This document shows positions 1 to 62,257 of a stretch of DNA of 62,257 bases, one piece after another. The notes beneath the pieces were generated by a model. That model was not told where the DNA came from and did no database searches. It was given only the letters and a program-made list of their open reading frames with translations. The stretch is from an uncultured Eubacteriales bacterium (GTDB lineage Bacteria; Bacillota; Clostridia; Christensenellales; Aristaeellaceae). The translations under genes were made by a program, and so were the position numbers. Every line of letters begins with the position of its first letter. The first letter of the stretch is position 1. The stretch lies in the NCBI GenBank assembly GCA_902761755.1, contig CACWLP010000010.1, positions 1 through 62,257 on the forward strand, given 5' to 3'.

Positions 1-1
1 C

Positions 2-265
2 AAGCTGGATGCGGCGTGCGGCGGGCTGAAGGGCGTAAAAACCAAAACCGAGAACGTTACCACCTCCGCCGGCGGAAACGCCACCACGTCCCTGAACCCG
101 CAGAATGTGATCCTCCTGTCCGCCTACACCCCGTCCGACACCAATAAGATCTGCACGCCGTTCCGGGCCAACGCAAACACCTTTTCCCTGCACATTACCG
201 ATACCGCCGGAAACGCGGTTGCTTCGTCAACGGTCAGCGTGACGCTGTCGTATATCGAGAAATAA
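2..265 (+). CDS. C-terminal part of a phage structural protein (5' end outside window)
   Basis: An open frame enters from the left edge and ends at TAA 263-265, directly abutting the endolysin start (TAAATG). The visible 87 residues are rich in Thr, Asn and Ser and end in a beta-strand-like stretch (DTAGNAVASSTVSV), as in Ig-like or receptor-binding tips of virion proteins. Placement just before a lysis cassette fits a tail, baseplate or fibre protein. No specific family is recognised; function is inferred from context only. Confidence 0.55.
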   Translation, partial: KLDAACGGLKGVKTKTENVTTSAGGNATTSLNPQNVILLSAYTPSDTNKICTPFRANANTFSLHITDTAGNAVASSTVSVTLSYIEK

Positions 266-1084
266 ATGGCCGGAGGCACGGCAGTCAAAGCGGCCGATCT
301 GATCCGGCTGTGGCGGCGGGCGCTCGACGGCCGCTGGGGCTACATCTGGGGCCGGTACGGACAGGTGTGGACGGAAGCAAACCAGCGCGCCGCCACCCGG
401 GTGCAGACCGTCCGTTGGGGGCGGCAATGGATCGAGCATCAGGTGGCGGACTGCTCCGGGCTGGCATACTGGGCGTTTCAACAGCTGGGCGGGCATGTGT
501 TCCACGGCAGCAACACCATCTGGAATCAGTACGTGACCTGCCGGTGCGATCTCAAAAACGGGCACAGGACGGACGGCAAGCCCATCCTCCCCGGCGATCC
601 GGTGTTCCTCAGGCGGAACGAGGGCGGCAAGCCGAACCGCCACCACATCGGGTACTATGTGGGCAATGATACCGTGATCGAAGCGAAGGGCACGCGGGAC
701 GGGGTGGTAACGTCTCCCCTGTCCCGCTGGCACGAAACCGCACATTGGCTCAACGTCGAATACGAGAATGGAGTGATTTACATGAACAAACCCGTTTTGC
801 GGAAAGGCTCCTCCGGCGATGCCGTCCGCGAATTGCAGCAGCTGCTGAATGCGAATGGATATGCGTTGGACGCCGACGGCAGGTTCGGCGCAAAAACCGA
901 AGCCGCCGTAAAGGATTTCCAGATCGTCCGGGGCCTGGCGGCGGACGGCGTGTGCGGCGCGGCCACTTGGGACGCCCTTTCGGCCTCCGAAGCGCAGGAC
1001 GGCGGCGATCTTTCCGCGCTGCGCGCCGCCCTGGCCGCCTGTCTTGCCGATCTGGACCGGATCATCGGAGCCCAGCATGGCTGA
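266..1084 (+). CDS. Phage endolysin: NlpC/P60-type peptidase with C-terminal peptidoglycan-binding domain
   Basis: A 272-residue cell-wall hydrolase. The N-terminal half carries a cysteine-peptidase signature: DCSGL with the candidate nucleophile at Cys63 and a His pair at about 126-127 (HHIGYYVG) as catalytic base, as in NlpC/P60-like enzymes that cut stem peptides. Residues about 175-235 are a PG_binding_1 domain (VLRKGSSGDAVRELQQLL followed by DGRFGAKTEAAV). There is no signal peptide, which fits release through the holin encoded downstream. It starts at the ATG fused to the preceding stop codon, so it is probably translationally coupled, and it overlaps the next gene by 8 bases. Peptidase family assignment (NlpC/P60 versus CHAP) is by motif only. 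Confidence 0.85.
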   Translation: MAGGTAVKAADLIRLWRRALDGRWGYIWGRYGQVWTEANQRAATRVQTVRWGRQWIEHQVADCSGLAYWAFQQLGGHVFHGSNTIWNQYVTCRCDLKNGHRTDGKPILPGDPVFLRRNEGGKPNRHHIGYYVGNDTVIEAKGTRDGVVTSPLSRWHETAHWLNVEYENGVIYMNKPVLRKGSSGDAVRELQQLLNANGYALDADGRFGAKTEAAVKDFQIVRGLAADGVCGAATWDALSASEAQDGGDLSALRAALAACLADLDRIIGAQHG

Positions 1085-1454
1085 TCTCACCTGGCAGGGG
1101 GCCGTCAGCGCCCTCTTGTTCCTCACCGCGGCAGCTGGGCTGGCGGCGGCGCTTTGGGCGGGGGTGGACGCCCTGCGCAAGCTCACCGGCGCGGACAGGC
1201 GGCGGGCCGCCCGGTCTCAAACCGAAAGCCGCCTGCGCGCCCTGGAAAACCGCATGGCAGCCTGCGAAGCGAGCCTGAGCCGGGATGAAATGCGCTTTTC
1301 CTTCATGCGCCAGGATCTCACCCAGGCCCTCACCGCCCTGAACGCGCTACTGATGCACGAGATCACCGGCAACAGCATCGACCGGCTGAAAACCGTCAAA
1401 TCCGGCCTGGACGCCTATCTGTCCGGCCGAAGAGAGAAAGGAGAAGCCCCGTGA
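1077..1454 (+). CDS. Small phage lysis-module membrane protein with coiled coil
   Basis: A 125-residue protein with an N-terminal transmembrane segment (about residues 9-30, ALLFLTAAAGLAAALWAG) followed by a basic, Glu/Arg-rich probable coiled coil (RLRALENRMAACEASLSR). The ATG at 1077 overlaps the endolysin stop by 8 bases and the holin start by 4, so the three genes form one coupled lysis cassette. Size and topology resemble phage haemolysin XhlA-like or spanin-like accessory proteins, but no family motif is decisive. Confidence 0.65.
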   Translation: MADLTWQGAVSALLFLTAAAGLAAALWAGVDALRKLTGADRRRAARSQTESRLRALENRMAACEASLSRDEMRFSFMRQDLTQALTALNALLMHEITGNSIDRLKTVKSGLDAYLSGRREKGEAP

Positions 1455-1636
1455 AGCAAAACCGTTTCCGTTCCTGGGCGCTGTGGACCTCCACCGCCGC
1501 CCTGATCGTATTCTGCCTGAAGGAATTCTTCGGCATCGACGCCGCCCAGCCCGTGAACGCCTTCCTGGACGTGCTGCTGCCGGTGGTCACCGCCTTCGGC
1601 ATCGTCAACGACCCCACCACCCGCGGCCGGCTGTAA
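1451..1636 (+). CDS. Phage holin, phi LC3-like family
   Basis: A 61-residue holin. It has a basic N-terminus, a first hydrophobic helix (ALWTSTAALIVFCL), a second one (FLDVLLPVVTAFGIV) and the C-terminal NDPTTRGRL tail, close to the DPTTKGLSDS tail of phi LC3-type holins. It would form the membrane pore that lets the endolysin reach the wall. GTG start at 1451 with AAAGGAG 7 bases upstream; the GTGA overlap couples it to the preceding gene. It is the last gene of the phage block and is followed by a strong terminator. Confidence 0.8.
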   Translation: MKQNRFRSWALWTSTAALIVFCLKEFFGIDAAQPVNAFLDVLLPVVTAFGIVNDPTTRGRL

Positions 1637-1677
1637 AAACCGCGGGGATGTGCGCCGAAACTGCCTTGCCGACGCCC

Positions 1678-1703
1678 CAAGGGCCCGTACGGGCCCTTTT
1701 TTG
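1678..1703 (+). terminator. Rho-independent terminator closing the phage lysis cassette
   Basis: A perfect 20-base palindrome (AAGGGCCCGTACGGGCCCTT, 1679-1698) runs into a T tract (about 1697-1702). It lies 40 bases after the holin stop and isolates the phage block from the mannan operon. Confidence 0.85.
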
Positions 1704-1727
1704 GTATGATTTTTTCTTTTTTACCCA

Positions 1728-1756
1728 TAGCAAATTGGATTCGTTTCGTTTATAAT
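1728..1756 (+). promoter_or_regulatory. Candidate sigma-A promoter of the mannoside phosphorylase operon
   Basis: A perfect -10 TATAAT (1751-1756) sits 17 bases after a weak -35 TAGCAA (1728-1733), in a locally AT-rich stretch between the phage terminator and the operon. The start codon follows about 50 bases later. The poor -35 suggests an activator or catabolite control, but no operator palindrome was recognised. Confidence 0.6.
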
Positions 1757-1806
1757 GAGTCTGACGGAAAAACCGGCGCACCCACGGCGCAAGGAGGATG
1801 CGGAAA

Positions 1807-2976
1807 ATGACCTACCAGGAGCTCTGCGACCGTTACGAAGCCCTGCTGGGGCAAAAGAACGCGGTGGACGGCACGCGCTACAACGGCATATTCGAGCGCT
1901 GGGCCCACCCGGTGCTCACCCGGGAGCACATCCCGCCGTTCTGGATCTACGATCCCGATCCGGAAAGCAATCCCTTCCTCATGCAGCGGCTGGGAGTCAA
2001 CGCGGTGTTCAACAGCGGGGCGCTGCTGCTGGACGGCAAATTCACCCTGGTGGCCCGGGTGGAGGGCGCGGACCGCAAGAGCTTCTTCGCCGTCGCCCAG
2101 TCGGACAGCGGCGTGGACGGCTTCCGCTTCTGGGACGAGCCGGTGATCCTGCCCGACACCTGCCCGGAGGAAACCAACGTCTACGACATGCGGCTCACCC
2201 GGCACGAGGACGGCTGGATCTACGGCGTTTTCTGCTCCGAAAGCAAGGATCTTTCCTCCCCGGACCTGGGCGCCGCCACCGCCGCGGCGGGCATCGTGCG
2301 CACCAAGGACCTGAAAACCTGGGAAAGGCTCCCCAACCTGCGCACCCTGCGCTCCCCCCAGCAGCGCAACGTCTGCCTGCACCCCGAATTCGTGGGCGGG
2401 CAGTACGCCTTCTACACCCGGCCCATGGACGATTTCATCGAGACCGGGTCCGGCGGGGGCATCGGCTTCGGGCTGTGCAAGGACATTTTGCACCCCGTCA
2501 TCGACGAGGAAAAAATGACCTCCGTACGCCGGTATCACACCGTCACGGAGGCGAAGAACGGCGCCGGGGCCGTGCCCATCAAAACGGACTGGGGCTGGAT
2601 CCACATCGCCCACGGGGTGCGGAATACCGCCGCGGGGCTGCGCTACGTGATCTACTGCTTCGCCACCGCCCTGGACGATCCCGCCCGGGTGATCGCCGAG
2701 CCCGGCGGGTATCTGATCGCTCCCCTGGGCGGCGAGCGCGTGGGAGACGTGAGCAACGTGGTGTTCACCAACGGCGCCATCGCCGCCCCGGACGGCAGGG
2801 TGTACATCTACTACGCCTCCAGCGACACCCGTCTCCACGTGGCCACCACGGATCTGGAGCGCCTCACGGATTACGTGTTCTCCACCCCCGCCGATCCCCT
2901 GCGCAGCGCGGACTGCGTGCGGCAGCGCACGGATTTCATCCGGAAGAACCTGGCATACCTGAAGGAACATTCCTGA
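1807..2976 (+). CDS. GH130 4-O-beta-D-mannosyl-D-glucose phosphorylase
   Basis: A 389-residue cytoplasmic glycoside phosphorylase that would split mannosyl-1,4-glucose with phosphate into mannose 1-phosphate and glucose. The GH130 five-bladed propeller signature is visible, including VYDMRLT (the Asp is the family's proton donor), [14 protein letters not shown] and [17 protein letters not shown]. Length matches GH130 subfamily 1 (about 390 residues). ATG 1807 is preferred over ATG 1798 because the AAGGAGG at 1791-1797 is 9 bases from the former and touches the latter. It is first of three same-strand genes with a phosphohexomutase and a second GH130, which supports the mannan assignment. Substrate specificity between GH130 subfamilies is inferred. 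Confidence 0.88.
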
Positions 2977-2988
2977 GGAGGAAGAGGC

Positions 2989-4665
2989 ATGAAAAGCATT
3001 CGGGAAAGCTATGAAAGGTGGCTGCGCCTGGCCGATCCCACGCTGCAAAAGGAGCTGCGCGGTATGGACGAAGCCGGGATGGAGGACGCCTTTTACCGGG
3101 AGCTGGCCTTCGGCACGGGGGGCCTGCGGGGCGTCATCGGCGCGGGCACCAACCGCATGAACGTGCACACCGTGCGCAGGGCGTCCCAGGGCCTGGCGGA
3201 CTATGTGAACGCGCATTTCCCGGCGGACGGGCGCCGCATCGCCGTGAGCTACGACAGCCGCATCCTCTCCGACGAATTTGCAAAGGCCGCCGCCGGGGTG
3301 TTCGCGGCCAACGGCATCCGGGCCCTGATCTACGACCGGCTCATGCCCACCCCCTGCCTGTCCTATGCCGTGCGGGCGCTGCACTGCGCCGCGGGCATCA
3401 TGGTCACCGCCTCCCACAATCCCGCCAAATACAACGGCTACAAGGTTTACGGCCCCGACGGCTGCCAGATCACCACCCGGGCCGCGGAAGAGATCCTCTC
3501 CGAAATCGAAAAGCTGGATGTGTTTGAGGACGTGAAATGCCTGGGCTTTGAGGACGGGCTCCGCTCCGGCACGATCGCCTTCATCCCGGAGGAAGTGTAC
3601 GACGGCTTCATTTCGGAGGTCAGGGCCCAGTCCCTGCTGGGGGACGAGCAGATCGACCGGGACGTGGCCATCGTGTACAGCCCCCTGAACGGCACGGGGC
3701 TTGGGCCTGTGACCCGTACGCTGCGGGAAAGCGGGTATACCAACGTCACCGTGGTAAAGGAGCAGGAGCAGCCCGACGGCCGCTTCCCCACCTGCCCCTA
3801 CCCCAACCCCGAGATTCGGGAAGCCATGCAGCTGGGCCTGGAATACGCCCAAAGGCTGAACGCCGATCTGCTCCTGGCCACCGATCCGGACTGCGACCGC
3901 TGCGGCATCGCGGTCCGGGACAGCGCGGGCGGATACCGGCTGCTCACCGGCAACGAAACGGGCATGCTGCTGCTGGATTACGTGTGCAGCCGCCGCATCG
4001 CCCTGGGAAAAATGCCCGAAAAGCCCGTGCTGGTGAAAACCATCGTCACCACGGATATGGGCGAAAGGATCGCCGAAAAGTACGGCGTGGAAACGGTGAA
4101 CGTGCTCACGGGCTTCAAGTACATCGGCGAAACCATCGCCCGCCTGGAGAAGGCCGGGCGGCGGAACAGCTACATTTTCGGCTTCGAAGAAAGCTACGGC
4201 TACCTGTCCGGCACCTACGTGCGGGACAAGGACGCCGTGAACGCCGCGTTCCTGATCTGCGAAATGTTCGCCTATTACCGCAGCAAAGGGATGGGGCTTC
4301 TGGACCGGCTGGAGGAAATGTACCGGGAGTACGGCTACTGCCTGAACACGCTGCACAGCTATGAATTCGAAGGCGCGGCGGGGTTTGAGAAAATGGGGCG
4401 GATCATGGCCGCCTTCCGCGGCGGCATCGGGAAGATCGCCGGGCGGCAGGTGGAAAAAACCGCCGATTACGGCCCCGGCCTGGACGGCCTGCCCCCCGCC
4501 GACGTGCTGAAATTCACCCTGTCCGGCGGCGCGTCCGCCGTGGTGCGGCCCAGCGGCACCGAGCCCAAAATAAAAATCTACCTCTCCGTTTCCGCCCCGG
4601 ACCGGGAATCCGCTGCGCTGGAGGAAAAGGCCCTGGCCGCCGGGATGGAAGCATACCTGCGCTGA
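2989..4665 (+). CDS. Phosphoglucomutase/phosphomannomutase (alpha-D-phosphohexomutase)
   Basis: A 558-residue phosphohexomutase that would convert mannose 1-phosphate released by the flanking phosphorylases to mannose 6-phosphate. Family elements appear in order: N-terminal AFGTGGLRG, the phosphoserine loop TASHNPAKYNGYKVYG, the metal loop DPDCDRCGIAV, the sugar loop GFEESYGYLSG and the C-terminal phosphate loop RPSGTEPKIKIYLS. Length fits the bacterial PgcA/PMM2-like branch. GGAGG lies 7 bases before the ATG and the gene follows the first GH130 by 12 bases, so cotranscription is likely. It probably also acts on glucose phosphates. Confidence 0.92.
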   Translation: MKSIRESYERWLRLADPTLQKELRGMDEAGMEDAFYRELAFGTGGLRGVIGAGTNRMNVHTVRRASQGLADYVNAHFPADGRRIAVSYDSRILSDEFAKAAAGVFAANGIRALIYDRLMPTPCLSYAVRALHCAAGIMVTASHNPAKYNGYKVYGPDGCQITTRAAEEILSEIEKLDVFEDVKCLGFEDGLRSGTIAFIPEEVYDGFISEVRAQSLLGDEQIDRDVAIVYSPLNGTGLGPVTRTLRESGYTNVTVVKEQEQPDGRFPTCPYPNPEIREAMQLGLEYAQRLNADLLLATDPDCDRCGIAVRDSAGGYRLLTGNETGMLLLDYVCSRRIALGKMPEKPVLVKTIVTTDMGERIAEKYGVETVNVLTGFKYIGETIARLEKAGRRNSYIFGFEESYGYLSGTYVRDKDAVNAAFLICEMFAYYRSKGMGLLDRLEEMYREYGYCLNTLHSYEFEGAAGFEKMGRIMAAFRGGIGKIAGRQVEKTADYGPGLDGLPPADVLKFTLSGGASAVVRPSGTEPKIKIYLSVSAPDRESAALEEKALAAGMEAYLR

Positions 4666-4726
4666 ACCGCGGAAGGCTTTCCGCTTGAAACAAACAACGA
4701 AACGACGAAAGAAAGGATGATCCCCC

Positions 4727-5749
4727 ATGCCCAAATATCAGATGATCGCCCCCAAGCTGCCCAACGTGCCCTGGCAGGACAAGCCCGCGGGCCACATCAA
4801 CTCTCCCCTCTGGCGCTACACGGACAACCCCATCATCGGCCGCAATCCCCTCAAGGGCGTGGCCCGCATCTTCAATTCCGCCGTCATGCCCTACGGCGAT
4901 CAGTTCGTGGGCGTGTTCCGGGGCGAGCAGACCAACGGCGTGCCCTACATTTACCTGGGCTGGAGCCGGGACGCCATCCACTGGGATTTTGAGGAAAACA
5001 AGATTCCCTTCGTGGACGCGGAGGGCAAGCCCTTCATGCCCATCTACGCCTACGATCCCCGGCTGGTGAAGGTGGAGGACACCTACTACATCATCTGGTG
5101 CCAGGATTTCTACGGCGCGGCCATCGGCGTGGCGAAAACGAAGGATTTCAAAACCTTCGTGCGGATCGAAAACCCCTTCCTGCCCTTCAACCGCAACGCG
5201 GTGCTCTTCCCCCGGAAGGTGCACGGCAATTTCATGATGATGAGCCGCCCCTCCGACAGCGGCCACACCCCCTTCGGCGATATCTTCATCAGCGAAAGCC
5301 CGGATATGGAATTCTGGGGCCGCCACCGCCACGTGATGAGCCGGGGCAACAACTGGTGGGAGGGATTGAAGATCGGCGGCGGCGCCGCGCCCATCGAAAC
5401 CAGCGAAGGATGGCTGCTGTTCTACCACGGCGTCACCCAGACCTGCAACGGCTACGTGTATTCCATCGGCGGCGCTATCCTGGATATCGACAACCCCTCC
5501 ATCGTGAAATACCGCTGCCAGAACTACCTGCTGACCCCCGAGGAATGGTTCGAGGAGCGCGGGTTCGTGCCCAACGTCACCTTCCCCTGCGCCACCCTCC
5601 ACGATCCCGACACCGGCCGCATCGCCGTGTTCTACGGCGCGTCCGACAGCTACGTGGGCCTGGCCTTCGGCAACCTGGACGAGATCATCGACTATATCAA
5701 GGACAACAGCAAAACCACCGCCGACGACACCGAGATCGGCCGCCGGTAA
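4727..5749 (+). CDS. GH130 beta-1,4-mannooligosaccharide phosphorylase
   Basis: A 340-residue GH130 enzyme, shorter than the upstream one and resembling subfamily 2 (RaMP2-like), which removes mannose from non-reducing ends of beta-1,4-mannooligosaccharides as mannose 1-phosphate. Visible motifs are NPIIGRNP, RIFNSAVMPYGD, the YDPRLVKVED segment with the family's catalytic Asp, GNNWWEGLKIGGGAAPI and FYGASDSYVGLAFG. It is third in the operon, with AAAGG upstream of ATG 4727. With the first GH130 and the mutase it gives an intracellular route from mannan oligomers to mannose 6-phosphate. No transporter or epimerase is seen in the window. Confidence 0.9.
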   Translation: MPKYQMIAPKLPNVPWQDKPAGHINSPLWRYTDNPIIGRNPLKGVARIFNSAVMPYGDQFVGVFRGEQTNGVPYIYLGWSRDAIHWDFEENKIPFVDAEGKPFMPIYAYDPRLVKVEDTYYIIWCQDFYGAAIGVAKTKDFKTFVRIENPFLPFNRNAVLFPRKVHGNFMMMSRPSDSGHTPFGDIFISESPDMEFWGRHRHVMSRGNNWWEGLKIGGGAAPIETSEGWLLFYHGVTQTCNGYVYSIGGAILDIDNPSIVKYRCQNYLLTPEEWFEERGFVPNVTFPCATLHDPDTGRIAVFYGASDSYVGLAFGNLDEIIDYIKDNSKTTADDTEIGRR

Positions 5750-5767
5750 GAAACAAAATAAATCAAG

Positions 5768-5826
5768 CAGGGGGGACCTCTCTTTTGAGTCAAAAGAGAG
5801 GTCCCCCCTGTACCCCCTCCGAGAAA
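5768..5826. repeat. Hairpin repeat family A, copy 1
   Basis: A near-perfect palindrome (arms from CAGGGGGGACC to GGTCCCCCCTG, 5768-5810) around GAGT is followed by the tail ACCCCCTCCGAGAAAA. The same architecture recurs at 25742-25797 and 31808-31872 with different but compensating stem bases. No T tract follows, so it is not a standard terminator. It lies downstream of the mannan operon. Confidence 0.8.
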
Positions 5827-5890
5827 ACCATCTATGGGTTGGGTTGGTCTTTTACTGTATATCTTCAAAATTATTGATTGAAAAAGTTAA

Positions 5891-6020
5891 GGGGAGATCC
5901 TACCCGCCTTCGGCGGGCGCAAGCGAACGCTATCACTCCGCTTCGCTGCGTGATGCTCAGGATGACATTAGTAACTTGTGTCATTCTGAGCCAGCGAAGC
6001 GCCAGCGAAGAATCTCCCCC
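5891..6020. repeat. MITE-like intergenic inverted repeat
   Basis: About 130 bases bounded by GGGGAGAT and ATCTCCCC. The inner arms are CTTCGCTGCGTGATGCTCAGGATGACA and its approximate complement TGTCATTCTGAGCCAGCGAAG. The CAGGATGACA/TGTCATTCTGAG core resembles a hairpin repeat that is widespread between genes in Firmicutes genomes (recalled, not searched). There is no coding capacity. Confidence 0.7.
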
Positions 6021-6074
6021 CGTTTTTTATTCATGCTTTTAGATGAGAATTGGTCTTAAAGCGTTGTTTACTCC

Positions 6075-6104
6075 GTAGGGGCGGATATCATCCGCCCGTT
6101 TTTT
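6075..6104 (+). repeat. GTAGGGGCGG-type hairpin with T tract
   Basis: GGGCGGAT-ATC-ATCCGCCC forms an 8-bp stem followed by GTTTTTT, so on the plus strand it can act as an intrinsic terminator between the mannan operon and the convergent pyrH. The GTAGGGGCGG head recurs at 25871-25962 in inverted pairs, so it belongs to a repeat family. Confidence 0.65.
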
Positions 6105-6122
6105 GTACAGCCGTGCGGACAA

Positions 6123-6830
6123 TCACTTTTCCGGCTTCAGCACCGTCCCCATATCGTCCCCGTCCAGCACCTTCAGGATGGCTTCCGGCTCGAACAGGCC
6201 GAACACCCGCACCACGGGCACCTTGTTTTCGGCGCACAGGGCGAAGGCCGCCGCGTCCATGACCTTGAGGCGCATTTCCTGGGCCTTTTCGTAGGTGATT
6301 TCCCGGATCAGCGTAGCGTCCGGGTTCTTTTTGGGATCGTCGGTGTATACGCCGTCGATGTTCTTGGCCAGCAATATGGCGTCCGCCCCCACCTCCACGG
6401 CCCGGAGCACCACGGCGGTATCGGTGGAGAAGAAGGGGTTGCCGCTGCCGGCGGCAAAGAGGGTCACCACGCCCTTGGCCATGGATTCCCGGGCTTTTTC
6501 CGCGTTGAACACCTCGCACACCCGGGGCATTTCAATGGCGCTCATGACCATTGCCTTCCCCCCGGCGCGCTGCACGGCGTCCCGCATGGCCAGGCAGTTG
6601 ATCACCGTGCCCAGCATGCCCATCTGGTCGGCGGTCACCCGGTCCATTTCCCCGCCGCTGCGGCCGCGCCAGATATTGCCCGCGCCGATGACCACGCCCA
6701 GCTCGGTCCCCCGGTCCGCGATCTCAACCAGCACCCGGGCCACGTGATCGATGATCCCGTGATCGAACAGGCGTCCGTTCTCCCCCAGCATTTCGCCGCT
6801 GAGCTTCAAAAGCACCCGTTTGTACGCCAT
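6123..6830 (-). CDS. pyrH: UMP kinase
   Basis: A 235-residue amino-acid-kinase-fold enzyme that phosphorylates UMP to UDP. The N-terminal KRVLLKLSGEMLG, the GAGNIWRGR loop and the AAGSGNPFFSTDTA nucleotide/UMP loop are typical of bacterial PyrH. AGGAGG precedes the ATG. It follows tsf in the usual rpsB-tsf-pyrH order, but a terminator lies between tsf and pyrH. The usual next gene, frr, is missing; the following DNA is repeats and the convergent mannan operon. Confidence 0.95.
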   Translation of the reverse strand: MAYKRVLLKLSGEMLGENGRLFDHGIIDHVARVLVEIADRGTELGVVIGAGNIWRGRSGGEMDRVTADQMGMLGTVINCLAMRDAVQRAGGKAMVMSAIEMPRVCEVFNAEKARESMAKGVVTLFAAGSGNPFFSTDTAVVLRAVEVGADAILLAKNIDGVYTDDPKKNPDATLIREITYEKAQEMRLKVMDAAAFALCAENKVPVVRVFGLFEPEAILKVLDGDDMGTVLKPEK

Positions 6831-6850
6831 GGCTCCGTCCTCCTCTGCTC

Positions 6851-6878
6851 AAAAAAACGGGCGGCACCAGGCCGCCCA
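6851..6878 (-). terminator. Intrinsic terminator/attenuator between tsf and pyrH
   Basis: Read on the minus strand, GGGCGGC-CTGGT-GCCGCCC is followed by a run of seven T. It lies 13 bases after the tsf stop and about 20 bases before the pyrH start, so pyrH probably receives only readthrough transcription or has its own start. Confidence 0.8.
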
Positions 6879-6890
6879 TTCGTCTGTTTT

Positions 6891-7544
6891 TTACTTCTTG
6901 GTCATTTCGGCGATTTCAGCCGCCAGGTTGCTTTCCTTCTTTTCGATGCCCTCGCCGCACTCGTAGCGGGTGAAGCGGCGGATGGAGATCTTTTCGCCGG
7001 AAGCCAGGGTGGCTTCGTTGACGCGGGTGGCGATGGTGATGTCGGGGTTCTTGACGAACGCCTGCTCCATCAGGCAGTTTTCCTTGTAATACTTTTCGAT
7101 GCGGCCTTCCACCATCCGGTCCACGATCTTTTCAGGCTTGCCTTCGTTGAGGGCCTGGGCGCGCAGGATTTCCTTTTCCTTGTCCAGGGCTTCCTGGGGC
7201 ACGTCTTCCTTGGCGACGTAGAGGGGATTGGAAGCGGCGATCTGCAGCGCGATATCGTGGCACAGCTCCTTGAAAGCGTCGGTCTTGGCCACGAAGTCGG
7301 TTTCGCAGTTCACTTCCACCAGCACGCCGATCTTGCCGCCCATGTGGATATAGCTTTCCACGGCGCCCTCGGCGGCCACGCGGCCGGCCTTCTTGGCGGC
7401 GGCGGCCAGGCCCTTTTCACGCAGATACGCCACGGCCTCGTCCATATCGCCGTTCTTTTCCACCAGCGCCTTTTTGCAGTCCATCATGCCGGCCTGGGTG
7501 CGTTCGCGCAGTTCTTTTACCATCGCAGCAGTAATTTCAGCCAT
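6891..7544 (-). CDS. tsf: Translation elongation factor Ts
   Basis: A 217-residue EF-Ts, the short form lacking most of the second dimerisation subdomain (many orthologues are about 290 residues). The N-terminal UBA-like domain contains [13 protein letters not shown], and the core domain has [11 protein letters not shown], the segment contacting EF-Tu. It catalyses GDP release from EF-Tu. GAGGAGG is 8 bases upstream of the ATG and the gene follows rpsB by 34 bases with no terminator, so the two are cotranscribed. Confidence 0.95.
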
Positions 7545-7578
7545 GGGGATATCCTCCTCGATCTTTCTGTCTTCTCTG

Positions 7579-8313
7579 TTACTCGGCGGCTTCGGCTTCG
7601 GGCTTTTCGTCCGCTTCGGCTTCGCTCTGTTCGCCCTGGCGGCCTTCCAGCACGGCGTCGGCCAGCTTGCCGGCGATGAGCTTCACGGCGCGGATGGCGT
7701 CGTCGTTGCCGGGGATCACGTAGTCCACTTCGTCGGGATCGCAGTTGGTGTCCACGATGGCCACGATCGGGATGCCCAGGGTGCGGGCTTCGGCGATGGC
7801 GATGTGCTCTTTCCGGGGATCCACCACGAACAGGGCGCCGGGCAGCTTCTTCATTTCACGGATACCGCCCAGGTTGGTTTCCAGCTTTTCGCGCTCATGC
7901 TGCAGCTTGATGACTTCCTTCTTGGGCAGCACGTCGAACTGGCCGTCGGCTTCCATCTTGTCGATGGCGTTCAGCCGGTCCACGCGGGTGCGGATGGTTT
8001 TGAAGTTGGTGAGCATGCCGCCCAGCCAGCGGTTGTTCACGTAGAACATGTTGCAGCGCTTGGCCTCGCTCTCGATGCTCTCCTGGGCCTGCTTCTTGGT
8101 GCCCACGAAGAGAACCGTCTTGCCTTCCATGGCCACGTTGCGGATGAACATGTAGGCTTCGTCGATCTTGCGCACGGTCTTCTGCAGGTCGATGATGTAG
8201 ATGCCGTTGCGCTCGGTGAAGATGTAGGGGGCCATTTTGGGGTTCCAGCGCCGGGTCTGATGGCCGAAGTGTACGCCGGCCTCCAGCAGGTGCTTCATGG
8301 AAATGACTGCCAT
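7579..8313 (-). CDS. rpsB: 30S ribosomal protein S2
   Basis: A 244-residue S2 beginning [19 protein letters not shown], with the conserved [34 protein letters not shown] and [15 protein letters not shown] segments. It binds the 30S head and recruits S1-type functions. The ATG at 8313 is chosen because AGGAGG lies 7 bases upstream and homologues start there. The C-terminal tail is acidic and alanine-rich. It is the first gene of rpsB-tsf behind a near-consensus promoter. Confidence 0.97.
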
Positions 8314-8418
8314 TGGGGTTTCCTCCTCGTTTTTGTTGTATCCTCTGCGGGTTTCATCCCTGCCCGCCACCGTTTCCGGCACCGGCGCGCAGATCCGCCC
8401 GCATGCGTGATCCTGCAA

Positions 8419-8447
8419 ATTATAACACAGGGCCTGCCGGTTGGCAA
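8419..8447 (-). promoter_or_regulatory. Sigma-A promoter of rpsB-tsf
   Basis: On the minus strand TTGCCA (8442-8447), 17 bases and TATAAT (8419-8424). The resulting leader of about 100 bases before rpsB is long enough for S2 autoregulation, although no S2-binding motif was recognised. Confidence 0.8.
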
Positions 8448-8486
8448 GCCCTGAAACGCTTGTTTTTCAAGTTTTTATTTCATTTA

Positions 8487-9965
8487 TCAGCGGTTGTGAT
8501 GGATCTCCGTGTGCCAGAGGATCACCTCCCGGCCGTTTTGGTCGATATACCCGGCCAGGCCGTCCCGCTCGAAGGGCGCCAGCGCCCCCAGGAAGACCCC
8601 GGCGTCGTCGTAAACGAAATCGGTGATGAATTCGCCCGCCGTGTTCATCCAGGCGTACTTCCACACGGAGTCTTCCCACACATGGCCTTCCACTTCGGTC
8701 AGCCGGGTGACGGACTGGAGCCCTTCGGGGAAGAAGCGCTCGTATCCCGCGTAGATCACGTCCGCCTCCACCCACTGCCTGTCCCGCATCTCCAGCACCC
8801 ATTCCCCGCTCAGGTTCATCAGGCCCTCGCCCCAGAAATCGTCCTCGTGGCGGTACACCCCCAGCAGGCCCTCCGGGGACACCAGGCGCTTCTGATCCTC
8901 CCAATCGCTTTCCTGCTGCCAGACGCCGATCCCCGCCGGCAGCTGAAGCACGGTGTTCCCCGCCGCGTCGATCAGCTTTCCGTCGGCCTGGGCGTATTCG
9001 CCCCAGAATTCATACCAGTCCGAAAAGCCCCGGGCCAGCATGTTTCCGGTTTGGTCGATATGCCCGAAGGTGCCGTCCTCCAGCATCACGCAGGCATAGC
9101 CGCTTGCGGAAAAATCCTCCGCCCCGGCGAACTGCGGCGGGATCAGGAAATCCCCCGCGTTCAGATCCCAGTAGCCGTACAGCTCCTTTTCCGGATCATA
9201 CACCCGCAGGATGCCCCCGGCGGTCACTTTTCCCCGCAGGCCGTGGCCACCTTCCGCAAATTCCAGGCCGCCCAGATCCTGGACCGTCCCTTCCTCGTTG
9301 AACACCAGGGCGTCTGCCACGCCCCCTTCCCCCGCATACCGCACGGCCATGGCGTAGCCGTAGCGGAAGTTTTCATAAACGTATTCATCGGCGTTCACGT
9401 TTTCGGGCAGGGTAAAGGCCTCTTCCCCGGTGTGCCGGTCCACGTAGGCGATCCGTCCGCCCCTGTCCACCGGGATCAGCCGGTCCAGCTCGTAGTAAAC
9501 GGATGAATCATCGTCCCGACCGCTGAGAATGCTGTCGTAGATCAGCCCGGAGAAGAAGCCGGAGGGCACGTCGAAAAAGCCGTCGGGGCTGCTGCCGCGC
9601 TCGTCGTCTTCGCGCTCCTGCCACACCAGGTAAAGCCCGCCGTCCAGCCCGCCGATGGGGTCGTAATTGAAAAAGCCCTGAATCATATACCGGGGCTCCA
9701 GCACCCAGTTTCCCTGCCGGTCAATGATGCCGGTATGGTCGAATTCTTCGGGGTCCTGATCCCCCGGTATGGCGGAAGCGTAGCCGCCCCGCCATTCCCC
9801 CGCCCAGGAAAACTGCGGCGCGATCACCCATTGCGCGTTCCCGTCGATGTACCCCCACAGGCCCGTGGCGTCGTCCATCGCGGGGTACAGCCGGCCCTCC
9901 TCCTCCGCAAGCCCCGCGGGAAGAAGCAGCAGGCATAAAAGCAGCGTCAGCAGGAATTTCTTCAT
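8487..9965 (-). CDS. Secreted WG-repeat protein
   Basis: A 492-residue protein with a Sec signal peptide (MKKFLLTLLLCLLLLPAGLA, no lipobox) followed by many WG/KWG-type beta repeats. Examples are LWGYIDGNAQWVIAPQF, GIIDRQGNWVLEPRY, LYGYWDLNAGDFLIPPQF, TFGHIDQTGNMLARGF and LAGYIDQNGREVILW. Such repeats form extracellular beta structures of unknown ligand. The start at 9965 has AAAGGGG upstream and gives a proper signal peptide. It is a single-gene unit facing the 0.6 kb hairpin element. Function is unassigned. Confidence 0.85.
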   Translation of the reverse strand: MKKFLLTLLLCLLLLPAGLAEEEGRLYPAMDDATGLWGYIDGNAQWVIAPQFSWAGEWRGGYASAIPGDQDPEEFDHTGIIDRQGNWVLEPRYMIQGFFNYDPIGGLDGGLYLVWQEREDDERGSSPDGFFDVPSGFFSGLIYDSILSGRDDDSSVYYELDRLIPVDRGGRIAYVDRHTGEEAFTLPENVNADEYVYENFRYGYAMAVRYAGEGGVADALVFNEEGTVQDLGGLEFAEGGHGLRGKVTAGGILRVYDPEKELYGYWDLNAGDFLIPPQFAGAEDFSASGYACVMLEDGTFGHIDQTGNMLARGFSDWYEFWGEYAQADGKLIDAAGNTVLQLPAGIGVWQQESDWEDQKRLVSPEGLLGVYRHEDDFWGEGLMNLSGEWVLEMRDRQWVEADVIYAGYERFFPEGLQSVTRLTEVEGHVWEDSVWKYAWMNTAGEFITDFVYDDAGVFLGALAPFERDGLAGYIDQNGREVILWHTEIHHNR

Positions 9966-10065
9966 CTTTGTCAGCCCCTTTCGCCCATATAGACGCGGAG
10001 ATATGCGCATTTGTTCCAATAAAAAAGCCCTTTCGGGGAAAAAATATGGTTTTGCAGTTACAAGG

Positions 10066-10679
10066 ACGAGGCAGGGGGCTTCTTCAGCCCCCTGAACCCC
10101 TGAACCAAGGGCCTTCGGCCCCTGGACTCCATCCCAGGAGCGCTTGGCGGCTATAGTTTCTGGCCCGGCCGCTGAAAGCGGCCAGCCCGGATGCAAAGCA
10201 TCCGGGAAAAGCCGGGGAAAAACCCAGGGGAGAGCGAGCTTTCCCCTGGGCTTTTCCCCAGCTTTTCTTGGGCCAGAAACTTTCAAAATTTTCGTAAACC
10301 CAGTGCGGCAGGCGAAGGTTGTTGTTGTTCTCAACGGCGCTGTATCGCCAAATGGAATGGAGATGTTGCAGAAGCCAATCTGCAATATCCTCTTTGTTTA
10401 CAGGAATATTGGTTTTCATGGAAGAATGAGCAACAGTGAATACCGGGAAATCGAAGAATCCCGGGGTGGTTTGGAGGGGCCGCAGCCCCTCCAAGCGGAA
10501 TCCGCAGCAGCGACCTGTGCGCTGCGAGGAGCATTTTCCTTGCGCCTTTTCCGCCCGGGAGTCCCGCAGGGACGAGAGGAAAAGGCGTTTTTTGTCGATC
10601 AAATGGAGGATCCATTTGATCGAAGGGGCTGTGCAACAGCCCCCGCACGGTTCAGGGGCCGCGGAGGCCCCTGCCTCGT
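10066..10679. repeat. 614-bp hairpin-rich element with terminal inverted repeats
   Basis: Ends are inverted copies: ACGAGGCAGGGG...CCCCTGAACC at 10066 and its complement ending at 10679. Inside lie perfect or near-perfect hairpins at 10072-10094, 10105-10124, an outer stem AGTTTCTGGCCC/GGGCCAGAAACT enclosing three inner hairpins (about 10155-10280), GGAGGGGC/GCCCCTCC near 10475 and CGATCAAATGG/CCATTTGATCG near 10600. The middle (about 10290-10430) has clearly lower G+C. No transposase is present. It occupies the otherwise gene-free 9966-10692 gap. Confidence 0.65.
10084..10419 (-). CDS. Doubtful small ORF inside the hairpin element
   Basis: From ATG 10419 about 50 residues look protein-like (acidic and aromatic, with EDIADWLLQHLHSIWRYSAV and LPHWVYENFESFWPKK) and are encoded by DNA of lower G+C than the surroundings. 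The frame then runs into the GC-rich hairpins and reads low-complexity sequence to a stop at 10084. There is no convincing ribosome-binding site. It may be a degraded or 3'-truncated gene carried by the element. Confidence 0.25.
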   Translation of the reverse strand: MKTNIPVNKEDIADWLLQHLHSIWRYSAVENNNNLRLPHWVYENFESFWPKKSWGKAQGKARSPLGFSPAFPGCFASGLAAFSGRARNYSRQALLGWSPGAEGPWFRGSGG

Positions 10680-10692
10680 AAACGCTTGCGGC

Positions 10693-11811
10693 TTACTGTT
10701 TTTTGAGCAATTCCACGTATTCCTCCAGGCACAGATCCAATTCCTGTATCTTTTTTGCGTGCTCCACGCCCACGTACCGCACGTGCCATTCCTCGCCGAT
10801 GATGCCGGTCAGGTCCTCTTTTTCATCGGTATAGCGCATGATGAAGCCGTAATCCCAGCAGTGCTGCTTCAGCCACACGTACTGGGCGGTGTCCGAAAAG
10901 GTGGCGCCGGGCACGTTCAGATCGAAGGCTAGGCCGGTATGGTGCTCGCTGGCGCCGGGGTCCGCCACGGTGAGCCGGGTGCGGGATTCGGCTTTGCTGC
11001 GGCTGAGCCCGTCGTCATTCATGTATTTGTTCACCCGGCGGTTGAAGATCTTTTTCTGGTCGGCGATGGTGCGGTAGGCCCCGCCCACCTTCCAGGGGTC
11101 GACCCCGTCCTGTTTGGCGTCGCCGATCATGCGGATCAGCGCCTCCACCGCCGTGCGCACGCCCATGAACGATTCGTCGTCGTACAGCAGAAGATCCCCG
11201 GCCAGATCCTTGATCCGCACCAGGTCCGCGGGGAAATAATCCTCCGGCAGCACGTTCCATTTATTCACCAGCAGGGGGATATCCCCGGCCAGGGTGTCCA
11301 GCCCCGTGGGCATGGGGGTGGTCACGATCATCTGCGCCTGGTCGGAATAGAGCACCGCCAGGGTCTTGGGCCCCGCCGCGCCGTCCGCGGCCAGCCCGTG
11401 CTGCTTCTGGAACACGATCACGGCCTGCCGGGTGCCGGAGCCGTAATCGCCGTCCACCTTGCCGGCATAATACCCCAGTTCCTGCAAGCGGGCCTGCAGG
11501 CGCGACACCTCGTCGCCCTTGCTGCCTACCTTCAGCACCGTTGCGTCGATCTCCGGCGCCGGGGTCGGGGCCGGGGTGGCGGTGGGCGCCGGGGTGTAGG
11601 TGGAAAAGCCCGGCGCCGGGGTCACGCTCACGCCGCTGACGGTGGGGCTGGGGGCCGGGGTGAAGAGCTGCTTCCGTTCGCTGTCGGCGGCGGCCCTTTC
11701 GTTCAGCGCCTGGATCCCGAATACCGCGATGCCGATGAGAAGCGCCAGCACCGCCGCGATGAACAGGTAGGGCGATCCGCCGCGTTTTTTTCTTCCGTTG
11801 CTGTTGGGCAT
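10693..11811 (-). CDS. VanY-like D-alanyl-D-alanine carboxypeptidase with PG-binding domain
   Basis: A 372-residue membrane-anchored wall enzyme. Residues about 13-35 form an N-terminal transmembrane anchor, then a Pro/Thr/Ala linker, a PG_binding_1 domain (VLKVGSKGDEVSRLQARLQELGYYAGKVDG region) and a C-terminal VanY/M15B catalytic domain. The zinc and catalytic motifs SEHHTGLAFDL and EEWHVRY are intact. It would trim the terminal D-Ala of stem peptides. ATG 11811 has GGGAGG 5 bases upstream; an upstream GTG has none. It has a consensus promoter and a hairpin touching its ribosome-binding site. Confidence 0.9.
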   Translation of the reverse strand: MPNSNGRKKRGGSPYLFIAAVLALLIGIAVFGIQALNERAAADSERKQLFTPAPSPTVSGVSVTPAPGFSTYTPAPTATPAPTPAPEIDATVLKVGSKGDEVSRLQARLQELGYYAGKVDGDYGSGTRQAVIVFQKQHGLAADGAAGPKTLAVLYSDQAQMIVTTPMPTGLDTLAGDIPLLVNKWNVLPEDYFPADLVRIKDLAGDLLLYDDESFMGVRTAVEALIRMIGDAKQDGVDPWKVGGAYRTIADQKKIFNRRVNKYMNDDGLSRSKAESRTRLTVADPGASEHHTGLAFDLNVPGATFSDTAQYVWLKQHCWDYGFIMRYTDEKEDLTGIIGEEWHVRYVGVEHAKKIQELDLCLEEYVELLKKQ

Positions 11812-11819
11812 AGCATCCT

Positions 11820-11838
11820 CCCGTGATTCTTTCACGGG
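11820..11838 (-). promoter_or_regulatory. Leader hairpin abutting the ribosome-binding site of the VanY-like gene
   Basis: On the minus strand CCCGTG-AAAGAAT-CACGGG sits between the promoter and the gene. Its 3' arm provides the first G residues of the GGGAGG Shine-Dalgarno sequence, so folding could reduce initiation. Confidence 0.5.
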
Positions 11839-11840
11839 AA

Positions 11841-11869
11841 ATTATACCGTGCTTTTCCCCGGCTGTCAA
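11841..11869 (-). promoter_or_regulatory. Perfect-consensus sigma-A promoter of the VanY-like gene
   Basis: Minus strand TTGACA (11864-11869), 17-base spacer, TATAAT (11841-11846): an exact match in both hexamers. The -35 overlaps the last codons of the upstream BofC-like gene, so the carboxypeptidase is transcribed separately from it. Confidence 0.88.
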
Positions 11870-12402
11870 TGCGCCTGCAGCCAAGCCTCCGCGTCTTCCC
11901 GGGTGTCAAAGCCCATGCCGGAAAGCAGCTTTTCCTGCTCCTCCGGGGTAAAATCGCCCACGGACCTGTCCTCATACGTTTTCTCCACCGCCATGCCGTC
12001 GCCGTAGGCGTTCCAGGTGAGCACGATCTCCCCCGCTTCGCTCACCGACAGCACCCGGTGGGCCGGGCAGAACAGGGGGATCTCCCGGTCCATTTCGATT
12101 TGGTCCGCAGCAAATTTCCCGATCCGCCATACACTGTAATGGGCCTGCACTTCCCGGAAATCCGCCCCCGCCAGCTCCTGGGGGATCCGCACCCGGCGGG
12201 TAACGCTGTGCCCGCAGCGGGTAAAGCCCATGGTCTGGATCACCTGGCAGCTTTCCGACGCCCGGACGCCGTCCCCCGCCGCGTCCAGGGCAGGCCCGGG
12301 CGCGTTCCCGCTCCCCGCGTTCGTTTCCCTCAGCGCCAGCACTGCAAGCAGCAGCGCCGCCGCCAGCGCGATCCCCCGCCGTCCGCTCCGCCTGTTTTCC
12401 AT
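11866..12402 (-). CDS. BofC-like membrane-anchored protein
   Basis: A 178-residue protein with a basic N-terminus and one transmembrane segment (about 13-27), so the bulk is extracytoplasmic. The C-terminal half resembles the BofC C-terminal domain: a strand pattern ending in ADQIEMDREIPLFCPAHRVL, an acidic DG-type turn, and a final helix LLSGMGFDTREDAEAWLQ. In Bacillus BofC tunes SpoIVB-dependent sigma-K checkpoint signalling; similar proteins occur more widely. ATG 12402 has GGGAGGG 6 bases upstream. It is divergent from the HAD gene. Family assignment is by pattern recognition only. Confidence 0.5.
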   Translation of the reverse strand: MENRRSGRRGIALAAALLLAVLALRETNAGSGNAPGPALDAAGDGVRASESCQVIQTMGFTRCGHSVTRRVRIPQELAGADFREVQAHYSVWRIGKFAADQIEMDREIPLFCPAHRVLSVSEAGEIVLTWNAYGDGMAVEKTYEDRSVGDFTPEEQEKLLSGMGFDTREDAEAWLQAH

Positions 12403-12434
12403 GTGCATCCCTCCCGGGCGATAGGGTGCCCCGG

Positions 12435-12463
12435 TTGCAGCCCGGGCATGCAAGTGGTATAAT
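12435..12463 (+). promoter_or_regulatory. Sigma-A promoter of the HAD phosphatase gene
   Basis: TTGCAG (12435-12440), 17-base spacer, TATAAT (12458-12463), about 95 bases before the ATG, in the divergent intergenic region with the BofC-like gene. Confidence 0.75.
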
Positions 12464-12558
12464 GGTCGCTGCGGATCCCGGCGGGCTGCCTGTCGGGCGC
12501 TTTGGGATGATTCCGCCGCATCCGGGAGATGCTGTGTTTTTACGGAGGGCTTACTGTT

Positions 12559-13206
12559 ATGAAAAAAGCCGTGATTTTTGATCTGGACGGCACGCTGATC
12601 CACAGCCTGCCGGACATTGCCGCCGCCATGAACCGGTCGCTGCGCGCCTGGGGGCTGCCGGAGCACCCGGAGGAGGCCTACAAGTACATGGTGGGGGATG
12701 GCGCGGTGAACCTGGCCCGCCGGGCCGTGGGCCCGCGCACGGATCAAATGGAAAACGTGCTCGCCGCTTACCGGGCAGACTACGCCCGGAACTGCCGGGT
12801 GCGCACCGCGCCTTACCGGGGGATCCCGGAAACGCTGGAGGCGCTGCGGGGCCGGGGAATCGCCGTGTGCGTCTTTTCCAATAAGGATCAGGAAGACGTG
12901 GAAACCGTGCTGGCACATTACTTTCCCGGCTTTCCCTTCTCCGCCGTCCGGGGCCGTCTGGAGGGCGCGCCCATCAAGCCCGATCCCGCCGGCGCGCTGG
13001 CCATTGCGGACGGCCTGGGCCTTTCGCCCCGGGATTTTCTGTACGTGGGCGACACCGGCACGGACATGCGCTGCGGCGCCGCCGCGGGGATGAGCACCGT
13101 GGGGGTGCTGTGGGGCTTCCGCCCCCGGGAGGAGCTGGACGCCGCCGGCGCCCAATTCCTCATCACCGAGCCCGCCGAACTGCTGCCGCTCGTGGACATC
13201 GATTGA
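12559..13206 (+). CDS. HAD-family phosphatase, phosphoglycolate phosphatase-like
   Basis: A 215-residue HAD hydrolase with a cap 1 helical insertion. Motif I is FDLDGTLIHS (nucleophile Asp8, acid/base Asp10), motif II is the Ser of VFSNKDQ, motif III is the Lys of IKPDP and motif IV is GDTGTDMRCG. Overall it matches the Gph/PpaX-like group that removes phosphate from phosphoglycolate or pyrophosphate; the substrate cannot be fixed from sequence. GGAGG lies 10 bases before ATG 12559. Its terminator region contains an inserted hairpin element. Confidence 0.85.
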   Translation: MKKAVIFDLDGTLIHSLPDIAAAMNRSLRAWGLPEHPEEAYKYMVGDGAVNLARRAVGPRTDQMENVLAAYRADYARNCRVRTAPYRGIPETLEALRGRGIAVCVFSNKDQEDVETVLAHYFPGFPFSAVRGRLEGAPIKPDPAGALAIADGLGLSPRDFLYVGDTGTDMRCGAAAGMSTVGVLWGFRPREELDAAGAQFLITEPAELLPLVDID

Positions 13207-13217
13207 CAAAACGCCTT

Positions 13218-13411
13218 CCCTTACGGGAGGGCGTCAGGGTGTCGACAAAGTCGACACCCTGCCATCGAAAGCCAGCGAAAGCAGTCTTTCGATGGAAACA
13301 TCAATTTCTTGTAAAATGGCAGTTCCGGCATATTTTGCCGGAACCGCTCATTTTACGGCCAGAAATTGATAGAGGAAGCAACATTCTGTTGCTCCCCTTA
13401 CGGGAGGGCGT
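13218..13411. repeat. 160-bp hairpin-only element flanked by 17-bp direct repeats inside a terminator
   Basis: CCCTTACGGGAGGGCGT occurs at 13218-13234 and 13395-13411. Between them lie consecutive palindromes: CAGGGTGTCGAC/GTCGACACCCTG (13235-13261), CCATCGAAAG/CTTTCGATGG (13262-13295), a long imperfect stem from ATCAATTTCT to AGAAATTGAT (13300-13370) containing TTCCGGCA/TGCCGGAA, and GGAAGCAAC/GTTGCTCC (13374-13395). Removing one repeat and the insert restores a normal terminator (hairpin plus GCGTTTTT) after the HAD gene. Confidence 0.7.
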
Positions 13412-13426
13412 TTTTCCGTCTGTTTT

Positions 13427-15088
13427 TCAGTTTTCCCCCTCCAGCGCTTCCAGGATCTCCCCCTCCCGCAGGGTTTCTTTTTCTTCCAGCGCTTCCGCCA
13501 AGCGCGCGAGGGCGTTCTTTCTTTGCGCCAGGCACGCCCGGGCGGCGGCGAAGCCTTCCTCCAGGATCGCCCGTCCGGCCTCCCGGGGGTCGCCCTCCCC
13601 CATATCCCATTCCTCCGCCATGGCGGAAGCGATCTGCCGGGCGCGCTGCAAGTCCCCCGCCGCGCCGGTGGTGACGCCGTCCCTGCCCAGCAGCATCTCC
13701 TCCGCCGCCCGGCCCCCCAGGGCCTGTGCGATGCGGGCGATCAGCTCCCTGCGGGTGTGCAGAAGCCTGTCCGGCTGGATGCTCAGGGTGTAGCCCGCCG
13801 CGCCCCGGGAGGAGGGGATCACCGTAAGATAGGCGATGCGGTCCTCCGGCAAAAGCGCGTGGGTCACCACCGCGTGGCCCGCCTCGTGCCAGGCGGTGAC
13901 GGCTTTTTCCTCCGCGGTCATGGGGGTGGGCCGCTCGTCCCCCGCGGCGGCGGCGCAGAACGCTTTCTCGATGTCCCCGGGGCCGATCTCGTCCGCCCCG
14001 CGCCGGGCGGCGCGGATGGCCGCTTCGTTGAGCAGCGCCTCCAGCTGCGCCCCGGAAAACAGCGCCGTCTGCGCCGCCAGGTCCGGCAGGGAGACGCCGC
14101 GGGCGACGGGCTTGTTCCGGGTGTGCACCCGGAGGATCTCCAGCCGCTGCGCCGCGTCCGGCAGCCCCACCTCGATATGCCTGTCGAACCGGCCTTCCCG
14201 CAGCAGCGCCGCGTCGATGGTGTCCAGGCGGTTGGTGGCGGCCACCACCATGATGCGATCCAGCCCGGAAAACCCGCTCATTTCCGTCAGGAGCGCGTTG
14301 AGGGTCTGCTCCCGCTCGTCGTTGCCGCTGTCGCGCTTTTTCCCGATGGCGTCGATCTCGTCGATGAAGATCACGCCGCCGCCCGCCTTCCGGGCTTTGC
14401 GGAACAGCTCCCGCACCCGGGAAGCCCCCACGCCCACGTACACCTGCACGAAGTCCGCGCCGCTGACGGCGAAAAAGGGCGCCTTCGCCTCCCCCGCCAG
14501 GGCCCGGGCCAGCATGGTCTTTCCCGTGCCCGGCGGGCCGTAGAGCATCACGCCCCGGGGCGGGCGCGCCCCCAGGCGCGCATAAGCGCCGGGCGAGCGC
14601 AGGAAGCCCACCAGGTCCCGCATGCCCTCCAGCGTCTCCGGGGACGCGATCACATCCCGGAACGTGATCTCCGGGATCGTCCGGTCCGTCTGGACGGCGG
14701 CGTATTTCGCCAGCCCCGCCGCGCCGCCCGCCCCACTTCCCCGCAGCAGCGCGAAGGCGGCGGCCCCCGCCAGCAAAAGCAAAAGCAATCCAGGGGCGGC
14801 GTTTCTTTCCTCCGTCACCCGGATCCCCAGCCGCAGCAGCCTTTCCTTCCCGTCCTCCGCCCGGGGATTGGGGGTCAGCGCGGTTTCACCCTCCGTGGTT
14901 TTCACCCGCCAGTTTTCCCCTTCTCCCAGGGATACGGCTTCGATCTCCCCATCTTCCGCCATGCGCCAGAATTCCGCATAATCCAAAACCCGGGGGGCTT
15001 CCGCCTGCCCCCGGACATACCAAACAAGCAGCGCCGCGCCGATCACGGCGAAGGCCGCGGCGCGCCTCCACAGCCGGCCTTTCTTCAT
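13427..15088 (-). CDS. FtsH-family membrane AAA+ metalloprotease (short paralogue)
   Basis: A 553-residue FtsH-like protease with two N-terminal transmembrane helices (about 11-26 and 99-115) around a short extracytoplasmic domain. The AAA module has Walker A GPPGTGKT (184-191), Walker B FIDEIDAIGKKR and the second region of homology ATNRLDTIDAALLREGRFDR. The zinc peptidase has HEAGH at 401-405 and the third-ligand region TTGAAGDLQRA. It lacks the long C-terminal extension of housekeeping FtsH (about 610-650 residues), so it is probably a secondary copy. It would degrade membrane or misfolded proteins. It is divergent from the class A PBP. Confidence 0.92.
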   Translation of the reverse strand: MKKGRLWRRAAAFAVIGAALLVWYVRGQAEAPRVLDYAEFWRMAEDGEIEAVSLGEGENWRVKTTEGETALTPNPRAEDGKERLLRLGIRVTEERNAAPGLLLLLLAGAAAFALLRGSGAGGAAGLAKYAAVQTDRTIPEITFRDVIASPETLEGMRDLVGFLRSPGAYARLGARPPRGVMLYGPPGTGKTMLARALAGEAKAPFFAVSGADFVQVYVGVGASRVRELFRKARKAGGGVIFIDEIDAIGKKRDSGNDEREQTLNALLTEMSGFSGLDRIMVVAATNRLDTIDAALLREGRFDRHIEVGLPDAAQRLEILRVHTRNKPVARGVSLPDLAAQTALFSGAQLEALLNEAAIRAARRGADEIGPGDIEKAFCAAAAGDERPTPMTAEEKAVTAWHEAGHAVVTHALLPEDRIAYLTVIPSSRGAAGYTLSIQPDRLLHTRRELIARIAQALGGRAAEEMLLGRDGVTTGAAGDLQRARQIASAMAEEWDMGEGDPREAGRAILEEGFAAARACLAQRKNALARLAEALEEKETLREGEILEALEGEN

Positions 15089-15137
15089 CGCTCCGCCTCC
15101 GAAACTTCCCGTTTATTTTGCTTTTGTATACGCTCAC

Positions 15138-15166
15138 AGTATAGCGCCTGCGCGTCCGTGCGTCCA
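15138..15166 (-). promoter_or_regulatory. Candidate promoter of the FtsH-like gene
   Basis: Minus strand TGGACG (15161-15166), 17-base spacer, TATACT (15138-15143), about 50 bases before the start. It lies in the divergent intergenic region with PBP1A, whose own promoter is less clear. Confidence 0.6.
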
Positions 15167-15265
15167 TGGTAATTTCTTGCTGCAAGGGAAAAAATTCCAG
15201 CGTTGCCGCAGCCTTTTTCCGGGAAAAATGCAGGGAAGAAAACGCGCAAGGAGGCAGCCGAAAAA

Positions 15266-17764
15266 GTGCGCACAGGCAAGGCGGGGCGGGCCGTCCGCCG
15301 GATGGAACGGCAGATGGAAAAGGAAGACGCAAAAAAACTTCGCAAACTGGACAGAGGCCCCCGGCGCTGGGGCCGCCGGCTGCTGATCGCGTTCGCCGGG
15401 CTCACGGCGGCGCTGACGGCGGCGCTGTTCCTGGTGTTCGACGCCGGCTCCTGGCAGAAGCTGGACATGGAAAAAATCGTGAACCTGCCCCAGACCGGCG
15501 CGCTGTACGACCGCAGCGGCAATTTCATTTCCAGCATCCGGGGCGTGCAGAACCGGGTGAGCATCCCCCTGTCCCAGGTGCCCAAGGAGGTGCAGAGCGC
15601 CTTCATCGCCGCGGAGGACCTGCGGTTTTACCAGCATTTCGGCATCGATCCCCTGCGCATTTTCGGCGCGCTGATCCAGGATCTGCGCTCCCGCAGCTAC
15701 GCCGAAGGGGCCAGCACCATCACCCAGCAGCTCATCAAGCTCAGCCACCTGAGCACCCGCAAAACCCTGGCCCGGAAGCTGGAGGAAATGTGGCTGGCGG
15801 TGCAGCTGGAGCAGCGCGCCACCAAGGATGAAATACTGGAAATGTACCTGAATTACGTCTATTTCGGCCGGGGCGCCTACGGCATCGAGGCCGCGGCCCG
15901 GGCGTATTTCGGTGTGTCCGCCGGAGAACTGACCGCAGCCCAGGGGGCGTGCCTGGCCGCCGTGGTGAAAGCGCCCACGTCCTACGCGCCCCACCTGCAT
16001 CCGGAGGAAAACCGCGTGCGCAGGGAATACATTCTGCGCACCATGCGGGAAAACGGCCTGCTGGAGGAAGCGGCTTACCGGGCGGCCCTGGCGGAGATCG
16101 TTTCCCCGGTGCCTCAGGGCGATCAGTCCTCCCCCTACGGCTGGTACACCGACGCGGTGCTGGACGAGGCGGAGCAGCTGCTTTCCCTGCCGGCGGAAGC
16201 CATCCTGGGCGGCGGCTATCACATTTACACCGCTTTCGACCCGGAGCAGCAGCAGATCGCGGACGGCCTCTACGCCCAGAAAAACAATTTCCCCGCCGAC
16301 GCCGCCGACGGCACCCAGGCCCAAAGCGCCATGGCGTCGGTGGACGTGCGCACCGGGGCGGTGCGGGCGGTGGTGGGCGGACGGGCCTATCAGGTGCAGC
16401 GGGGGCTGAACCGGGCCACCCAGATGCGCCGCCAGCCTGGGTCCTCCTTAAAGCCCCTGGCGGTGTACGCCCCGGCCATCGAATCCTACGGCTACATGAC
16501 CGCCAGCGTCCTGAACGACACGCCCCGGAAATTCGGCAATTATTCCCCCCGGAACAGCGGCAATCTGTACTACGGCAACGTCACCATCCGCACGGCCCTC
16601 AAAAACAGCCTGAACGTAGCGGCGGTATCGCTGCTGGAGCGCATCGGCGTGGCCGCCGCCCGGGATTACCTGCAGAAAACCGGCATCGAATTGGACGACC
16701 GGGACTGGAACCTGTCCCTGGCCCTGGGGGCCATGACCTACGGGGTATCCCCGGTGCAGCTGGCCGCGGCCTACGCCCCCTTCGCCAACGGCGGCTCCTT
16801 CAATCCCCCATATTTTATCGAGCGCATCGAGGATTCTTCCGGCCGCGTGGTCTACCGCCACGAGGCCCAGAGCCGCCGCGTGCTCTCCCCCCAGACCGCC
16901 TTTCTCATGACCAGCCTGCTCCAGTCCGTCACCTCCTCCGGCACCGGGGCGAAGCTGAGCCAGGCGGGCACCCCGGTGGCGGGCAAGACGGGCACGGTGA
17001 ACATGCAGGGCGGCGGCAACCGGGATATCTGGATGGCAGCCTACAACAGCGAGATCTCCACCGTGTTCTGGATGGGCTTCGACGAGCCGGACAGCCGCCA
17101 CAAATTCCAATCCTGGGTCTCCGGCGGGGATCATACCGCCGCCATGGCCGCCAAATTCTTCAAAAGCTATTATTCCGGAAAAGAAAAGCCCGCCTTTCTG
17201 CAGGCGGACGGCATCGTATGGCTGAAGATCGACAAAAAATCCATCGAGTGGGCGGGCGAGCCCATGCTGGCCACCGCCACCACCCCCAAGGATTACGCCT
17301 ATTCGGAGGTGTTCCTTGCCTCCAACCGGCCCACAAAAAATTCCAGCGTCTGGGCCGCGCCCCGGACGCCCTCGGCCTTTTACGTGACCCACAACGAAGG
17401 GGGCAATCCCCTGCTGGTGATCACCGCCCAGGACGCCGGGATCTACCGCATCCAGCGGGACGCCGTGGGCGAATGCGTGATCCTGGACGAACTGTACGGC
17501 GGGGCCGGGGAAACCCTGTACTATGCGGATAAGAAAGCGAAGGTGGGCGTGGTGTATACTTACCGGATCATCCCCATCAACGCGGAGCTGCTGCAAAACG
17601 GCGTATTGCTGGAAGGCCGGCAGGCGGTGCAGATCGCCCAGGCGAAGGCCCCCGGCGCCGGGAGCAGCCTGTGGCGGGACGTGACGGGGCTGCTCTTCGG
17701 CGGCGAATCCCCTCAGCAGGCGGACGCCGAAGCGCTGTCGCTGTTCTGGCAGTCCGGGGACTGA
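15266..17764 (+). CDS. Class A penicillin-binding protein (PBP1A type)
   Basis: An 832-residue bifunctional peptidoglycan synthase: short basic cytoplasmic tail, one transmembrane helix (about 38-58), GT51 glycosyltransferase and transpeptidase. GT51 motifs EDLRFYQHFG (catalytic Glu near 117), GASTITQQL and RKLEEMWLAVQLE are intact. The transpeptidase has PGSSLKP (SxxK), KNSLN (SxN) and GKTGT (KTG), then an FN3-like tail (AFYVTHNEGGNPLLVITAQD). GTG 15266 is preferred because AAGGAGG lies 11 bases upstream, whereas the next ATG (15302) has no Shine-Dalgarno. The 3' end overlaps the convergent acyltransferase by 52 bases. Confidence 0.92.
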   Translation: MRTGKAGRAVRRMERQMEKEDAKKLRKLDRGPRRWGRRLLIAFAGLTAALTAALFLVFDAGSWQKLDMEKIVNLPQTGALYDRSGNFISSIRGVQNRVSIPLSQVPKEVQSAFIAAEDLRFYQHFGIDPLRIFGALIQDLRSRSYAEGASTITQQLIKLSHLSTRKTLARKLEEMWLAVQLEQRATKDEILEMYLNYVYFGRGAYGIEAAARAYFGVSAGELTAAQGACLAAVVKAPTSYAPHLHPEENRVRREYILRTMRENGLLEEAAYRAALAEIVSPVPQGDQSSPYGWYTDAVLDEAEQLLSLPAEAILGGGYHIYTAFDPEQQQIADGLYAQKNNFPADAADGTQAQSAMASVDVRTGAVRAVVGGRAYQVQRGLNRATQMRRQPGSSLKPLAVYAPAIESYGYMTASVLNDTPRKFGNYSPRNSGNLYYGNVTIRTALKNSLNVAAVSLLERIGVAAARDYLQKTGIELDDRDWNLSLALGAMTYGVSPVQLAAAYAPFANGGSFNPPYFIERIEDSSGRVVYRHEAQSRRVLSPQTAFLMTSLLQSVTSSGTGAKLSQAGTPVAGKTGTVNMQGGGNRDIWMAAYNSEISTVFWMGFDEPDSRHKFQSWVSGGDHTAAMAAKFFKSYYSGKEKPAFLQADGIVWLKIDKKSIEWAGEPMLATATTPKDYAYSEVFLASNRPTKNSSVWAAPRTPSAFYVTHNEGGNPLLVITAQDAGIYRIQRDAVGECVILDELYGGAGETLYYADKKAKVGVVYTYRIIPINAELLQNGVLLEGRQAVQIAQAKAPGAGSSLWRDVTGLLFGGESPQQADAEALSLFWQSGD

Positions 17765-18930
17765 GCCGGCTTTTTGCTCCGCAGCCCGGGCAGACGCATC
17801 ACGCCCTTCCACAGGAAATGGAACAGGATCGTGGCTGCCACGGAGCAGGCCAGCACCACCTGGATATACAGCGGCACCTTCCTGATGTAAGTGAGGCTCT
17901 TGGTGAACTCCAGGAAATCATAGCCGAACAGCTCCACGAACACCCCGTGCATCAGATAGAATTCCAGCGTCGCCGCGCCCAGCCATTTGAGCGCCCTGTT
18001 CCCGAAGCGCACCTTCATCATCAGCAGGAAGCAGAACCCCACGAAGCAGATGCACACCAGCCACTGGCTGGCGGCGGTGCCCAGCCGGCGGGCGGTTTCC
18101 TGCAAGGGCGGCCCCACCCAGTAATAGCCCCACGCGCCTTCCGCCGTGTGCCACAGCTTCGCCGAAAGGAAGATCCCGGCGAAAAACAGGGGCAGCAGCA
18201 CCCAGTACGCCTTTTTGCAGGCCTTCGTTACCGGCCTTTCAAATTTGCCGAACAGAAGCCCCAGCGGGAAGAGCAGCACGCTGTTGTACCACCATTCGCC
18301 CCGCATCCACCAGCCCTGGGGATGGCCCAGATACGCCCCCAGCACCGTGTAGGCCAGGACGAATACGGTCACCAGCAGGATGGCCAGGCCCTCCCGCTTT
18401 TTGCACAGCCTGAACGCCCCCCAGAAAGCCAGATAGAAGAAAATGATCGCAATGACGTACCAGACGTTGAAATTCGCCATGTGCAGCCCGGAAAGATACC
18501 ACACCACGGTGAGCGCGTCCATCTTTTCCCCCATCAGCAGCCGGATGCCCGTATAAATGAACTCGGACAGGTAAAACGCCACGATGATGGGCAGGATGCG
18601 CTTCCGGAAAAAGCCGCGGAGGTAATCCGGCTTTGTTTTCAGGCTCTTGTACAGCCCCAGCCCGCTGCAGAAGAAAAACACCGCCACGAACAGGAAGCCC
18701 AGGGGCACGAACACGTCCATGCCGTGGACGATGAAGCGGCTGTTGTGCCAGGGCGCGCAGGTTTTCTGCGCCATGTGGTGCAGCGCCACGCACAGCGCCA
18801 TGAACCCCTGCAGAATCTTGGTCTGCCCCCGGGAGGTGTATTCCTCGTTCCATTCCCCGCGCCTGCAGGCCCGGCACCCGAAAAACAGAAGCGCCGCCAG
18901 CAGAAAATAAAATAAGTACATCCAGTCCAT
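17713..18930 (-). CDS. Acyltransferase-3 family integral membrane protein
   Basis: A 405-residue polytopic membrane protein with about ten hydrophobic segments. The family layout is visible: QTKILQGFMALCVALHHMAQ carrying the conserved His after helix 1, then FFCSGLGLYKSLK, FRKRILPIIVAFYLSEF, VWYVIAIIFFYLAFW and the late LEFYLMHGVFVELF. Such proteins O-acylate exported sugars or wall polymers. AGGAGG is upstream of ATG 18930. It is monocistronic, with its own promoter, and tail-to-tail with PBP1A. The acceptor is unknown. Confidence 0.82.
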   Translation of the reverse strand: MDWMYLFYFLLAALLFFGCRACRRGEWNEEYTSRGQTKILQGFMALCVALHHMAQKTCAPWHNSRFIVHGMDVFVPLGFLFVAVFFFCSGLGLYKSLKTKPDYLRGFFRKRILPIIVAFYLSEFIYTGIRLLMGEKMDALTVVWYLSGLHMANFNVWYVIAIIFFYLAFWGAFRLCKKREGLAILLVTVFVLAYTVLGAYLGHPQGWWMRGEWWYNSVLLFPLGLLFGKFERPVTKACKKAYWVLLPLFFAGIFLSAKLWHTAEGAWGYYWVGPPLQETARRLGTAASQWLVCICFVGFCFLLMMKVRFGNRALKWLGAATLEFYLMHGVFVELFGYDFLEFTKSLTYIRKVPLYIQVVLACSVAATILFHFLWKGVMRLPGLRSKKPAQSPDCQNSDSASASAC

Positions 18931-18968
18931 ATCCTTCTTCCTCCTTCGCGTGCATGCACGGCGGGTAT

Positions 18969-18997
18969 ATGATACCCGATTCCCGCATCCCGGGCAA
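18969..18997 (-). promoter_or_regulatory. Candidate promoter of the acyltransferase gene
   Basis: Minus strand TTGCCC (18992-18997), 17-base spacer, TATCAT (18969-18974), 38 bases before the ATG. Confidence 0.6.
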
Positions 18998-19084
18998 CCC
19001 CTCCGGCGCAAAAAACAAAAAAAGCACGCCTCTCTTCCAGCGGCATACCGTGATACTGGAAACTGCCAGAAGGAGGCGTAACGG

Positions 19085-19342
19085 ATGAACCAGGAAAAAA
19101 ACGAATCGCCCTTCGCGGCCCTGAGCTGGGAAGAGCAGCAGCGCCGGTGGATGGAATGGCGCTCCCGGCAGCTGGATTACCGGCCCGCGGAAGATACCCA
19201 GCCCGCGCCCAAAGCGCCCGGCGGGAGCCTGCGCGCCCCGAACCTGCCCCTCACCCCGCCGCCCAGGCGCCGGGAGCTGGACCAGGTGCTGGCGCGCCAC
19301 CGCCAGGCCCTGCGCCGGGCCGGGGAATTTCACGCTACATAA
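19085..19342 (+). CDS. Small hypothetical protein
   Basis: An 85-residue hydrophilic protein with no recognised domain. The N-terminal half is acidic/aromatic (LSWEEQQRRWMEWRSRQL), the middle is Pro-rich and the end is basic (RRRELDQVLARHRQALRR). A strong AAGGAGG 8 bases before the ATG argues that it is translated. A TTCCAG/CTGGAA inverted repeat lies just upstream. It ends 8 bases inside the convergent TraX-like gene. Function unknown. Confidence 0.6.
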   Translation: MNQEKNESPFAALSWEEQQRRWMEWRSRQLDYRPAEDTQPAPKAPGGSLRAPNLPLTPPPRRRELDQVLARHRQALRRAGEFHAT

Positions 19343-20168
19343 GCCCCTGCAGCCAGGCGGTAAATTCCGCCCAGTGCTGGGGGAATTCCGTCAGCCATTT
19401 TGAGATCTCCGCCCAGTGGCGGATCACGCCGATCACCAGCAGGTGCGCGGGATACGCGCCGTAGCCGATCCACTTGGGGATGCGCAGATGGCCCTTCATG
19501 GGGATCACGATCAGCGGCAGCGACAGGATGGCCCAGAACTCCACGAACATAAGCAGCCTCGTCACGTCGCCCAGGTTCTGCATCCAGGGCACCGTCAGCA
19601 TCTGGGCCGACACCCCCAGGATCTCCCGGTACGCGCCGTAGTACAGCCCCCAGAACAGGCAGTACGCCGTAAACCCGGCGGCCAGGGCGCCCCGGTTCTT
19701 CCGGCAGGCGTACAACACCAGGATCAGCGCCACGCCGGTCCAGCCGTAGTCCATATTGAAAAACAGCGTGGGCACGAAGGCCAGGATGGGCAGCCAGATC
19801 TGGCTCCCCCACCGCCGCCAGCGGATGCCCGCGATGGCCAGCAGCCCCAGCCCCAGGGTGGGAAACACGTTCCAGTCCATGAAGCCGTGCTTCAGCGCCA
19901 GCATGAAGCAGGGCTGGGCCAGGATGCCCACCAGCGCGATGCGCAGCAGGTATTTCCAGAGATTGCGGCTGTATTCCGCCCCCACCACGATGCCCCAGCA
20001 GAACAGCGGCATGGGGATGCGCCCCAGGATCCGCAGGATTTTGTACTGGGGAAACAGCGCTGCGCCCACGTGGTCCACGATCATGAAGGCGATGGCGATC
20101 AGCTTGATGACGCCCGTGTTTTCGTTGCCCGCGGTGCGCGGGACGATCCGTTTCTCCGTTTGTTCCAT
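19335..20168 (-). CDS. TraX-family membrane protein
   Basis: A 277-residue protein with about eight transmembrane segments and the TraX pattern: GVIKLIAIAFMIVDHVGAALFP with its conserved Asp-His, then GRIPMPLFCWGIVVGAEYSRN. TraX acetylates F-pilin in plasmids, but chromosomal Firmicute members are membrane acyltransferase-like proteins of unknown target. ATG 20168 is chosen because GAGGAG lies 3 bases upstream and the earlier ATG has no site. It is cotranscribed with or independent of the nitroreductase upstream (51-base gap). Confidence 0.82.
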   Translation of the reverse strand: MEQTEKRIVPRTAGNENTGVIKLIAIAFMIVDHVGAALFPQYKILRILGRIPMPLFCWGIVVGAEYSRNLWKYLLRIALVGILAQPCFMLALKHGFMDWNVFPTLGLGLLAIAGIRWRRWGSQIWLPILAFVPTLFFNMDYGWTGVALILVLYACRKNRGALAAGFTAYCLFWGLYYGAYREILGVSAQMLTVPWMQNLGDVTRLLMFVEFWAILSLPLIVIPMKGHLRIPKWIGYGAYPAHLLVIGVIRHWAEISKWLTEFPQHWAEFTAWLQGLM

Positions 20169-20219
20169 GTGCTCCTCTTCATCCGGCATGCCCCAGCGCG
20201 GGCATGCCGTTTCTTTTGT

Positions 20220-20780
20220 TCAGTCCACGAAGGAAATCCTGTCTTCCTTTACGGGATGGGCGTCCTTGGTGTCCGCGGGCACGCCCAGGGCAATGGCGAT
20301 CACGAAATCCCAGCCCTCGGGAAAATGCAGCGCCCTGCGGAATTCATCCGCCTTTTCGCCCTTGAAGGCGTCCCGGGGCATGCCCAGGATCACGCTGCCC
20401 AGCCCCAGGCTTTCCGCCGCCAGGGCGATGTTCTCCACCGCGATGCCCCCATCCACGGGGGTGTAGGGATTGTCCGGCATGCCGGAAATGAAAACCACCG
20501 CCGGGGCGTGGTAAAACACGTGGAAGCCGCCGTCCCGGAAGCGCGGGCTGCGCTGCTCCGGGTTCCGGAGCATCATCTGCTCCCACACCGCTTGGTTCAT
20601 TTCGTCCAGCAGCTTTTGATTGCGCACCACCGTAAAGTGCCAGGGCTGGCGGTTCACGGCGGAGGGGCTCTCCACCGCCGCCTTGAGGATGGCGTCGATC
20701 TGCTCCGCGGTCAGCGGGGTTTTTTCATACGCCCGGTGGCTCCGGCGGGAGGCGATCAGCTTCAGCGTGGCGTTTTCCAT
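20220..20780 (-). CDS. Nitroreductase-family FMN oxidoreductase
   Basis: A 186-residue FMN-dependent NAD(P)H oxidoreductase. The FMN-binding start RRSHRAYEKTPLT, the SPSAVNRQPWHF loop and the GLGSVILGMPRDAF segment are characteristic. It probably reduces quinones, nitro-compounds or flavin; the substrate is not predictable. ATG 20780 has AGGAGG 7 bases upstream, while ATG 20786 is too close. It is divergent from tadA. Confidence 0.88.
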   Translation of the reverse strand: MENATLKLIASRRSHRAYEKTPLTAEQIDAILKAAVESPSAVNRQPWHFTVVRNQKLLDEMNQAVWEQMMLRNPEQRSPRFRDGGFHVFYHAPAVVFISGMPDNPYTPVDGGIAVENIALAAESLGLGSVILGMPRDAFKGEKADEFRRALHFPEGWDFVIAIALGVPADTKDAHPVKEDRISFVD

Positions 20781-20796
20781 TTTCATTCCTCCTTGC

Positions 20797-20825
20797 TTGT
20801 GAAAGATGCGTTTCTGTCGTATAAT
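20797..20825 (+). promoter_or_regulatory. Sigma-A promoter of tadA
   Basis: TTGTGA (20797-20802), 17-base spacer, TATAAT (20820-20825), 40 bases before the tadA ATG. Confidence 0.7.
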
Positions 20826-20864
20826 ATAAATTGAAAAAACAGCGGAAACGGAGGCGGAGCGCCC

Positions 20865-21305
20865 ATGACGGCGGAGGATTATATGCGCGAAGCCCTAGCG
20901 GAGGCCGCCGCGGCGGCGGGGGAAGTGCCCGTGGGCGCGGTGGTGGTGAAGGACGGGGAAATCATCGCCCGGGCCCACAACGAACGGGAAGAGGGCCGGC
21001 CCTTCGCCCACGCGGAAATGCTGGCCATGGAGCGGGCCGCCGCCCGCCTGGGCACCCGCCGGCTTCACGGCTGCACCCTGTACGTCACCCTGGAGCCCTG
21101 CCCCATGTGCGCCGGGGCGCTTCTCATGGCGGAAGCGGACAAATGCATCTACGGCGCCCGGGACGAACGCCAGGGCTGCTGCGGCAGCGTGTATTCCCTG
21201 CCGGAGGACCCGGCCTTTTACCGCCGCGTCCCCTGCACAGGCGGCGTGCTGGAGACGGAATGCGCCCGCCCGCTGCGGGAATTTTTCCGGGCCCGCCGTC
21301 CCTGA
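20865..21305 (+). CDS. tadA: tRNA adenosine(34) deaminase
   Basis: A 146-residue zinc deaminase that converts A34 to inosine in tRNA-Arg(ACG). Zinc site HAE at 49-51 (Glu is the proton shuttle) and PCPMC at 78-82 are intact, and the C-terminal helix FYRRVPCTGGVLETEC is present. GGAGG precedes the ATG. It is a single gene followed by about 200 bases containing the foldase promoter. Confidence 0.95.
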   Translation: MTAEDYMREALAEAAAAAGEVPVGAVVVKDGEIIARAHNEREEGRPFAHAEMLAMERAAARLGTRRLHGCTLYVTLEPCPMCAGALLMAEADKCIYGARDERQGCCGSVYSLPEDPAFYRRVPCTGGVLETECARPLREFFRARRP

Positions 21306-21423
21306 CAGTATACCACCGTATCCCCGCATCTTTCAAGGGCAAAACGCGGCGCGCCGGGGGGAGAAAAATGTGTACAATCCGTGAACAGGAATGTAACTTT
21401 CTTTGAATCCGTCCCTCCGCCCC

Positions 21424-21452
21424 TTGCGGCAGGAAAGGATTTGTGCCATAAT
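21424..21452 (+). promoter_or_regulatory. Promoter of the PpiC-type foldase gene
   Basis: TTGCGG (21424-21429), 17-base spacer, CATAAT (21447-21452), 50 bases before the ATG. Confidence 0.65.
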
Positions 21453-21501
21453 AGCAATGCAATCATCCGCCCCGTGCGGAAGAAATCGAGGATGAAAAGC
21501 C

Positions 21502-22809
21502 ATGAAAAACGCCCTTCGTTTCCTGTGCCTGGCCCTGGCCGTGATGCTGGTGTCCGGCGCGTTTTCCTGCCCCGCCGTCCGGGCCGAGGCCGCGGAGGCC
21601 GCCGCGGCGGAAATCACCGCGGAAACCACCCTGGCCACCTTTGACGGCGAGGAGATCCATTATCACGAAGTGTACGATACCGCCTACGGCCTGATGGAAA
21701 GCGATGACGATTCCGTCGCCGCCAATTTCGACAGAGCCCTGGAGCGCCTGATCCAGAGCCGGGTGGCGGACGCCAAGATCGCGGAGCTGGGTCTGGATCA
21801 GTTCACCGCCGAGGAGGAAGAAGCCTTCCTCACCGAAGCCCAGGCGGAATGGGACTGGGCCGTGCAGTCCTACGTGGATTACTTCCTCTCCGAGGATACA
21901 GAGGAAGCCCGGGCCCAGGCATGGAAGGACGGGGAAGCCTACTTCCAGGCCCTGGGTTACAGCGTGGCGGGCATAGCGGATTCCCTGCGGTACAACGCCA
22001 GCCTGGACCGGCTGTGGGAAGTGGCCGTGAAGGACAAGGATCTCACCGTTCCGGAGGAAGAGATCCGCGCCCTGTTCGAGGAAGTCGCCGCTATGGATCA
22101 GGAACAGGTCGGGGACAGCGCGATGATGTATGAAATGACCAAATACATGTACGGCCAGGACGTGTGGTTCGTGCCCGAGGGCTACCGGGGCATCATCCAC
22201 ATCCTGCTGGATACGGATGAAAGCCTGCTCAACACCTACAAGGACGCCCAGGCCGCCTATGAAGAAACCGTCACCGACGACGCCCCGGAGGGCGACGCCG
22301 CGCTGCTGGCCGCCCGGGACGCCGCGCTCCAGGCCGTGCTGGACAGCAAAAAAGCGGAGATCGACGATATCTACGCCCGGCTGGAAAAGGGCGAATCCTT
22401 TGAAAGCCTCATCGCCGAGTACGGCACCGACCCGGGCATGGCCGACGAGAACACCCTGAAGGAAGGCTACGCCGTCCACAGGGACAGCATCTATTGGGAT
22501 CCCGTCTTTACCGCCGCCGCCTTCAGCGATAAAATGAATCAGCCCGGCGACACCGCCGATCCCGTGGTGGGCACCTACGGCATCCACATCCTGCATTACC
22601 TGCGGGATATCCCCGGCGGTATCGTGGACCTGTCCGAGGAGATCCATGAGGAAATCAGCGATTACCTGAAGTCCCAGAAAGAAAACCAGGTGATCGTGGA
22701 GGCGTTGGAAGCCTGGAAGGACGGGCATGAAATCGTCCTCAACCAGGATCTCATCGAAGCCGCCAAAATCCAGGCCGCCGCGGACCAGGCCCAGGCCGAT
22801 CAGGAATGA
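21502..22809 (+). CDS. Secreted PrsA/SurA-like peptidyl-prolyl isomerase
   Basis: A 435-residue extracytoplasmic foldase. It has a Sec signal peptide with probable cleavage near VRA-EAAE; the Cys in GAFSC does not fit a lipobox well, so it is probably not a standard PrsA lipoprotein. An N-terminal helical SurA-like chaperone region precedes a parvulin (PpiC) domain at about 230-390: GIIHILLDTDE, IYARLEKGESFESLIAEYGTDPG, AAFSDKMNQPGD and TYGIHILHYLRD. The parvulin core is split by an acidic insertion (about 250-290). It would help fold secreted or wall proteins. A clear terminator follows. Confidence 0.85.
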   Translation: MKNALRFLCLALAVMLVSGAFSCPAVRAEAAEAAAAEITAETTLATFDGEEIHYHEVYDTAYGLMESDDDSVAANFDRALERLIQSRVADAKIAELGLDQFTAEEEEAFLTEAQAEWDWAVQSYVDYFLSEDTEEARAQAWKDGEAYFQALGYSVAGIADSLRYNASLDRLWEVAVKDKDLTVPEEEIRALFEEVAAMDQEQVGDSAMMYEMTKYMYGQDVWFVPEGYRGIIHILLDTDESLLNTYKDAQAAYEETVTDDAPEGDAALLAARDAALQAVLDSKKAEIDDIYARLEKGESFESLIAEYGTDPGMADENTLKEGYAVHRDSIYWDPVFTAAAFSDKMNQPGDTADPVVGTYGIHILHYLRDIPGGIVDLSEEIHEEISDYLKSQKENQVIVEALEAWKDGHEIVLNQDLIEAAKIQAAADQAQADQE

Positions 22810-22888
22810 TCCCGGAATAAGCAAAGCCGGCACTGTCTTAAAAATGTTCCGCCCTGCGGCGAGAACAAACCATTTTCATTCTTAGAAG

Positions 22889-22920
22889 CCTCGGGCGGAT
22901 ATCCTTCGCCCGAGGTTTTT
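22889..22920 (+). terminator. Intrinsic terminator of the foldase gene
   Basis: CCTCGGGCG-GATATCCTT-CGCCCGAGG followed by TTTTT, 80 bases after the stop. Confidence 0.85.
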
Positions 22921-23121
22921 ATTTTACGGTTCGTAGGGGCGCGCAACCCACGCCGTTTCCCGCACACCCGAATAGATCCTGTCAATCTTAATATTCCCAA
23001 TGAAAACAGCCTGGAAATCCCACCGATCCGGCGGAATTTTCAGGCCATTATTTCCGGGCTGCTTTCAGGCCGGGATTTATTTTCCGATCTGAAACGAACA
23101 CTTTGCAATTCGCTTTATGCG
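22921..23121. other. Gene-free stretch between the foldase and histidine kinase genes
   Basis: The gap carries a partial GTAGGGGCGCG motif at about 22932 reminiscent of the repeat at 25871-25962, then AT-richer DNA without a convincing frame, promoter or terminator for the convergent kinase gene. Confidence 0.4.
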
Positions 23122-24255
23122 TTAGTTTTTCTGCTGCGGCAATATGACGGCGATCCTCGTGCCGATCTCTTCCCGGGAGGTCACGTCGAAATACCCCCTG
23201 TGCCTTTCCACGATCCATTTGGCGATGGACAGGCCCAGGCCTGTGCCGCCGGTGACCCGGCTGCGGGCGGGATCGGAGCGGAAGAACCGGTCGAAAATGT
23301 GCTCCAGGTCCTCCTGCTTGATGCCGATGCCGTTGTCCTGCACCTCGAAGCAGGGGCTGCCGTCCTTTACCCGGGTGCGCAGGGTGATCCTGTCCCCGTC
23401 CCCAGTGTATTTCACCGCGTTGTCCACCAGGATGCGGGCGGTCTGCTTGATCATGGCGGCGTCGCAGGAGGCGGTCATAGGCCCCCCGGTTTCGATGCGC
23501 CATTCCCTTTCCGGGTGGATCATCCGGGATTCCTCGTACACCTCCTGCATCATCTGGGTCAGGTCCACGTCCTCGTACACCATCTGGTTGCGCCCGCTGT
23601 CTCCCCGGGCCAGGAACAAAAGCTGCTCGATCAGCTTTTTCATGTGGGCCGATTCCGTCTGGATGGCGGTGATGCCCTCGTTCAGCACGGTTTCATCGTC
23701 CTTGCCCCAGCGCTGCAGCATATCGGCGTAGCCCTGGATCACGGCGATGGGGGTGCGCAGCTCGTGGGAGGCGTCGGATACGAACCGCGTCTGCTCCCGG
23801 TAGCTTTCCTGGGTGCGGGCCAGAAGATTGTTGATGGCCGCCTCCAGGCCCTGGGTCTCCCGGTCGCCGGTGGAAACGCGGGCGTCGGGGGCCAGGGGGC
23901 TCACCGTGCCGATCGCGTCCTCCAGATGGTGCAGCTTTTCCGGATCGAAGCGGCTCAGCTGCTCCGCGGTCATGGCCATGCGCTCCAGGGGCTCCATCAG
24001 CCGCCGGGCCTTCGCCTTGCCCACGCGCCCCTGCAAAATCAGCAGGATCAATTCCGCGCCGCCCAGCACCCCCCAGGCCTTCCCGCCCATGGATACCCAC
24101 GCGTCGAAGGCCGGGATCTCAAAGGGCAGCCAGTCCGCGTTGGTCATCACGCAGATCACCGCATCCAGCAGCAGAAACACCAGCGCCGTCCGCCGGATCC
24201 AGTACCGGTTCATGCGCTTGGCGATGGAATTCATGCGTTTGTTATCGTCTTTCAT
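23122..24255 (-). CDS. Sensor histidine kinase
   Basis: A 377-residue two-component kinase with two transmembrane segments (about 20-38 and 55-75) enclosing only a short loop, so it probably senses within the membrane. The HisKA H-box is SDASHELRTPIAVIQGYADM; the HATPase region shows ILVDNAVKYTGDGD (N), VQDNGIGIKQEDLEHIFDRFF (G1/F) and GGTGLGLSIAKWIVERH (G2). It overlaps the response regulator by 4 bases (ATGA), so the pair is translationally coupled. Class resembles OmpR-partner kinases of the BaeS/CssS type; the stimulus is unknown. Confidence 0.93.
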   Translation of the reverse strand: MKDDNKRMNSIAKRMNRYWIRRTALVFLLLDAVICVMTNADWLPFEIPAFDAWVSMGGKAWGVLGGAELILLILQGRVGKAKARRLMEPLERMAMTAEQLSRFDPEKLHHLEDAIGTVSPLAPDARVSTGDRETQGLEAAINNLLARTQESYREQTRFVSDASHELRTPIAVIQGYADMLQRWGKDDETVLNEGITAIQTESAHMKKLIEQLLFLARGDSGRNQMVYEDVDLTQMMQEVYEESRMIHPEREWRIETGGPMTASCDAAMIKQTARILVDNAVKYTGDGDRITLRTRVKDGSPCFEVQDNGIGIKQEDLEHIFDRFFRSDPARSRVTGGTGLGLSIAKWIVERHRGYFDVTSREEIGTRIAVILPQQKN

Positions 24256-24935
24256 TCGTCGTCCCTCAGCACGTACCCCACGCCGCGCACGGTCTGGAGC
24301 AGCTTATGATCGTACCCCTCGTCGATCTTGCCCCGCAGGTAGCGCACGTACACGTCCACCACGTTGGTTTCCCCCATGTAGCCGTAGCCCCACACCTTTT
24401 CCAGCAGCTGGTCCCGGCTGAGCACCAGGGTCTTGTTTTCCATGAAATACTGCAGCAGGGAAAATTCCCGGCTGGTCAGCTCGATTTCCTTTCCGCCCCG
24501 GGTCACCCGATGGCGGGACACGTCCACGATGAGATCCCCGCAGCTCATCACGGCTTCTTCCTTCTTCTGGGCGGACTGCTTGCGCAGCGCGGCGCGGATG
24601 CGGGCCAGCAGCTCCTCGATGGAGAAGGGCTTGGTGATATAGTCGTCCGCCCCCATGTCCAGCCCCGTCACCTTGTCCATCACCGCGTCCCGGGCGGTGA
24701 GCATGATCACGGGCACGGCGTTTTCTTCCTTCCGCAGCCGGCGCAGCACCTCCAGGCCGTTGAGCCCGGGCAGCATGATGTCCAGCAGGATCAGCTCGTA
24801 GTTCCCGCCCTCCGCCTTCTCCAGCCCGTCCCGGCCGTCGAAGGCCTTGTCCACCTGGTATCCCTCGTGCTTCAGCTCCAATTCCACGAACCGGGCCAGC
24901 TTTTCTTCGTCCTCTACCAGCAGGATCCTCGTCAT
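24252..24935 (-). CDS. OmpR/PhoB-family response regulator
   Basis: A 227-residue regulator. The receiver domain has the acidic pair EDEE near the start, phosphoacceptor Asp in ELILLDIMLPGLNG, Thr in MLTARD and Lys in DYITKPFS. The winged-helix DNA-binding domain is typical: ELTSREFSLLQYFMENK, RDQLLEKVWGYGYMGETNVVDVYVRYLR. GGGAGG lies 8 bases upstream of ATG 24935. It sits between the UBA/DUF4342-type gene and the kinase; a strong hairpin precedes it. Confidence 0.94.
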   Translation of the reverse strand: MTRILLVEDEEKLARFVELELKHEGYQVDKAFDGRDGLEKAEGGNYELILLDIMLPGLNGLEVLRRLRKEENAVPVIMLTARDAVMDKVTGLDMGADDYITKPFSIEELLARIRAALRKQSAQKKEEAVMSCGDLIVDVSRHRVTRGGKEIELTSREFSLLQYFMENKTLVLSRDQLLEKVWGYGYMGETNVVDVYVRYLRGKIDEGYDHKLLQTVRGVGYVLRDDE

Positions 24936-24957
24936 GATACCGCCCTCCCGTTGAAAC

Positions 24958-24999
24958 CGCGCAAGAGGCGCGCCGGTGCCGGCCGCCTCTTTTCGCGCG
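24958..24999 (-). promoter_or_regulatory. Strong hairpin between the UBA/DUF4342-type gene and the response regulator
   Basis: The arms CGCGC-AAGAGGCG-GCCGG and CCGGC-CGCCTCTT-GCGCG form a long, nearly continuous stem 23 bases before the regulator start, without a clear T tract on the minus strand. It may be an RNA-processing or attenuation site that sets different levels for the flanking genes. Confidence 0.55.
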
Positions 25000-25017
25000 T
25001 TTGTCCTTTGCGGAGGA

Positions 25018-25593
25018 TCACTCCGCCTTGTTTTCGTCCCGGTTTTCTTCCCGGCCGGCGTCCTTCTGCCCGTCCGCATGCAGGTGCACCACGCCCGCCG
25101 CCTTGTCCTGGGCCCTGTTCATGGCGTCGTTGACCTTGGCGCCGATGTCCGGGCCCCGGAAGGAATACCGCACGCCCAGGCACAGGCTCACGAACAGCAG
25201 CACCAGCATGGGCAGCAGCGCATGGGGCACCCGCAGGAACACCAGGATCAGCACCGCCACCGTGATGGGCATGGCGATCATTTCCTCGCCCTTGCGGCTC
25301 ACCACCAGCTGATTGGCGTTGCCCTTGCGCACCATGGTCTTGATCCAGTCCCACACCCGGGCGAAGCCGCTCTTCATCTGGGCGGCGTCGGGATGAATGA
25401 AGAAGCTCTTGTCCGCCGTTTCCTGGGTGGTGTATTCCGCCTTCTCCTCGGCGTCCTTCACCTTGCCCTCGCCCTCCAGCATCACCAGCGCGTCCAGCAT
25501 ATCCCAATCGTTCTCCTCCAGCGCCCGCCGGGCTTCCTCATAGCTTACGTTGGCCTTGGCCCGCAGCTTTTCCACCATTTCCATGTGATCCAT
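25018..25593 (-). CDS. UBA-like/DUF4342-type membrane protein
   Basis: A 191-residue protein. Residues 1-45 form an EF-Ts-N/UBA-like helical domain (VEKLRAKANVSYEEARRALEENDWDMLDALVML). The middle carries a DUF4342-like segment (VRKGNANQLVVSRKGEEMIAMPITVAVLILVF) with two closely spaced transmembrane helices (about 107-140), and the tail is charged. AAGGAGG lies 8 bases upstream of the ATG. It is the first gene of a probable operon with the response regulator and kinase, which suggests it modulates or is controlled by that system. Biochemical role unknown. Confidence 0.75.
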   Translation of the reverse strand: MDHMEMVEKLRAKANVSYEEARRALEENDWDMLDALVMLEGEGKVKDAEEKAEYTTQETADKSFFIHPDAAQMKSGFARVWDWIKTMVRKGNANQLVVSRKGEEMIAMPITVAVLILVFLRVPHALLPMLVLLFVSLCLGVRYSFRGPDIGAKVNDAMNRAQDKAAGVVHLHADGQKDAGREENRDENKAE

Positions 25594-25741
25594 TTGTATT
25601 TCCTCCTTGGCGTATCGCCTTTCATTTTTGCTTTCCCCCTTGGGACGGGTATATCATATCGCCCGAAAATGAAAGGCGCAGGGGAAAAAACATTAGAGAT
25701 TCATGAGAATTTTAAGATTATCTTTTTATTTTTGGGTTTTA

Positions 25742-25797
25742 CTGGGGGAACACTCTTTGAGGCCAAAGAGTGTTCCCCCAGACCCCTTCGAGAAAGC
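25742..25797. repeat. Hairpin repeat family A, copy 2
   Basis: CTGGGGGAACACTCTTTG-AGGC-CAAAGAGTGTTCCCCCAG is a 17 to 18-bp perfect stem, followed by the family tail ACCCCTTCGAGAAAG. It lies in the 25594-26013 gap between the UBA/DUF4342-type gene and the 3' end of topB. Confidence 0.8.
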
Positions 25798-25870
25798 GTA
25801 CTCAGTCAAAACATGTGTTATAATATCAGAGATACGTCCTGGCAAATGTAATAACAAGCCTCACGGCCAC

Positions 25871-25962
25871 CGTAGGGGCGGATATTATCCGCCCGCTTGC
25901 CGCGCTTTCAAATTGCCTGTTTTTCCGCCGCTCCACGGGCGGTTAATAACCGCCCCTACACG
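25871..25962. repeat. Inverted pair of GTAGGGGCGG repeats
   Basis: CGTAGGGGCGGATATTATCCGCCCG (left) and the complementary arrangement GGGCGGTTAATAACCGCCCCTACACG (right) bound about 90 bases. Each end is itself a hairpin. The left end matches the repeat at 6075-6104. This is a MITE-like non-coding element. Confidence 0.65.
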
Positions 25963-26013
25963 ATATGGTTTACACAGGCCTGCTTGGCTGATCGATCCCA
26001 TTTCCCGCTCGTC

Positions 26014-28155
26014 CTACCTTTTCTCATATCTGATCGGCTGCGCCACGCTTGGCGCTTCCGCCCCGTTGGGGGTGAAGGTGATCTGATTGTCCGTCAGGCG
26101 GATCACCCCGGTGGAGCCCCGCACCTCCCCATGTTCCAGCAGCAGCTTTACCAGCTTTTCGTTCAGCTGCGGCCCGCCGCCCCGGGAAAGCCCGTCCTTC
26201 CACAGGGTAAAGCGGCACCCCTCCCGCCAGGCGGAGCAGCCGAAGGCCTTCGCGTTCTCCTGCACCGGTTTCCCGCACAGGGGGCAAACCGCCCCCTCGA
26301 CGGGCTTCACCGCCGCGGCCTTGCGTTTGCCGCCTTTCCCCCGGCGCATTTCCTCCGGGAAGGCCGCTTCCGTCCGGGTGGTCCGGGCATAATCGATGAG
26401 GAAGGTAGTCAGCTTCCGGATGCCCTGCATGAACCGATCCGTATCCCGCTGGTTTTTGGCGATCTCATCCAGCGCCAGCTCCCACTTGCCGGTGGTTTCG
26501 GGGGAAGAAATCTCCTCCGGCGCGATGGCGATAAGCTGCACGCCCTTTTCCGTGGCCTGGATAGCCCGGCCCCGGCGGGAGGCGTAGCCCACCTGGAGAA
26601 GCCGCTCGATGATGGCGGCCCGGGTGGCGGGGGTGCCCAGGCCGGAGCCCTTCATCTGCTCCCGCAGCTTTTCGTCCTCCAATTCCCGCCCGGCGTTTTC
26701 CATGGCCGCCAGCAGCGAGGCGTCGGTGTGGGGCGCCGGGGGCTTCGTGGCCTCCTTTTTCACCGCAGCCTTGGAGATCGTGCGCCCGTCCCCCTCCTTC
26801 AGGGCCGGCAGCATGTCCGCGTCCTTTTCCTCAGCGGGATACACGTCCTTCCATCCGTTCACCTTTACCGCCCGGCCGGTGGATTTGAAGGCGTGGCCCT
26901 GGCTCGCCGTCACCACCCGGATCTGCTCGTATTCGTGGGCGGGATAGAACACCGCGATGAGCCGCCGGGCAATCATATCGTACAGCTTCGCCGCGTCCGG
27001 GGAGAGCTTATCCACCGGCGCGGTCTGGGGCGTGGGGATGATGGCGTGGTGATCGGAGATCTTCGCGTTGTCGAACACCCGCTTGGATACGGGCAGTCTG
27101 CCCCCCTCTTTCCAGGGGATGCCGTCCACGAAGGGCCGGTAGCTTTCCGGCAGCTTCTGCAGCGTCAGCTTGGCCCGGGAAATCATATCCGTGGGCAGAT
27201 ACCGGCTGTCCGTGCGGGGATAGGTGATCGCCTTCCATTTTTCGTACAGCTCCTGGGCGATCTTCAGCGTCTTGTCCGCGGTGAAGCCCAGCTTCCGGTT
27301 GGCCTCCCGCTGAAGGGAGGTCAGATCGTACAGCTGCGGCGGCAGCTCCTTTTTTTCCTCGGCGGCGACGGATTTCACCCTGGCCGCCTTGCCCCGGACA
27401 GCCTTGGCGATCTCCTCCGCCTTTTCCTTGGTGGGGATGCGGGCGGCCTTCTTTTCGTCCTCCGTGTTCTCATCGAACCACTGGCCCGTGTAATCCCCGA
27501 AATCGGCGGTGACGGTATAATACTCCTCGGGCTTGAAATTTTTGATCTCGTGATGCCGCTTCACCAGGATGGCCAATGTAGGCGTCTGCACCCGGCCGAT
27601 GGACAAAAGGGCGTCGAAGCGCAGCGTGAACGCCCGGCTGGCGTTCATGCCCACCAGCCAGTCCGCCTGGGACCGGCATTGAGCGCTCTTATACAATCCG
27701 TCGTATTCGCTGGCGGGTTTCATGGCGGCAAAGCCCTCCCGGATGGCCTCGTCGGTCATGGAAGAGATCCACAGCCGCTCCACGGGCTTTTTGCATTTCG
27801 CCTGCTCGTAGATCAGCCGGAAGATCAGCTCCCCTTCCCGCCCGGCGTCGGTGGCGCAGATCAGGGAATCGGTGTCCTTGTCGTTGATGAGCTTCTTCAC
27901 GATGGAAAACTGGGATTTGGTCTGGGGGATCACCTTCGTGGGGATATGCTCCGGCAGGATGGGCAGATCCTCCATCCGCCATTTCTTGTATTTTTCGTCA
28001 ATCTCGTCCGGCTCGCACAGCGTCACCAGATGGCCCACCGCCCAGGTGACCAGATAGTTTTCCCCCTTGAGGAACCCCTCGCCCCTCTCCGTGCACTTGA
28101 GCACCCGGGCGATATCCCGCCCCACGCTGGGCTTTTCGGCCACCACGACTTTCAT
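26014..28155 (-). CDS. topB: DNA topoisomerase III (type IA)
   Basis: A 713-residue type IA topoisomerase that decatenates single-stranded or nicked DNA. The Toprim start VVAEKPSVGRDIARVL, the Toprim acidic motif CATDAGREGELIFRLI, SSMTDEAIREGF, the YKSAQCRSQADWLVGMNASR segment and the catalytic Tyr in ITYPRTDSRYL are intact. The C-terminus has a zinc-ribbon-like CPLCGKPVQE...FGCSAW repeat. M3 (28155) is preferred to the ATG two codons earlier because homologues start at the equivalent MKVVVAEK. It is monocistronic. Chromosomal and mobile-element TopB are alike; nothing mobile surrounds it. Confidence 0.94.
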   Translation of the reverse strand: MKVVVAEKPSVGRDIARVLKCTERGEGFLKGENYLVTWAVGHLVTLCEPDEIDEKYKKWRMEDLPILPEHIPTKVIPQTKSQFSIVKKLINDKDTDSLICATDAGREGELIFRLIYEQAKCKKPVERLWISSMTDEAIREGFAAMKPASEYDGLYKSAQCRSQADWLVGMNASRAFTLRFDALLSIGRVQTPTLAILVKRHHEIKNFKPEEYYTVTADFGDYTGQWFDENTEDEKKAARIPTKEKAEEIAKAVRGKAARVKSVAAEEKKELPPQLYDLTSLQREANRKLGFTADKTLKIAQELYEKWKAITYPRTDSRYLPTDMISRAKLTLQKLPESYRPFVDGIPWKEGGRLPVSKRVFDNAKISDHHAIIPTPQTAPVDKLSPDAAKLYDMIARRLIAVFYPAHEYEQIRVVTASQGHAFKSTGRAVKVNGWKDVYPAEEKDADMLPALKEGDGRTISKAAVKKEATKPPAPHTDASLLAAMENAGRELEDEKLREQMKGSGLGTPATRAAIIERLLQVGYASRRGRAIQATEKGVQLIAIAPEEISSPETTGKWELALDEIAKNQRDTDRFMQGIRKLTTFLIDYARTTRTEAAFPEEMRRGKGGKRKAAAVKPVEGAVCPLCGKPVQENAKAFGCSAWREGCRFTLWKDGLSRGGGPQLNEKLVKLLLEHGEVRGSTGVIRLTDNQITFTPNGAEAPSVAQPIRYEKR

Positions 28156-28246
28156 GCGCATCCCGCCCCCGCTTCCCGTCAGTTCTCCTTTATTTTACCA
28201 CAGAACTCCCCGTTTGAAAACCCAGCCATTCCCAGCCAAAAAGGGA

Positions 28247-28275
28247 TGGACAAAACCGCGAAAGTATGGTACACT
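28247..28275 (+). promoter_or_regulatory. Sigma-A promoter of the SpoIID-SH3 gene
   Basis: TGGACA (28247-28252), 17-base spacer, TACACT (28270-28275), preceded by TATGG at the extended -10 position. Confidence 0.72.
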
Positions 28276-28283
28276 GCCATTAG

Positions 28284-28309
28284 TTACGAAAGTATTACGA
28301 AATTACGAA
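28284..28309 (+). promoter_or_regulatory. Triple TTACGAA direct repeat in the leader
   Basis: TTACGAA occurs at 28284, 28295 and 28303, between the promoter and the AAGGAG ribosome-binding site. Direct repeats directly after a promoter are a common operator form; the factor is unknown and chance is possible. Confidence 0.4.
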
Positions 28310-28321
28310 GGAGATGTTACC

Positions 28322-31048
28322 ATGCACCGGCGCAGCGCACTGAAAAGGCTCCTGGCCCTGGCCGCGGTTTTCGCGCTGGCGCTGGGCTTTTTCACCCCCG
28401 CCGCATCCGCGGACGCCCCCGCCGCCGCGCCGCTCACCGCCGGGTCCGCCCGGAACGGGATGGTGCGGGTGCGGCTCTCCTCCTTGGGCTCCCCCGCCGT
28501 GCTGAACCTCACCGTATACGGCAGCTACACCGTGAACGGCCAATCCGAAAAGCAGATCGCCTCCGGCTCCAAGGTGACGGTGCGATACGATAAAGCCAGC
28601 GGCGCCCTGTCCCTCACCAGCGGCGGCGTTACCGCCAATATGGGCTCCGCTTTCAAGCTGCGCCGCCACGCCGCCGACGGGCAGAACGGCGTCAAGATCG
28701 CCCAGGGCCGGGTGCCGGGCAACCTGTATCCCGGGGATTTCCTCTTCACCGTGCGGAACGGCACATACTATATCATCGCCTACGTTTATATGGAAGATTA
28801 CCTCTGCGGCGTGCTGCCCTACGAAATGGGCGCATCCTCCCCGCTGGAGGCGCTGAAGGCCCAGGCCATCGCAGCCCGCACTTACACCATGCGGGCCATG
28901 CAGCACGCCTCCTCCACCCTCTACGACGTGGTGGACACCACCCAGGACCAGGTGTACAGCGGCACGCCCTCCGCCTCCACCGCCTGCACCCAGGCCGTGA
29001 ATGCTACGAAGGGCATCGCCCTCCAGTCCGGCGGCTCCTTCGCCGCCACCTACTATACCGCCTCCAACGGCGGGCAGACCGAGAACATCAAAAACATCTG
29101 GGGCACCTCCGGCTACGCCTACCTGGGGGTCAAGGACGACCCCTACGACCTGCAGAACCCCGACGCCCGGAAAACCTCGTTCTTCGTCAGCGCCTCCGGG
29201 GTCCAGCAGAACGCCAAGCTGCAAAGCCTGCTCGCCCGGAAGGCGGCGTCCGCATTCGGCGCGGAGGCAGTTCTCACCGGCGTCACCGCCGTTACGCCCC
29301 ATACCCCCAAATACGCCGCCCCCAGCAAGCTGTACACCAAGCTGGATTTTTCCGTGACCTATCAGAAGGACGGCCAATCCCGCGCCGGTGTTCTCACCTT
29401 CGATATTTTCAGCGAGCTGGAAGGCCCCCTGGGCATGAGCATCAATTCCGGGAAGAACGAACTGTGGTCCGTGTCCCCGGCGGTAGGCGGCTTCACCGTC
29501 ACCGCCCGGCGCTACGGCCACGGTCTGGGCATGAGCCAGCGCGGCGCCATGCAAATGGCGAAAATGGGCTATTCCTGCGCCCAGATCCTGGGCTTTTATT
29601 TCACGGGCTGCACCCAGGTGCAGTATTCCCTCACCCGGTCCATCCTGAGCCCGGTGGTGTCCGGCCAGGAGAGCCGGGAGCAGGTCACCGCCGAAACCCC
29701 CGCCCCCATCGAAACCGACGCCCCGGCCCAGGGGGAGATCCTGGCCCGGGTGAACACGCAGAAGGGCTCGCTGAATCTGCGCGTTTCCCCCTCCTCCTCC
29801 GCCCGGGTGCTGCGCACCATCCCCCAGTACGAGATTATTCCCGTGCTGGAAAAAGGCGACAGCTGGTGCAAAACCGCGTACGGCGGCACGGAAGGCTACG
29901 TCATGACCGCGTTCCTTTCCTTCCAGGCAGGCCCCGCCGGGGCTTCCCCCACCCCCGCCGCGGCGTCTCCCACTCAGGCCCCGTCGGCAACGCCCGTGCC
30001 GTCGGCAACGCCCGCGGAAAGCGCGCCCCTGGCCCGGGTGAACACGCAGAAGGGCTCGCTGAACCTGCGCGTTTCCCCCTCCTCCTCCGCCCGGGTGCTG
30101 CGCACCATCCCCCAGTACGAGATCATTCCCGTGCTGGAAAAGGGCGACAGCTGGTGCAAAACCGCGTACGGCGGCACGGAAGGCTACGTCATGACCGCGT
30201 TCCTTTCCTTCCAGGCCGATCCCGCCGGGGCTTCCCCTGCCCCTGCTTCGGCGTCTCCCACCCCCGCCGTCACGCCGGCCCCCGCGCCGTCCGCTGCGAC
30301 GGCCTGGGTCAATACGCCTCAGGGCAGCCTGAACCTGCGCCTTTACGCCCGGGACAGCGCCAAGGTGCTCCTCACCATCCCCCAGTATGATACCGTATCC
30401 GTCCACGAAACGGGCAGCGTCTGGTGCCGCGTCACCTACAACGGCGTCACCGGCTGGGTGATGACCCGCTTCCTTTCCTTTACCGGCGCCGCGCCCACGC
30501 CGGCTCCCGCGCCTGCGACGGCTGCGCCGGTCCAGACGCCGGCAGCCCCGGCGCCGTCCGCTCTGACGGCCTGGGTCAATACGCCTCAGGGCAGCCTGAA
30601 CCTGCGCCTTTACGCCCGGGACAGCGCCAAGGTGCTCCTCACCATTCCCCAGTATGATACCGTGTCCGTCCACGAAACGGGCAGCGTTTGGTGCCGCGTC
30701 ACCTACAACGGCGTCACCGGCTGGGTGATGACCCGCTTTCTTTCCTTTACCGGCGCCGCGCCCGCGCCGGCCCCCGCCGCCCGCTCCCCCGCGCCTGCCG
30801 CAAGCGGCGTTCCCCTGGACCCCACGCTGCGCACCCTGCGGGAGCCCATCGTGGGCCGCATCATGCCCACGGACAAGCGGCTGAACCTGCGGGAGGGCTG
30901 CTCCACCGCCTCCCGGGTGATCCTGGAAATGCCCAAATACGAATTCCTTACCATCTACGCCGTGGGCGATACCTGGTGCCAGGTGGAGTACGGCGGACGG
31001 GAAGGCTACTGCATGACCAAATATCTGGAGTACAGGCTGTATGAATGA
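28322..31048 (+). CDS. Secreted SpoIID/LytB-domain protein with five SH3b repeats
   Basis: A 908-residue exported protein. It has a signal peptide (about 1-30), then a SpoIID domain to about residue 420 with the characteristic YLCGVLPYEMG, LKAQAIAARTYTM and YGHGLGMSQRGAMQMAKMG motifs. SpoIID enzymes are lytic transglycosylases acting on denuded glycan. Ala/Pro/Thr linkers then separate five SH3b domains (about 475-535, 570-632, 660-720, 750-810, 843-905) that should bind wall. SH3b 1 and 2 are nearly identical, as are 3 and 4. Its length far exceeds sporulation SpoIID (about 340 residues), so a vegetative or germination wall role is likely. AAGGAG precedes the ATG. Confidence 0.88.
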   Translation: MHRRSALKRLLALAAVFALALGFFTPAASADAPAAAPLTAGSARNGMVRVRLSSLGSPAVLNLTVYGSYTVNGQSEKQIASGSKVTVRYDKASGALSLTSGGVTANMGSAFKLRRHAADGQNGVKIAQGRVPGNLYPGDFLFTVRNGTYYIIAYVYMEDYLCGVLPYEMGASSPLEALKAQAIAARTYTMRAMQHASSTLYDVVDTTQDQVYSGTPSASTACTQAVNATKGIALQSGGSFAATYYTASNGGQTENIKNIWGTSGYAYLGVKDDPYDLQNPDARKTSFFVSASGVQQNAKLQSLLARKAASAFGAEAVLTGVTAVTPHTPKYAAPSKLYTKLDFSVTYQKDGQSRAGVLTFDIFSELEGPLGMSINSGKNELWSVSPAVGGFTVTARRYGHGLGMSQRGAMQMAKMGYSCAQILGFYFTGCTQVQYSLTRSILSPVVSGQESREQVTAETPAPIETDAPAQGEILARVNTQKGSLNLRVSPSSSARVLRTIPQYEIIPVLEKGDSWCKTAYGGTEGYVMTAFLSFQAGPAGASPTPAAASPTQAPSATPVPSATPAESAPLARVNTQKGSLNLRVSPSSSARVLRTIPQYEIIPVLEKGDSWCKTAYGGTEGYVMTAFLSFQADPAGASPAPASASPTPAVTPAPAPSAATAWVNTPQGSLNLRLYARDSAKVLLTIPQYDTVSVHETGSVWCRVTYNGVTGWVMTRFLSFTGAAPTPAPAPATAAPVQTPAAPAPSALTAWVNTPQGSLNLRLYARDSAKVLLTIPQYDTVSVHETGSVWCRVTYNGVTGWVMTRFLSFTGAAPAPAPAARSPAPAASGVPLDPTLRTLREPIVGRIMPTDKRLNLREGCSTASRVILEMPKYEFLTIYAVGDTWCQVEYGGREGYCMTKYLEYRLYE

Positions 31049-31802
31049 ACAGGCGTTTCTTCTCCCCGGCGAGCGCATCGACGACCTGCAGCTGCAAGGG
31101 CTGCGCATCATCCAATCCCCGGACGCGTTCCGCTTCGGGCTGGACGCCGTGCTGCTGGCGGATTTTTCCGCCGTCAAGCCCGGGTGGCGGGTGTGCGATC
31201 TGGGCACCGGCACGGGCATATTGCCCCTGCTGCTGCTGGGCCGGGCCCACGGCGATCTTTTCTGCGACGCCGTGGAGATCCAGCCCGACGCGGCGGACCG
31301 GGCAGCGCGCACCATGCTTTTGAACGGCGTTCAGGACCGCATCGCCGTCCATTGCCGGGATCTCAAGGACGCCCGGGCCTTTCTCCCCCACATGGGGTAT
31401 GATTTAGTGATCTGCAATCCCCCTTACAGCGCCGAAAACAGCGCGCTGCACAGCCCCCGCGCCGGTTTGCGCGCCGCCCGCACCGAGGGCGCATGCACCT
31501 TTGAGGACGTGGCATCCGCGGCGGCGTACCTGGCGAAAGCCTGGTTCGTTTTCATGCTCCCCTCTCCCCGGCTCGCCGAGGCCTTCGATACCCTGCGCCG
31601 CCACCGGCTGGAGCCCAAGCGCCTGCGCCTGGTGCATGCCAACGCCCGGCGCCCGGCCAGGCTCTGCCTTGTCGCCGCCCGGCGGGACGTGCGCCCGGGG
31701 CTGACCATAGAAGCGCCCCTGATCGTCAAAACCCCCGACGGCGGCGACAGCCCCGAGATCCGGCGGATCTACGGGCTGGCAGAAAAAGAGGAGAATATAT
31801 AG
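31041..31802 (+). CDS. TrmN6-like tRNA (adenine-N6) methyltransferase
   Basis: A 253-residue class I SAM-dependent methyltransferase. The SAM motif I is VCDLGTGTGILPLLLLGR, an acidic residue follows in AVEIQPDAADRA, and the N6-adenine motif IV is CNPPY. The N-terminal DDLQLQGLRIIQSPDAFRFGLDAVLLADF is typical of the YfiC/TrmN6 group that methylates A37 of tRNA1(Val). It overlaps the SpoIID gene by 8 bases, so it is cotranslated with it. A hairpin repeat follows. Confidence 0.88.
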   Translation: MNEQAFLLPGERIDDLQLQGLRIIQSPDAFRFGLDAVLLADFSAVKPGWRVCDLGTGTGILPLLLLGRAHGDLFCDAVEIQPDAADRAARTMLLNGVQDRIAVHCRDLKDARAFLPHMGYDLVICNPPYSAENSALHSPRAGLRAARTEGACTFEDVASAAAYLAKAWFVFMLPSPRLAEAFDTLRRHRLEPKRLRLVHANARRPARLCLVAARRDVRPGLTIEAPLIVKTPDGGDSPEIRRIYGLAEKEENI

Positions 31803-31807
31803 TTTTA

Positions 31808-31872
31808 CGGGGGGAACCGCTCTTTGGAGCCCAAAGAGCGGTTCCCCCCGGGCCCCCTTCCGAGAAAAGCGG
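31808..31872. repeat. Hairpin repeat family A, copy 3
   Basis: CGGGGGGAACCGCTCTTTGG pairs with CCAAAGAGCGGTTCCCCCCG around AGC (31808-31850), followed by the family tail CCCCCTTCCGAGAAAA. The stem differs from the copies at 5768 and 25742 by paired changes. Confidence 0.8.
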
Positions 31873-31910
31873 TTCATGTTCTATTCATATACCATACTGT
31901 GTATTCATCA

Positions 31911-31944
31911 AAAAAAGGCTTTCCGATTTGTCGGAAAGCCTTTT
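31911..31944. terminator. Bidirectional terminator between the methyltransferase and ftsZ
   Basis: AAAAGGCTTTCCGA-TTTG-TCGGAAAGCCTTTT with A and T tracts on the two sides works for ftsZ on the minus strand and for the plus-strand unit. Confidence 0.88.
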
Positions 31945-31957
31945 GATTCTGCCGATT

Positions 31958-33370
<1,413 letters not shown>

Positions 33371-33406
33371 CTTCTTTTCCCCCTATATCAGTTTGCACAG
33401 GCAGCG

Positions 33407-34579
33407 TCAGCCGCCGAACAGATTCCGGAAAAATCCGCCCATGCCGCCGGGCGCCTGGGCGCTGGCGGTGTCGATGAGCAGGTCCAGCAGCCCCAGGGCG
33501 CTGGAATAGGCGGGGCTGGAGAGCTTCACCGCCTTGCGGGGCAGCTCCCGCACGGGCTTGTCCAGCTTGGCGGCCAGGAAATCCCGTCCGCCCCGGTTGA
33601 TGGCCAGCCCGCCGCCTGTCAGGTACACCGGAGACCAGCTGCCCAGCTTCACGCCCGTATCCTTGATGGCGTCCCGCACGGCCTCGCAGATTTCCGCCGC
33701 CCGGGGCTCCAACACCTTCTCCACCTGTTCCCGGGTGAAGGTCTTGCTGTTGCCTTCCTTATCGGTGCCCTCAAAGGTGCTCTGCCCGGCGGACAGGCCG
33801 TACACGTAGCCGCGCTTGATCTGCTCGGCGGAGGGCAGGGTGATCTCCAGGCCGTAGGCCAGGTCCGCGGCGATATGGCCGCCGCCCATGGGGATGGTTT
33901 TCAGGTTGGTAATGGCGTCGCCTTCCACGGTCATGACCTCCGTGGTCAGGTACCCCATGTCCACCAGCACGGCCGTCCGGTCCCTTTCCTCGTCGGGCAC
34001 GAACAGCATCACCTGGCCCACAGGCGTGCTCAGGCAGCCGGACACCTGGATCCCCAGGCTCCGGAACCGCTCGGTGATATCGTCCAGGAAAAACTGGTCC
34101 GCGATCACGAAGGACACCATGGCCCGCAATTCATATCCGTGCATGCCCACGGGCTCCAGGGTCTTTTTTCCGTCGTCCACAATGAACCAGGCCGGGCTGC
34201 GATGGATCACGCTGCCGCGCACCGGGCCCAGCTCGTCCGTGGCCTTATCCAGCAGCGCGGCAATATCCCTCTCGGTCACCCGCGGGTCCGCCCCCTGGAG
34301 CTCCACCTTGACCTCCACCGTGCGCACCTGGGAAAAGCTGCCGGGCACGCCCACGAAGATCTCGCGGATATGGATATGGGCCTGATCCTCCGCCGCGCGC
34401 ACCGCTTCGGCCATCGCCTCGTTCAGCGCCGCCGGCGCGTTCCACCGGCCGTCCATGTATCCGTCGTACACCACCGTGCCCGCGCCGATGATATCGCAGC
34501 GCTGGCGTCCGCTGGTTTCGGCCACCAGGGCCACCAGCTTGCTCGTGCCGAATTCCATGGCGGCTACCATGTTTTTCAT
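33407..34579 (-). CDS. ftsA: Cell division protein FtsA
   Basis: A 390-residue actin-like protein that tethers FtsZ to the membrane. The phosphate-1 motif EFGTSKLVALVAE, the 1C domain, the phosphate-2 motif VDMGYLTTEVM and the adenosine motif PVYLTGGGLAINRG are present. The C-terminal membrane-targeting helix (MGGFFRNLFGG) is short but amphipathic. The gene has its own upstream promoter in the 188-base gap after ftsQ and precedes ftsZ by 36 bases. Confidence 0.95.
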   Translation of the reverse strand: MKNMVAAMEFGTSKLVALVAETSGRQRCDIIGAGTVVYDGYMDGRWNAPAALNEAMAEAVRAAEDQAHIHIREIFVGVPGSFSQVRTVEVKVELQGADPRVTERDIAALLDKATDELGPVRGSVIHRSPAWFIVDDGKKTLEPVGMHGYELRAMVSFVIADQFFLDDITERFRSLGIQVSGCLSTPVGQVMLFVPDEERDRTAVLVDMGYLTTEVMTVEGDAITNLKTIPMGGGHIAADLAYGLEITLPSAEQIKRGYVYGLSAGQSTFEGTDKEGNSKTFTREQVEKVLEPRAAEICEAVRDAIKDTGVKLGSWSPVYLTGGGLAINRGGRDFLAAKLDKPVRELPRKAVKLSSPAYSSALGLLDLLIDTASAQAPGGMGGFFRNLFGG

Positions 34580-34670
34580 CCGTCCATCATCCCCTGTTCA
34601 TTGCGCCCATGGGTGTGAAATACCCATTGCCAGAAAAGCCGAAATAAGAATTACCCTATTCGGTCACTTT

Positions 34671-34699
34671 ATTGTAACTGTTTTGTGATAATTTGGCAA
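34671..34699 (-). promoter_or_regulatory. Internal promoter for ftsA-ftsZ
   Basis: Minus strand TTGCCA (34694-34699), 17-base spacer, TACAAT (34671-34676) in an AT-rich 188-base gap. It would raise ftsAZ expression over upstream dcw genes. Confidence 0.68.
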
Positions 34700-34767
34700 G
34701 CCAAAAACGGAAAAAAGACCGCATTTTTTTAAAATTTTTTCGTTTTTTTCCGCATGTCCGTCCGTTT

Positions 34768-35568
34768 TTACGGCCCGGCGGGGGAATAAATCACCTCGTT
34801 GACGTGGGATGCGTCCAGCATTCCCCCGGTTTTGCCCATTTCCCGCAGCTTGTCCACCACCGCGCGGACGGTGCCGATTTTGGCCCGCAGGAAAGTCGTA
34901 TCTCCCAGGGCGGCGGTATACCCGTCCACGGTGATCAGATATAGGCTGTCCGGATCTGCCAGATTCAATTCGGCCACCTGGCTGACGAAGCCCTGGGATT
35001 CGATTTCGTGCATCAGCATCGTGAACGCCTGCATGTTTTCCATGCCCGGCGCCGTCAGCAGCTGCCCCACCTTGGCGTTGGCGCGGCTGAAGCCGGTAAC
35101 GGTGATCAGGTCCCCCTCGGGCTGCACCATGCCCGGCAGCCACTCCAGCACCATGCCCTCGTTGTCGATCTTGTAGGTATTGCCCATCACCTGCAGATAA
35201 GCGCAGGGCACCCGCTCCCGCACATAGAGCACCACCCGGTCCGGGAACTGCTTTTCCATTTTCAGAAACACCAGATCCTTGGTGCCGTTGATGCCGCTGC
35301 GGATCCTGTTTTCATTCACGGCAAAGTAATTCGTGGGCCGATCCAGCCCCGCGGCGCGCACCGCATCCTCCCAGGCCACGCTTTCCAGCCCCACCACCGC
35401 CACATGATGGATCTTGAACACGCTCTCATTCAGCAGGATCACCAGGCATGTAAGCAGCACCAGGCTGATCACGGCGGTGCGCAGCCCGGTTTTTTTCCGG
35501 GCCGGCGGCGGCGGGGCGGATTCCCCCTCGAAGGGCATATAGCCCGGGGGCAGCGGCATCTGGGACAT
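34768..35568 (-). CDS. ftsQ: Cell division protein FtsQ/DivIB
   Basis: A 266-residue bitopic membrane protein with a short Pro-rich cytoplasmic tail, one transmembrane helix (about 30-50) and an extracytoplasmic POTRA domain (FKIHHVAVVGLESVAWEDAVRAAGL). The beta domain follows (KQFPDRVVLYVRERVPCAYLQV). It bridges FtsL/FtsB-type proteins in the divisome. ATG 35568 has AAGGAGG 6 bases upstream. It lies between murA and ftsA, as in many Firmicute clusters. Confidence 0.9.
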   Translation of the reverse strand: MSQMPLPPGYMPFEGESAPPPPARKKTGLRTAVISLVLLTCLVILLNESVFKIHHVAVVGLESVAWEDAVRAAGLDRPTNYFAVNENRIRSGINGTKDLVFLKMEKQFPDRVVLYVRERVPCAYLQVMGNTYKIDNEGMVLEWLPGMVQPEGDLITVTGFSRANAKVGQLLTAPGMENMQAFTMLMHEIESQGFVSQVAELNLADPDSLYLITVDGYTAALGDTTFLRAKIGTVRAVVDKLREMGKTGGMLDASHVNEVIYSPAGP

Positions 35569-35593
35569 GACAGGCCTCCTTCGGGAAGCCCCT

Positions 35594-36853
35594 TCAGGCT
35601 TCCCGCACTCGATCGATCCTGGCGCCGAGACGGCGCAGGGTATCCTCCATCCGGGCGTATCCCCGGTCAATGATCCCGGCGTTTTCCACCAGCGTTTCTC
35701 CCCGGGCGGCCAGCCCAGCGATCACCAGCGCGGCCCCGCCCCGCAGATCCCGGGCGGTGACGCGGGCACCGTGCAGCTCCCTGACTCCCTGCACCACCGC
35801 CGTGCGGCCGGATACCCGGATGTCCGCCCCCATGCGCTGCAGGTCCGCCACGTGGGCAAGCCGGTTTTCAAACACGTTTTCCACGATCACCGACGTGCCC
35901 TCCGCGCAGCAGGCGGCGGACAGCATCTGGGCCTGCATATCCGTGGGAAAGCCGGGATGCGGCGCCGTCCGGAGCCGGGAAAACGCCCGGAGACGCTCCG
36001 GCGCTTCCAGCGACACCGTGCTTTCGCCGGTATGTATGCGGCAGCCCATTTCCCTGAGCTTTTCCGTCACCGGGATCAGGTCCCGCGGTCGGGCGTTCAG
36101 CAGCGTAACTTTTCCTCCCGCCGCCGCCCCGGCGCACAGATACGTGCCCCCGGCGATGCGGTCGGGAATGGGGGTATAGGCGGCGCCCCGAAGCGTTTTC
36201 ACGCCTTCGATCCGGATCAGCGCCGTGCCCGCGCCGGAAACCCGGCCCCCCAGGGCGTTGAGGAAGCCCTGCAGGTCCTCGATCTCGGGCTCCCGGGCGG
36301 CGTTGTGCACGCAGGTGACCCCCGGCAGCAGCGCGGCGGCCATCATCACGTTTTCCGTGGCCCCCACGCTGGGATAATCAAAATACACGTCCCCGGCGTG
36401 CATGCCCTGCCCGTCGCACTCCAGCACTCCGCCGCCCTCCTCGATCCTCACCCCCAGGGCCCGCAGGCCCTTCAAATGCAGGTCGATGGGCCGCAATCCG
36501 ATCTCGCAGCCCCCGGGATAAGGAACGGTGGCCCGGCGCATTTTCGCCAGGATCGGCCCCAGCAGAAAAACGGAGGAACGGATCTGCTTGCTCAGCCCCT
36601 CGGGCATCTCCCACCGGCACAGCCCGCTATTGTCGATCTGCATTTCCCCGTTTTCCATCCGGCAGCGGCAGCCCAGGGTGTCCAGGATCTGCGCCATGGC
36701 GCGCACGTCCCGGATATCGGGGCAGGAGCGGATCGCGCATCCGCCCTCCGGCAGCAGCGCCGCCGCCAGGATGGGCAGCACCGCGTTTTTCGCCCCCTGC
36801 AGGCATACTTCCCCTTCTATTTTTTCGCCGCCCAGCACCCGGAATCCTTCCAT
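35594..36853 (-). CDS. murA: UDP-N-acetylglucosamine 1-carboxyvinyltransferase
   Basis: A 419-residue EPSP-synthase-fold enzyme for the first committed step of peptidoglycan synthesis, transferring enolpyruvate to UDP-GlcNAc. Lys22-Asn23 (GAKNA), the catalytic Cys116 in YPGGCEIGLRPIDLH (fosfomycin target) and the late Asp in FPTDMQAQ are all present. ATG 36853 is preferred with AAGG upstream; an in-frame GTG three codons earlier is possible. It sits where murG, murC or murB are usually found, between ftsW and ftsQ. Confidence 0.95.
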   Translation of the reverse strand: MEGFRVLGGEKIEGEVCLQGAKNAVLPILAAALLPEGGCAIRSCPDIRDVRAMAQILDTLGCRCRMENGEMQIDNSGLCRWEMPEGLSKQIRSSVFLLGPILAKMRRATVPYPGGCEIGLRPIDLHLKGLRALGVRIEEGGGVLECDGQGMHAGDVYFDYPSVGATENVMMAAALLPGVTCVHNAAREPEIEDLQGFLNALGGRVSGAGTALIRIEGVKTLRGAAYTPIPDRIAGGTYLCAGAAAGGKVTLLNARPRDLIPVTEKLREMGCRIHTGESTVSLEAPERLRAFSRLRTAPHPGFPTDMQAQMLSAACCAEGTSVIVENVFENRLAHVADLQRMGADIRVSGRTAVVQGVRELHGARVTARDLRGGAALVIAGLAARGETLVENAGIIDRGYARMEDTLRRLGARIDRVREA

Positions 36854-36932
36854 GCGGATCACCTTCTTTCTTCTTTCAGGCTATGCCGGAAAGAAAAAGG
36901 GGTGCCGGGAAGTGTTCACGCGCCTTCTTCCG

Positions 36933-38060
36933 TCACGTCAGGTTCCGCCTGCCGTACCTGCTCACGTTCAGCACGATCCCCACCGCCGCCATGGTAATGG
37001 AAAGCGACGTGCCCCCCGCGGAAAAGAAAGGCAGGGGCAGCCCGGTGGTGGGCAGGATCCCCACCACCACGCCCATATTGATGAACGCCTGCACGCTGAT
37101 CATGCAGGTGATCCCCGCCGCCAGCAGGCAGCCGAAGGGATCGTCGCAGTCCAGGGCCACCCGCATGCCCGCCCACAGGAACGCCGCGAACAGGAGGATC
37201 ACCGCCAGGCAGCCCACCAGCCCGAAATCCTCCCCCACGATGGCGAAAATAAAATCGCTTTCCGGATAGGGCAGGTAGGCGTATTTCTGCCTTCCCTGCC
37301 CCAGGCCCATGCCGAACAGCCCGCCGCTGCCGAAAGCGATCAGGGACTGGCTGAGCTGGTACCCCTCGTCGCTCATTTTGGCGAAGGGATCGGTGAAGGA
37401 TAACAGCCTTTCCCGTCGGTATTCGGCGCTCCAGGCGTAATACGCCCCCACCGCCAGGGCCCCGGCCCCCAGCGCCGCCATGTGCCGCCATTTGGCCCCC
37501 GCCAGGAGCACCATGATCACCGACACGATGATGATGGTGCCGGCGGTGGACAAATTGGGCTGCTCCAGGATCAGAAGGAACATGATCCCCGGCACGATCA
37601 GCACCGGCAGGATGCCCGTGAACAGCTTTTGGATCTTCTTCCCCCGCACCGTCAGCGTCATGGCCATGAACAGCACCGCCGCGTATTTGGCCATTTCCCC
37701 CGGCTGGAAGGACAGCGGCCCCAGGGTGATCCACCGGCGGCTGCCGTTCACCGAGGTGCCGATCCCCGGGATGGCCACCAGCACCAGCAGCACCAGGGAG
37801 ATCCCCACCGCCGAGAGCACCACTTTTCTGCGCCGCCAGAAGGCGTAGGGCACGCGGCAGGTGACCGCCATGGCGGCGGCCCCCACCGCCGCGCCGAAAA
37901 GCTGCTTCACCACCTGATCCCAGGGATTGCCCGTTTCCAGCGCCTTGTAGTACGTGGCGCTGAACAGCGTCAGCAGCCCCAGCATCATCAGCAGGATCAT
38001 CACCGTCAGCAGCGTCCCGTCCACGGGCTTTTTCCGGGGTTTGCGAAGGGTGGTCAGCAT
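36933..38060 (-). CDS. ftsW: SEDS glycosyltransferase FtsW/SpoVE
   Basis: A 375-residue polytopic SEDS protein that polymerises lipid II. Recognisable elements are RRWITLGPLSFQPGEMAKYA, the EDFGLVGC loop containing the essential acidic residue region, and the C-terminal NMGVVVGILPTTGLPLPFFS segment. RodA, FtsW and SpoVE are hard to separate by sequence; position in the dcw cluster next to the SpoVD/FtsI-type PBP favours FtsW or SpoVE. AGGAGG precedes the ATG. Confidence 0.92.
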   Translation of the reverse strand: MLTTLRKPRKKPVDGTLLTVMILLMMLGLLTLFSATYYKALETGNPWDQVVKQLFGAAVGAAAMAVTCRVPYAFWRRRKVVLSAVGISLVLLVLVAIPGIGTSVNGSRRWITLGPLSFQPGEMAKYAAVLFMAMTLTVRGKKIQKLFTGILPVLIVPGIMFLLILEQPNLSTAGTIIIVSVIMVLLAGAKWRHMAALGAGALAVGAYYAWSAEYRRERLLSFTDPFAKMSDEGYQLSQSLIAFGSGGLFGMGLGQGRQKYAYLPYPESDFIFAIVGEDFGLVGCLAVILLFAAFLWAGMRVALDCDDPFGCLLAAGITCMISVQAFINMGVVVGILPTTGLPLPFFSAGGTSLSITMAAVGIVLNVSRYGRRNLT

Positions 38061-38084
38061 TGCGCGCCTCCTGATCCGTCGATA

Positions 38085-38110
38085 AAGAAAAGGCGCATTT
38101 GCATGCGCCT
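38085..38110 (-). terminator. Weak intra-operon terminator/attenuator between murD and ftsW
   Basis: On the minus strand AGGCGCA-TGCAAA-TGCGCCT is followed by TTTCTTT, just after the murD stop and before ftsW. Confidence 0.5.
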
Positions 38111-38133
38111 CAGAGCCGTTTTTCTTTGGTTGT

Positions 38134-39552
38134 TCATTTCAGATTGTTCACGATGTCCTTGAAGATCCGTCCCCGCTGCTCGTAATCACTGAACATATCG
38201 AAGGACGCGCAGGCGGGCGACAGCAGCACGTTCCCTCCCGGAGCGCTGAGGGCGCGGCATTTTTCCACCGCCTCCTGCAGCGTGGCGGCGTGATGGACGA
38301 AGGGATATCCCGCCTCCGCCAGCGCTTTTTCGATCTGCTCCGCCGTATTGCCGATGAGCACGCAGTTTTGAATCAGCGGCGTTTTTTTGATTTCCTCCGC
38401 CAGGGGCGCGAAGGACACGTGCTTGTCGTAGCCCCCCAGGATCAGCGCCGTGGGGGCTTTCATGCTCTGCACCGCCTTGATGGTGGAATCCACGTTGGTG
38501 CCCTTGGAATCGTTGATATAGCGCACGCCGTCCAATTCCCGCACGAACTCGATCCGGTGCTCCACCCCCGGGAAGGTGCGCAGCGCGTGGCGGATCACCG
38601 GCGCGGGCACGCCCCGGGACGCGGCGACGGCCGCGGCGGCCAGGGCGTTTTCCAGGTTGTGGGGCCCGGGGATGCGGATCTCCTCCGCGCCGCACACCGT
38701 TTTTTCCTCGCCGTTCAGCCGCAGCGTCACCTGCCCGTCCCGGACGAAGGCGCCCTGCGCCACCTCCTGCAGCCGGGAAAAGAACAGCACCTGCCCCCGC
38801 AGCCCCTCCGCCATGGCGCGGCAGGCCGGGTCATCGTAATTCAGCACCGCAAAATCCCTCTCCGTCTGGGCGTCGAAGATGTGGCGCTTGAGGCCGGTAT
38901 ACACCTCCATGGTGCCGTGGCGGTTCAGATGATCCTCCGTCACGTTCAGCACCGCCGCGGTGAGGGGATGGAAGGTATCGGTGGTTTCCAATTGGAAGGA
39001 GCTGACCTCCGCCACGATCACGTCGTCCCAGCGGCTGTCCAGGGCCGCCGCGGACAGGGGGTAGCCGATGTTGCCGCACACGTGAGCGATCTTTCCCGCC
39101 GCGGTGAAAATGGCCCCCAGCAGGGATACCGTGGTGGTTTTCCCGTTGGTGCCCGTCACGGCGATCAGGCTGCCCCGGGCGATCCGGGAGGCGATCTCCA
39201 ATTCCCCGGAAACGGGGATACCCATTTCCCGGGCCTTGTTCACGATCTCTGCGTCGATAGGCACGCCGGGGCTGATGATCAGCATGTCCTGCCCCGTCAG
39301 GGCGTCGATGCCGTCCTCCCCCAGCCGGAAGCGGATGGGCAGCTCCCGCAGCTCTTCCAGTTTATCCCCGAAGGCTTCCCAGGGCTTCATATCGTTCACC
39401 GTCACCTGGGCGCCTTCCCGGTACAAAAGCTTCGCCAGGGCCACGCCGCTGCGGGCCATGCCCACGATCAGCAGCTTTTTCCCGGCGAAGGGGCTCTCCG
39501 CCCTCTCCGCGGCGCGGCGCCGGGCAGGGCCGTAATACAAATCGGTGCGCAT
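38134..39552 (-). CDS. murD: UDP-N-acetylmuramoyl-L-alanine--D-glutamate ligase
   Basis: A 472-residue Mur ligase adding D-Glu to UDP-MurNAc-L-Ala. The N-terminal Rossmann start KKLLIVGMARSGVALAKLL, the ATP loop GTNGKTTTVSLLG, the NVTEDHLNRHGTMEVY segment and the C-terminal INDSKGTNVDSTIKA region are all present. GGAGG lies before the ATG. Followed by ftsW after a 73-base gap containing a hairpin. Confidence 0.96.
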   Translation of the reverse strand: MRTDLYYGPARRRAAERAESPFAGKKLLIVGMARSGVALAKLLYREGAQVTVNDMKPWEAFGDKLEELRELPIRFRLGEDGIDALTGQDMLIISPGVPIDAEIVNKAREMGIPVSGELEIASRIARGSLIAVTGTNGKTTTVSLLGAIFTAAGKIAHVCGNIGYPLSAAALDSRWDDVIVAEVSSFQLETTDTFHPLTAAVLNVTEDHLNRHGTMEVYTGLKRHIFDAQTERDFAVLNYDDPACRAMAEGLRGQVLFFSRLQEVAQGAFVRDGQVTLRLNGEEKTVCGAEEIRIPGPHNLENALAAAAVAASRGVPAPVIRHALRTFPGVEHRIEFVRELDGVRYINDSKGTNVDSTIKAVQSMKAPTALILGGYDKHVSFAPLAEEIKKTPLIQNCVLIGNTAEQIEKALAEAGYPFVHHAATLQEAVEKCRALSAPGGNVLLSPACASFDMFSDYEQRGRIFKDIVNNLK

Positions 39553-39604
39553 GGCTTCTCCCCTCCTTGCGATGGGTCCGGCTTTATGCAGCCGGAAGCA
39601 GGAA

Positions 39605-40699
39605 TCAATAGAACTTGTACAGGCTCCATACCGCGATCAGGCTCAGCACCAGCGTCACCGCCGCGTACAGGAGCACGATCTGGTTTTCCTTCATGCCGGA
39701 AAGCTCGAAATGATGGTGCAGCGGCGCCATTTTGAAAATCCGCTTCCCGGTGCCGGTCTTTTTCCGGGTGTATTTGAAATACGCGGTCTGCATCATCACG
39801 GATACGGAGCTCATGATGCAGGTGAACGCGATGGGGATCAAAAGGAACTGACACTTCATCAGCATGGCAACGCCCACGAAGGCGCCGCCGATGAACATGC
39901 TGCCCGTATCTCCCATGAAGATCTTCGCCGGATGGCGGTTGTACCTGAGGAAGCCGATGGACGCTCCCGCCAGGGCGAAACACATCAGCGATACGGGGCG
40001 GAACCAGGCCTTCGGATCCGTCATGGGGAAGGCGTTGTACAGCGCTTCGCCCGCCGGCGTCCGGTCCGGAACCGCGATGGTCTGGGCGAAGAACAGCGCG
40101 ATGACCCCGAAGGCCGCCATGCCGATCACCGTTACGGAGGACAATATGCCGTCCACCCCGTCCTGGAGGTTCGCGCTGTTGGTAATGAACATCACCAGCA
40201 CCGTCATGATGGGCACGTAAAACCAGCCCAGGTCCCAGGTCTTATCCGTAAAGGGCAATATCACGTCGCTGCCCACGTAAAGGAAGCAGTACAGGGAAAA
40301 GGCCAGGCCCACGATCATCTGCCCGATCAGCTTCTGCTTGGGCTTGAGGCCTTCGTGGTCCTTCTTCACATCCTTGATGTAATCGTCCGGGAAGCCGAAA
40401 AGCGCCATGCAGCCCACGGTGATGAACAGAAGCGGCCACAGGGCGTTTTCCATCCCGAAGCGCCATCCGTTTTTGATCCCCACGATCACGGTGATCACCG
40501 CGGTGGAAAACACCGTGGCCAGCGCCGTCACGATGCCGCCCATGTTGGGGGTGCCCTGCTTGGCCAGGTGGGCCTTCGGCCCCAGATCGTAAATGGTCTG
40601 GCCGAACTTGAGCTTTTTCAGGTACGGCAGGAACCCGGGCATCACCAGGAACACGACGGCCATGGCCATCACCGCTGCGAACGCGCATTGCAGAAACAT
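39605..40699 (-). CDS. mraY: Phospho-N-acetylmuramoyl-pentapeptide-transferase
   Basis: A 364-residue polytopic membrane enzyme making lipid I from UDP-MurNAc-pentapeptide and undecaprenyl phosphate. The signatures GTPNMGGIVT, FPDDYIKDVKKDHEGLKPKQK with the Asp pair, NLQDGVDGILSSV and the C-terminal MAPLHHHFEL loop are intact. It directly follows murE; murF, which normally lies between them, is absent. Confidence 0.96.
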   Translation of the reverse strand: MFLQCAFAAVMAMAVVFLVMPGFLPYLKKLKFGQTIYDLGPKAHLAKQGTPNMGGIVTALATVFSTAVITVIVGIKNGWRFGMENALWPLLFITVGCMALFGFPDDYIKDVKKDHEGLKPKQKLIGQMIVGLAFSLYCFLYVGSDVILPFTDKTWDLGWFYVPIMTVLVMFITNSANLQDGVDGILSSVTVIGMAAFGVIALFFAQTIAVPDRTPAGEALYNAFPMTDPKAWFRPVSLMCFALAGASIGFLRYNRHPAKIFMGDTGSMFIGGAFVGVAMLMKCQFLLIPIAFTCIMSSVSVMMQTAYFKYTRKKTGTGKRIFKMAPLHHHFELSGMKENQIVLLYAAVTLVLSLIAVWSLYKFY

Positions 40700-40747
40700 G
40701 ATCGTATCTTTCCCTTCGTATAATTGCCTTTTCCCGGCGCGGAGCGC

Positions 40748-42205
40748 TTATCTGTCCCGGATCTCCTCCAGCAATTCCGCCACGACCACCTTTTCATCGA
40801 AGGGGCGCTTCACCCCCATGATCTCCTGGTAGGTTTCGTGGCCCTTGCCGGCCAGCACGATGATGTCCCCGTCCCGGCCCATTTCCAGGGCGTGGCGGAT
40901 GGCCTCCCGACGGTTCTCGATCACGGTGTACTTGCCGCCGGTGGGCTTGATACCCTCCTCGATGGCGGCGAGGATCTCCATGGGGTCTTCGGTGCGGGGG
41001 TTATCGCTGGTGAGGATGGAATAGTCCGCCAGTCGGCCGCTGATCTCCCCCATGATGGGGCGCTTGAGATGATCCCGGTCCCCGCCGCAGCCGAACAGAG
41101 AGATCACCCGGCCCCGGGCGAAGCCCCGCACCGCCGTCAGGATGTTTTCCAGCGCGTCCGGGGAATGGGAATAGTCCAGGATCACCTTGTAGGGCGTGCC
41201 GGTATCCAGCACCTCCGCCCGCCCCGGCACGGACCTGACCTTCGCCAGCGCCGCGGTGACGGTCTCCGGCGAAACCCCCATGATGAAGCCCATCGCGGCG
41301 GCGGCCAGGGCGTTGTACACGTTGAACATGCCCGTCAGCTTCAGCTTCACCGGCATTTCGTTCACGTTCAGCAGCTTCATGATGAAGCTGACGCCGTTTT
41401 CGGTGATTTCGATGTCCCGGGCGAATACGTCGGCGTTGTTGCAGATGCCGTAGGTGGAATGGGGCACGGTGATGTCCCGCAGAATCTCCTGGCCGCCGTC
41501 GTCGTCCACGTTGACGGCGGCGTTGCTGATCCACTCCGGCCGGAAGAAGGATTTCTTGCACTGGAAATACTTATCCATGGTGCCGAAAAGATCCAGATGA
41601 TCCTGGCTCAGGTTGGTATAGCAGCCCGCCTCGAAATGCACGCCCCGGAGCCTGTCCATTTCGATGGCGTGGGCGCTGACCTCCATGCTCACCACCTGCA
41701 CCCCCGCGTCCCGCATCTGCCTGAGGGTGCGGAAAAAGTCGATGGGCTCGGGGGTGGTGAATTCGCTTTTCATGTATTCCTGGCCGATCATGTTGCCCGT
41801 GGTGCCGATGAGCCCCACCTTGTAGCCGGCCTCCTCCATGATGGCCTTCACCAGGTAGCTGGTGGTGGTCTTTCCCTTGGTGCCCGTGATGCCCAGCAGT
41901 TTCATTTCCCGATCGGGATGGCCATAGAACGCCGCCGCCATCAGCGACATGGCTGCTCGCACGCTTTTCACCCGCACCTGGGGCACGTCGATCTCCAGAA
42001 AATGCGTCACCGCCAGGGCGTCCGCGCCGTTTTTGACGGCCTGGGCCGCGAAATCGTGGGCGTCGAACCGGGCGCCCGGCACGCAGAAGAACAGCCCCCG
42101 GTGGGTTTCCTGCCGGCTGTCCATGGACAGGGAGGCGATTTCGCAGTCTCCCCGGATCTCCAATACCTCCGCCGCCGCTTCCTTCGCCAATACCGATAAC
42201 AGCAT
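40748..42205 (-). CDS. murE: UDP-MurNAc-L-Ala-D-Glu--meso-2,6-diaminopimelate ligase
   Basis: A 485-residue Mur ligase adding the third stem residue. The ATP loop GITGTKGKTTTSYL, the EVSAHAIEMDRL and NLSQDHLDLFGTM segments and the C-terminal SDNPRTEDP are clear. The DNPR motif is the diaminopimelate-selective form, so the peptidoglycan is predicted to be DAP type. It starts 6 bases after the PBP stop. Confidence 0.95.
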   Translation of the reverse strand: MLLSVLAKEAAAEVLEIRGDCEIASLSMDSRQETHRGLFFCVPGARFDAHDFAAQAVKNGADALAVTHFLEIDVPQVRVKSVRAAMSLMAAAFYGHPDREMKLLGITGTKGKTTTSYLVKAIMEEAGYKVGLIGTTGNMIGQEYMKSEFTTPEPIDFFRTLRQMRDAGVQVVSMEVSAHAIEMDRLRGVHFEAGCYTNLSQDHLDLFGTMDKYFQCKKSFFRPEWISNAAVNVDDDGGQEILRDITVPHSTYGICNNADVFARDIEITENGVSFIMKLLNVNEMPVKLKLTGMFNVYNALAAAAMGFIMGVSPETVTAALAKVRSVPGRAEVLDTGTPYKVILDYSHSPDALENILTAVRGFARGRVISLFGCGGDRDHLKRPIMGEISGRLADYSILTSDNPRTEDPMEILAAIEEGIKPTGGKYTVIENRREAIRHALEMGRDGDIIVLAGKGHETYQEIMGVKRPFDEKVVVAELLEEIRDR

Positions 42206-42211
42206 GTTTTC

Positions 42212-44335
42212 TCACTCCGTTCCCTGCGGTAATTCAAAAGTGACCTTTACCGTATCTCCGGGCTTGGCATAGCCGCCCGCCGCCGGCGATTGCCGGGCCG
42301 CCAGGCCGCTGCCGCTCACTTCCATTTCCAGGCCCCGCTGCCGGATGCGCCGCCCGGCCTCCACCATGGAAAGGCCCCGCACGTCCGGCACCGTCACCAG
42401 CTCCACCGCCTCCAGGGGCTGGCCCTGGAAGGTATAGAGCATCACGGTGCCGCCGGCGCGCATCTGCGCTCCCGCCGCCGGGGACTGGGCGGTGACGACG
42501 GGGCTTTCCCCGTCCGTATCCGCCAGCAGCATTTCTTCGGCCAGCGCTTTCTTCGCTTCCGCCACCGTCATGCCCACCACGTCGGGCACGCTGACCCCGG
42601 GGGCCTGGGTGGCCTTGGGGTCCTGCCGGGGCACGCCCAGCACCGGAAGCGCCTCTTCCAGGATCTGGGCCGCGAACGGCGCCGCCGTCACGCTGCCGTA
42701 ATCCACCGGCACCTGGGCCTCGTTCACCGTCACCAGCACCGCGATCCTGGGCTGGTCCGCCGGGGCGAATCCCAGGAAGGAGCCGATGTGCACGTTGCTC
42801 ACCACCCGGCCGTCCTTGTACACCTGGGCGGTGCCCGTCTTGCCCGCCACCCGGTAGCCCGCCACCGCGCCGTTGCGCCCGCCGCCGTTCTCCACCACGT
42901 TTTCCAATAGCCTGCGCATCACCGCGCTGGTTTCCTCGTGAATGGGCGTGGCCGCTACCCGGGGCTGGGTCCGCTCCAGCACGTTCCCGTTTTCGTCCAG
43001 GATCTCCTGAACGATGTAGGGCCGCATCAGCCGCCCGCCGTTCACCACCGCGCAGCCCGCGGTGATCAGCTGCAGCGGCGTCACCGCCACGCTCTGGCCA
43101 AAGCCGATCCGCGCCAGGTCCACGTTCTTTACCCTGTCGGCCCGGATCAGGATGCCGGCGCTTTCCCCCGGCAGCTCGATCCCCGTCCTGACCCCCAGCC
43201 CGAAAGCGCGCAGATACCGGTAGAAGGTGTCGGCGCCCATCCGCAGGGCCAGGGTGACGAACACGGGGTTGCAGGAATTTGCCAGTCCCTGGGTCAGCGT
43301 CTCGTGGCCGTGGCTGTTCTTCCAGCAGCGGATCCTGTCCCCGTCCACGGTGATCGATCCGCTGCAGTTGAAGGTGTCGCTCAGCGCCGCGGCGCCGCAG
43401 TCCAGCGCGGCGGCGCAGGTGATCATCTTGAAGGTGGAGCCGGGCTCGTACACGTCCGTGACCGCCGTGATGCGCATCAGCTCCTGCAGCTTTTCCACGT
43501 CGTCCCGGGGCGGATCGTTGGGGTCGTAATCCGGCTTCATGCACAGCGCCAGGATGGCCCCGGTGTTCACGTCCATGACGATGCACTGCACCGCCTTGGC
43601 GCCGTTTACCTCCAGGCATTCCCGCATGGCCTTTTCCACGATGCCCTGGATGGCCGCGTCCACCGTCAGCCGCACCGTGCCGCCGTTTTCCGGGGGCACA
43701 TAGGCCGTTTTCCCGTCGGGCAGCAGCCGCGCCCTGGCGTCCACCTCCCGCCGGAGAGACCCGGCCTTCCCCTGCAAAAGCGTATCGTACCGGCTTTCCA
43801 GCCCGCTCTGGCCCTGGGCGTCGATGTTGGTCAGGCCCAGCACCTGGGTGAGGAAGGCGCCCTTGGGATACCAGCGGCGGCTGTCCTCCTCAAAGCTCAG
43901 CCCCTGCAGCAGCGCCGGCTGCTCCCGGAGCATCTGCCGGAGCAGATCCACCGTTTCCCGGGACGCTTGCCTTTTGAGGATCACCGAGGCGTACGCCTTG
44001 TTTTCCACCCGGGCGCGGATCCTCTCCGCGTCGGTTTCCAGCGCCGAGGCCACGGCCTTGGCGAAGGCCGCCGGGTCCGCGATCAGCCGGGGGTTCGCCG
44101 TGACCGCATAGGCCCCGGCGGACAGGACGAGCACGCTGCCCGTCCGGTCCTGGATCTGCCCCCGGCGGGGAGATACGATGCCTTCCCGGGTCCACTGCTT
44201 CACGCCGCGCTCCGTCAGCATTTCCCCCTGAAACAGGGTTAAGCTGCCGATGCGCACGCCAACCAGACAGAATAACAGCGTGAGCACCGCCAGCATCGCA
44301 AGCAGTCTTTTTCTGATCAGGATCGTCCCGCGCAT
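42212..44335 (-). CDS. Class B penicillin-binding protein with PASTA domains (SpoVD/FtsI)
   Basis: A 707-residue transpeptidase: N-terminal transmembrane helix (about 10-30), PBP dimerisation domain (SPRRGQIQDRTGSVL), transpeptidase, then two PASTA domains (VSVPDVVGMTVAEAKKALAE and VTVPDVRGLSMVEAGRRIRQ). Active-site motifs are EPGSTFKM (SxxK), ANSCNP (SxN) and AGKTGTAQVY (KTG). PASTA repeats are typical of Firmicute SpoVD and division PBP2 proteins; one gene may serve both roles here. It lies between the FtsL-like gene and murE, the normal ftsI place. Confidence 0.94.
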   Translation of the reverse strand: MRGTILIRKRLLAMLAVLTLLFCLVGVRIGSLTLFQGEMLTERGVKQWTREGIVSPRRGQIQDRTGSVLVLSAGAYAVTANPRLIADPAAFAKAVASALETDAERIRARVENKAYASVILKRQASRETVDLLRQMLREQPALLQGLSFEEDSRRWYPKGAFLTQVLGLTNIDAQGQSGLESRYDTLLQGKAGSLRREVDARARLLPDGKTAYVPPENGGTVRLTVDAAIQGIVEKAMRECLEVNGAKAVQCIVMDVNTGAILALCMKPDYDPNDPPRDDVEKLQELMRITAVTDVYEPGSTFKMITCAAALDCGAAALSDTFNCSGSITVDGDRIRCWKNSHGHETLTQGLANSCNPVFVTLALRMGADTFYRYLRAFGLGVRTGIELPGESAGILIRADRVKNVDLARIGFGQSVAVTPLQLITAGCAVVNGGRLMRPYIVQEILDENGNVLERTQPRVAATPIHEETSAVMRRLLENVVENGGGRNGAVAGYRVAGKTGTAQVYKDGRVVSNVHIGSFLGFAPADQPRIAVLVTVNEAQVPVDYGSVTAAPFAAQILEEALPVLGVPRQDPKATQAPGVSVPDVVGMTVAEAKKALAEEMLLADTDGESPVVTAQSPAAGAQMRAGGTVMLYTFQGQPLEAVELVTVPDVRGLSMVEAGRRIRQRGLEMEVSGSGLAARQSPAAGGYAKPGDTVKVTFELPQGTE

Positions 44336-44365
44336 TCATTTCTCCCCCCGCGGGCAGCAGACGCG

Positions 44366-44896
44366 CTATCGGCTGCCTGTGATGATGCCCTCCGGCGGGG
44401 ACAAGGGGGAGTTTGCCGCCGCCGATACGGTTTGGTTGGTTTGGGTAAACTGGACCACCACGGGCACGGCTTCCACCCCGTAGGAGGAAATCATGCCCAG
44501 GTTCTTCATCGCCGCGTAACTGATCCGGGCCTGATCCCGGGCCAGGTCCACCTGCTTCTCCAGATCCCTGTTTTCCGCTGCGGTCTTCTGGATGGCTTCT
44601 TCCATGACGCCGCGGTCGCGGTTCAATCCGGCCTTGATGCTGAGGCGGCTGATGATCATGGCGCCGAAAAGCACCGCCAGCGCGCACAGGACCAGCGCCG
44701 CGTAGCGGACGGGCACGGTGGGGTGCCGCCGGGGCAGCGGAGCGACCCGCCCGGCATAGAAGGGCTGATGATCGTACAGCTCCGTGCAGCCCGCTTCCGA
44801 ATCCGGCAGCCGCACGTTGCTGCGCACGTTCATCCTGATGCCCGGCATGCCCTGCACGCCGGCAGAGGCATACTGCATCCGCCTTGCCTTCTGCAT
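44366..44896 (-). CDS. FtsL-like cell division protein
   Basis: A 176-residue bitopic protein with a 65-residue cytoplasmic N-terminus, one transmembrane helix (about 66-86, YAALVLCALAVLFGAMIISRL) and a short coiled coil (GVMEEAIQKTAAENRDLEKQVDLARDQ, split here by its heptads). The tail is low complexity. FtsL proteins diverge strongly, so the name rests on position between mraZ and the PBP and on topology. AAGGAGG is 8 bases before the ATG. Confidence 0.7.
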   Translation of the reverse strand: MQKARRMQYASAGVQGMPGIRMNVRSNVRLPDSEAGCTELYDHQPFYAGRVAPLPRRHPTVPVRYAALVLCALAVLFGAMIISRLSIKAGLNRDRGVMEEAIQKTAAENRDLEKQVDLARDQARISYAAMKNLGMISSYGVEAVPVVVQFTQTNQTVSAAANSPLSPPEGIITGSR

Positions 44897-44920
44897 CAGT
44901 TTATCCTCCTTTCCGGTTCG

Positions 44921-45478
44921 TTAGAACGATTGCTTCTTCTGAATTTCCGCGATCATGCCCAGCACGTCGTCGAAGGTCTCGTCGAAGTGGCGATCCTGTT
45001 CGCGGCTGACGCTGGCGGGCAGGATGCGCACGTGGGACACCGCGCCGTTCACATCCACTTCCCTGGCGTCGCCCAGCCGCCAGGCCCTGATCTTCTGGGG
45101 CAGCAGCAGCCGCCCCTGGGCGTCGGATTCACAGTCTGCGAAGCTGTATTTGCTGAACTGATCCACCAGCGGCTGCAGCCGCGCGTCGATGGCCAGCAGG
45201 GAAAGCAATTCATCCCGCCGCTTGATCCAGCCTTCGATGGGATAGAGGGCCACGGCCTTGAAATCCGGCGTGGGGCACACGGCGAACCGGCTGCCCAGCG
45301 GCTCCCGGAAGGACGCCGGGATGATCATGCGGCCTTTGGCGTCGATGCCGTGGGTGTAGCTGCCCAGGAACCCGAGGAACGGAAGCGTTCCGCTCCCGCC
45401 GTCCCGGTCCGCGGCGGCTGCGTTCTTTTCGTCTGCGCCGGTCTGCCCGTTCAGACGGTTCTCCTGCTCGTCCGCCAC
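44921..45478 (-). CDS. mraZ: MraZ transcriptional regulator of the dcw cluster
   Basis: A 185-residue protein with two SpoVT/AbrB-like MraZ modules: GSYTHGIDAKGRMIIPASFRE and the second DAQGRLLLPQKIR with the DxxGR signature. MraZ binds its own promoter. It carries about 33 extra N-terminal residues (acidic, Asn/Ala-rich) compared with the usual 140-150-residue form. GTG 45478 is preferred because AGGGG lies 8 bases upstream; GTG 45511 is an alternative that would place the start inside candidate operator repeats. rsmH, normally next, is missing. Confidence 0.9.
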   Translation of the reverse strand: MADEQENRLNGQTGADEKNAAAADRDGGSGTLPFLGFLGSYTHGIDAKGRMIIPASFREPLGSRFAVCPTPDFKAVALYPIEGWIKRRDELLSLLAIDARLQPLVDQFSKYSFADCESDAQGRLLLPQKIRAWRLGDAREVDVNGAVSHVRILPASVSREQDRHFDETFDDVLGMIAEIQKKQSF

Positions 45479-45486
45479 GTTTTCAT

Positions 45487-45530
45487 CCCCTATCTGCCAC
45501 AAATTCCCCACTTCTGTGAATGCGTCCCCA
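45487..45530 (-). promoter_or_regulatory. Candidate MraZ boxes
   Basis: On the minus strand TGGGG occurs at 45530-45526 and 45510-45506, with the degenerate copies TGGCA at 45499-45495 and GGGG at 45490-45487. The spacing follows roughly one or two helical turns, as in known MraZ operators of TGGG[AG] repeats just after the promoter. Confidence 0.5.
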
Positions 45531-45559
45531 TTTTACGGCACTTTTTTGGTCCTTGTCAA
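45530..45559 (-). promoter_or_regulatory. Promoter of the dcw cluster (PmraZ)
   Basis: Minus strand TTGACA (45554-45559), 18-base spacer, TAAAAT (45530-45535), about 50 bases before the mraZ start codon, with candidate MraZ boxes directly downstream. Confidence 0.8.
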
Positions 45560-45655
45560 GACTTGCGCAAAATGCCCTTTCCGGCTTTGGGAAACAATTA
45601 CGACATAATTCCTTCTTTTTTTCTTTACATTTTGCTTTTTTGGCCGATTTTTCAC

Positions 45656-45699
45656 ACAAAAACAGGGGGAACATACTTTCGCATCCCCCCTGTTTTTGT
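45656..45699. terminator. Bidirectional terminator insulating the dcw promoter
   Basis: ACAAAAACAGGGGG and CCCCCCTGTTTTTGT form a long stem with A and T tracts on either side, about 100 bases upstream of PmraZ. The rest of the 45512-45946 gap is AT-rich and has no convincing frame. Confidence 0.8.
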
Positions 45700-45864
45700 C
45701 TATTTGTACTATATTCGTGTTTTGTATTTATTTATTATGTACAAATTTCATTTTAAGTTTTTGCGTTCTCCTTTTGGGAAAATGTAACACAATGTTTATA
45801 AATGGGCGCAAATCTGATCCGGACGAACGATTTGCCCACTTTTGGGCACGTAACAGGCCAAAAC

Positions 45865-45893
45865 GAAAAAAACAGCGGCCTGAACAGCCGCTG
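45865..45893 (-). terminator. Terminator of the zinc-ribbon/metallophosphoesterase operon
   Basis: Minus strand CAGCGGC-TGTTCAG-GCCGCTG followed by TTTTTTT, 54 bases after the phosphoesterase stop. Confidence 0.85.
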
Positions 45894-45946
45894 CTGTGGG
45901 CGCGTCCGCCCGCGGTGCGCCCCGGGAAGGGACGCCTCTCCCTTTT

Positions 45947-46633
45947 CTATGGCAGGCGGTACACCCGGAAACCCAGCCCGTCGCAGGATACGCAATGATA
46001 CCGGATGCCCCGGATCTCCCCCGTCACCGCGCCGTGGAGGGACGCGCCGTGGAGATGCCCGTACACCACGTCGTCCGGGGCATACGCTTCCAACATCCTG
46101 GACAGGGACGTTTCCGCGCCGCCTTCCCCCAGGGGCGGATAATGGCACATCACGATCAGCCGCCTGCCGCCCAGGGCCTTGGCCCGCTGCAGGCTCATTT
46201 CCATCCGCTGCAGCTCCCGGCGATAGATCTTTTCATCCTCCGCCGCGGCGCCCTCCCCCGGCAGCGTCCAGCCCCGGGTGCCGCAGATCACGGTATCCTC
46301 CAGCCGCAGCGCGTCGTTCTGCACCGCGTACATCCCCGGCGGCAGCATTTCCCGGAGCCGCGTGATCCCCGGCCACCAGTAATCGTGGTTGCCCCGGAGC
46401 AATACCTTCTTCCCCGGCAGCTCCCCGATGGCGCGCAGATCCTCCATCGCATCCTGGGCCTGCATGGCCCAGCTGATGTCCCCGGGAAGGAGCACCGCGT
46501 CCTCCGCCCCAACCCTGGCGCGCCAATCCGCCCGGATCTTTTCAAAGTGCCCCTCCCAATGGGGGCCGAAAACATCCATGGGCTTATCGTCGCCGCCGGG
46601 CAGGTGCAGATCGCCGATCGCGTATACGTTCAC
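45947..46633 (-). CDS. Metallophosphoesterase
   Basis: A 228-residue calcineurin-like phosphoesterase. Metal-ligand motifs are in order: YAIGDLHLPGG (D-x-H), LPGDISW (GD), LLRGNHDYWW (GNHD), VMCHYPPLGEG (H) and YGHLHGASLHG (GHxH). Similar to the YkuE/COG1768 type of predicted phosphohydrolases of unknown substrate. Its ATG touches the stop codon of the upstream zinc-ribbon gene, implying coupling. Confidence 0.88.
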   Translation of the reverse strand: MNVYAIGDLHLPGGDDKPMDVFGPHWEGHFEKIRADWRARVGAEDAVLLPGDISWAMQAQDAMEDLRAIGELPGKKVLLRGNHDYWWPGITRLREMLPPGMYAVQNDALRLEDTVICGTRGWTLPGEGAAAEDEKIYRRELQRMEMSLQRAKALGGRRLIVMCHYPPLGEGGAETSLSRMLEAYAPDDVVYGHLHGASLHGAVTGEIRGIRYHCVSCDGLGFRVYRLP

Positions 46634-47038
46634 TTATTCTTCTTCTTCCTCGTCTTCGTCCCCTTCGGCTTCGTCCTCGCCCATTTCCTCCAGGGACAGA
46701 TCGTTTTCGATTTCGTCGTACTCCCGCTGGGGGATGTCCTCGTCGATTTCGGGGATGATCTCATCCATGCCGCTGACGGGATCGATGCCCAGGCTGGCCT
46801 CGTCCACCGGCTCTTCCTCCGCGTCGTCCTCGGCGCGGCCGGCATTGGCGTTCATTTCTTTCAGGCAGAACAGGCACACGTCCTTCCCCGGCAGGGCGGG
46901 CGCTTCGTTGCAGATGGTGCACATTTCGATTTCGTCCTGCTGCTTTTCGCCTTTCATTTCCCTTTTGCACACTTTGCAGTAGCCTTCTTCCGGCGCGATA
47001 TAATTCAATTCGCACCTGGGGCACTTGATCAGCCGCAT
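46634..47038 (-). CDS. Zinc-ribbon protein with acidic C-terminus
   Basis: A 134-residue protein. The N-terminal half has three CxxC-type pairs (IKCPRCEL, YCKVCKRE, MCTICNEA and VCLFCLKE), forming one or two zinc ribbons. The C-terminal half is highly acidic and ends in Asp/Glu runs, probably unstructured. ATG 47038 has GGAGG 7 bases upstream. It is the first gene of a two-gene operon with the phosphoesterase. Possibly a nucleic-acid or RNase-associated adaptor; no specific function can be assigned. Confidence 0.75.
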   Translation of the reverse strand: MRLIKCPRCELNYIAPEEGYCKVCKREMKGEKQQDEIEMCTICNEAPALPGKDVCLFCLKEMNANAGRAEDDAEEEPVDEASLGIDPVSGMDEIIPEIDEDIPQREYDEIENDLSLEEMGEDEAEGDEDEEEEE

Positions 47039-47097
47039 GGCATTTCCTCCGTTTCTCGCCTGCCAGGGATTCCCATGGCAGCGTACTGGCATTTTCG

Positions 47098-47126
47098 TTG
47101 ACGCGAATGGTTTCAGAGTTTACGAT
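47098..47126 (+). promoter_or_regulatory. Promoter of the CAP-domain gene
   Basis: TTGACG (47098-47103), 17-base spacer, TACGAT (47121-47126), 45 bases before the ATG. Confidence 0.65.
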
Positions 47127-47170
47127 TTAATTACGGTATGTCATATTTTCTTAACAAAGGAGGACCTCAC

Positions 47171-47785
47171 ATGAAACGAATCATCCGTATCCTGGCCGTG
47201 CTGGCGCTGCTGTGCCTGAGCGCGGCGGCCCTGGCGTCCCGGGCGCCCACATCCCAGTTCGGTTACCGCGGCTGGCCCTACCGGCAGCCCGGCTGCGCGT
47301 CGCAGCCTGCCCGTCCGGCGGCCACGAAAGCCCCGTCCGGCGGCGCTGCGGCTTCCCCCACGGAAGCCCCCTTAGTAAGCAGGGGTGATTATACTACAAT
47401 ATCCCTGTCCGCGCAAGAGCAAAAAGTATGGAATTTGCTCAACGAGGACCGGCAGAAAAACGGCCTGTCTCCCCTGCCTCTGGATGAGGAGCTGTGCCGC
47501 CTGGCGCGCCTCAAATCCGACGACATGCGGGACGGGGGCTACTTTGCCCACGAATCCCCCACTTACGGCCGCGCCGCCGATATGCTCAGGCGGTTTGATT
47601 ACAGCTTCCGGGGCGTGGGCGAGAACATCGCCCACCACGCCACCGTGGAAAAGGCCGACGCCGCCTTCATGAGCAGCAGCGGCCACCGGCAGAACATCCT
47701 GGGCCGCCAGTGGACGAAGGTGGGCGTCGGCGTCAGTATCGACAGAAACGGCTTCGTTTATGTGACGCAGCTATTCGTTCGATAA
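47171..47785 (+). CDS. Secreted CAP/SCP-domain protein (YkwD-like)
   Basis: A 204-residue exported protein with a signal peptide (about 1-23), a Pro/Ala/Ser linker and a CAP domain from about residue 75. It matches the bacterial YkwD branch: VWNLLNEDRQKNGLSPLPLDEELCRLAR, SDDMRDGGYFAHESP, GVGENIAHH and SSGHRQNILGRQWTKVGVGV. The tetrad residues His and Glu of CAP proteins are visible. YkwD-like proteins are wall- or spore-coat associated with unclear activity. AAAGGAGG precedes the ATG. Transcribed alone. Confidence 0.9.
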   Translation: MKRIIRILAVLALLCLSAAALASRAPTSQFGYRGWPYRQPGCASQPARPAATKAPSGGAAASPTEAPLVSRGDYTTISLSAQEQKVWNLLNEDRQKNGLSPLPLDEELCRLARLKSDDMRDGGYFAHESPTYGRAADMLRRFDYSFRGVGENIAHHATVEKADAAFMSSSGHRQNILGRQWTKVGVGVSIDRNGFVYVTQLFVR

Positions 47786-47864
47786 AACCGGGTAATGCCA
47801 GGAAGGAGTTTCGGGGAATGCGCTCTTATGTTCGGAAGAAAGAGCGTACTCCCCCTTTCTTTTT

Positions 47865-48107
47865 TTACCGTTTCCTCATCACGTGCTTCAGCGCGGCGCG
47901 GTTCGTCTGGGTTTCCTTCCGCCTTGCCACGGCTGCTTCCCGGCCGTTCCATGTTCTCTCCTCTCCCACGGTCATTTCCCGCATCCGGCTTTCTTCCTGG
48001 CGAACGCCCCGCAGCGCCGCGCCGCCGGTCATGGCCCTGGGAGGCATGGCGGGCAAAAGCGCCGCCTCCTCGATGTTCAGCGCGGTCCGGTTGGCTTCCT
48101 TCTCCAT
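47865..48107 (-). CDS. Small hypothetical protein
   Basis: An 80-residue hydrophilic, Arg/Ala-rich protein without a recognised domain. Support comes from AAGGAGG 7 bases before ATG 48107 and its position as the only frame between the CAP gene (convergent) and the terminator of the next unit. The C-terminus is strongly basic (RNRAALKHVMRKR-like). Function unknown. Confidence 0.5.
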   Translation of the reverse strand: MEKEANRTALNIEEAALLPAMPPRAMTGGAALRGVRQEESRMREMTVGEERTWNGREAAVARRKETQTNRAALKHVMRKR

Positions 48108-48160
48108 CCCGATCCCTCCTTTTTGCTGCATCCTATGCGCTTTTCCCAAAATCCGTGCGT

Positions 48161-48189
48161 AAAAAAAGCCCCCGCTTTTCAGCAGGGGC
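48161..48189 (-). terminator. Terminator of the GNAT-like gene
   Basis: Minus strand GCCCCTGCT-GAAA-AGCGGGGGC followed by TTTTTTT, 15 bases after the stop. Confidence 0.85.
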
Positions 48190-48203
48190 GTACAAAATGC
48201 CGT

Positions 48204-49322
48204 TCATTCTTCCAACAGGCTTTTTTCGTACTGGCGGTAAGTGCGGTAGCGATGGGCGGCCATCAGCTGGGTATTGGCGATGGAGGACACGCTGGTTTCA
48301 TCCACCACGGAGCCTTCGGCCCACCGGATGCCCAGATCCCGGGCGCCGGAGAGCACTTCGTAGAACATGGCGGCGTTGACGGCCTTGCGCTGGTATTCCG
48401 GCACCACGAACTGCATATTGCACCGCAAACCGTCGATCTTTTTCCTGCCCAGCAGGTAAATCAGCCAGCCGAAGGGCAGCACATGGCCGCGCATTTTTTT
48501 CAGCACCTGGTTGTAGTCCGGGAAAGCCACCACCAGGCCGATGGGCCGGTTCCCCGCGAAAGCCATCACGGTCGTTTCGGGGCGGTAGATGGTTTTCAGG
48601 TTTTTGACCTCCCGGGACGCGTCCTCGAAGGTGGGCACGATCATTTCCCATTCCGGCGGGAACGCCTCGCGGATCACCCGCACCGCGTCCTTGAGCACCT
48701 GATCCTGATTGTCCTTGCGCAGCGTCACGTGCTCCACCCGGAAGCCGAAGCGCTGCTTCACCCGGGGCACGATCTCCTCCAGGCCGCGGCCGTCCGCCTC
48801 TTCCATCTTCACGAAGTAAGCGAAGAAATCCCGGTGCTTTTTGAAGCCGTATTTTTCAAAATACTCGGCGTAATAGGCCGGGTTATAGGCGTTGAGCATC
48901 ACGGGCGTTTCGTCGAAGCCCTCCACCAGCATGCCCTTGGTGAACACCTCGATGCCCCCGGAGGAGGGGCCCATCACGGTCTCCATGCCCTCGTCCCGCA
49001 GGAAAGCGCAGGCCGCGTCCAGGGCCGCCCGGGCGTAATCCATCTTCGGGGCGCATTCAAACAGGCCGATGTACCCCTGCTTGATCCCCAGGCGCTCGTT
49101 GAGCCTTTCGTCGATGCCCGCCATCACCCGGGCCACGGGCTGATCCCCGTCGTACACCAGGAAGAAGCGGCGGGGGTTCGTCTTTTTCCGGCACAGGCTC
49201 CTGATCTGCCGGCTGATCAGCGGCGGCACCCAATGTGGGTCGTCTTTATACAGCGTAAAGGGCAGCTTCACAAAAGGACGCATGGAGCGCTTGTTGGCCT
49301 CCAGAATTTCCACATGGATCAA
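48204..49322 (-). CDS. GNAT-superfamily protein (YghO-like)
   Basis: A 372-residue cytoplasmic protein. The N-terminal FVKLPFTLYKDDPHWVPPL is the hallmark of a conserved family of acyl-CoA N-acyltransferase-fold proteins that includes YghO; the central ARAALDAACAFLRDEGMETVMGP and the C-terminal QFVVPEYQRKAVNAAMFYE fit a GNAT core. The substrate is unknown. No ATG is available near the start. TTG 49322 is preferred because AGGGAGG is 8 bases upstream; TTG 49328 is the alternative. It has its own terminator. Confidence 0.75.
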   Translation of the reverse strand: MIHVEILEANKRSMRPFVKLPFTLYKDDPHWVPPLISRQIRSLCRKKTNPRRFFLVYDGDQPVARVMAGIDERLNERLGIKQGYIGLFECAPKMDYARAALDAACAFLRDEGMETVMGPSSGGIEVFTKGMLVEGFDETPVMLNAYNPAYYAEYFEKYGFKKHRDFFAYFVKMEEADGRGLEEIVPRVKQRFGFRVEHVTLRKDNQDQVLKDAVRVIREAFPPEWEMIVPTFEDASREVKNLKTIYRPETTVMAFAGNRPIGLVVAFPDYNQVLKKMRGHVLPFGWLIYLLGRKKIDGLRCNMQFVVPEYQRKAVNAAMFYEVLSGARDLGIRWAEGSVVDETSVSSIANTQLMAAHRYRTYRQYEKSLLEE

Positions 49323-49386
49323 CGGCAATCCCTCCCTCGGCAGGGTCTTTTGATTTATTGATTATAGCATACCGGCGGCGTTTTGT

Positions 49387-49416
49387 CAAAAAAAGGGACG
49401 CCCCTCACGGGGCATC
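49387..49416 (-). terminator. Terminator of the lon-engB operon
   Basis: Minus strand GATGCCCC-GTGA-GGGGCGTC followed by CCTTTTTTT; the stem overlaps the engB stop codon. Confidence 0.8.
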
Positions 49417-50019
49417 CGCTGTGTTTTCTGTGTTTTCTCCCAGGGCCGCTTCCAGTTTTTCCAGCAGCTGCTCCCGTCCGTCCCCCGTTTCCGAAGAATA
49501 GCAGATCACCTGCCAGGGCTGCACCTGCATCTGTCGGCAGATGGGAGCCAGCTGCTTCATCCGCGCGCCGCGGGAGATTTTGTCCGCCTTCGTGGCCACC
49601 ACCAGGAAGGGCAGCCCCATGGCCCGCAGGAATTCGTTCATCTGCAGGTCGTCCCGGGTGGGCTCGTGCCGGATGTCCACCAGATGCAGCGTCAGTTTGA
49701 GCGCCGCGGTCTCCCGGAAATATTTTTCCATCATGGCGCCCCAGCGCTGCTTTTCCTGCTTGTCCACCTTGGCGAAGCCGTACCCCGGCAGGTCCACCAG
49801 ATGAAAGCTGCCGTTCAAAAGGAACAAATTGATCAGCCGGGTCTTCCCCGGGGTGGCGCTGGTTTTCGCCAGGGCCTTACGGCGGCACAGGCTGTTGATG
49901 AGCGAGGATTTCCCCACGTTGCTCTTCCCCGCCACGGCGATCTGGGGAAGCGCAGGCGTGGGGTCTGCATACACGCTCATGCTGGTCACGAATTCCGCGG
50001 ATTTGATTTCCATTGGCAT
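49405..50019 (-). CDS. engB: Ribosome biogenesis GTPase EngB/YsxC
   Basis: A 204-residue TRAFAC GTPase needed for 50S assembly. The G1 loop AGKSNVGKSSLIN, the G2 region SATPGKTRLINLF, G3 DLPGYGFAKV, G4 TKADKI and G5 YSSETGDG are all present. It follows lon by 25 bases, the arrangement found in Bacillus (lonA-ysxC). Confidence 0.95.
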   Translation of the reverse strand: MPMEIKSAEFVTSMSVYADPTPALPQIAVAGKSNVGKSSLINSLCRRKALAKTSATPGKTRLINLFLLNGSFHLVDLPGYGFAKVDKQEKQRWGAMMEKYFRETAALKLTLHLVDIRHEPTRDDLQMNEFLRAMGLPFLVVATKADKISRGARMKQLAPICRQMQVQPWQVICYSSETGDGREQLLEKLEAALGENTENTADAP

Positions 50020-50044
50020 GCTCTCTTTCGTATCCCGGAGGGCG

Positions 50045-52378
50045 TCACAGCAGCGCCGTCTTCAGCACGTCCCCGATGTTTTCGGCGGAAACGATCCTGA
50101 ACTGGCTGAGCACGTGGGGCGGCACGTCCTCCAGGTCCTTTTTGTTTTCGGTGGGCAGGATGACGGTCCTGATCCCGGCACGGTAGGCGGCCAGCAGCTT
50201 TTCCTTCACCCCGCCGATGGGCAGCACCCGGCCCCGCAGGGTGATTTCCCCGGTCATGGCGATATCCTGGCGCACCTTCCGGCCCGTCAGGGCGCTCACC
50301 AGCGCCGTGGCCATGGTGACGCCGGCGGAGGGCCCGTCCTTGGGCACCGCGCCTTCCGGCACGTGGATGTGGATGTCGATGTTTTTATGGAATTCGCTGT
50401 CCAGATGGAACTCCTCCGCGTGGGCCCGCACCCAGGACAGGGCGGCCCGGGCGCTTTCCTTCATCACATCTCCCAGCTGGCCGGTGAGGAGCACCTGGCC
50501 GGTCCCCTGCATGGTGGCGCATTCCACCGCTAAGGTTTCGCCCCCTACGGTGGTGTAGGCCAGGCCGTTCACCACGCCCACCCGGGGCTCCTTTTCCGGG
50601 GCCTCCCGCAGATACCGGGGCGCGCCCAGGTATTTTTCCACGGTCTGGGGCGTCACCGACACGGTTTGCTTTTCCTCGTCCAGCATTTCCACCGCGGCCT
50701 TGCGGATCACCCGGGCGATGGTGCGGCTGAGGGTGCGCACCCCGGCTTCCCGGGTATAGCCCTCGATGATCCGGCGCATGGCCGCGTCGGACACCTTTAC
50801 CGATCGGGGCGGCAGCCCGTGTTCCTTCGTCTGCTTGGGCAGCAGATGCCGCTTGGCGATCTGCAGCTTTTCTTCCTCGGTATAGCTGGGCACCTCGATG
50901 ATCTCCATCCGGTCCAGCAGCGGGCCGGGGATGGTGTCCATGGCGTTGGCGGTGGTGATGAACATGACCTTGGAAAGATCGAAGGGCAGTTCCAGGTAAT
51001 GATCCCGGAAGGCGGCGTTCTGCTCCCCGTCCAGTACCTCCAGCATGGCGGAGGCGGGGTCGCCCCGGAAATCGTGGCTCATTTTGTCGATCTCGTCGAA
51101 GAGGAACACCGGGTTCATGGTGCCGGCCTGCTTGATCCCCGCGATGATGCGGCCCGGGATGGCACCCACGTAGGTGCGCCGGTGGCCCCGGATCTCCGCC
51201 TCGTCCCGCACACCGCCCAGGCTCATCTGCACGAACTTGCGGCCCATAGCCCGGGCGATGCCCTTGACGATGCTGGTTTTGCCCACACCCGGCGGGCCCA
51301 CGAAGCACAGGATGGGGCCCTTCATGTTCCCGTCCCGGGTGTTTAATTCCTTCATCCGGCGCACCGCCAGATGCTCGATCACCCGCTCCTTCACCTTTTC
51401 CATGGCGTAGTGGTCCTCGTCCAGGATGCGGCGGGCGCGCCGGAGATCCAGGTTGTCCGGGGTATATTTGCCCCAGGGCAGATCCAGGATCCATTCCACA
51501 TACGTGCGGCTGACGCCGATCTCCGGGGTGCCCGGGGCCATGCGGGAGAGGCGGTCCAATTCCTTCTCCGCCTTTTCCCGGGCTTCGTCGTTGAGGGGCG
51601 TTTCCGCCAGGCGCTCCCGCAGGTCCTCCACGTCCGTGGCTTCCCGGTCGCCCAGTTCTTCCTGGATGGCCTTGATCTGCTCCCGCAGGTAATAATCCTT
51701 CTGGTTCTTGTCGATCTGCTTTTTCAGCCGGCTCTGCACCTGCTTTTCGATGTCCGCCAGCTGGGTTTCCCTAATCAGGATGGCGCAGAGCGCCTCCAGC
51801 CGGGCCGTCACGTCGATTTCTTCCAGGATGGCCTGCCTGTCCTCGATGCGGGTGAGCACGTTGGCGGCGATGATATCCGCCAGCTGATCGGGCCTGTCCA
51901 CCTCGCTGACGCTGCGCTGGGTCTCCCCGGACACCCGGAGGCTCGCCCGGGCGTACTGCTCGAACAGGTCCTGGGTGGTGCGCATCAGCGCTTCGGTTTC
52001 CGGGGTGTCCCGCCAGCTCTGGGCGGGGATCTCCACCTGGGCGACGAGATAGTTTTCTTCCTGGGATACGTTTTTCAGGATGGCGCGTTCCCGGCCCTCC
52101 ACCAGCACCCGGATGGTGTCCCCCGGCAGGTTCAGCACCTGCTTGATCAGGGCCACCGTGCCCACCGGGCACAGGTCTTCTTTTTCCGGCTCCTCGATTT
52201 CTCCGTCCTTCTGGGCCACCAGGAACACGGTCTGATCCTCCATCATGGCCTGTTCCAGGGCCGCCACGCTCTTTTGCCGGCCCACGTCAAAATGCAGCAC
52301 CATATGGGGAAAAACCATCAATCCCCGCAGGGGGATCATGGGCAGGCGCAGGGCCTCTTTCGCTTTCTTTCTGGGCAT
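50045..52378 (-). CDS. lon: ATP-dependent protease Lon (LonA type)
   Basis: A 777-residue soluble AAA+ serine protease. The N-terminal LON domain starts [21 protein letters not shown], followed by a coiled-coil region ([22 protein letters not shown]), Walker [11 protein letters not shown], Walker [10 protein letters not shown], and the protease domain with catalytic Ser in PKDGPSAG and Lys in [11 protein letters not shown]. It degrades misfolded and regulatory proteins. ATG 52378 has AGGTGA upstream. Good promoter; operon with engB. Confidence 0.97.
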
Positions 52379-52438
52379 ACGATCACCTGTCAGATTTCGT
52401 TGGCATCCTGCCGGGGGCAAACCGCCCGGCGGATTTTC

Positions 52439-52467
52439 ATTATACCGGAAAGCCGCCCAAATTGCAA
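52439..52467 (-). promoter_or_regulatory. Sigma-A promoter of lon-engB
   Basis: Minus strand TTGCAA (52462-52467), 17-base spacer, TATAAT (52439-52444), 60 bases before the ATG and partly abutting the lonB stop. No CIRCE-type heat-shock operator is seen. Confidence 0.78.
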
Positions 52468-52471
52468 CCGC

Positions 52472-54136
52472 TCATCCCCGGGGCGCGGCGGCCAGCGTAT
52501 CCGTGATCTGCGCGGGAGAAGCGGGCGCGGCGGCGGCCGGGCAGGCGGGCAGCAGCATTTCCTTCAGCACGTCCTGCACCGTATCCGCCAGGATCACCCG
52601 GATCCCCGCCTCCCGGAAGCGCTCCATGCCGTTTTCCCGGGGCACGATCACCCGTTTGAGCCCCGCGCGCCGGGCCGCTTCGATCTTTTCCGGCACGCCG
52701 CCCACGGGCCGGATGCTTCCCATGAGGCCGATCTCCCCCGTCACGGCGGTTTTCCCGTCCGCGGGCCGTCCCGTCAGGGCGCTCACCGCCGCGGCGGCCA
52801 TGGCCGCCCCCGCCGACGGCCCGTCCACCGGCATGCCGCCGGGAAAATGGATGCGCACGTCCGTCCGCCCGTCCAGGTATCCCAGGCGGCGCAGCGCCGC
52901 TTCCACCATTTCCGCCGACACCCGGGCGGAGGACGCCCTCCGCAGCGTGCGGCCCCCGCCGGTCATTTCCTCTTCCTCCACGATGCCGGTGACGTACACG
53001 TGCCCACCGCCTTCTTCCGCCGCGGCCTCGATCTCCATCACCGCCCCCTGGTGGCTGCCGTACACCGCCAGGCCGTGCACCGCGCCCACCCGGTCCGCGT
53101 CCGCGGCCTCGCCCGACGCTCGCCGGGCGTAATGCCCCGCGGCGATCACCCATTCCATATCCGTCCGGCCAATGGCTTTCCGGCCCGCCATTTCCGCCGC
53201 GCCTGCCGCCATCTGCACCATGTTCACCGCGTCCCGGCCGCAGGCGGCGTACTGCCCGGTGAGGGCGGCAGTCTCCTCCGTCATGGGGCATTCCGCCCGC
53301 TGGGCCGCTTCAAAGGCGATGCGGCTGATCTCCTCCGGCTCCAGGGCGCGGAAGAACACCTCCATGCACCGGGAGCGCAGGGCCGGCGGGATCTCCTCCG
53401 GGCTGCGGGTGGTGGCCCCCACCAGGCGGAAATCCGCCGGCAGGCCGTGCCTGAATACCTCGTGCACGTACCGCGGGGTATTCCCGTCCCCCGGGTGATA
53501 GTACGCCGATTCAAAGCGCACCTTCCGGTCCTCCAGCACCTTGAGCAGCTTGTTCATCTGGATGGGGTGCATTTCCCCGATCTCATCCAGGAACAGCACG
53601 CCCCCGTGGGCCTTCGTCACCGCCCCGGGCATGGGCTGGGGCACTCCCTGCACCCCCAGCGGCCCCGCGCCCTGGTAAATGGGATCGTGGACGGAGCCGA
53701 TCAGCGGGTCCGCGATGGCCCGCTCGTCAAAGCGCACGCAGGTGGCGTCCATTTCGATGAAAGGCGCGTCCGGGCGGAAGGGCGTGCCGGGGCTTTTCTT
53801 CGCCGCCTCCAGGGCCAGCCGGGCCGCGCAGGTCTTGCCGATGCCCGGCGGGCCGTAGATCAGCACATGCTGGGGATTCCTTCCCCCCAGGATGGCCAGC
53901 AGCGCCCGCACCCCCTCCTCCTGGCCCACGATGTCCCGGAGCGTCCGGGGCCGCACGTGCTCCGACAGCGGCTCGGTCAGGTGAACGGCGCGCATCTTCC
54001 GCAGCTTTTCCATTTCCTCCGCGTTTTCCCGTCGGACGCCCGGCGGCGCGGCGCGGCCGGATCGCAGCTGCCTGAAAAAATACGCGCCCATGATCAGCGT
54101 CACCGCCAGCTGCACCAGCGTCAATACCCAGATCAA
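52472..54136 (-). CDS. lonB: LonB-type AAA+ protease
   Basis: A 554-residue membrane-anchored Lon paralogue. Residues about 1-22 form a transmembrane helix (IWVLTLVQLAVTLIMGAYFF). The AAA domain has IYGPPGIGKTCAA, Walker B LFLDEIGEMHPIQMNKLL, sensor GATTRSPEEIP. The protease domain has Ser in VDGPSAGAAMAAAAVSA and Lys in EKIEAARRAGLKR. Length and anchor match Bacillus LonB (about 550 residues), which is made under sigma-F in the forespore. TTG 54136 is preferred: AAGGGGG is 7-8 bases upstream and it aligns with the family start. It starts inside the T tract of a hairpin. Confidence 0.88.
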   Translation of the reverse strand: MIWVLTLVQLAVTLIMGAYFFRQLRSGRAAPPGVRRENAEEMEKLRKMRAVHLTEPLSEHVRPRTLRDIVGQEEGVRALLAILGGRNPQHVLIYGPPGIGKTCAARLALEAAKKSPGTPFRPDAPFIEMDATCVRFDERAIADPLIGSVHDPIYQGAGPLGVQGVPQPMPGAVTKAHGGVLFLDEIGEMHPIQMNKLLKVLEDRKVRFESAYYHPGDGNTPRYVHEVFRHGLPADFRLVGATTRSPEEIPPALRSRCMEVFFRALEPEEISRIAFEAAQRAECPMTEETAALTGQYAACGRDAVNMVQMAAGAAEMAGRKAIGRTDMEWVIAAGHYARRASGEAADADRVGAVHGLAVYGSHQGAVMEIEAAAEEGGGHVYVTGIVEEEEMTGGGRTLRRASSARVSAEMVEAALRRLGYLDGRTDVRIHFPGGMPVDGPSAGAAMAAAAVSALTGRPADGKTAVTGEIGLMGSIRPVGGVPEKIEAARRAGLKRVIVPRENGMERFREAGIRVILADTVQDVLKEMLLPACPAAAAPASPAQITDTLAAAPRG

Positions 54137-54144
54137 AAAAACAC

Positions 54145-54186
54145 CCCCTTCACACGCACACGAAACGTCTTTAGCATGTGAAGGGG
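54145..54186 (-). promoter_or_regulatory. Hairpin overlapping the lonB ribosome-binding site
   Basis: Minus strand CCCCTTCACATGC pairs with GCGTGTGAAGGGG (13 bp, one G-T), then GTGTTTTTTTG. The 3' arm contains the lonB Shine-Dalgarno and the T tract contains its TTG start, so the structure can act both as terminator for upstream transcription and as a block on lonB initiation. Confidence 0.65.
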
Positions 54187-54232
54187 AAAGTGGAACCATG
54201 CGTTTCTTCGACGGAAAAAATGATAGGCGGCT

Positions 54233-54799
54233 TCAGGCCCCGGACCGCAGCCATTCCTCCCGGGTCAGGATATTGGTTTCGTCCTGTTCCACTGTGTGGA
54301 ACCGCGTTTCAAACGTGCCGTAGGCGTAATGCCTGAACCCACACTTTTCCTGCACCCGCGCGGACTGGGTGTTGGACAGGAAATGAGCGCACAGGATCAC
54401 GTCCAGCCCCACCTCCTCAAACAGATACCGGATCGCCGCGTTCACGGCCTCCGGCATCAGGCCCCGGCCCCAGTACGCCTTTGCCAGCACGTAGCCAATC
54501 TCCCGGCACCGTTTGTCCTTCAATTCCGGGAATTTTTCCTCGCTGTATTTTTCGATGCCCAGGGACCCGATCACCCTGCCGCAGTATTCCAGGGCGAAGG
54601 TCTTCCTGTTTTCGATGAACCGGTCCAGAATCGCCTGGGTTTCTTCCCGGCTGGCATGGGGCTTCCACCCCGCCATCTGGCCCACGCCGTCCACCGAGGC
54701 ATAGGCATAGAAGTCCTCCAGATCGGCCTGCCGCCAGGGCCTGAGGATCAGCCGCCCGGTGCGCAGCACAACGCGGCTGATATCAATATCCGCATTCAT
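54233..54799 (-). CDS. RimJ/RimL-type GNAT acetyltransferase
   Basis: A 188-residue GNAT enzyme. The start VVLRTGRLILRPWRQADLEDFYAY, the ERKFPELKDKRCREIGYVLAKAYWGRGLMPEA-like core (acetyl-CoA loop YWGRGLMPEA) and the SNTQSARVQEKCGFRHYA helix are typical of RimJ/RimL proteins acting on protein N-termini or small amines. It starts 15 bases after the BMP-family gene stop, with AAGGAA upstream, so it is the last gene of the sensor operon. Confidence 0.85.
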   Translation of the reverse strand: MNADIDISRVVLRTGRLILRPWRQADLEDFYAYASVDGVGQMAGWKPHASREETQAILDRFIENRKTFALEYCGRVIGSLGIEKYSEEKFPELKDKRCREIGYVLAKAYWGRGLMPEAVNAAIRYLFEEVGLDVILCAHFLSNTQSARVQEKCGFRHYAYGTFETRFHTVEQDETNILTREEWLRSGA

Positions 54800-54814
54800 C
54801 GCGTTCTTCCTTTT

Positions 54815-56005
54815 TTACTCGATCTCCAGGATCACGTCTTTGAGCACATAATGGAAGCCGGGCAGGGAAAAATCCTTGTTCTCGGCATAGCCCTGATTCA
54901 GGTCGTAGGTATCCCCTTCGTCGTCGGGGTTCACCCCCAGGTAATCCCCCCGGAACACCTCCAGCCTGCCTTTTTTGAACTGCTCGATGGCCTTGTCCAT
55001 CTTTTCCTGGGTGCCCTCCGCCGCGATCAGCTGATTCAGATCCAGCATTTCCACCCAGTCCTTTTCAAACCCGGCGCATACGTCCCGGCCGTGCACGTCG
55101 CCGTCCACCCGCTCCTCGATGCGCTTCCCGTCCAGCACCGCGCCCACCGCCTGCACCACGTAAGGGGTCCAGTTGATCCGGGTGCTGATCAGGGAGGTGG
55201 CGGGGGCCACGTCCAGCATGCTCTGGCTGTAGCCCACGTGATACACCGGGCGGCTGCCCGCCGCATCCTCGCAGGCCACCGCCGGGCCGATGGTGTGGGT
55301 GTTCTGAGCGATCACCACGCAGCCCTGCTCGATCAGGGATTTGGCGCAGGCCTTTTCCCGGCTGTAATTGCTGCCCGTGCCGGTGTATTTTACGATCATC
55401 CTGGCTTCCGGCGCCACGGACCGGACCCCCAGCAGGAACGCCGTATAGCCGGACCGCTCCTCCGCCGAGGGCGTCGCCCCCACGAAGCCCACCAGCGCCT
55501 GGTCCGCCCCGATGGCGCCGTCGTCGATCAGCTGGCGCAGCTTCATGCCCGCCGCGATGCCGCTGACGTAGCGCCCCTGGTAGATCTTCCCGTTGAAGGT
55601 GTGGTAGTTTTCCGGCAAATCGGTATCCGGCAGGTCCTGATAGGATTCCTGGCAGAACTGGGTGCCGGGGTATTCCGCGGCCACCTGGGCCGCCAGCTTG
55701 GTATCCACGTTGGTGAAGATCACCCGGCAGCCCATCTGGGCCATTTCCCGCAGGGGCTTTTCCGCCTCGGCGCTGATCACGTTGCTCTTCACCAGCACCT
55801 CCACCCGCTCCGGATACTCGTGCTCCAGGGCGCGCTGGGCCAGGGAGAAATTGTAGGTATAGGGGGTGCTTTCATCGTTTTCGTAGATGAAGCCCACCTT
55901 CATCACGCCCTCCACGGGCTTGCCCGCCCGGATGGAATGGAAGGTGAAAAACGCAAGCAGCACCGCCAGGGCCGTCGCCGCCGCCGTAAGGATATACCGC
56001 TTCAT
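54815..56005 (-). CDS. BMP/PnrA-family solute-binding protein
   Basis: A 396-residue extracytoplasmic binding protein with a short N-terminal hydrophobic anchor (about 5-25) and no lipobox Cys. The BMP fold is indicated by KVGFIYENDESTPYTYNFSLA, VRVIFTNVDTKLAAQV-like core, YQGRYVSGIAAGMKLRQ, VGFVGATPSAEERSGYTAFLLGV and ISTRINWTPYVVQAV. PnrA-type proteins bind purine nucleosides. The ATG overlaps the HD-GYP stop (ATGA), so expression is coupled. No ABC permease or ATPase follows, so it may present ligand to the sensor rather than to a transporter. Confidence 0.88.
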   Translation of the reverse strand: MKRYILTAAATALAVLLAFFTFHSIRAGKPVEGVMKVGFIYENDESTPYTYNFSLAQRALEHEYPERVEVLVKSNVISAEAEKPLREMAQMGCRVIFTNVDTKLAAQVAAEYPGTQFCQESYQDLPDTDLPENYHTFNGKIYQGRYVSGIAAGMKLRQLIDDGAIGADQALVGFVGATPSAEERSGYTAFLLGVRSVAPEARMIVKYTGTGSNYSREKACAKSLIEQGCVVIAQNTHTIGPAVACEDAAGSRPVYHVGYSQSMLDVAPATSLISTRINWTPYVVQAVGAVLDGKRIEERVDGDVHGRDVCAGFEKDWVEMLDLNQLIAAEGTQEKMDKAIEQFKKGRLEVFRGDYLGVNPDDEGDTYDLNQGYAENKDFSLPGFHYVLKDVILEIE

Positions 56006-59000
56006 GCTTTGCCCTCCTGCGCGCCGTCCGCATTGCCGTCGGCCTTCCGGGCCGCCGCATCCTGCGGCGCTGCCTCGTCCTTTGGCGCTTCTTCATTCTG
56101 CACGCCGTAGATTTCGTGAATGTTGATCTTCCCGTCCTCGATGAGCTTAAGCAGCGCGTCCACAAACCGGGGATCGAACTGGGTGCCCCGGCCCTTTTTC
56201 ATCTCGTTGAGCACGTAATCAAAGTCCATTTGCTTGCGGTACACGCGGTTGGCCGTCATGGCGTCGAAGGCGTCGGCCACGCCGATGATGCGCCCGAACA
56301 GGGGGATCTCCTCACCCTGGAGCCCGTCGGGATAGCCCCGGCCGTCATACCGCTCGTGATGGTAGCGGGCGCCCTCCACCACGTGGTCGATCAGGGTGAA
56401 ATCCTTGAGAATCTCGGCGCCCTTGGTGGTGTGGGTCTTCATCTTGGCGTATTCCTCGTCCGTCAGCCGGGCGGGCTTGTTGAGGATGCTGTCCGGCACG
56501 CCGATCTTGCCGATGTCGTGCATGCGGGCCGCCTTGCGCAGGCTTTCGCATTCCTCCTCGCTCATGCCCACCTCCCGGGCGATCATCACCGAATATTCGC
56601 TGACCCGCCTGGAGTGCTCCGCCGTGCGCACGTCCTTGGCGTCGACGGCCTTCGCGATGGCGAAGATGGTCTCGTTGCCCATCTGCACCTGCTGCCGCAC
56701 CAGCGCCAGTTCCTTCTCCTGCTTTTCCAGGGCGCGCTGCATCTGCCGCCGCACCAGGAACCAGGTGAACCATGCGATGAAAATGATGGGCACGATCAGG
56801 AGATAGAAAATGAACCACGGATTGTCGTAGATTTCTTCTTCCTTGATCAGCTCGTAGGTGCGCTCCCCCAGGATATCCTGCTGGTTATGGTCGAATACCG
56901 CCAGGTGGAACAGGTATTTTCCCGGGGGCACATTGGTGTACACGATGGCGCTGACGCTGTTCTGGGGCAGCACGATCCAGCCGTCCTCGAAGCCCTCCAG
57001 ATAGAAGCCCACGTAGGGGTCCTGGATGGTGTAGTTGATGATCTCGGGATACAGTTCGATCTTGGAGGTGCTGCGCGCCGCCACGATGGGGGCGGATTTT
57101 TCGATGGGATAGGCTTTGCCGTCCATCCGCACGGTGCTCACCGTCAGCCGGCAGGATTTGGTGGTGGAGATATACTGGTTGGCATTGATGACGAACACGC
57201 CCGTATCGCAGGGCAGGAACAGGTTTTCCTTCCCGTCGAAACAGTTCCAGGAATTGGCCGTCAGGGCGCTGTTGAGGCCCTGGCGGGAATCCAGCAGCTT
57301 GTAGGAGATACTGTCCGCGCCGGAGAGCAGCTCCTCCCGGTCCACCACGTAGATGCCGGCGCTGCTCATCACGAACAGGGTGTGCTCATCCTTGATCCAG
57401 ATATCGTAGTTGTTGTAATACGGGAAATTGCTCAGCTGGCGGATCGTTCCTTCCTTGTCCATGTAGCACAGGCTGTTGCTGGTGACGATGAAGACGCCCT
57501 CGGAATACGGATCCCACACCGTGCGCAGGATCACCCCGCTGGTAAGCCCGTCCTCCCGGCCGATCATCCGGGCCAGGTTGCCCCGGCGGATCAGGGCGAT
57601 GCCGTCCCCGTCCGTGCCCGCCAGGATGGATTTGTCCGGCAGCTCCGTCACGGTAAGGATCACGGTGTTGGTCAATCCTTCCTTCCGCCCGACGGTGCGC
57701 ACCACCTTATGCCCGCGGATGAAGTTGAGGCCCGTATCCCCCGCGGCCAGCACCGTGCCGTCGGAAAGCTCCTTCACCACCCGGGCACTGTCGCCCAGGC
57801 TGCCGGATTTGCTGTCGTAGGTGTGCTGCGTGCCGTCCTTTTCCACCTCGATCAATCCCCAGTCGTCGGTGCAGATCCACAGGCTGCCGCTGCTGTCCGC
57901 CATCAGGCAGCGGATGCGCACCGCGGAATGTTCCGGGGTTTCGGCAAACTGCTCCGTCAAGGCGTTGGTGACGCGCGTTTTGCACGTTTCGTCCACCGCG
58001 TCCAGGCCCTTGTCCGTGCCGAAATAGTAGGCGCCCTGCCAGGCCTCCACCGCATTGACCATTTTGCTGGTCATGCCCAGGGTGGCGTACACGTCCCGGA
58101 AAGTGGACGGCGCCATCCTCAGCAGGCCCTTCCGGGAGGAGGTGAACCAGAAATTCCCCTGGTAGTCCACCTGCATATTGTCGATGGAGTTGTCAAAATC
58201 GTTGGTATTGACGCTGCGGAACGTGCCGGACGCATCCACGAAGCCCACGCCGTTGTCGGCGGTGATGAACAGATCGCCGTTTTCCAGGTACTGCATGTCG
58301 TTGAGGTTGCTCAGGCCCTCGCACAACATGCAGCCGACTTCCTCAAAATACTCGTTGGAAACGTCGTAGATATAGATCGCGTTTTCCTTGGTGCCCAGCA
58401 GCAGCCTGCCCTGGGGATCGAAGCAGCAGGTGCGGAAATTGCCGTGATCGCCGGTGTTCCGCAGGGAGGAGAGGATCTTGCCCTTCCGGATCAGGAACGC
58501 CCGCCCGTTCTTGGTCACCGCGGCCACCAGACCGCTGGGATCCGCGGCAAGATGGCTGGCGTAATTGATTTCCCGCAGGGTATTCACTTTCTTGAGGCCG
58601 CCGTTCAGCGTCAGGATCTGCAGGCTGTCGGTGGTGCCGATGTAATAATACCCGTTGGTATCCTGGATGATGCTGCGCACGGTATTGGAGGGCAAGCCCC
58701 GGCTTTCGTCCACCACGTTGGCGATTTTTTCATTGATGGCGATGGACAGCCCGCTGTCGTTGGTGCCGATCCACAGCCGGCCTTCCTCGTCCACGTACAG
58801 GCATCTCACATTGCGCACCGATTCATAGTCCATCCAGCGGAACTCCCGGCCGTTATAACGGTACAGTCCTGCGTAAGTGCCCACCCACAGGATCCCGTCG
58901 TTGGTCTGGGCGATGTCGTTGGCCTCGCCGCAGGGCAGGCCGCTTTTGCCGGCGTACACCGTCTGCACGTAATTGCTGTAATCGGCGCCGGGCACGGAGG

Positions 59001-59646
59001 CTTCCTCCGCACGGACGTTGATCCCCCCACAGCACAGCAGCACCGCCAGCGCCGCCGCCGCGGCCTTTTCCGCCGCGTGCGCCCCGGCAGGCTTTTCTTT
59101 TTTCCTTTTGATGCGGCGGACCAGGCGCAGCACCAGGAACAAGAGCATCAGCGTCAGGAATTTATCCAGGAAATCGATATAAAACTGCCCGGCCACATAG
59201 CACAGCAGATCGGGGCAGCCCTGCTCCCTGAGAAAGCCGATCACGCCGTCGCCCCATTTGTTCCCCGTGCTGCCGTGATAAAACAGGATATTCAGCGGCG
59301 TGGACACCAGGATGGCCGCCGCCGCCGACATGGCGCTCACCGTCATGGCGCTGAACAGCCTGTCCAGGGATTTTCTTTTGGCCGCCAGGCCTACGATGAT
59401 GCCCAGGGTGACGCTGGTAACGCTGTAAATAATGGACAGGCGGTTTTCCAGCGCATAGATCAGGTTTCCCGTCAGGCCCACAATGCTGCCGCACACCGGC
59501 CCCGCTATGTACGCGCTGAGCACCGTGCCGAACGCATCCAGCCACAGCGGCAGCGACAGGCGCACCGCCAGCAGCTTGCCGCCGTAATTGAGAAGGATAC
59601 AGAATAATATGAACAGGCTGAAATGCGTCAGCTTCCATTTCTTCAT
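56002..59646 (-). CDS. Membrane sensor with ECF-S-like domain, beta-propeller and HD-GYP phosphodiesterase
   Basis: A 1,214-residue multidomain protein. Residues about 1-185 form five to six helices resembling an ECF transporter S-component (LPLWLDAFGTVLSAYIAG, GLTGNLIYALENR). After another hydrophobic helix (about 190-212), residues about 225-880 are two-component-regulator propeller repeats (GILWVGTYAGLYRYNG, GRLWIGTNDSGLS, GSLWICTDDWGLIEV) closed by a Y_Y_Y-like domain (VYTNVPPGKYLFHLAVFD). A transmembrane helix (about 950) and coiled coil lead to HD-GYP: ARMHDIGKIGVPD and HHERYDGRGYPDGLQG. The C-terminus is Ala/Glu-rich. It would hydrolyse c-di-GMP in response to an external ligand. Flanked by two solute-binding proteins. 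Confidence 0.88.
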   Translation of the reverse strand: MKKWKLTHFSLFILFCILLNYGGKLLAVRLSLPLWLDAFGTVLSAYIAGPVCGSIVGLTGNLIYALENRLSIIYSVTSVTLGIIVGLAAKRKSLDRLFSAMTVSAMSAAAAILVSTPLNILFYHGSTGNKWGDGVIGFLREQGCPDLLCYVAGQFYIDFLDKFLTLMLLFLVLRLVRRIKRKKEKPAGAHAAEKAAAAALAVLLCCGGINVRAEEASVPGADYSNYVQTVYAGKSGLPCGEANDIAQTNDGILWVGTYAGLYRYNGREFRWMDYESVRNVRCLYVDEEGRLWIGTNDSGLSIAINEKIANVVDESRGLPSNTVRSIIQDTNGYYYIGTTDSLQILTLNGGLKKVNTLREINYASHLAADPSGLVAAVTKNGRAFLIRKGKILSSLRNTGDHGNFRTCCFDPQGRLLLGTKENAIYIYDVSNEYFEEVGCMLCEGLSNLNDMQYLENGDLFITADNGVGFVDASGTFRSVNTNDFDNSIDNMQVDYQGNFWFTSSRKGLLRMAPSTFRDVYATLGMTSKMVNAVEAWQGAYYFGTDKGLDAVDETCKTRVTNALTEQFAETPEHSAVRIRCLMADSSGSLWICTDDWGLIEVEKDGTQHTYDSKSGSLGDSARVVKELSDGTVLAAGDTGLNFIRGHKVVRTVGRKEGLTNTVILTVTELPDKSILAGTDGDGIALIRRGNLARMIGREDGLTSGVILRTVWDPYSEGVFIVTSNSLCYMDKEGTIRQLSNFPYYNNYDIWIKDEHTLFVMSSAGIYVVDREELLSGADSISYKLLDSRQGLNSALTANSWNCFDGKENLFLPCDTGVFVINANQYISTTKSCRLTVSTVRMDGKAYPIEKSAPIVAARSTSKIELYPEIINYTIQDPYVGFYLEGFEDGWIVLPQNSVSAIVYTNVPPGKYLFHLAVFDHNQQDILGERTYELIKEEEIYDNPWFIFYLLIVPIIFIAWFTWFLVRRQMQRALEKQEKELALVRQQVQMGNETIFAIAKAVDAKDVRTAEHSRRVSEYSVMIAREVGMSEEECESLRKAARMHDIGKIGVPDSILNKPARLTDEEYAKMKTHTTKGAEILKDFTLIDHVVEGARYHHERYDGRGYPDGLQGEEIPLFGRIIGVADAFDAMTANRVYRKQMDFDYVLNEMKKGRGTQFDPRFVDALLKLIEDGKINIHEIYGVQNEEAPKDEAAPQDAAARKADGNADGAQEGKA

Positions 59647-59675
59647 TCTTTTCCCCCCTTCCCCGCTCTATGCGC

Positions 59676-60614
59676 TCAGAGCCCCAGCCGGCCGGCATAT
59701 TCCTCGCCGGCCTCATACCATTGCATATACAGATCGTCCTGCAGCACTTCGTCAATAACCCCGTTCACGAAATACATCAGCTGCAGTTCTCCCTTTTTGC
59801 CCGCGATCCGGTCGCCCTTGTGGTTCTCGTCCATCACAAAATGGATGCCCCGGGCCAGGGTCAATCCGCAGTCCGGGTTGTTCCGGATATACTGCACCGC
59901 GGTTTCCAGTTCTACCGTGCCTGCGTCGGCCCAGCCCTCCTGCACCGCCAGATACACGTCCTGCACGCTTTCCACCCGGCGGAATTGGCGGTAATCGGTC
60001 ACGTTCTCCGCCGTCATGGATTCCTGCAGCGAGCCCTGCTGGGCCACGATGTCCCGGTCCTTCAGATCCGCGGTGCGGAAGATCCTGTCCCTGTCTTCCG
60101 TGCGGATCACCATGCCGCTGCCCGCCAGCGTTTCCTCATAAAAATATCCCTTGGACATTTCCACCCGGTCCGCCCGGCTGGGAATAAAGGACAGAGCGGA
60201 AATGGCCAGATCGCACCGGCCCTCCTCCACGGCGGTGAGCACCTCCGTAAAGCTCATGGGCACGATTTCCAGCGTTACCCCCATGCGCAGGGCGATCAGC
60301 CGCGCCAGCTCCATATCCGCGCCAACATACTGCTCCTGGCCGGAAAGGGAAGGATCAATGAATTCCTGGGGCGGGAAATACGGTTCCGTCGCCACCCGCA
60401 GGACCCCCCTGGTTTTGATATCCAGCAGCGCGCCCTCCGCGTTCTCCGGGATGCCGCCCGTCACGTCCATGAACCCATCCACATAATTCCACTGGTTTTC
60501 CACATATACGGCTTCCGTGCCCTCTGCTCCCGCCGCCCCGCCGGCGCTCAGCAGCACCAGCATCAGCCCCGCGCACAGGACCCGCAGCCAACGCTTTCTT
60601 CTCATTTCCGCCAT
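59676..60614 (-). CDS. Family 3 solute-binding protein
   Basis: A 312-residue periplasmic-binding-like protein with a signal peptide (cleavage near GAAGA-EG; no lipobox). The SBP_bac_3 fold appears in GVLRVATEPYFPPQEFID, YVGADMELARLIALRMG, EEGRCDLAISALSFIPSRADRVEMSKGYF (split in the text for length) and VQEGWADAGTVELETAVQY. This family binds amino acids or opines. It is first in the operon, 29 bases before the HD-GYP gene, with no transporter genes nearby. The distal segment ends with YFVNGVIDEVLQD. Confidence 0.88.
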   Translation of the reverse strand: MAEMRRKRWLRVLCAGLMLVLLSAGGAAGAEGTEAVYVENQWNYVDGFMDVTGGIPENAEGALLDIKTRGVLRVATEPYFPPQEFIDPSLSGQEQYVGADMELARLIALRMGVTLEIVPMSFTEVLTAVEEGRCDLAISALSFIPSRADRVEMSKGYFYEETLAGSGMVIRTEDRDRIFRTADLKDRDIVAQQGSLQESMTAENVTDYRQFRRVESVQDVYLAVQEGWADAGTVELETAVQYIRNNPDCGLTLARGIHFVMDENHKGDRIAGKKGELQLMYFVNGVIDEVLQDDLYMQWYEAGEEYAGRLGL

Positions 60615-60668
60615 GTTTTCGCCTCATCCGGCATCCTTTGTTTCGTTTCCGCATAAGATGCCAGTATC

Positions 60669-60697
60669 ATTATACCATCGTGCCGCCGGAAATGCCA
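60669..60697 (-). promoter_or_regulatory. Candidate promoter of the sensor operon
   Basis: Minus strand TGGCAT (60692-60697), 17-base spacer, TATAAT (60669-60674), 55 bases before the family 3 binding-protein gene. Confidence 0.58.
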
Positions 60698-60772
60698 TAG
60701 GCACGTTTGTTTTCTTCCTGATTCTGTAAAATTTCGCACGTTTTTCCCCTGTTCCATTTCTGTTTTTTCAAA

Positions 60773-61255
60773 TCCGTCCGGTTTCTTTTCCTGCCGGTCT
60801 TCCCTTTCCGCTTTTTTCTGCGCGGCGAATCGCGTTTTTTTGAAAAAACGCTTGACAGGCCCTCCGGCTTTTTCCATATCTTCCCTTTCTTCCTCACTCC
60901 GTCCGGTTTCTTTTCCCACTGGCCTTCCCTTTCCGCTTTTTTCTGCGCGGCGAATCGCGTTTTTTTGAAAAAACGCTTGACAGGCCCTCCGGCTTTTGCT
61001 ATATCTTCCCTTTCTTCCTCACTCCGTCCGGTTTCTTTTCCTGCCGGCCTTCCCTTTCCGCTTTTTTCTGCGCGGCGAAGCGCGTTTTTTTGAAAAAACG
61101 CTTGACAGGCCCTCCGGCTTTTGCTATATTTTCCCTTTCTTCCTCACTCCGTCCGGTTTCTTTTCCCGTCGGTCTTCCCTTTCCGTTTTTTTCTGCGCAG
61201 CGAATCGCGTTTTTTTGAAAAAACGCTTGACAGGCCCTCCGGCTTTTGCTATACT
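60773..61255 (+). repeat. Four tandem 125-bp units, each carrying a promoter-like TTGACA
   Basis: Units begin with TCCGTCCGGTTTCTTTTCC at 60773, 60898, 61023 and 61148, an exact 125-base period. Each has the palindrome GCGTTTTTT-TG-AAAAAACGC directly before TTGACA (60852, 60977, 61102, 61227). Seventeen bases later the -10 is CATATC, TATATC, TATATT and TATACT in turn. Only the last unit is followed by tRNA genes. Confidence 0.92.
61227..61255 (+). promoter_or_regulatory. Promoter of the tRNA-Gln/tRNA-Glu operon
   Basis: TTGACA (61227-61232), 17-base spacer, TATACT (61250-61255), about 30 bases before the first tRNA. It is the best -10 match of the four tandem units. Confidence 0.85.
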
Positions 61256-61285
61256 ATGTTTCGCGGTTGAAAAACTGCACGGCAT

Positions 61286-61359
61286 TGGGGAATGGTGTAA
61301 CGGCAGCACCTACGACTCTGACTCGTATTGTCAAGGTTCAAATCCTTGTTCCCCAGCCA
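61286..61359 (+). tRNA. tRNA-Gln (anticodon CUG)
   Basis: Acceptor TGGGGAA pairs with TTCCCCA, discriminator G, CCA encoded (61357-61359). The anticodon arm TACGA-CTCTGAC-TCGTA gives anticodon CTG, reading CAG. T arm CAAGG-TTCAAAT-CCTTG is intact. Confidence 0.95.
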
Positions 61360-61362
61360 TTT

Positions 61363-61438
61363 GCCTCCATTGTCTAGAGGCCTAGGACGCCGCCCTCTCA
61401 AGGCGGAAACATGGGTTCGAATCCCATTGGAGGTGCCA
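61363..61438 (+). tRNA. tRNA-Glu (anticodon CUC)
   Basis: Acceptor GCCTCCA pairs with TGGAGGT (one G-T at the end), discriminator G, CCA encoded (61436-61438). Anticodon arm CCGCC-CTCTCAA-GGCGG gives anticodon CTC, reading GAG. It lies 3 bases after tRNA-Gln, so the two are cotranscribed. Confidence 0.95.
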
Positions 61439-61451
61439 CGCACCAGAAAAT

Positions 61452-61475
61452 CCGGCATGCAGGCCGGGTTTTTTT
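61452..61475 (+). terminator. Terminator of the tRNA operon
   Basis: CCGGC-ATGCAG-GCCGG followed by GTTTTTTT, 14 bases after tRNA-Glu. Confidence 0.78.
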
Positions 61476-61574
61476 GTTGCTTCGCGCGCCCCTTCGACGA
61501 GGGGGCGCGCTTCTTTTCTATTTTTCCTGGCGGCCGCTTTCCCGGCCCACTCAGGCCGAGTGCAACATTTCAAA

Positions 61575-61698
61575 ACCTCCCCCTCTGGGGGAGGTGCCCC
61601 GGAGGGGCGGAGAGGGCGCGGGAATCGTATGCAGGTCAGTTTCGAATCATCTCACGCCCTCTCAGGCGCTGCGCGCCAGCTCCCCCAGCGGGGGAGCT
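61575..61698. repeat. ACCTCCCCC-type intergenic repeat, copy 1
   Basis: ACCTCCCCCTCTGGGGGAGGT, GCCCCGGAGGGGC, and a distal GGCGCTGCGCGCC and GCTCCCCCAGCGGGGGAGC hairpin bracket a unique interior (GAATCGTATGCAGGTCAG). The same interior recurs in copy 2. This resembles a repeat type common in Clostridiales genomes (recalled, not searched). Confidence 0.75.
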
Positions 61699-61779
61699 AA
61701 ACTGTGTCCTCTACGGTAGTTACGCATACCCGAATTCCTTAAGTCTGGAAAAAAACTCCAAATGGGCAGCATTATCTAT

Positions 61780-61895
61780 ACCTCCCCCTCTGGGGGAGGT
61801 GCCCCGAAGGGGCGGAGAGGGCGCGGGAATCGTATGCAGGTCAGTTTCGAATCATCTCATGCCCGCTCAAGCGCTGCGCGCCAGATCCCCAGCGA
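61780..61895. repeat. ACCTCCCCC-type intergenic repeat, copy 2 (degenerate 3' end)
   Basis: Matches copy 1 nearly base for base through the first two hairpins and the interior, with GCCCCGAAGGGGC as a compensated hairpin change. Its last hairpin is broken (CCAGATCCCCAGCGAG). The 61476-61975 gap holds only these two copies and a terminator. Confidence 0.75.
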
Positions 61896-61910
61896 GAAAA
61901 ACAGAAAAGC

Positions 61911-61943
61911 AAAAAAACAGCGGCGCTTTTTGCACCGCTGTTT
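61911..61943 (-). terminator. Terminator of the oligopeptide-binding protein gene
   Basis: Minus strand AACAGCGG-TGCAAAAAGCG-CCGCTGTT followed by TTTTT, about 35 bases after the stop. Confidence 0.82.
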
Positions 61944-61975
61944 CTGTCAGGCCCGCAGGCCGTTTTTCCGTTTGT

Positions 61976-62257
61976 TTACTCGAACACCATTTCGCCGTCG
62001 CCGAACTCCTCTTCCTCGTCTTCTTCCACTTCTTCCCTGTCCTCGCCGAAGTAGGCTTCCAGGATGGCCTGGCTCCAGGTCACGGACCCGGTGATGTGAT
62101 AGTTCTGCAGCTGGGCATTCCAGAAATCGAAATAGATGTTGGAATAGATCGGGATGGCGGGCAGCACTTCGTTGTACCTCTGCTGGAAGGACATCCACTT
62201 GGACACGTATTCAAACACGTCCATGGGCTCCGTCTTGCGCATGTTCACCGCGCGGTA
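61976..62257 (-). CDS. C-terminal fragment of a family 5 (oligopeptide) solute-binding protein
   Basis: The frame is open to the right edge of the window, so the gene is truncated there. The visible 93 residues end a SBP_bac_5 protein: WMSFQQRYNEVLPAIPIYSNIYFDFWN matches the conserved late segment of DppA/OppA-like proteins (LP-x-IPLY-x-N). An unusual acidic tail (EDREEVEEDEEEE) follows. A terminator lies just downstream, so it is the last gene of its operon. Confidence 0.8.
   Translation of the reverse strand, partial: YRAVNMRKTEPMDVFEYVSKWMSFQQRYNEVLPAIPIYSNIYFDFWNAQLQNYHITGSVTWSQAILEAYFGEDREEVEEDEEEEFGDGEMVFE

Follow-up and report, generated by a model that had tools for sequence, protein, structure and literature searches.

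Bacterial solute-binding proteins are commonly read as uptake components, and the question raised here is what two of them might do when encoded, with no transporter of their own, around a large membrane sensor. This arrangement is found in an operon of an uncultured Eubacteriales bacterium, within a contig of 62,257 nucleotides analysed at its full length (hereafter, the window). We give somewhat better than even chances to the operon encoding a transporter-less receptor, in which the binding proteins would present their ligands to a sensor composed of an ECF S component-like domain, a beta-propeller and an HD-GYP domain, thereby setting c-di-GMP levels. This reading builds on gene content, co-conservation, the lack of recurrent ABC genes, the kinship of the S-like domain, and conserved pocket and catalytic residues.

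Organization of the operon

The four open reading frames (ORFs), all on the reverse strand, follow the order of the original prediction, namely, family 3 binding protein, sensor, BMP and GNAT, as their positions and Pfam names confirm (SBP_bac_3, 1.4e-20; HD_5, 1.8e-41, Reg_prop, 9.6e-24, and Y_Y_Y, 1.6e-6, in the sensor; Bmp, 7.2e-20; Acetyltransf_3, 4.7e-28; Table 1). The tight spacing claimed for these genes also agrees with the ORF coordinates, with 29 bases between the family 3 and sensor genes, a 4-base overlap between sensor and BMP, and 15 bases between BMP and GNAT. The terminator overlaps the listed start of a lon-like ORF (54199-52472), whose true start probably lies further in. A search for c-di-GMP-I riboswitches gave no match, and its controls were equally silent.

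Table 1. Features of the operon and its flanks (positions within the window).
Feature	Position	Strand	Basis or remarks
Promoter-like site, 5' side of operon	60669..60698	-	ATGGCA - 18 - TATAAT, TG ahead of second hexamer; consensus match 10/12
Family 3 solute-binding protein, 312 aa	59676..60614	-	Sec-type signal peptide by eye, no lipobox
N-terminal extension of family 3 protein, ~residues 36-66, Y.EN.WN.V..SMD.S.GIP	60417..60509	-	Conserved, 46 non-redundant rows
Sensor, 1214 aa	56002..59646	-	ORF, Pfam and NCBIfam matches
ECF S component-like membrane domain, residues 1-180	59107..59646	-	Profile, motif and tree kinship
Extracytoplasmic beta-propeller repeats and Y_Y_Y, residues ~226-935	56842..58971	-	Pfam; HTCS profile matches
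Hydrophobic segment, predicted last transmembrane helix, residues 943-965	56752..56820	-	Prediction from reading the sequence
HD-GYP domain, intact signature, residues 999-1160	56167..56652	-	Pfam; PDB profile matches 5z7c, 4mcw
BMP/PnrA-family binding protein, 396 aa	54815..56005	-	N-terminal membrane anchor, apparently uncleaved
GNAT acetyltransferase, 188 aa	54233..54799	-	Cotranscribed by position; not conserved with module
Intrinsic terminator 3' of GNAT	54125..54195	-	13-pair stem and U run; -26.3 kcal/mol, z -3.6

Two details of the original prediction had to be given up. First, GNAT was rejected as a member of the conserved unit, since tblastn gave no match above 45 bits in loci L003-L097; a single GNAT match, of 48.9 bits, was seen at a paralogue locus (L125). 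Second, the missing lipobox had been taken to set both binding proteins apart from normal uptake components. Neither protein has one, but among seven other SBP_bac_3/Bmp matches of the same genome, the five in which a signal at the N-terminus is clear (L132, L133, L144, L145 and L147; the comparison omits L135 and L146) also lack it by eye, and four of these five adjoin ABC genes, as read from ORFs. Therefore, the absence of a lipobox provides no contrast.

Co-conservation of the sensor and its binding proteins

Among 200 genomes of the window's family, in which few candidates were scored per genome (up to 3 for the sensor, 11 for SBP and 9 for BMP), we found 34 full-length sensors in 32 genomes, and all 34 have a member of a distinct SBP_bac_3 subfamily directly upstream. 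This subfamily comprises 34 copies at E <= 1.8e-116, the next match being at 1.4e-73, and the BMP subfamily 33 copies at E <= 2.9e-161, the next level being around 1e-98; in these genomes both were seen solely beside the sensor. In a set of 66 loci with a whole or partial sensor (L032-L097), BMP lies 3' of the sensor in 64, and the contigs of the remaining two end within 64 bp. The position of the family 3 gene could be assessed at 58 loci, and at 33 of them the gene is missing.

Based on tree evidence, sensor and BMP are the core of the module, whereas the family 3 gene is most simply explained by one gain and two losses. As a control, 16 sensor paralogues without the S-like domain had neither partner in the examined flanks. 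Sensor and BMP were also found on contigs of Butyrivibrio sp. NC2007 and of Lachnospiraceae NK4A144, MC2017 and KH1P17; the conserved gene set is spread among gut and rumen Clostridia. The neighbourhood comparison proposed with the original prediction thus shows strict co-conservation of sensor and BMP, joined by the family 3 gene in the window's lineage, but the family 3 protein is dispensable. Correlations of distances between the proteins (0.38-0.76) are confounded by shared descent and were given no evidential weight. Long frames suggestive of a sensor-BMP gene fusion (L018, L042) were resolved into separate ORFs with one stop between them.

ABC transporter genes and the case for uptake

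A search with seven ABC query proteins, which recovered the ATPase in 13 of 14 control loci, gave no ABC ATPase or permease relative in the 62 kb of the window. An earlier test by regular expression was weak, recovering the ATPase in 9 of these 14 loci, or 12 with a looser expression, and at L132 and L133 neither version picked up the BMP-type ATPase. In the examined flanks of the 66 sensor loci, the seven queries found an ABC ATPase at 22, compared with 12 by regular expression. The module has no recurrent ABC neighbour genes. The description of the operon as transporter-less therefore holds for the window and, as a rule, for its relatives, with three exceptions: L096, with a sugar-type importer directly upstream, and the deep-branching L076 and L077, the only relatives with a BMP-type transporter near the module. 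Since the module genes are co-conserved and ABC genes are not their usual companions, the two outcomes that the original prediction had named as speaking against it, ABC genes as regular members of homologous operons and binding proteins not co-conserved with the sensor, are both absent.

The binding proteins may nevertheless serve in uptake, with ABC transporters whose genes lie in other parts of the genome, or the module may take part in nucleoside uptake, the sensor being only a regulator or a co-transcribed gene. The window's genome does have separate BMP and family 3 ABC systems, whose membrane parts could be shared, and L076 and L077 each encode, on the module's strand and two genes further downstream, a complete BMP-type transporter (lipoprotein, ATPase and two permeases), a possible link between the module and uptake. 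These two loci led us to raise our estimate for uptake slightly, and to lower that for the receptor to a similarly small extent. However, the transporter of L076 and L077 carries a BMP lipoprotein of its own, the sharply separated binding-protein subfamilies of the module were seen, in the 200 genomes, beside nothing but the sensor, the N-terminal anchor of BMP is conserved across the module family, and sensor paralogues occur without either partner. Uptake is, in our judgement, an unlikely function, albeit the best placed of the alternatives to a receptor.

An ECF S component-like domain at the N-terminus of the sensor

In a Pfam scan of the full-length sensor, its ECF-like N-terminus stayed under the cut-offs. 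NCBIfam NF045596 (putative ECF S component, CD3073 family) matched it at 1.6e-19. Its score of 75.4 bits lies below the curated cut-off of 180, as do those of the related stand-alone S components that were scanned; this profile matched 25 out of 25 examples of the S-like domain. The profile 5TM-5TMR_LYT, with a cut-off of 24.6 bits, scored 26.0 bits with the window's domain alone and 21.1 with the full protein, and matched 13 of the 25 members at E <= 0.01; ECF_trnsprt was under its cut-off when the domain was scanned alone.

In a midpoint-rooted tree, the S-like domains cluster (99/89) with two S components of operons with PNP_UDP_1 and EcfT/EcfA. Within that S clade, EcfT and EcfA are present at all 14 loci, and PNP_UDP_1, a nucleoside-phosphorylase-family gene, is adjacent in 10 and not adjacent in four. 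Motifs such as STPLN and TGN.WGD are common to the S-like domain and its nearest S components. By profile, tree and motifs, the N-terminal domain is homologous to the CD3073-type S components found beside nucleoside enzymes, from which it differs in being fused to a sensor and, in the window, in having no adjoining EcfT/EcfA genes. Some CD3073-like S components adjoin IU_nuc_hydro enzymes, and at L192 and L198 the S component lies beside both IU_nuc_hydro and a radical-SAM gene, an arrangement known from queuosine salvage (for the roles of QueK and QueL, see the accessible text of PMC11130926). These IU_nuc_hydro-linked S components belong to a clade other than that of the sensor's nearest kin, which puts queuosine behind ordinary nucleosides as a candidate ligand.

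Its clustering with genuine ECF S components, and the motifs held in common, could also mean that the S-like domain still transports, docking on shared EcfT/EcfA and coupling nucleoside uptake to HD-GYP activity. Against this, the window operon contains no ECF gene, EcfT and EcfA being absent from its ORFs, and obligate pairing with a BMP protein is, to our knowledge, no feature of ECF transporters. We consider such transport improbable, and rank it below uptake through ABC transporters.

The same front end occurs on sensors of another kind. Five frames of ~1600 aa (L229-L233) have the S-propeller layout. Pfam, applied to L229, L231 and L233, identified a terminal hybrid kinase in all three, and on that ground these frames were dismissed as possible fusions; L230 and L232 resemble them in layout and length. 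No BMP was found beside L229, L230 and L233, those with enough flank, so the S-like domain alone does not require BMP. Two of these kinase-type sensors adjoin a different binding protein, SBP_bac_1.

Binding pockets and predicted ligands

The best solved profile matches of BMP are 3s99 and 6pi5 (AtzT), both of which hold purines according to the accessible text of PMC6834077. Most purine-pocket residues of these PnrA/BMP proteins are kept across the module family, namely, Tyr in 76 of 79 sequences, Glu in 73 of 78, Trp in 74 of 76, and Asp or Asn in 71 of 76. Unlike them, the module BMP is membrane-anchored, always beside the sensor and, as a rule, without ABC genes. The pocket of the window's BMP itself is atypical, with Gly, Asn and His at three positions that are mostly Trp, His and Asp/Asn in the family, and its ligand may therefore have shifted. 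Taken together, the kinship of the S-like domain and the purine-type pocket point to a purine or nucleoside as the predicted ligand of the module, which strengthens, at the level of sequence, the nucleoside part of the original prediction.

In the family 3 protein, Arg147 and Ser195 are present in 54 of 54 rows, and position 235 is Asp in 41 rows and Glu in the window; we take these three to be amino-acid-binding residues. Its N-terminal extension is a candidate docking element. When conservation in the sensor was compared with and without the family 3 gene, no signal of a docking patch emerged.

Output of the sensor

The propeller region gave significant profile matches to HTCS structures (4a2l, 3v9f and 3ott), with which the sensor shares its extracytoplasmic propeller and Y_Y_Y architecture. 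The output of HTCS is a histidine kinase with a receiver, and their ligands are glycans, bound directly, whereas this sensor ends in HD-GYP (HD_5, with no HisKA, by Pfam) and has BMP and SBP partners. Nine residues are invariant in 43 rows of the HD-GYP domain (H1043, D1044, K1047, H1072, H1096, H1097, G1104, Y1105 and D1125); the site is intact, and hydrolysis of c-di-GMP is predicted. Least probable among the alternatives is a genuine receptor with a different output, in which HD-GYP would cleave some other cyclic dinucleotide (3'3'-cGAMP, for example) or work by protein contacts. The top solved match, 5z7c (5.7e-57), a 3'3'-cGAMP-specific phosphodiesterase, does precede 4mcw (2.7e-53), but their scores are close, 4r8z, a c-di-GMP phosphodiesterase, also matches, and the genome has nine GGDEF matches.

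Discussion

Under the receptor hypothesis, the S-like membrane domain, the extracytoplasmic propeller with Y_Y_Y, a transmembrane helix and a cytoplasmic HD-GYP phosphodiesterase would form one sensor. Its obligate partner would be the membrane-anchored BMP, most likely presenting a purine or nucleoside. The secreted family 3 protein would add, in the window's lineage, an amino acid as second input. Once loaded, the binding proteins would dock on the propeller, the S-like domain or both, changing HD-GYP activity and thus the level of c-di-GMP, or of a cyclic dinucleotide related to it, in the cytoplasm. In this scheme, the ligands, their docking, the direction in which control runs and the substrate are all predictions.

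Binding-protein-gated c-di-GMP enzymes are already known, and the module would be a new variant of these. In NspS-MbaA of Vibrio cholerae and Sinorhizobium meliloti, a solute-binding protein controls a membrane c-di-GMP enzyme, as far as the accessible accounts describe it. There the binding protein binds polyamines, and sensor and output differ: our module pairs binding proteins of two other families with a sensor that has propellers, an ECF S-like domain and HD-GYP as output. The same type of linkage is found here, in that a binding-protein gene is strictly tied to that of a membrane c-di-GMP enzyme with no transporter of its own (other than at L076, L077 and L096). In RmcA of Pseudomonas aeruginosa, an SBP_bac_3 domain provides the amino-acid input to a c-di-GMP enzyme (accessible text of PMC8846402), but that domain is fused, and the module's is a separate secreted protein. 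In line with the original claim that no system of this composition was known, the literature searched, largely outside subscription papers, yielded no account of such a set of genes.

It is tempting to speculate, and we do so tentatively, that an ECF S component was recruited to serve as a receptor domain. Purines or nucleosides would then be read both by this domain and by the anchored BMP, with amino acids added by the later-gained family 3 protein, so that the module reports released cell contents (from lysis, predation or feed) and sets c-di-GMP through one HD-GYP enzyme. As part of the same speculation, the presence of the S-propeller front end on hybrid kinases, two of them beside SBP_bac_1, would make the combination of S component, propeller and transporter-less binding protein a general receptor class in Clostridia.

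If the receptor hypothesis is true, gut and rumen Clostridia would have a way to perceive nucleosides and amino acids outside the cell that needs no import, and an ECF S component would be convertible into a receptor. The predicted ligands and partners are concrete enough to be tested in relatives named as isolates, such as Butyrivibrio sp. NC2007.

Conservation of the gene set

The genes for the family 3 solute-binding protein (SBP_bac_3), the sensor, the BMP/PnrA binding protein and the GNAT protein are all present on the minus strand where the original prediction placed them, each with Pfam support. A promoter-like site precedes them and a strong hairpin terminator, complete with U run, follows, and they therefore most likely form a single SBP - sensor - BMP - GNAT transcription unit. 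As listed, the lon-like ORF downstream has its start overlapping this hairpin, and it probably begins further in. Elsewhere in the window, two tRNA genes are directly preceded by 3.8 copies of a 125-bp unit; three copies contain a terminator-like hairpin, and two a TTGACA-17-TATAnT promoter-like site (plus strand).

Coordinates of the features discussed (window positions unless a locus is named).
Feature	Position	Strand	Context
Promoter-like site	60698-60669	-	Upstream of operon
Terminator hairpin	54195-54125	-	Downstream of operon
BMP gene	54815-56005	-	Operon
lon-like ORF	54199-52472		Downstream of operon
125-bp repeat	60773-61253		Upstream of tRNA genes
Two tRNA genes	61286-61435		
Module BMP, cation-efflux-like gene, small gene, then complete BMP ABC transporter	L076 11552-19339; L077 11552-19395	All one strand	
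SBP_bac_3-bearing and GGDEF-bearing ORFs	L146 (G000:C26), about 630-3111		Window's genome

The conserved neighbourhood of sensor and binding proteins, which the original prediction proposed to look for, was found in one set of 200 genomes of the window's family, searched three times, namely, for the sensor, the family 3 subfamily and the BMP subfamily, with few candidates scored in each genome (at most 3, 11 and 9, respectively). Full-length sensors numbered 34, spread over 32 genomes; a further, partial copy lies at a contig edge in genome G188. The family 3 subfamily likewise comprised 34 copies (E <= 1.8e-116; next match, 1.4e-73), and these immediately precede the 34 full-length sensors, one copy per sensor. 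Among the matches listed there were 33 BMP subfamily copies (E <= 2.9e-161; next level near 1e-98), one of them from G188; a full BMP is missing for two sensors, in G125, where the contig ends, and in G103, where the contig end truncates the BMP. The 16 more distant sensor paralogues (L116-L131) lack the S-like domain, and neither partner occurs in their examined flanks; both partners accompany four further full-length copies fetched alongside them (L112-L115).

A scan of named genomes kept 80 loci, 66 of which (L032-L097) carry a whole or partial sensor, the other 14 matching the HD-GYP part only. The BMP gene directly follows the sensor in 64 of the 66, most commonly with a 4-base overlap (41/64), and the contigs of the remaining two (L041, L050) stop within 64 bp. 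The family 3 gene is upstream in 25 loci, absent in 33 and not judgeable in eight, absence being scored only where the upstream DNA extended for 1.2 kb or more. Nor was the subfamily found elsewhere (E <= 1e-30) in 18 genomes searched from those of the 33 lacking loci, mostly titled Lachnospiraceae or Butyrivibrio, using a model whose positive control was the 200-genome search. On a quick tree rooted on the paralogues, with long outgroup branches, presence and absence require three changes: most simply, the gene would have been absent in early branches, gained once, and then lost twice, in a 24-row group, mostly Lachnospiraceae, and in L042, whose upstream DNA was inspected. The conserved unit is sensor plus BMP, with the family 3 protein optional, and the original prediction has to be amended in this respect.

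ABC transporter genes

As predicted, no ABC permease or ATPase gene was detected in the 62-kb window using seven ABC query proteins, which recovered an ATPase in 13 of 14 control loci. An ABC ATPase relative, mostly of varied type and position, lies somewhere in the examined flanks of 22 of the 66 loci; in 42 of the 66 these flanks measure 2 kb or more on either side. Those within 200 bp are siderophore-type (L062) or exporter-type (L075 and L090), all by eye; a sugar-type importer is directly upstream in L096, and a sugar-type permease is upstream in L047 (by eye). ABC genes are thus, as a rule, outside the module. The association is clearest in L076/L077, a deep-branching pair: both loci carry, two genes downstream and on the same strand, a complete BMP transporter consisting of a lipoprotein, an ATPase and two permeases (identified with Pfam for the Bmp protein of L076 and by eye for the permeases). 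At its base, therefore, the family does have a connection with nucleoside-type uptake, and the module's BMP may stem from this transporter.

Binding proteins

A loose lipobox pattern fits 3 of 53 SBP and 2 of 92 BMP N-termini of module proteins. The absence of a lipobox had been predicted to set them apart from normal uptake components, a contrast that fails because, by eye, none is present in five other SBP_bac_3/Bmp proteins encoded in the window's genome. In the module SBP, a signal peptide comes first and a conserved extension of 30 residues next; the family BMP starts with a conserved, uncleaved-looking anchor.

In the family 3 protein, Arg147 and Ser195 are kept in 54/54 rows, and position 235 is Asp in 41 rows and Glu in the window; these residues correspond to known amino-acid contacts of the SBP_bac_3 family. 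The best solved matches of the BMP profile are 3s99 and AtzT (6pi5). Named AtzT pocket residues were mapped onto module BMPs through alignments, with no confident alignment for the Ser97/Phe98 stretch. Equivalent Tyr (76/79), Glu (73/78) and Trp (74/76) are retained, with His at the place of Asn218 (72/76), Asp or Asn at that of Asn220 (71/76) and Gly at that of Asn169 (74/78). At three of these otherwise conserved positions the window BMP differs, with Gly, Asn and His instead of the family's Trp, His and Asp, respectively, and it may therefore have a different ligand or a weaker site; the L040 BMP likewise has Gly at the Trp place. According to PMC6834077, AtzT was crystallised with guanine and adenine was modelled in 3s99.

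The sensor and its relatives

All 25 aligned N-terminal domains match the ECF S-component model NF045596, the window member below the curated cut-off. The competing Pfam label, 5TM-5TMR_LYT, scores 26.0 bits for the window domain vs a cut-off of 24.6, and reaches E <= 0.01 in 13 of 25. A class-level search of 291 genomes, 42 of them with a match, yielded both free-standing S components and further fusions. The sensor domains form one clade in a midpoint-rooted tree and group with two S components (99/89), those of L179/L180, which have a PNP_UDP_1 gene and EcfT/EcfA alongside. A second search (299 genomes) gave more members of the latter clade, and 14 loci were examined, namely, L179 and the 13 stand-alone matches of at least 55% identity. 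EcfT and EcfA occur in all 14, and PNP_UDP_1 is adjacent in ten; the others have an isochorismatase-like neighbour (L241 and L242, Pfam run for L241 only), lie near riboflavin genes (L238, by eye) or have none of these neighbours (L243). This context supports, without proving, a nucleoside-type ligand for the sensor's S-like domain, and makes the S component - EcfT - EcfA operons of L179, L180 and L235-L246 candidate nucleoside ECF transporters. A separate clade is formed by the S-like domains of propeller-less HD-GYP proteins and of a histidine kinase; the domain was therefore probably recruited more than once. In six other loci (L184-L186, L188, L189, L191), CD3073-like S components are paired with a small HCILN-motif protein.

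At the output end, the HD-GYP signature residues are invariant (43 rows), and phosphodiesterases of 3'3'-cGAMP and of c-di-GMP are among the solved relatives by profile match. The window's genome has nine GGDEF matches, which makes c-di-GMP signalling plausible in this organism. At L146 in the same genome, an SBP_bac_3-bearing ORF immediately precedes, and overlaps, a GGDEF-bearing one, possibly making up a second c-di-GMP gene pair linked to a binding protein. That SBPs can activate c-di-GMP enzymes is accepted as a principle (PMC9602780), NspS-MbaA being an example, and a 2022 review of c-di-GMP sensing (PMC8846402) names SBP_bac_3, in RmcA, as the sole PBP clan member studied to that date. 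Our literature search found no published description of this gene set.

Overall, the original observation is right and its core idea is strengthened. That the binding proteins would present ligands to the sensor, which would set c-di-GMP through its HD-GYP domain with no dedicated transporter, seems to us marginally better than an even bet, the BMP transporters of L076/L077 having lowered our confidence a little from a slightly higher level. Five proteins of about 1600 aa from Lachnospiraceae-family genomes also combine S-like domain and propeller, with a C-terminal hybrid kinase in all three scanned with Pfam. An SBP_bac_1 gene immediately precedes two of the five (L230, L233), which a receiver-type gene follows (Pfam for L230, by eye for L233); in L232 the next gene is receiver-like (by eye), and in L231 the contig ends just past the S-propeller gene. 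No module-type BMP was found beside L229, L230 or L233, and therefore the S-like domain does not always need a BMP. These proteins suggest that S-propeller receptors with binding proteins are a repeated theme.
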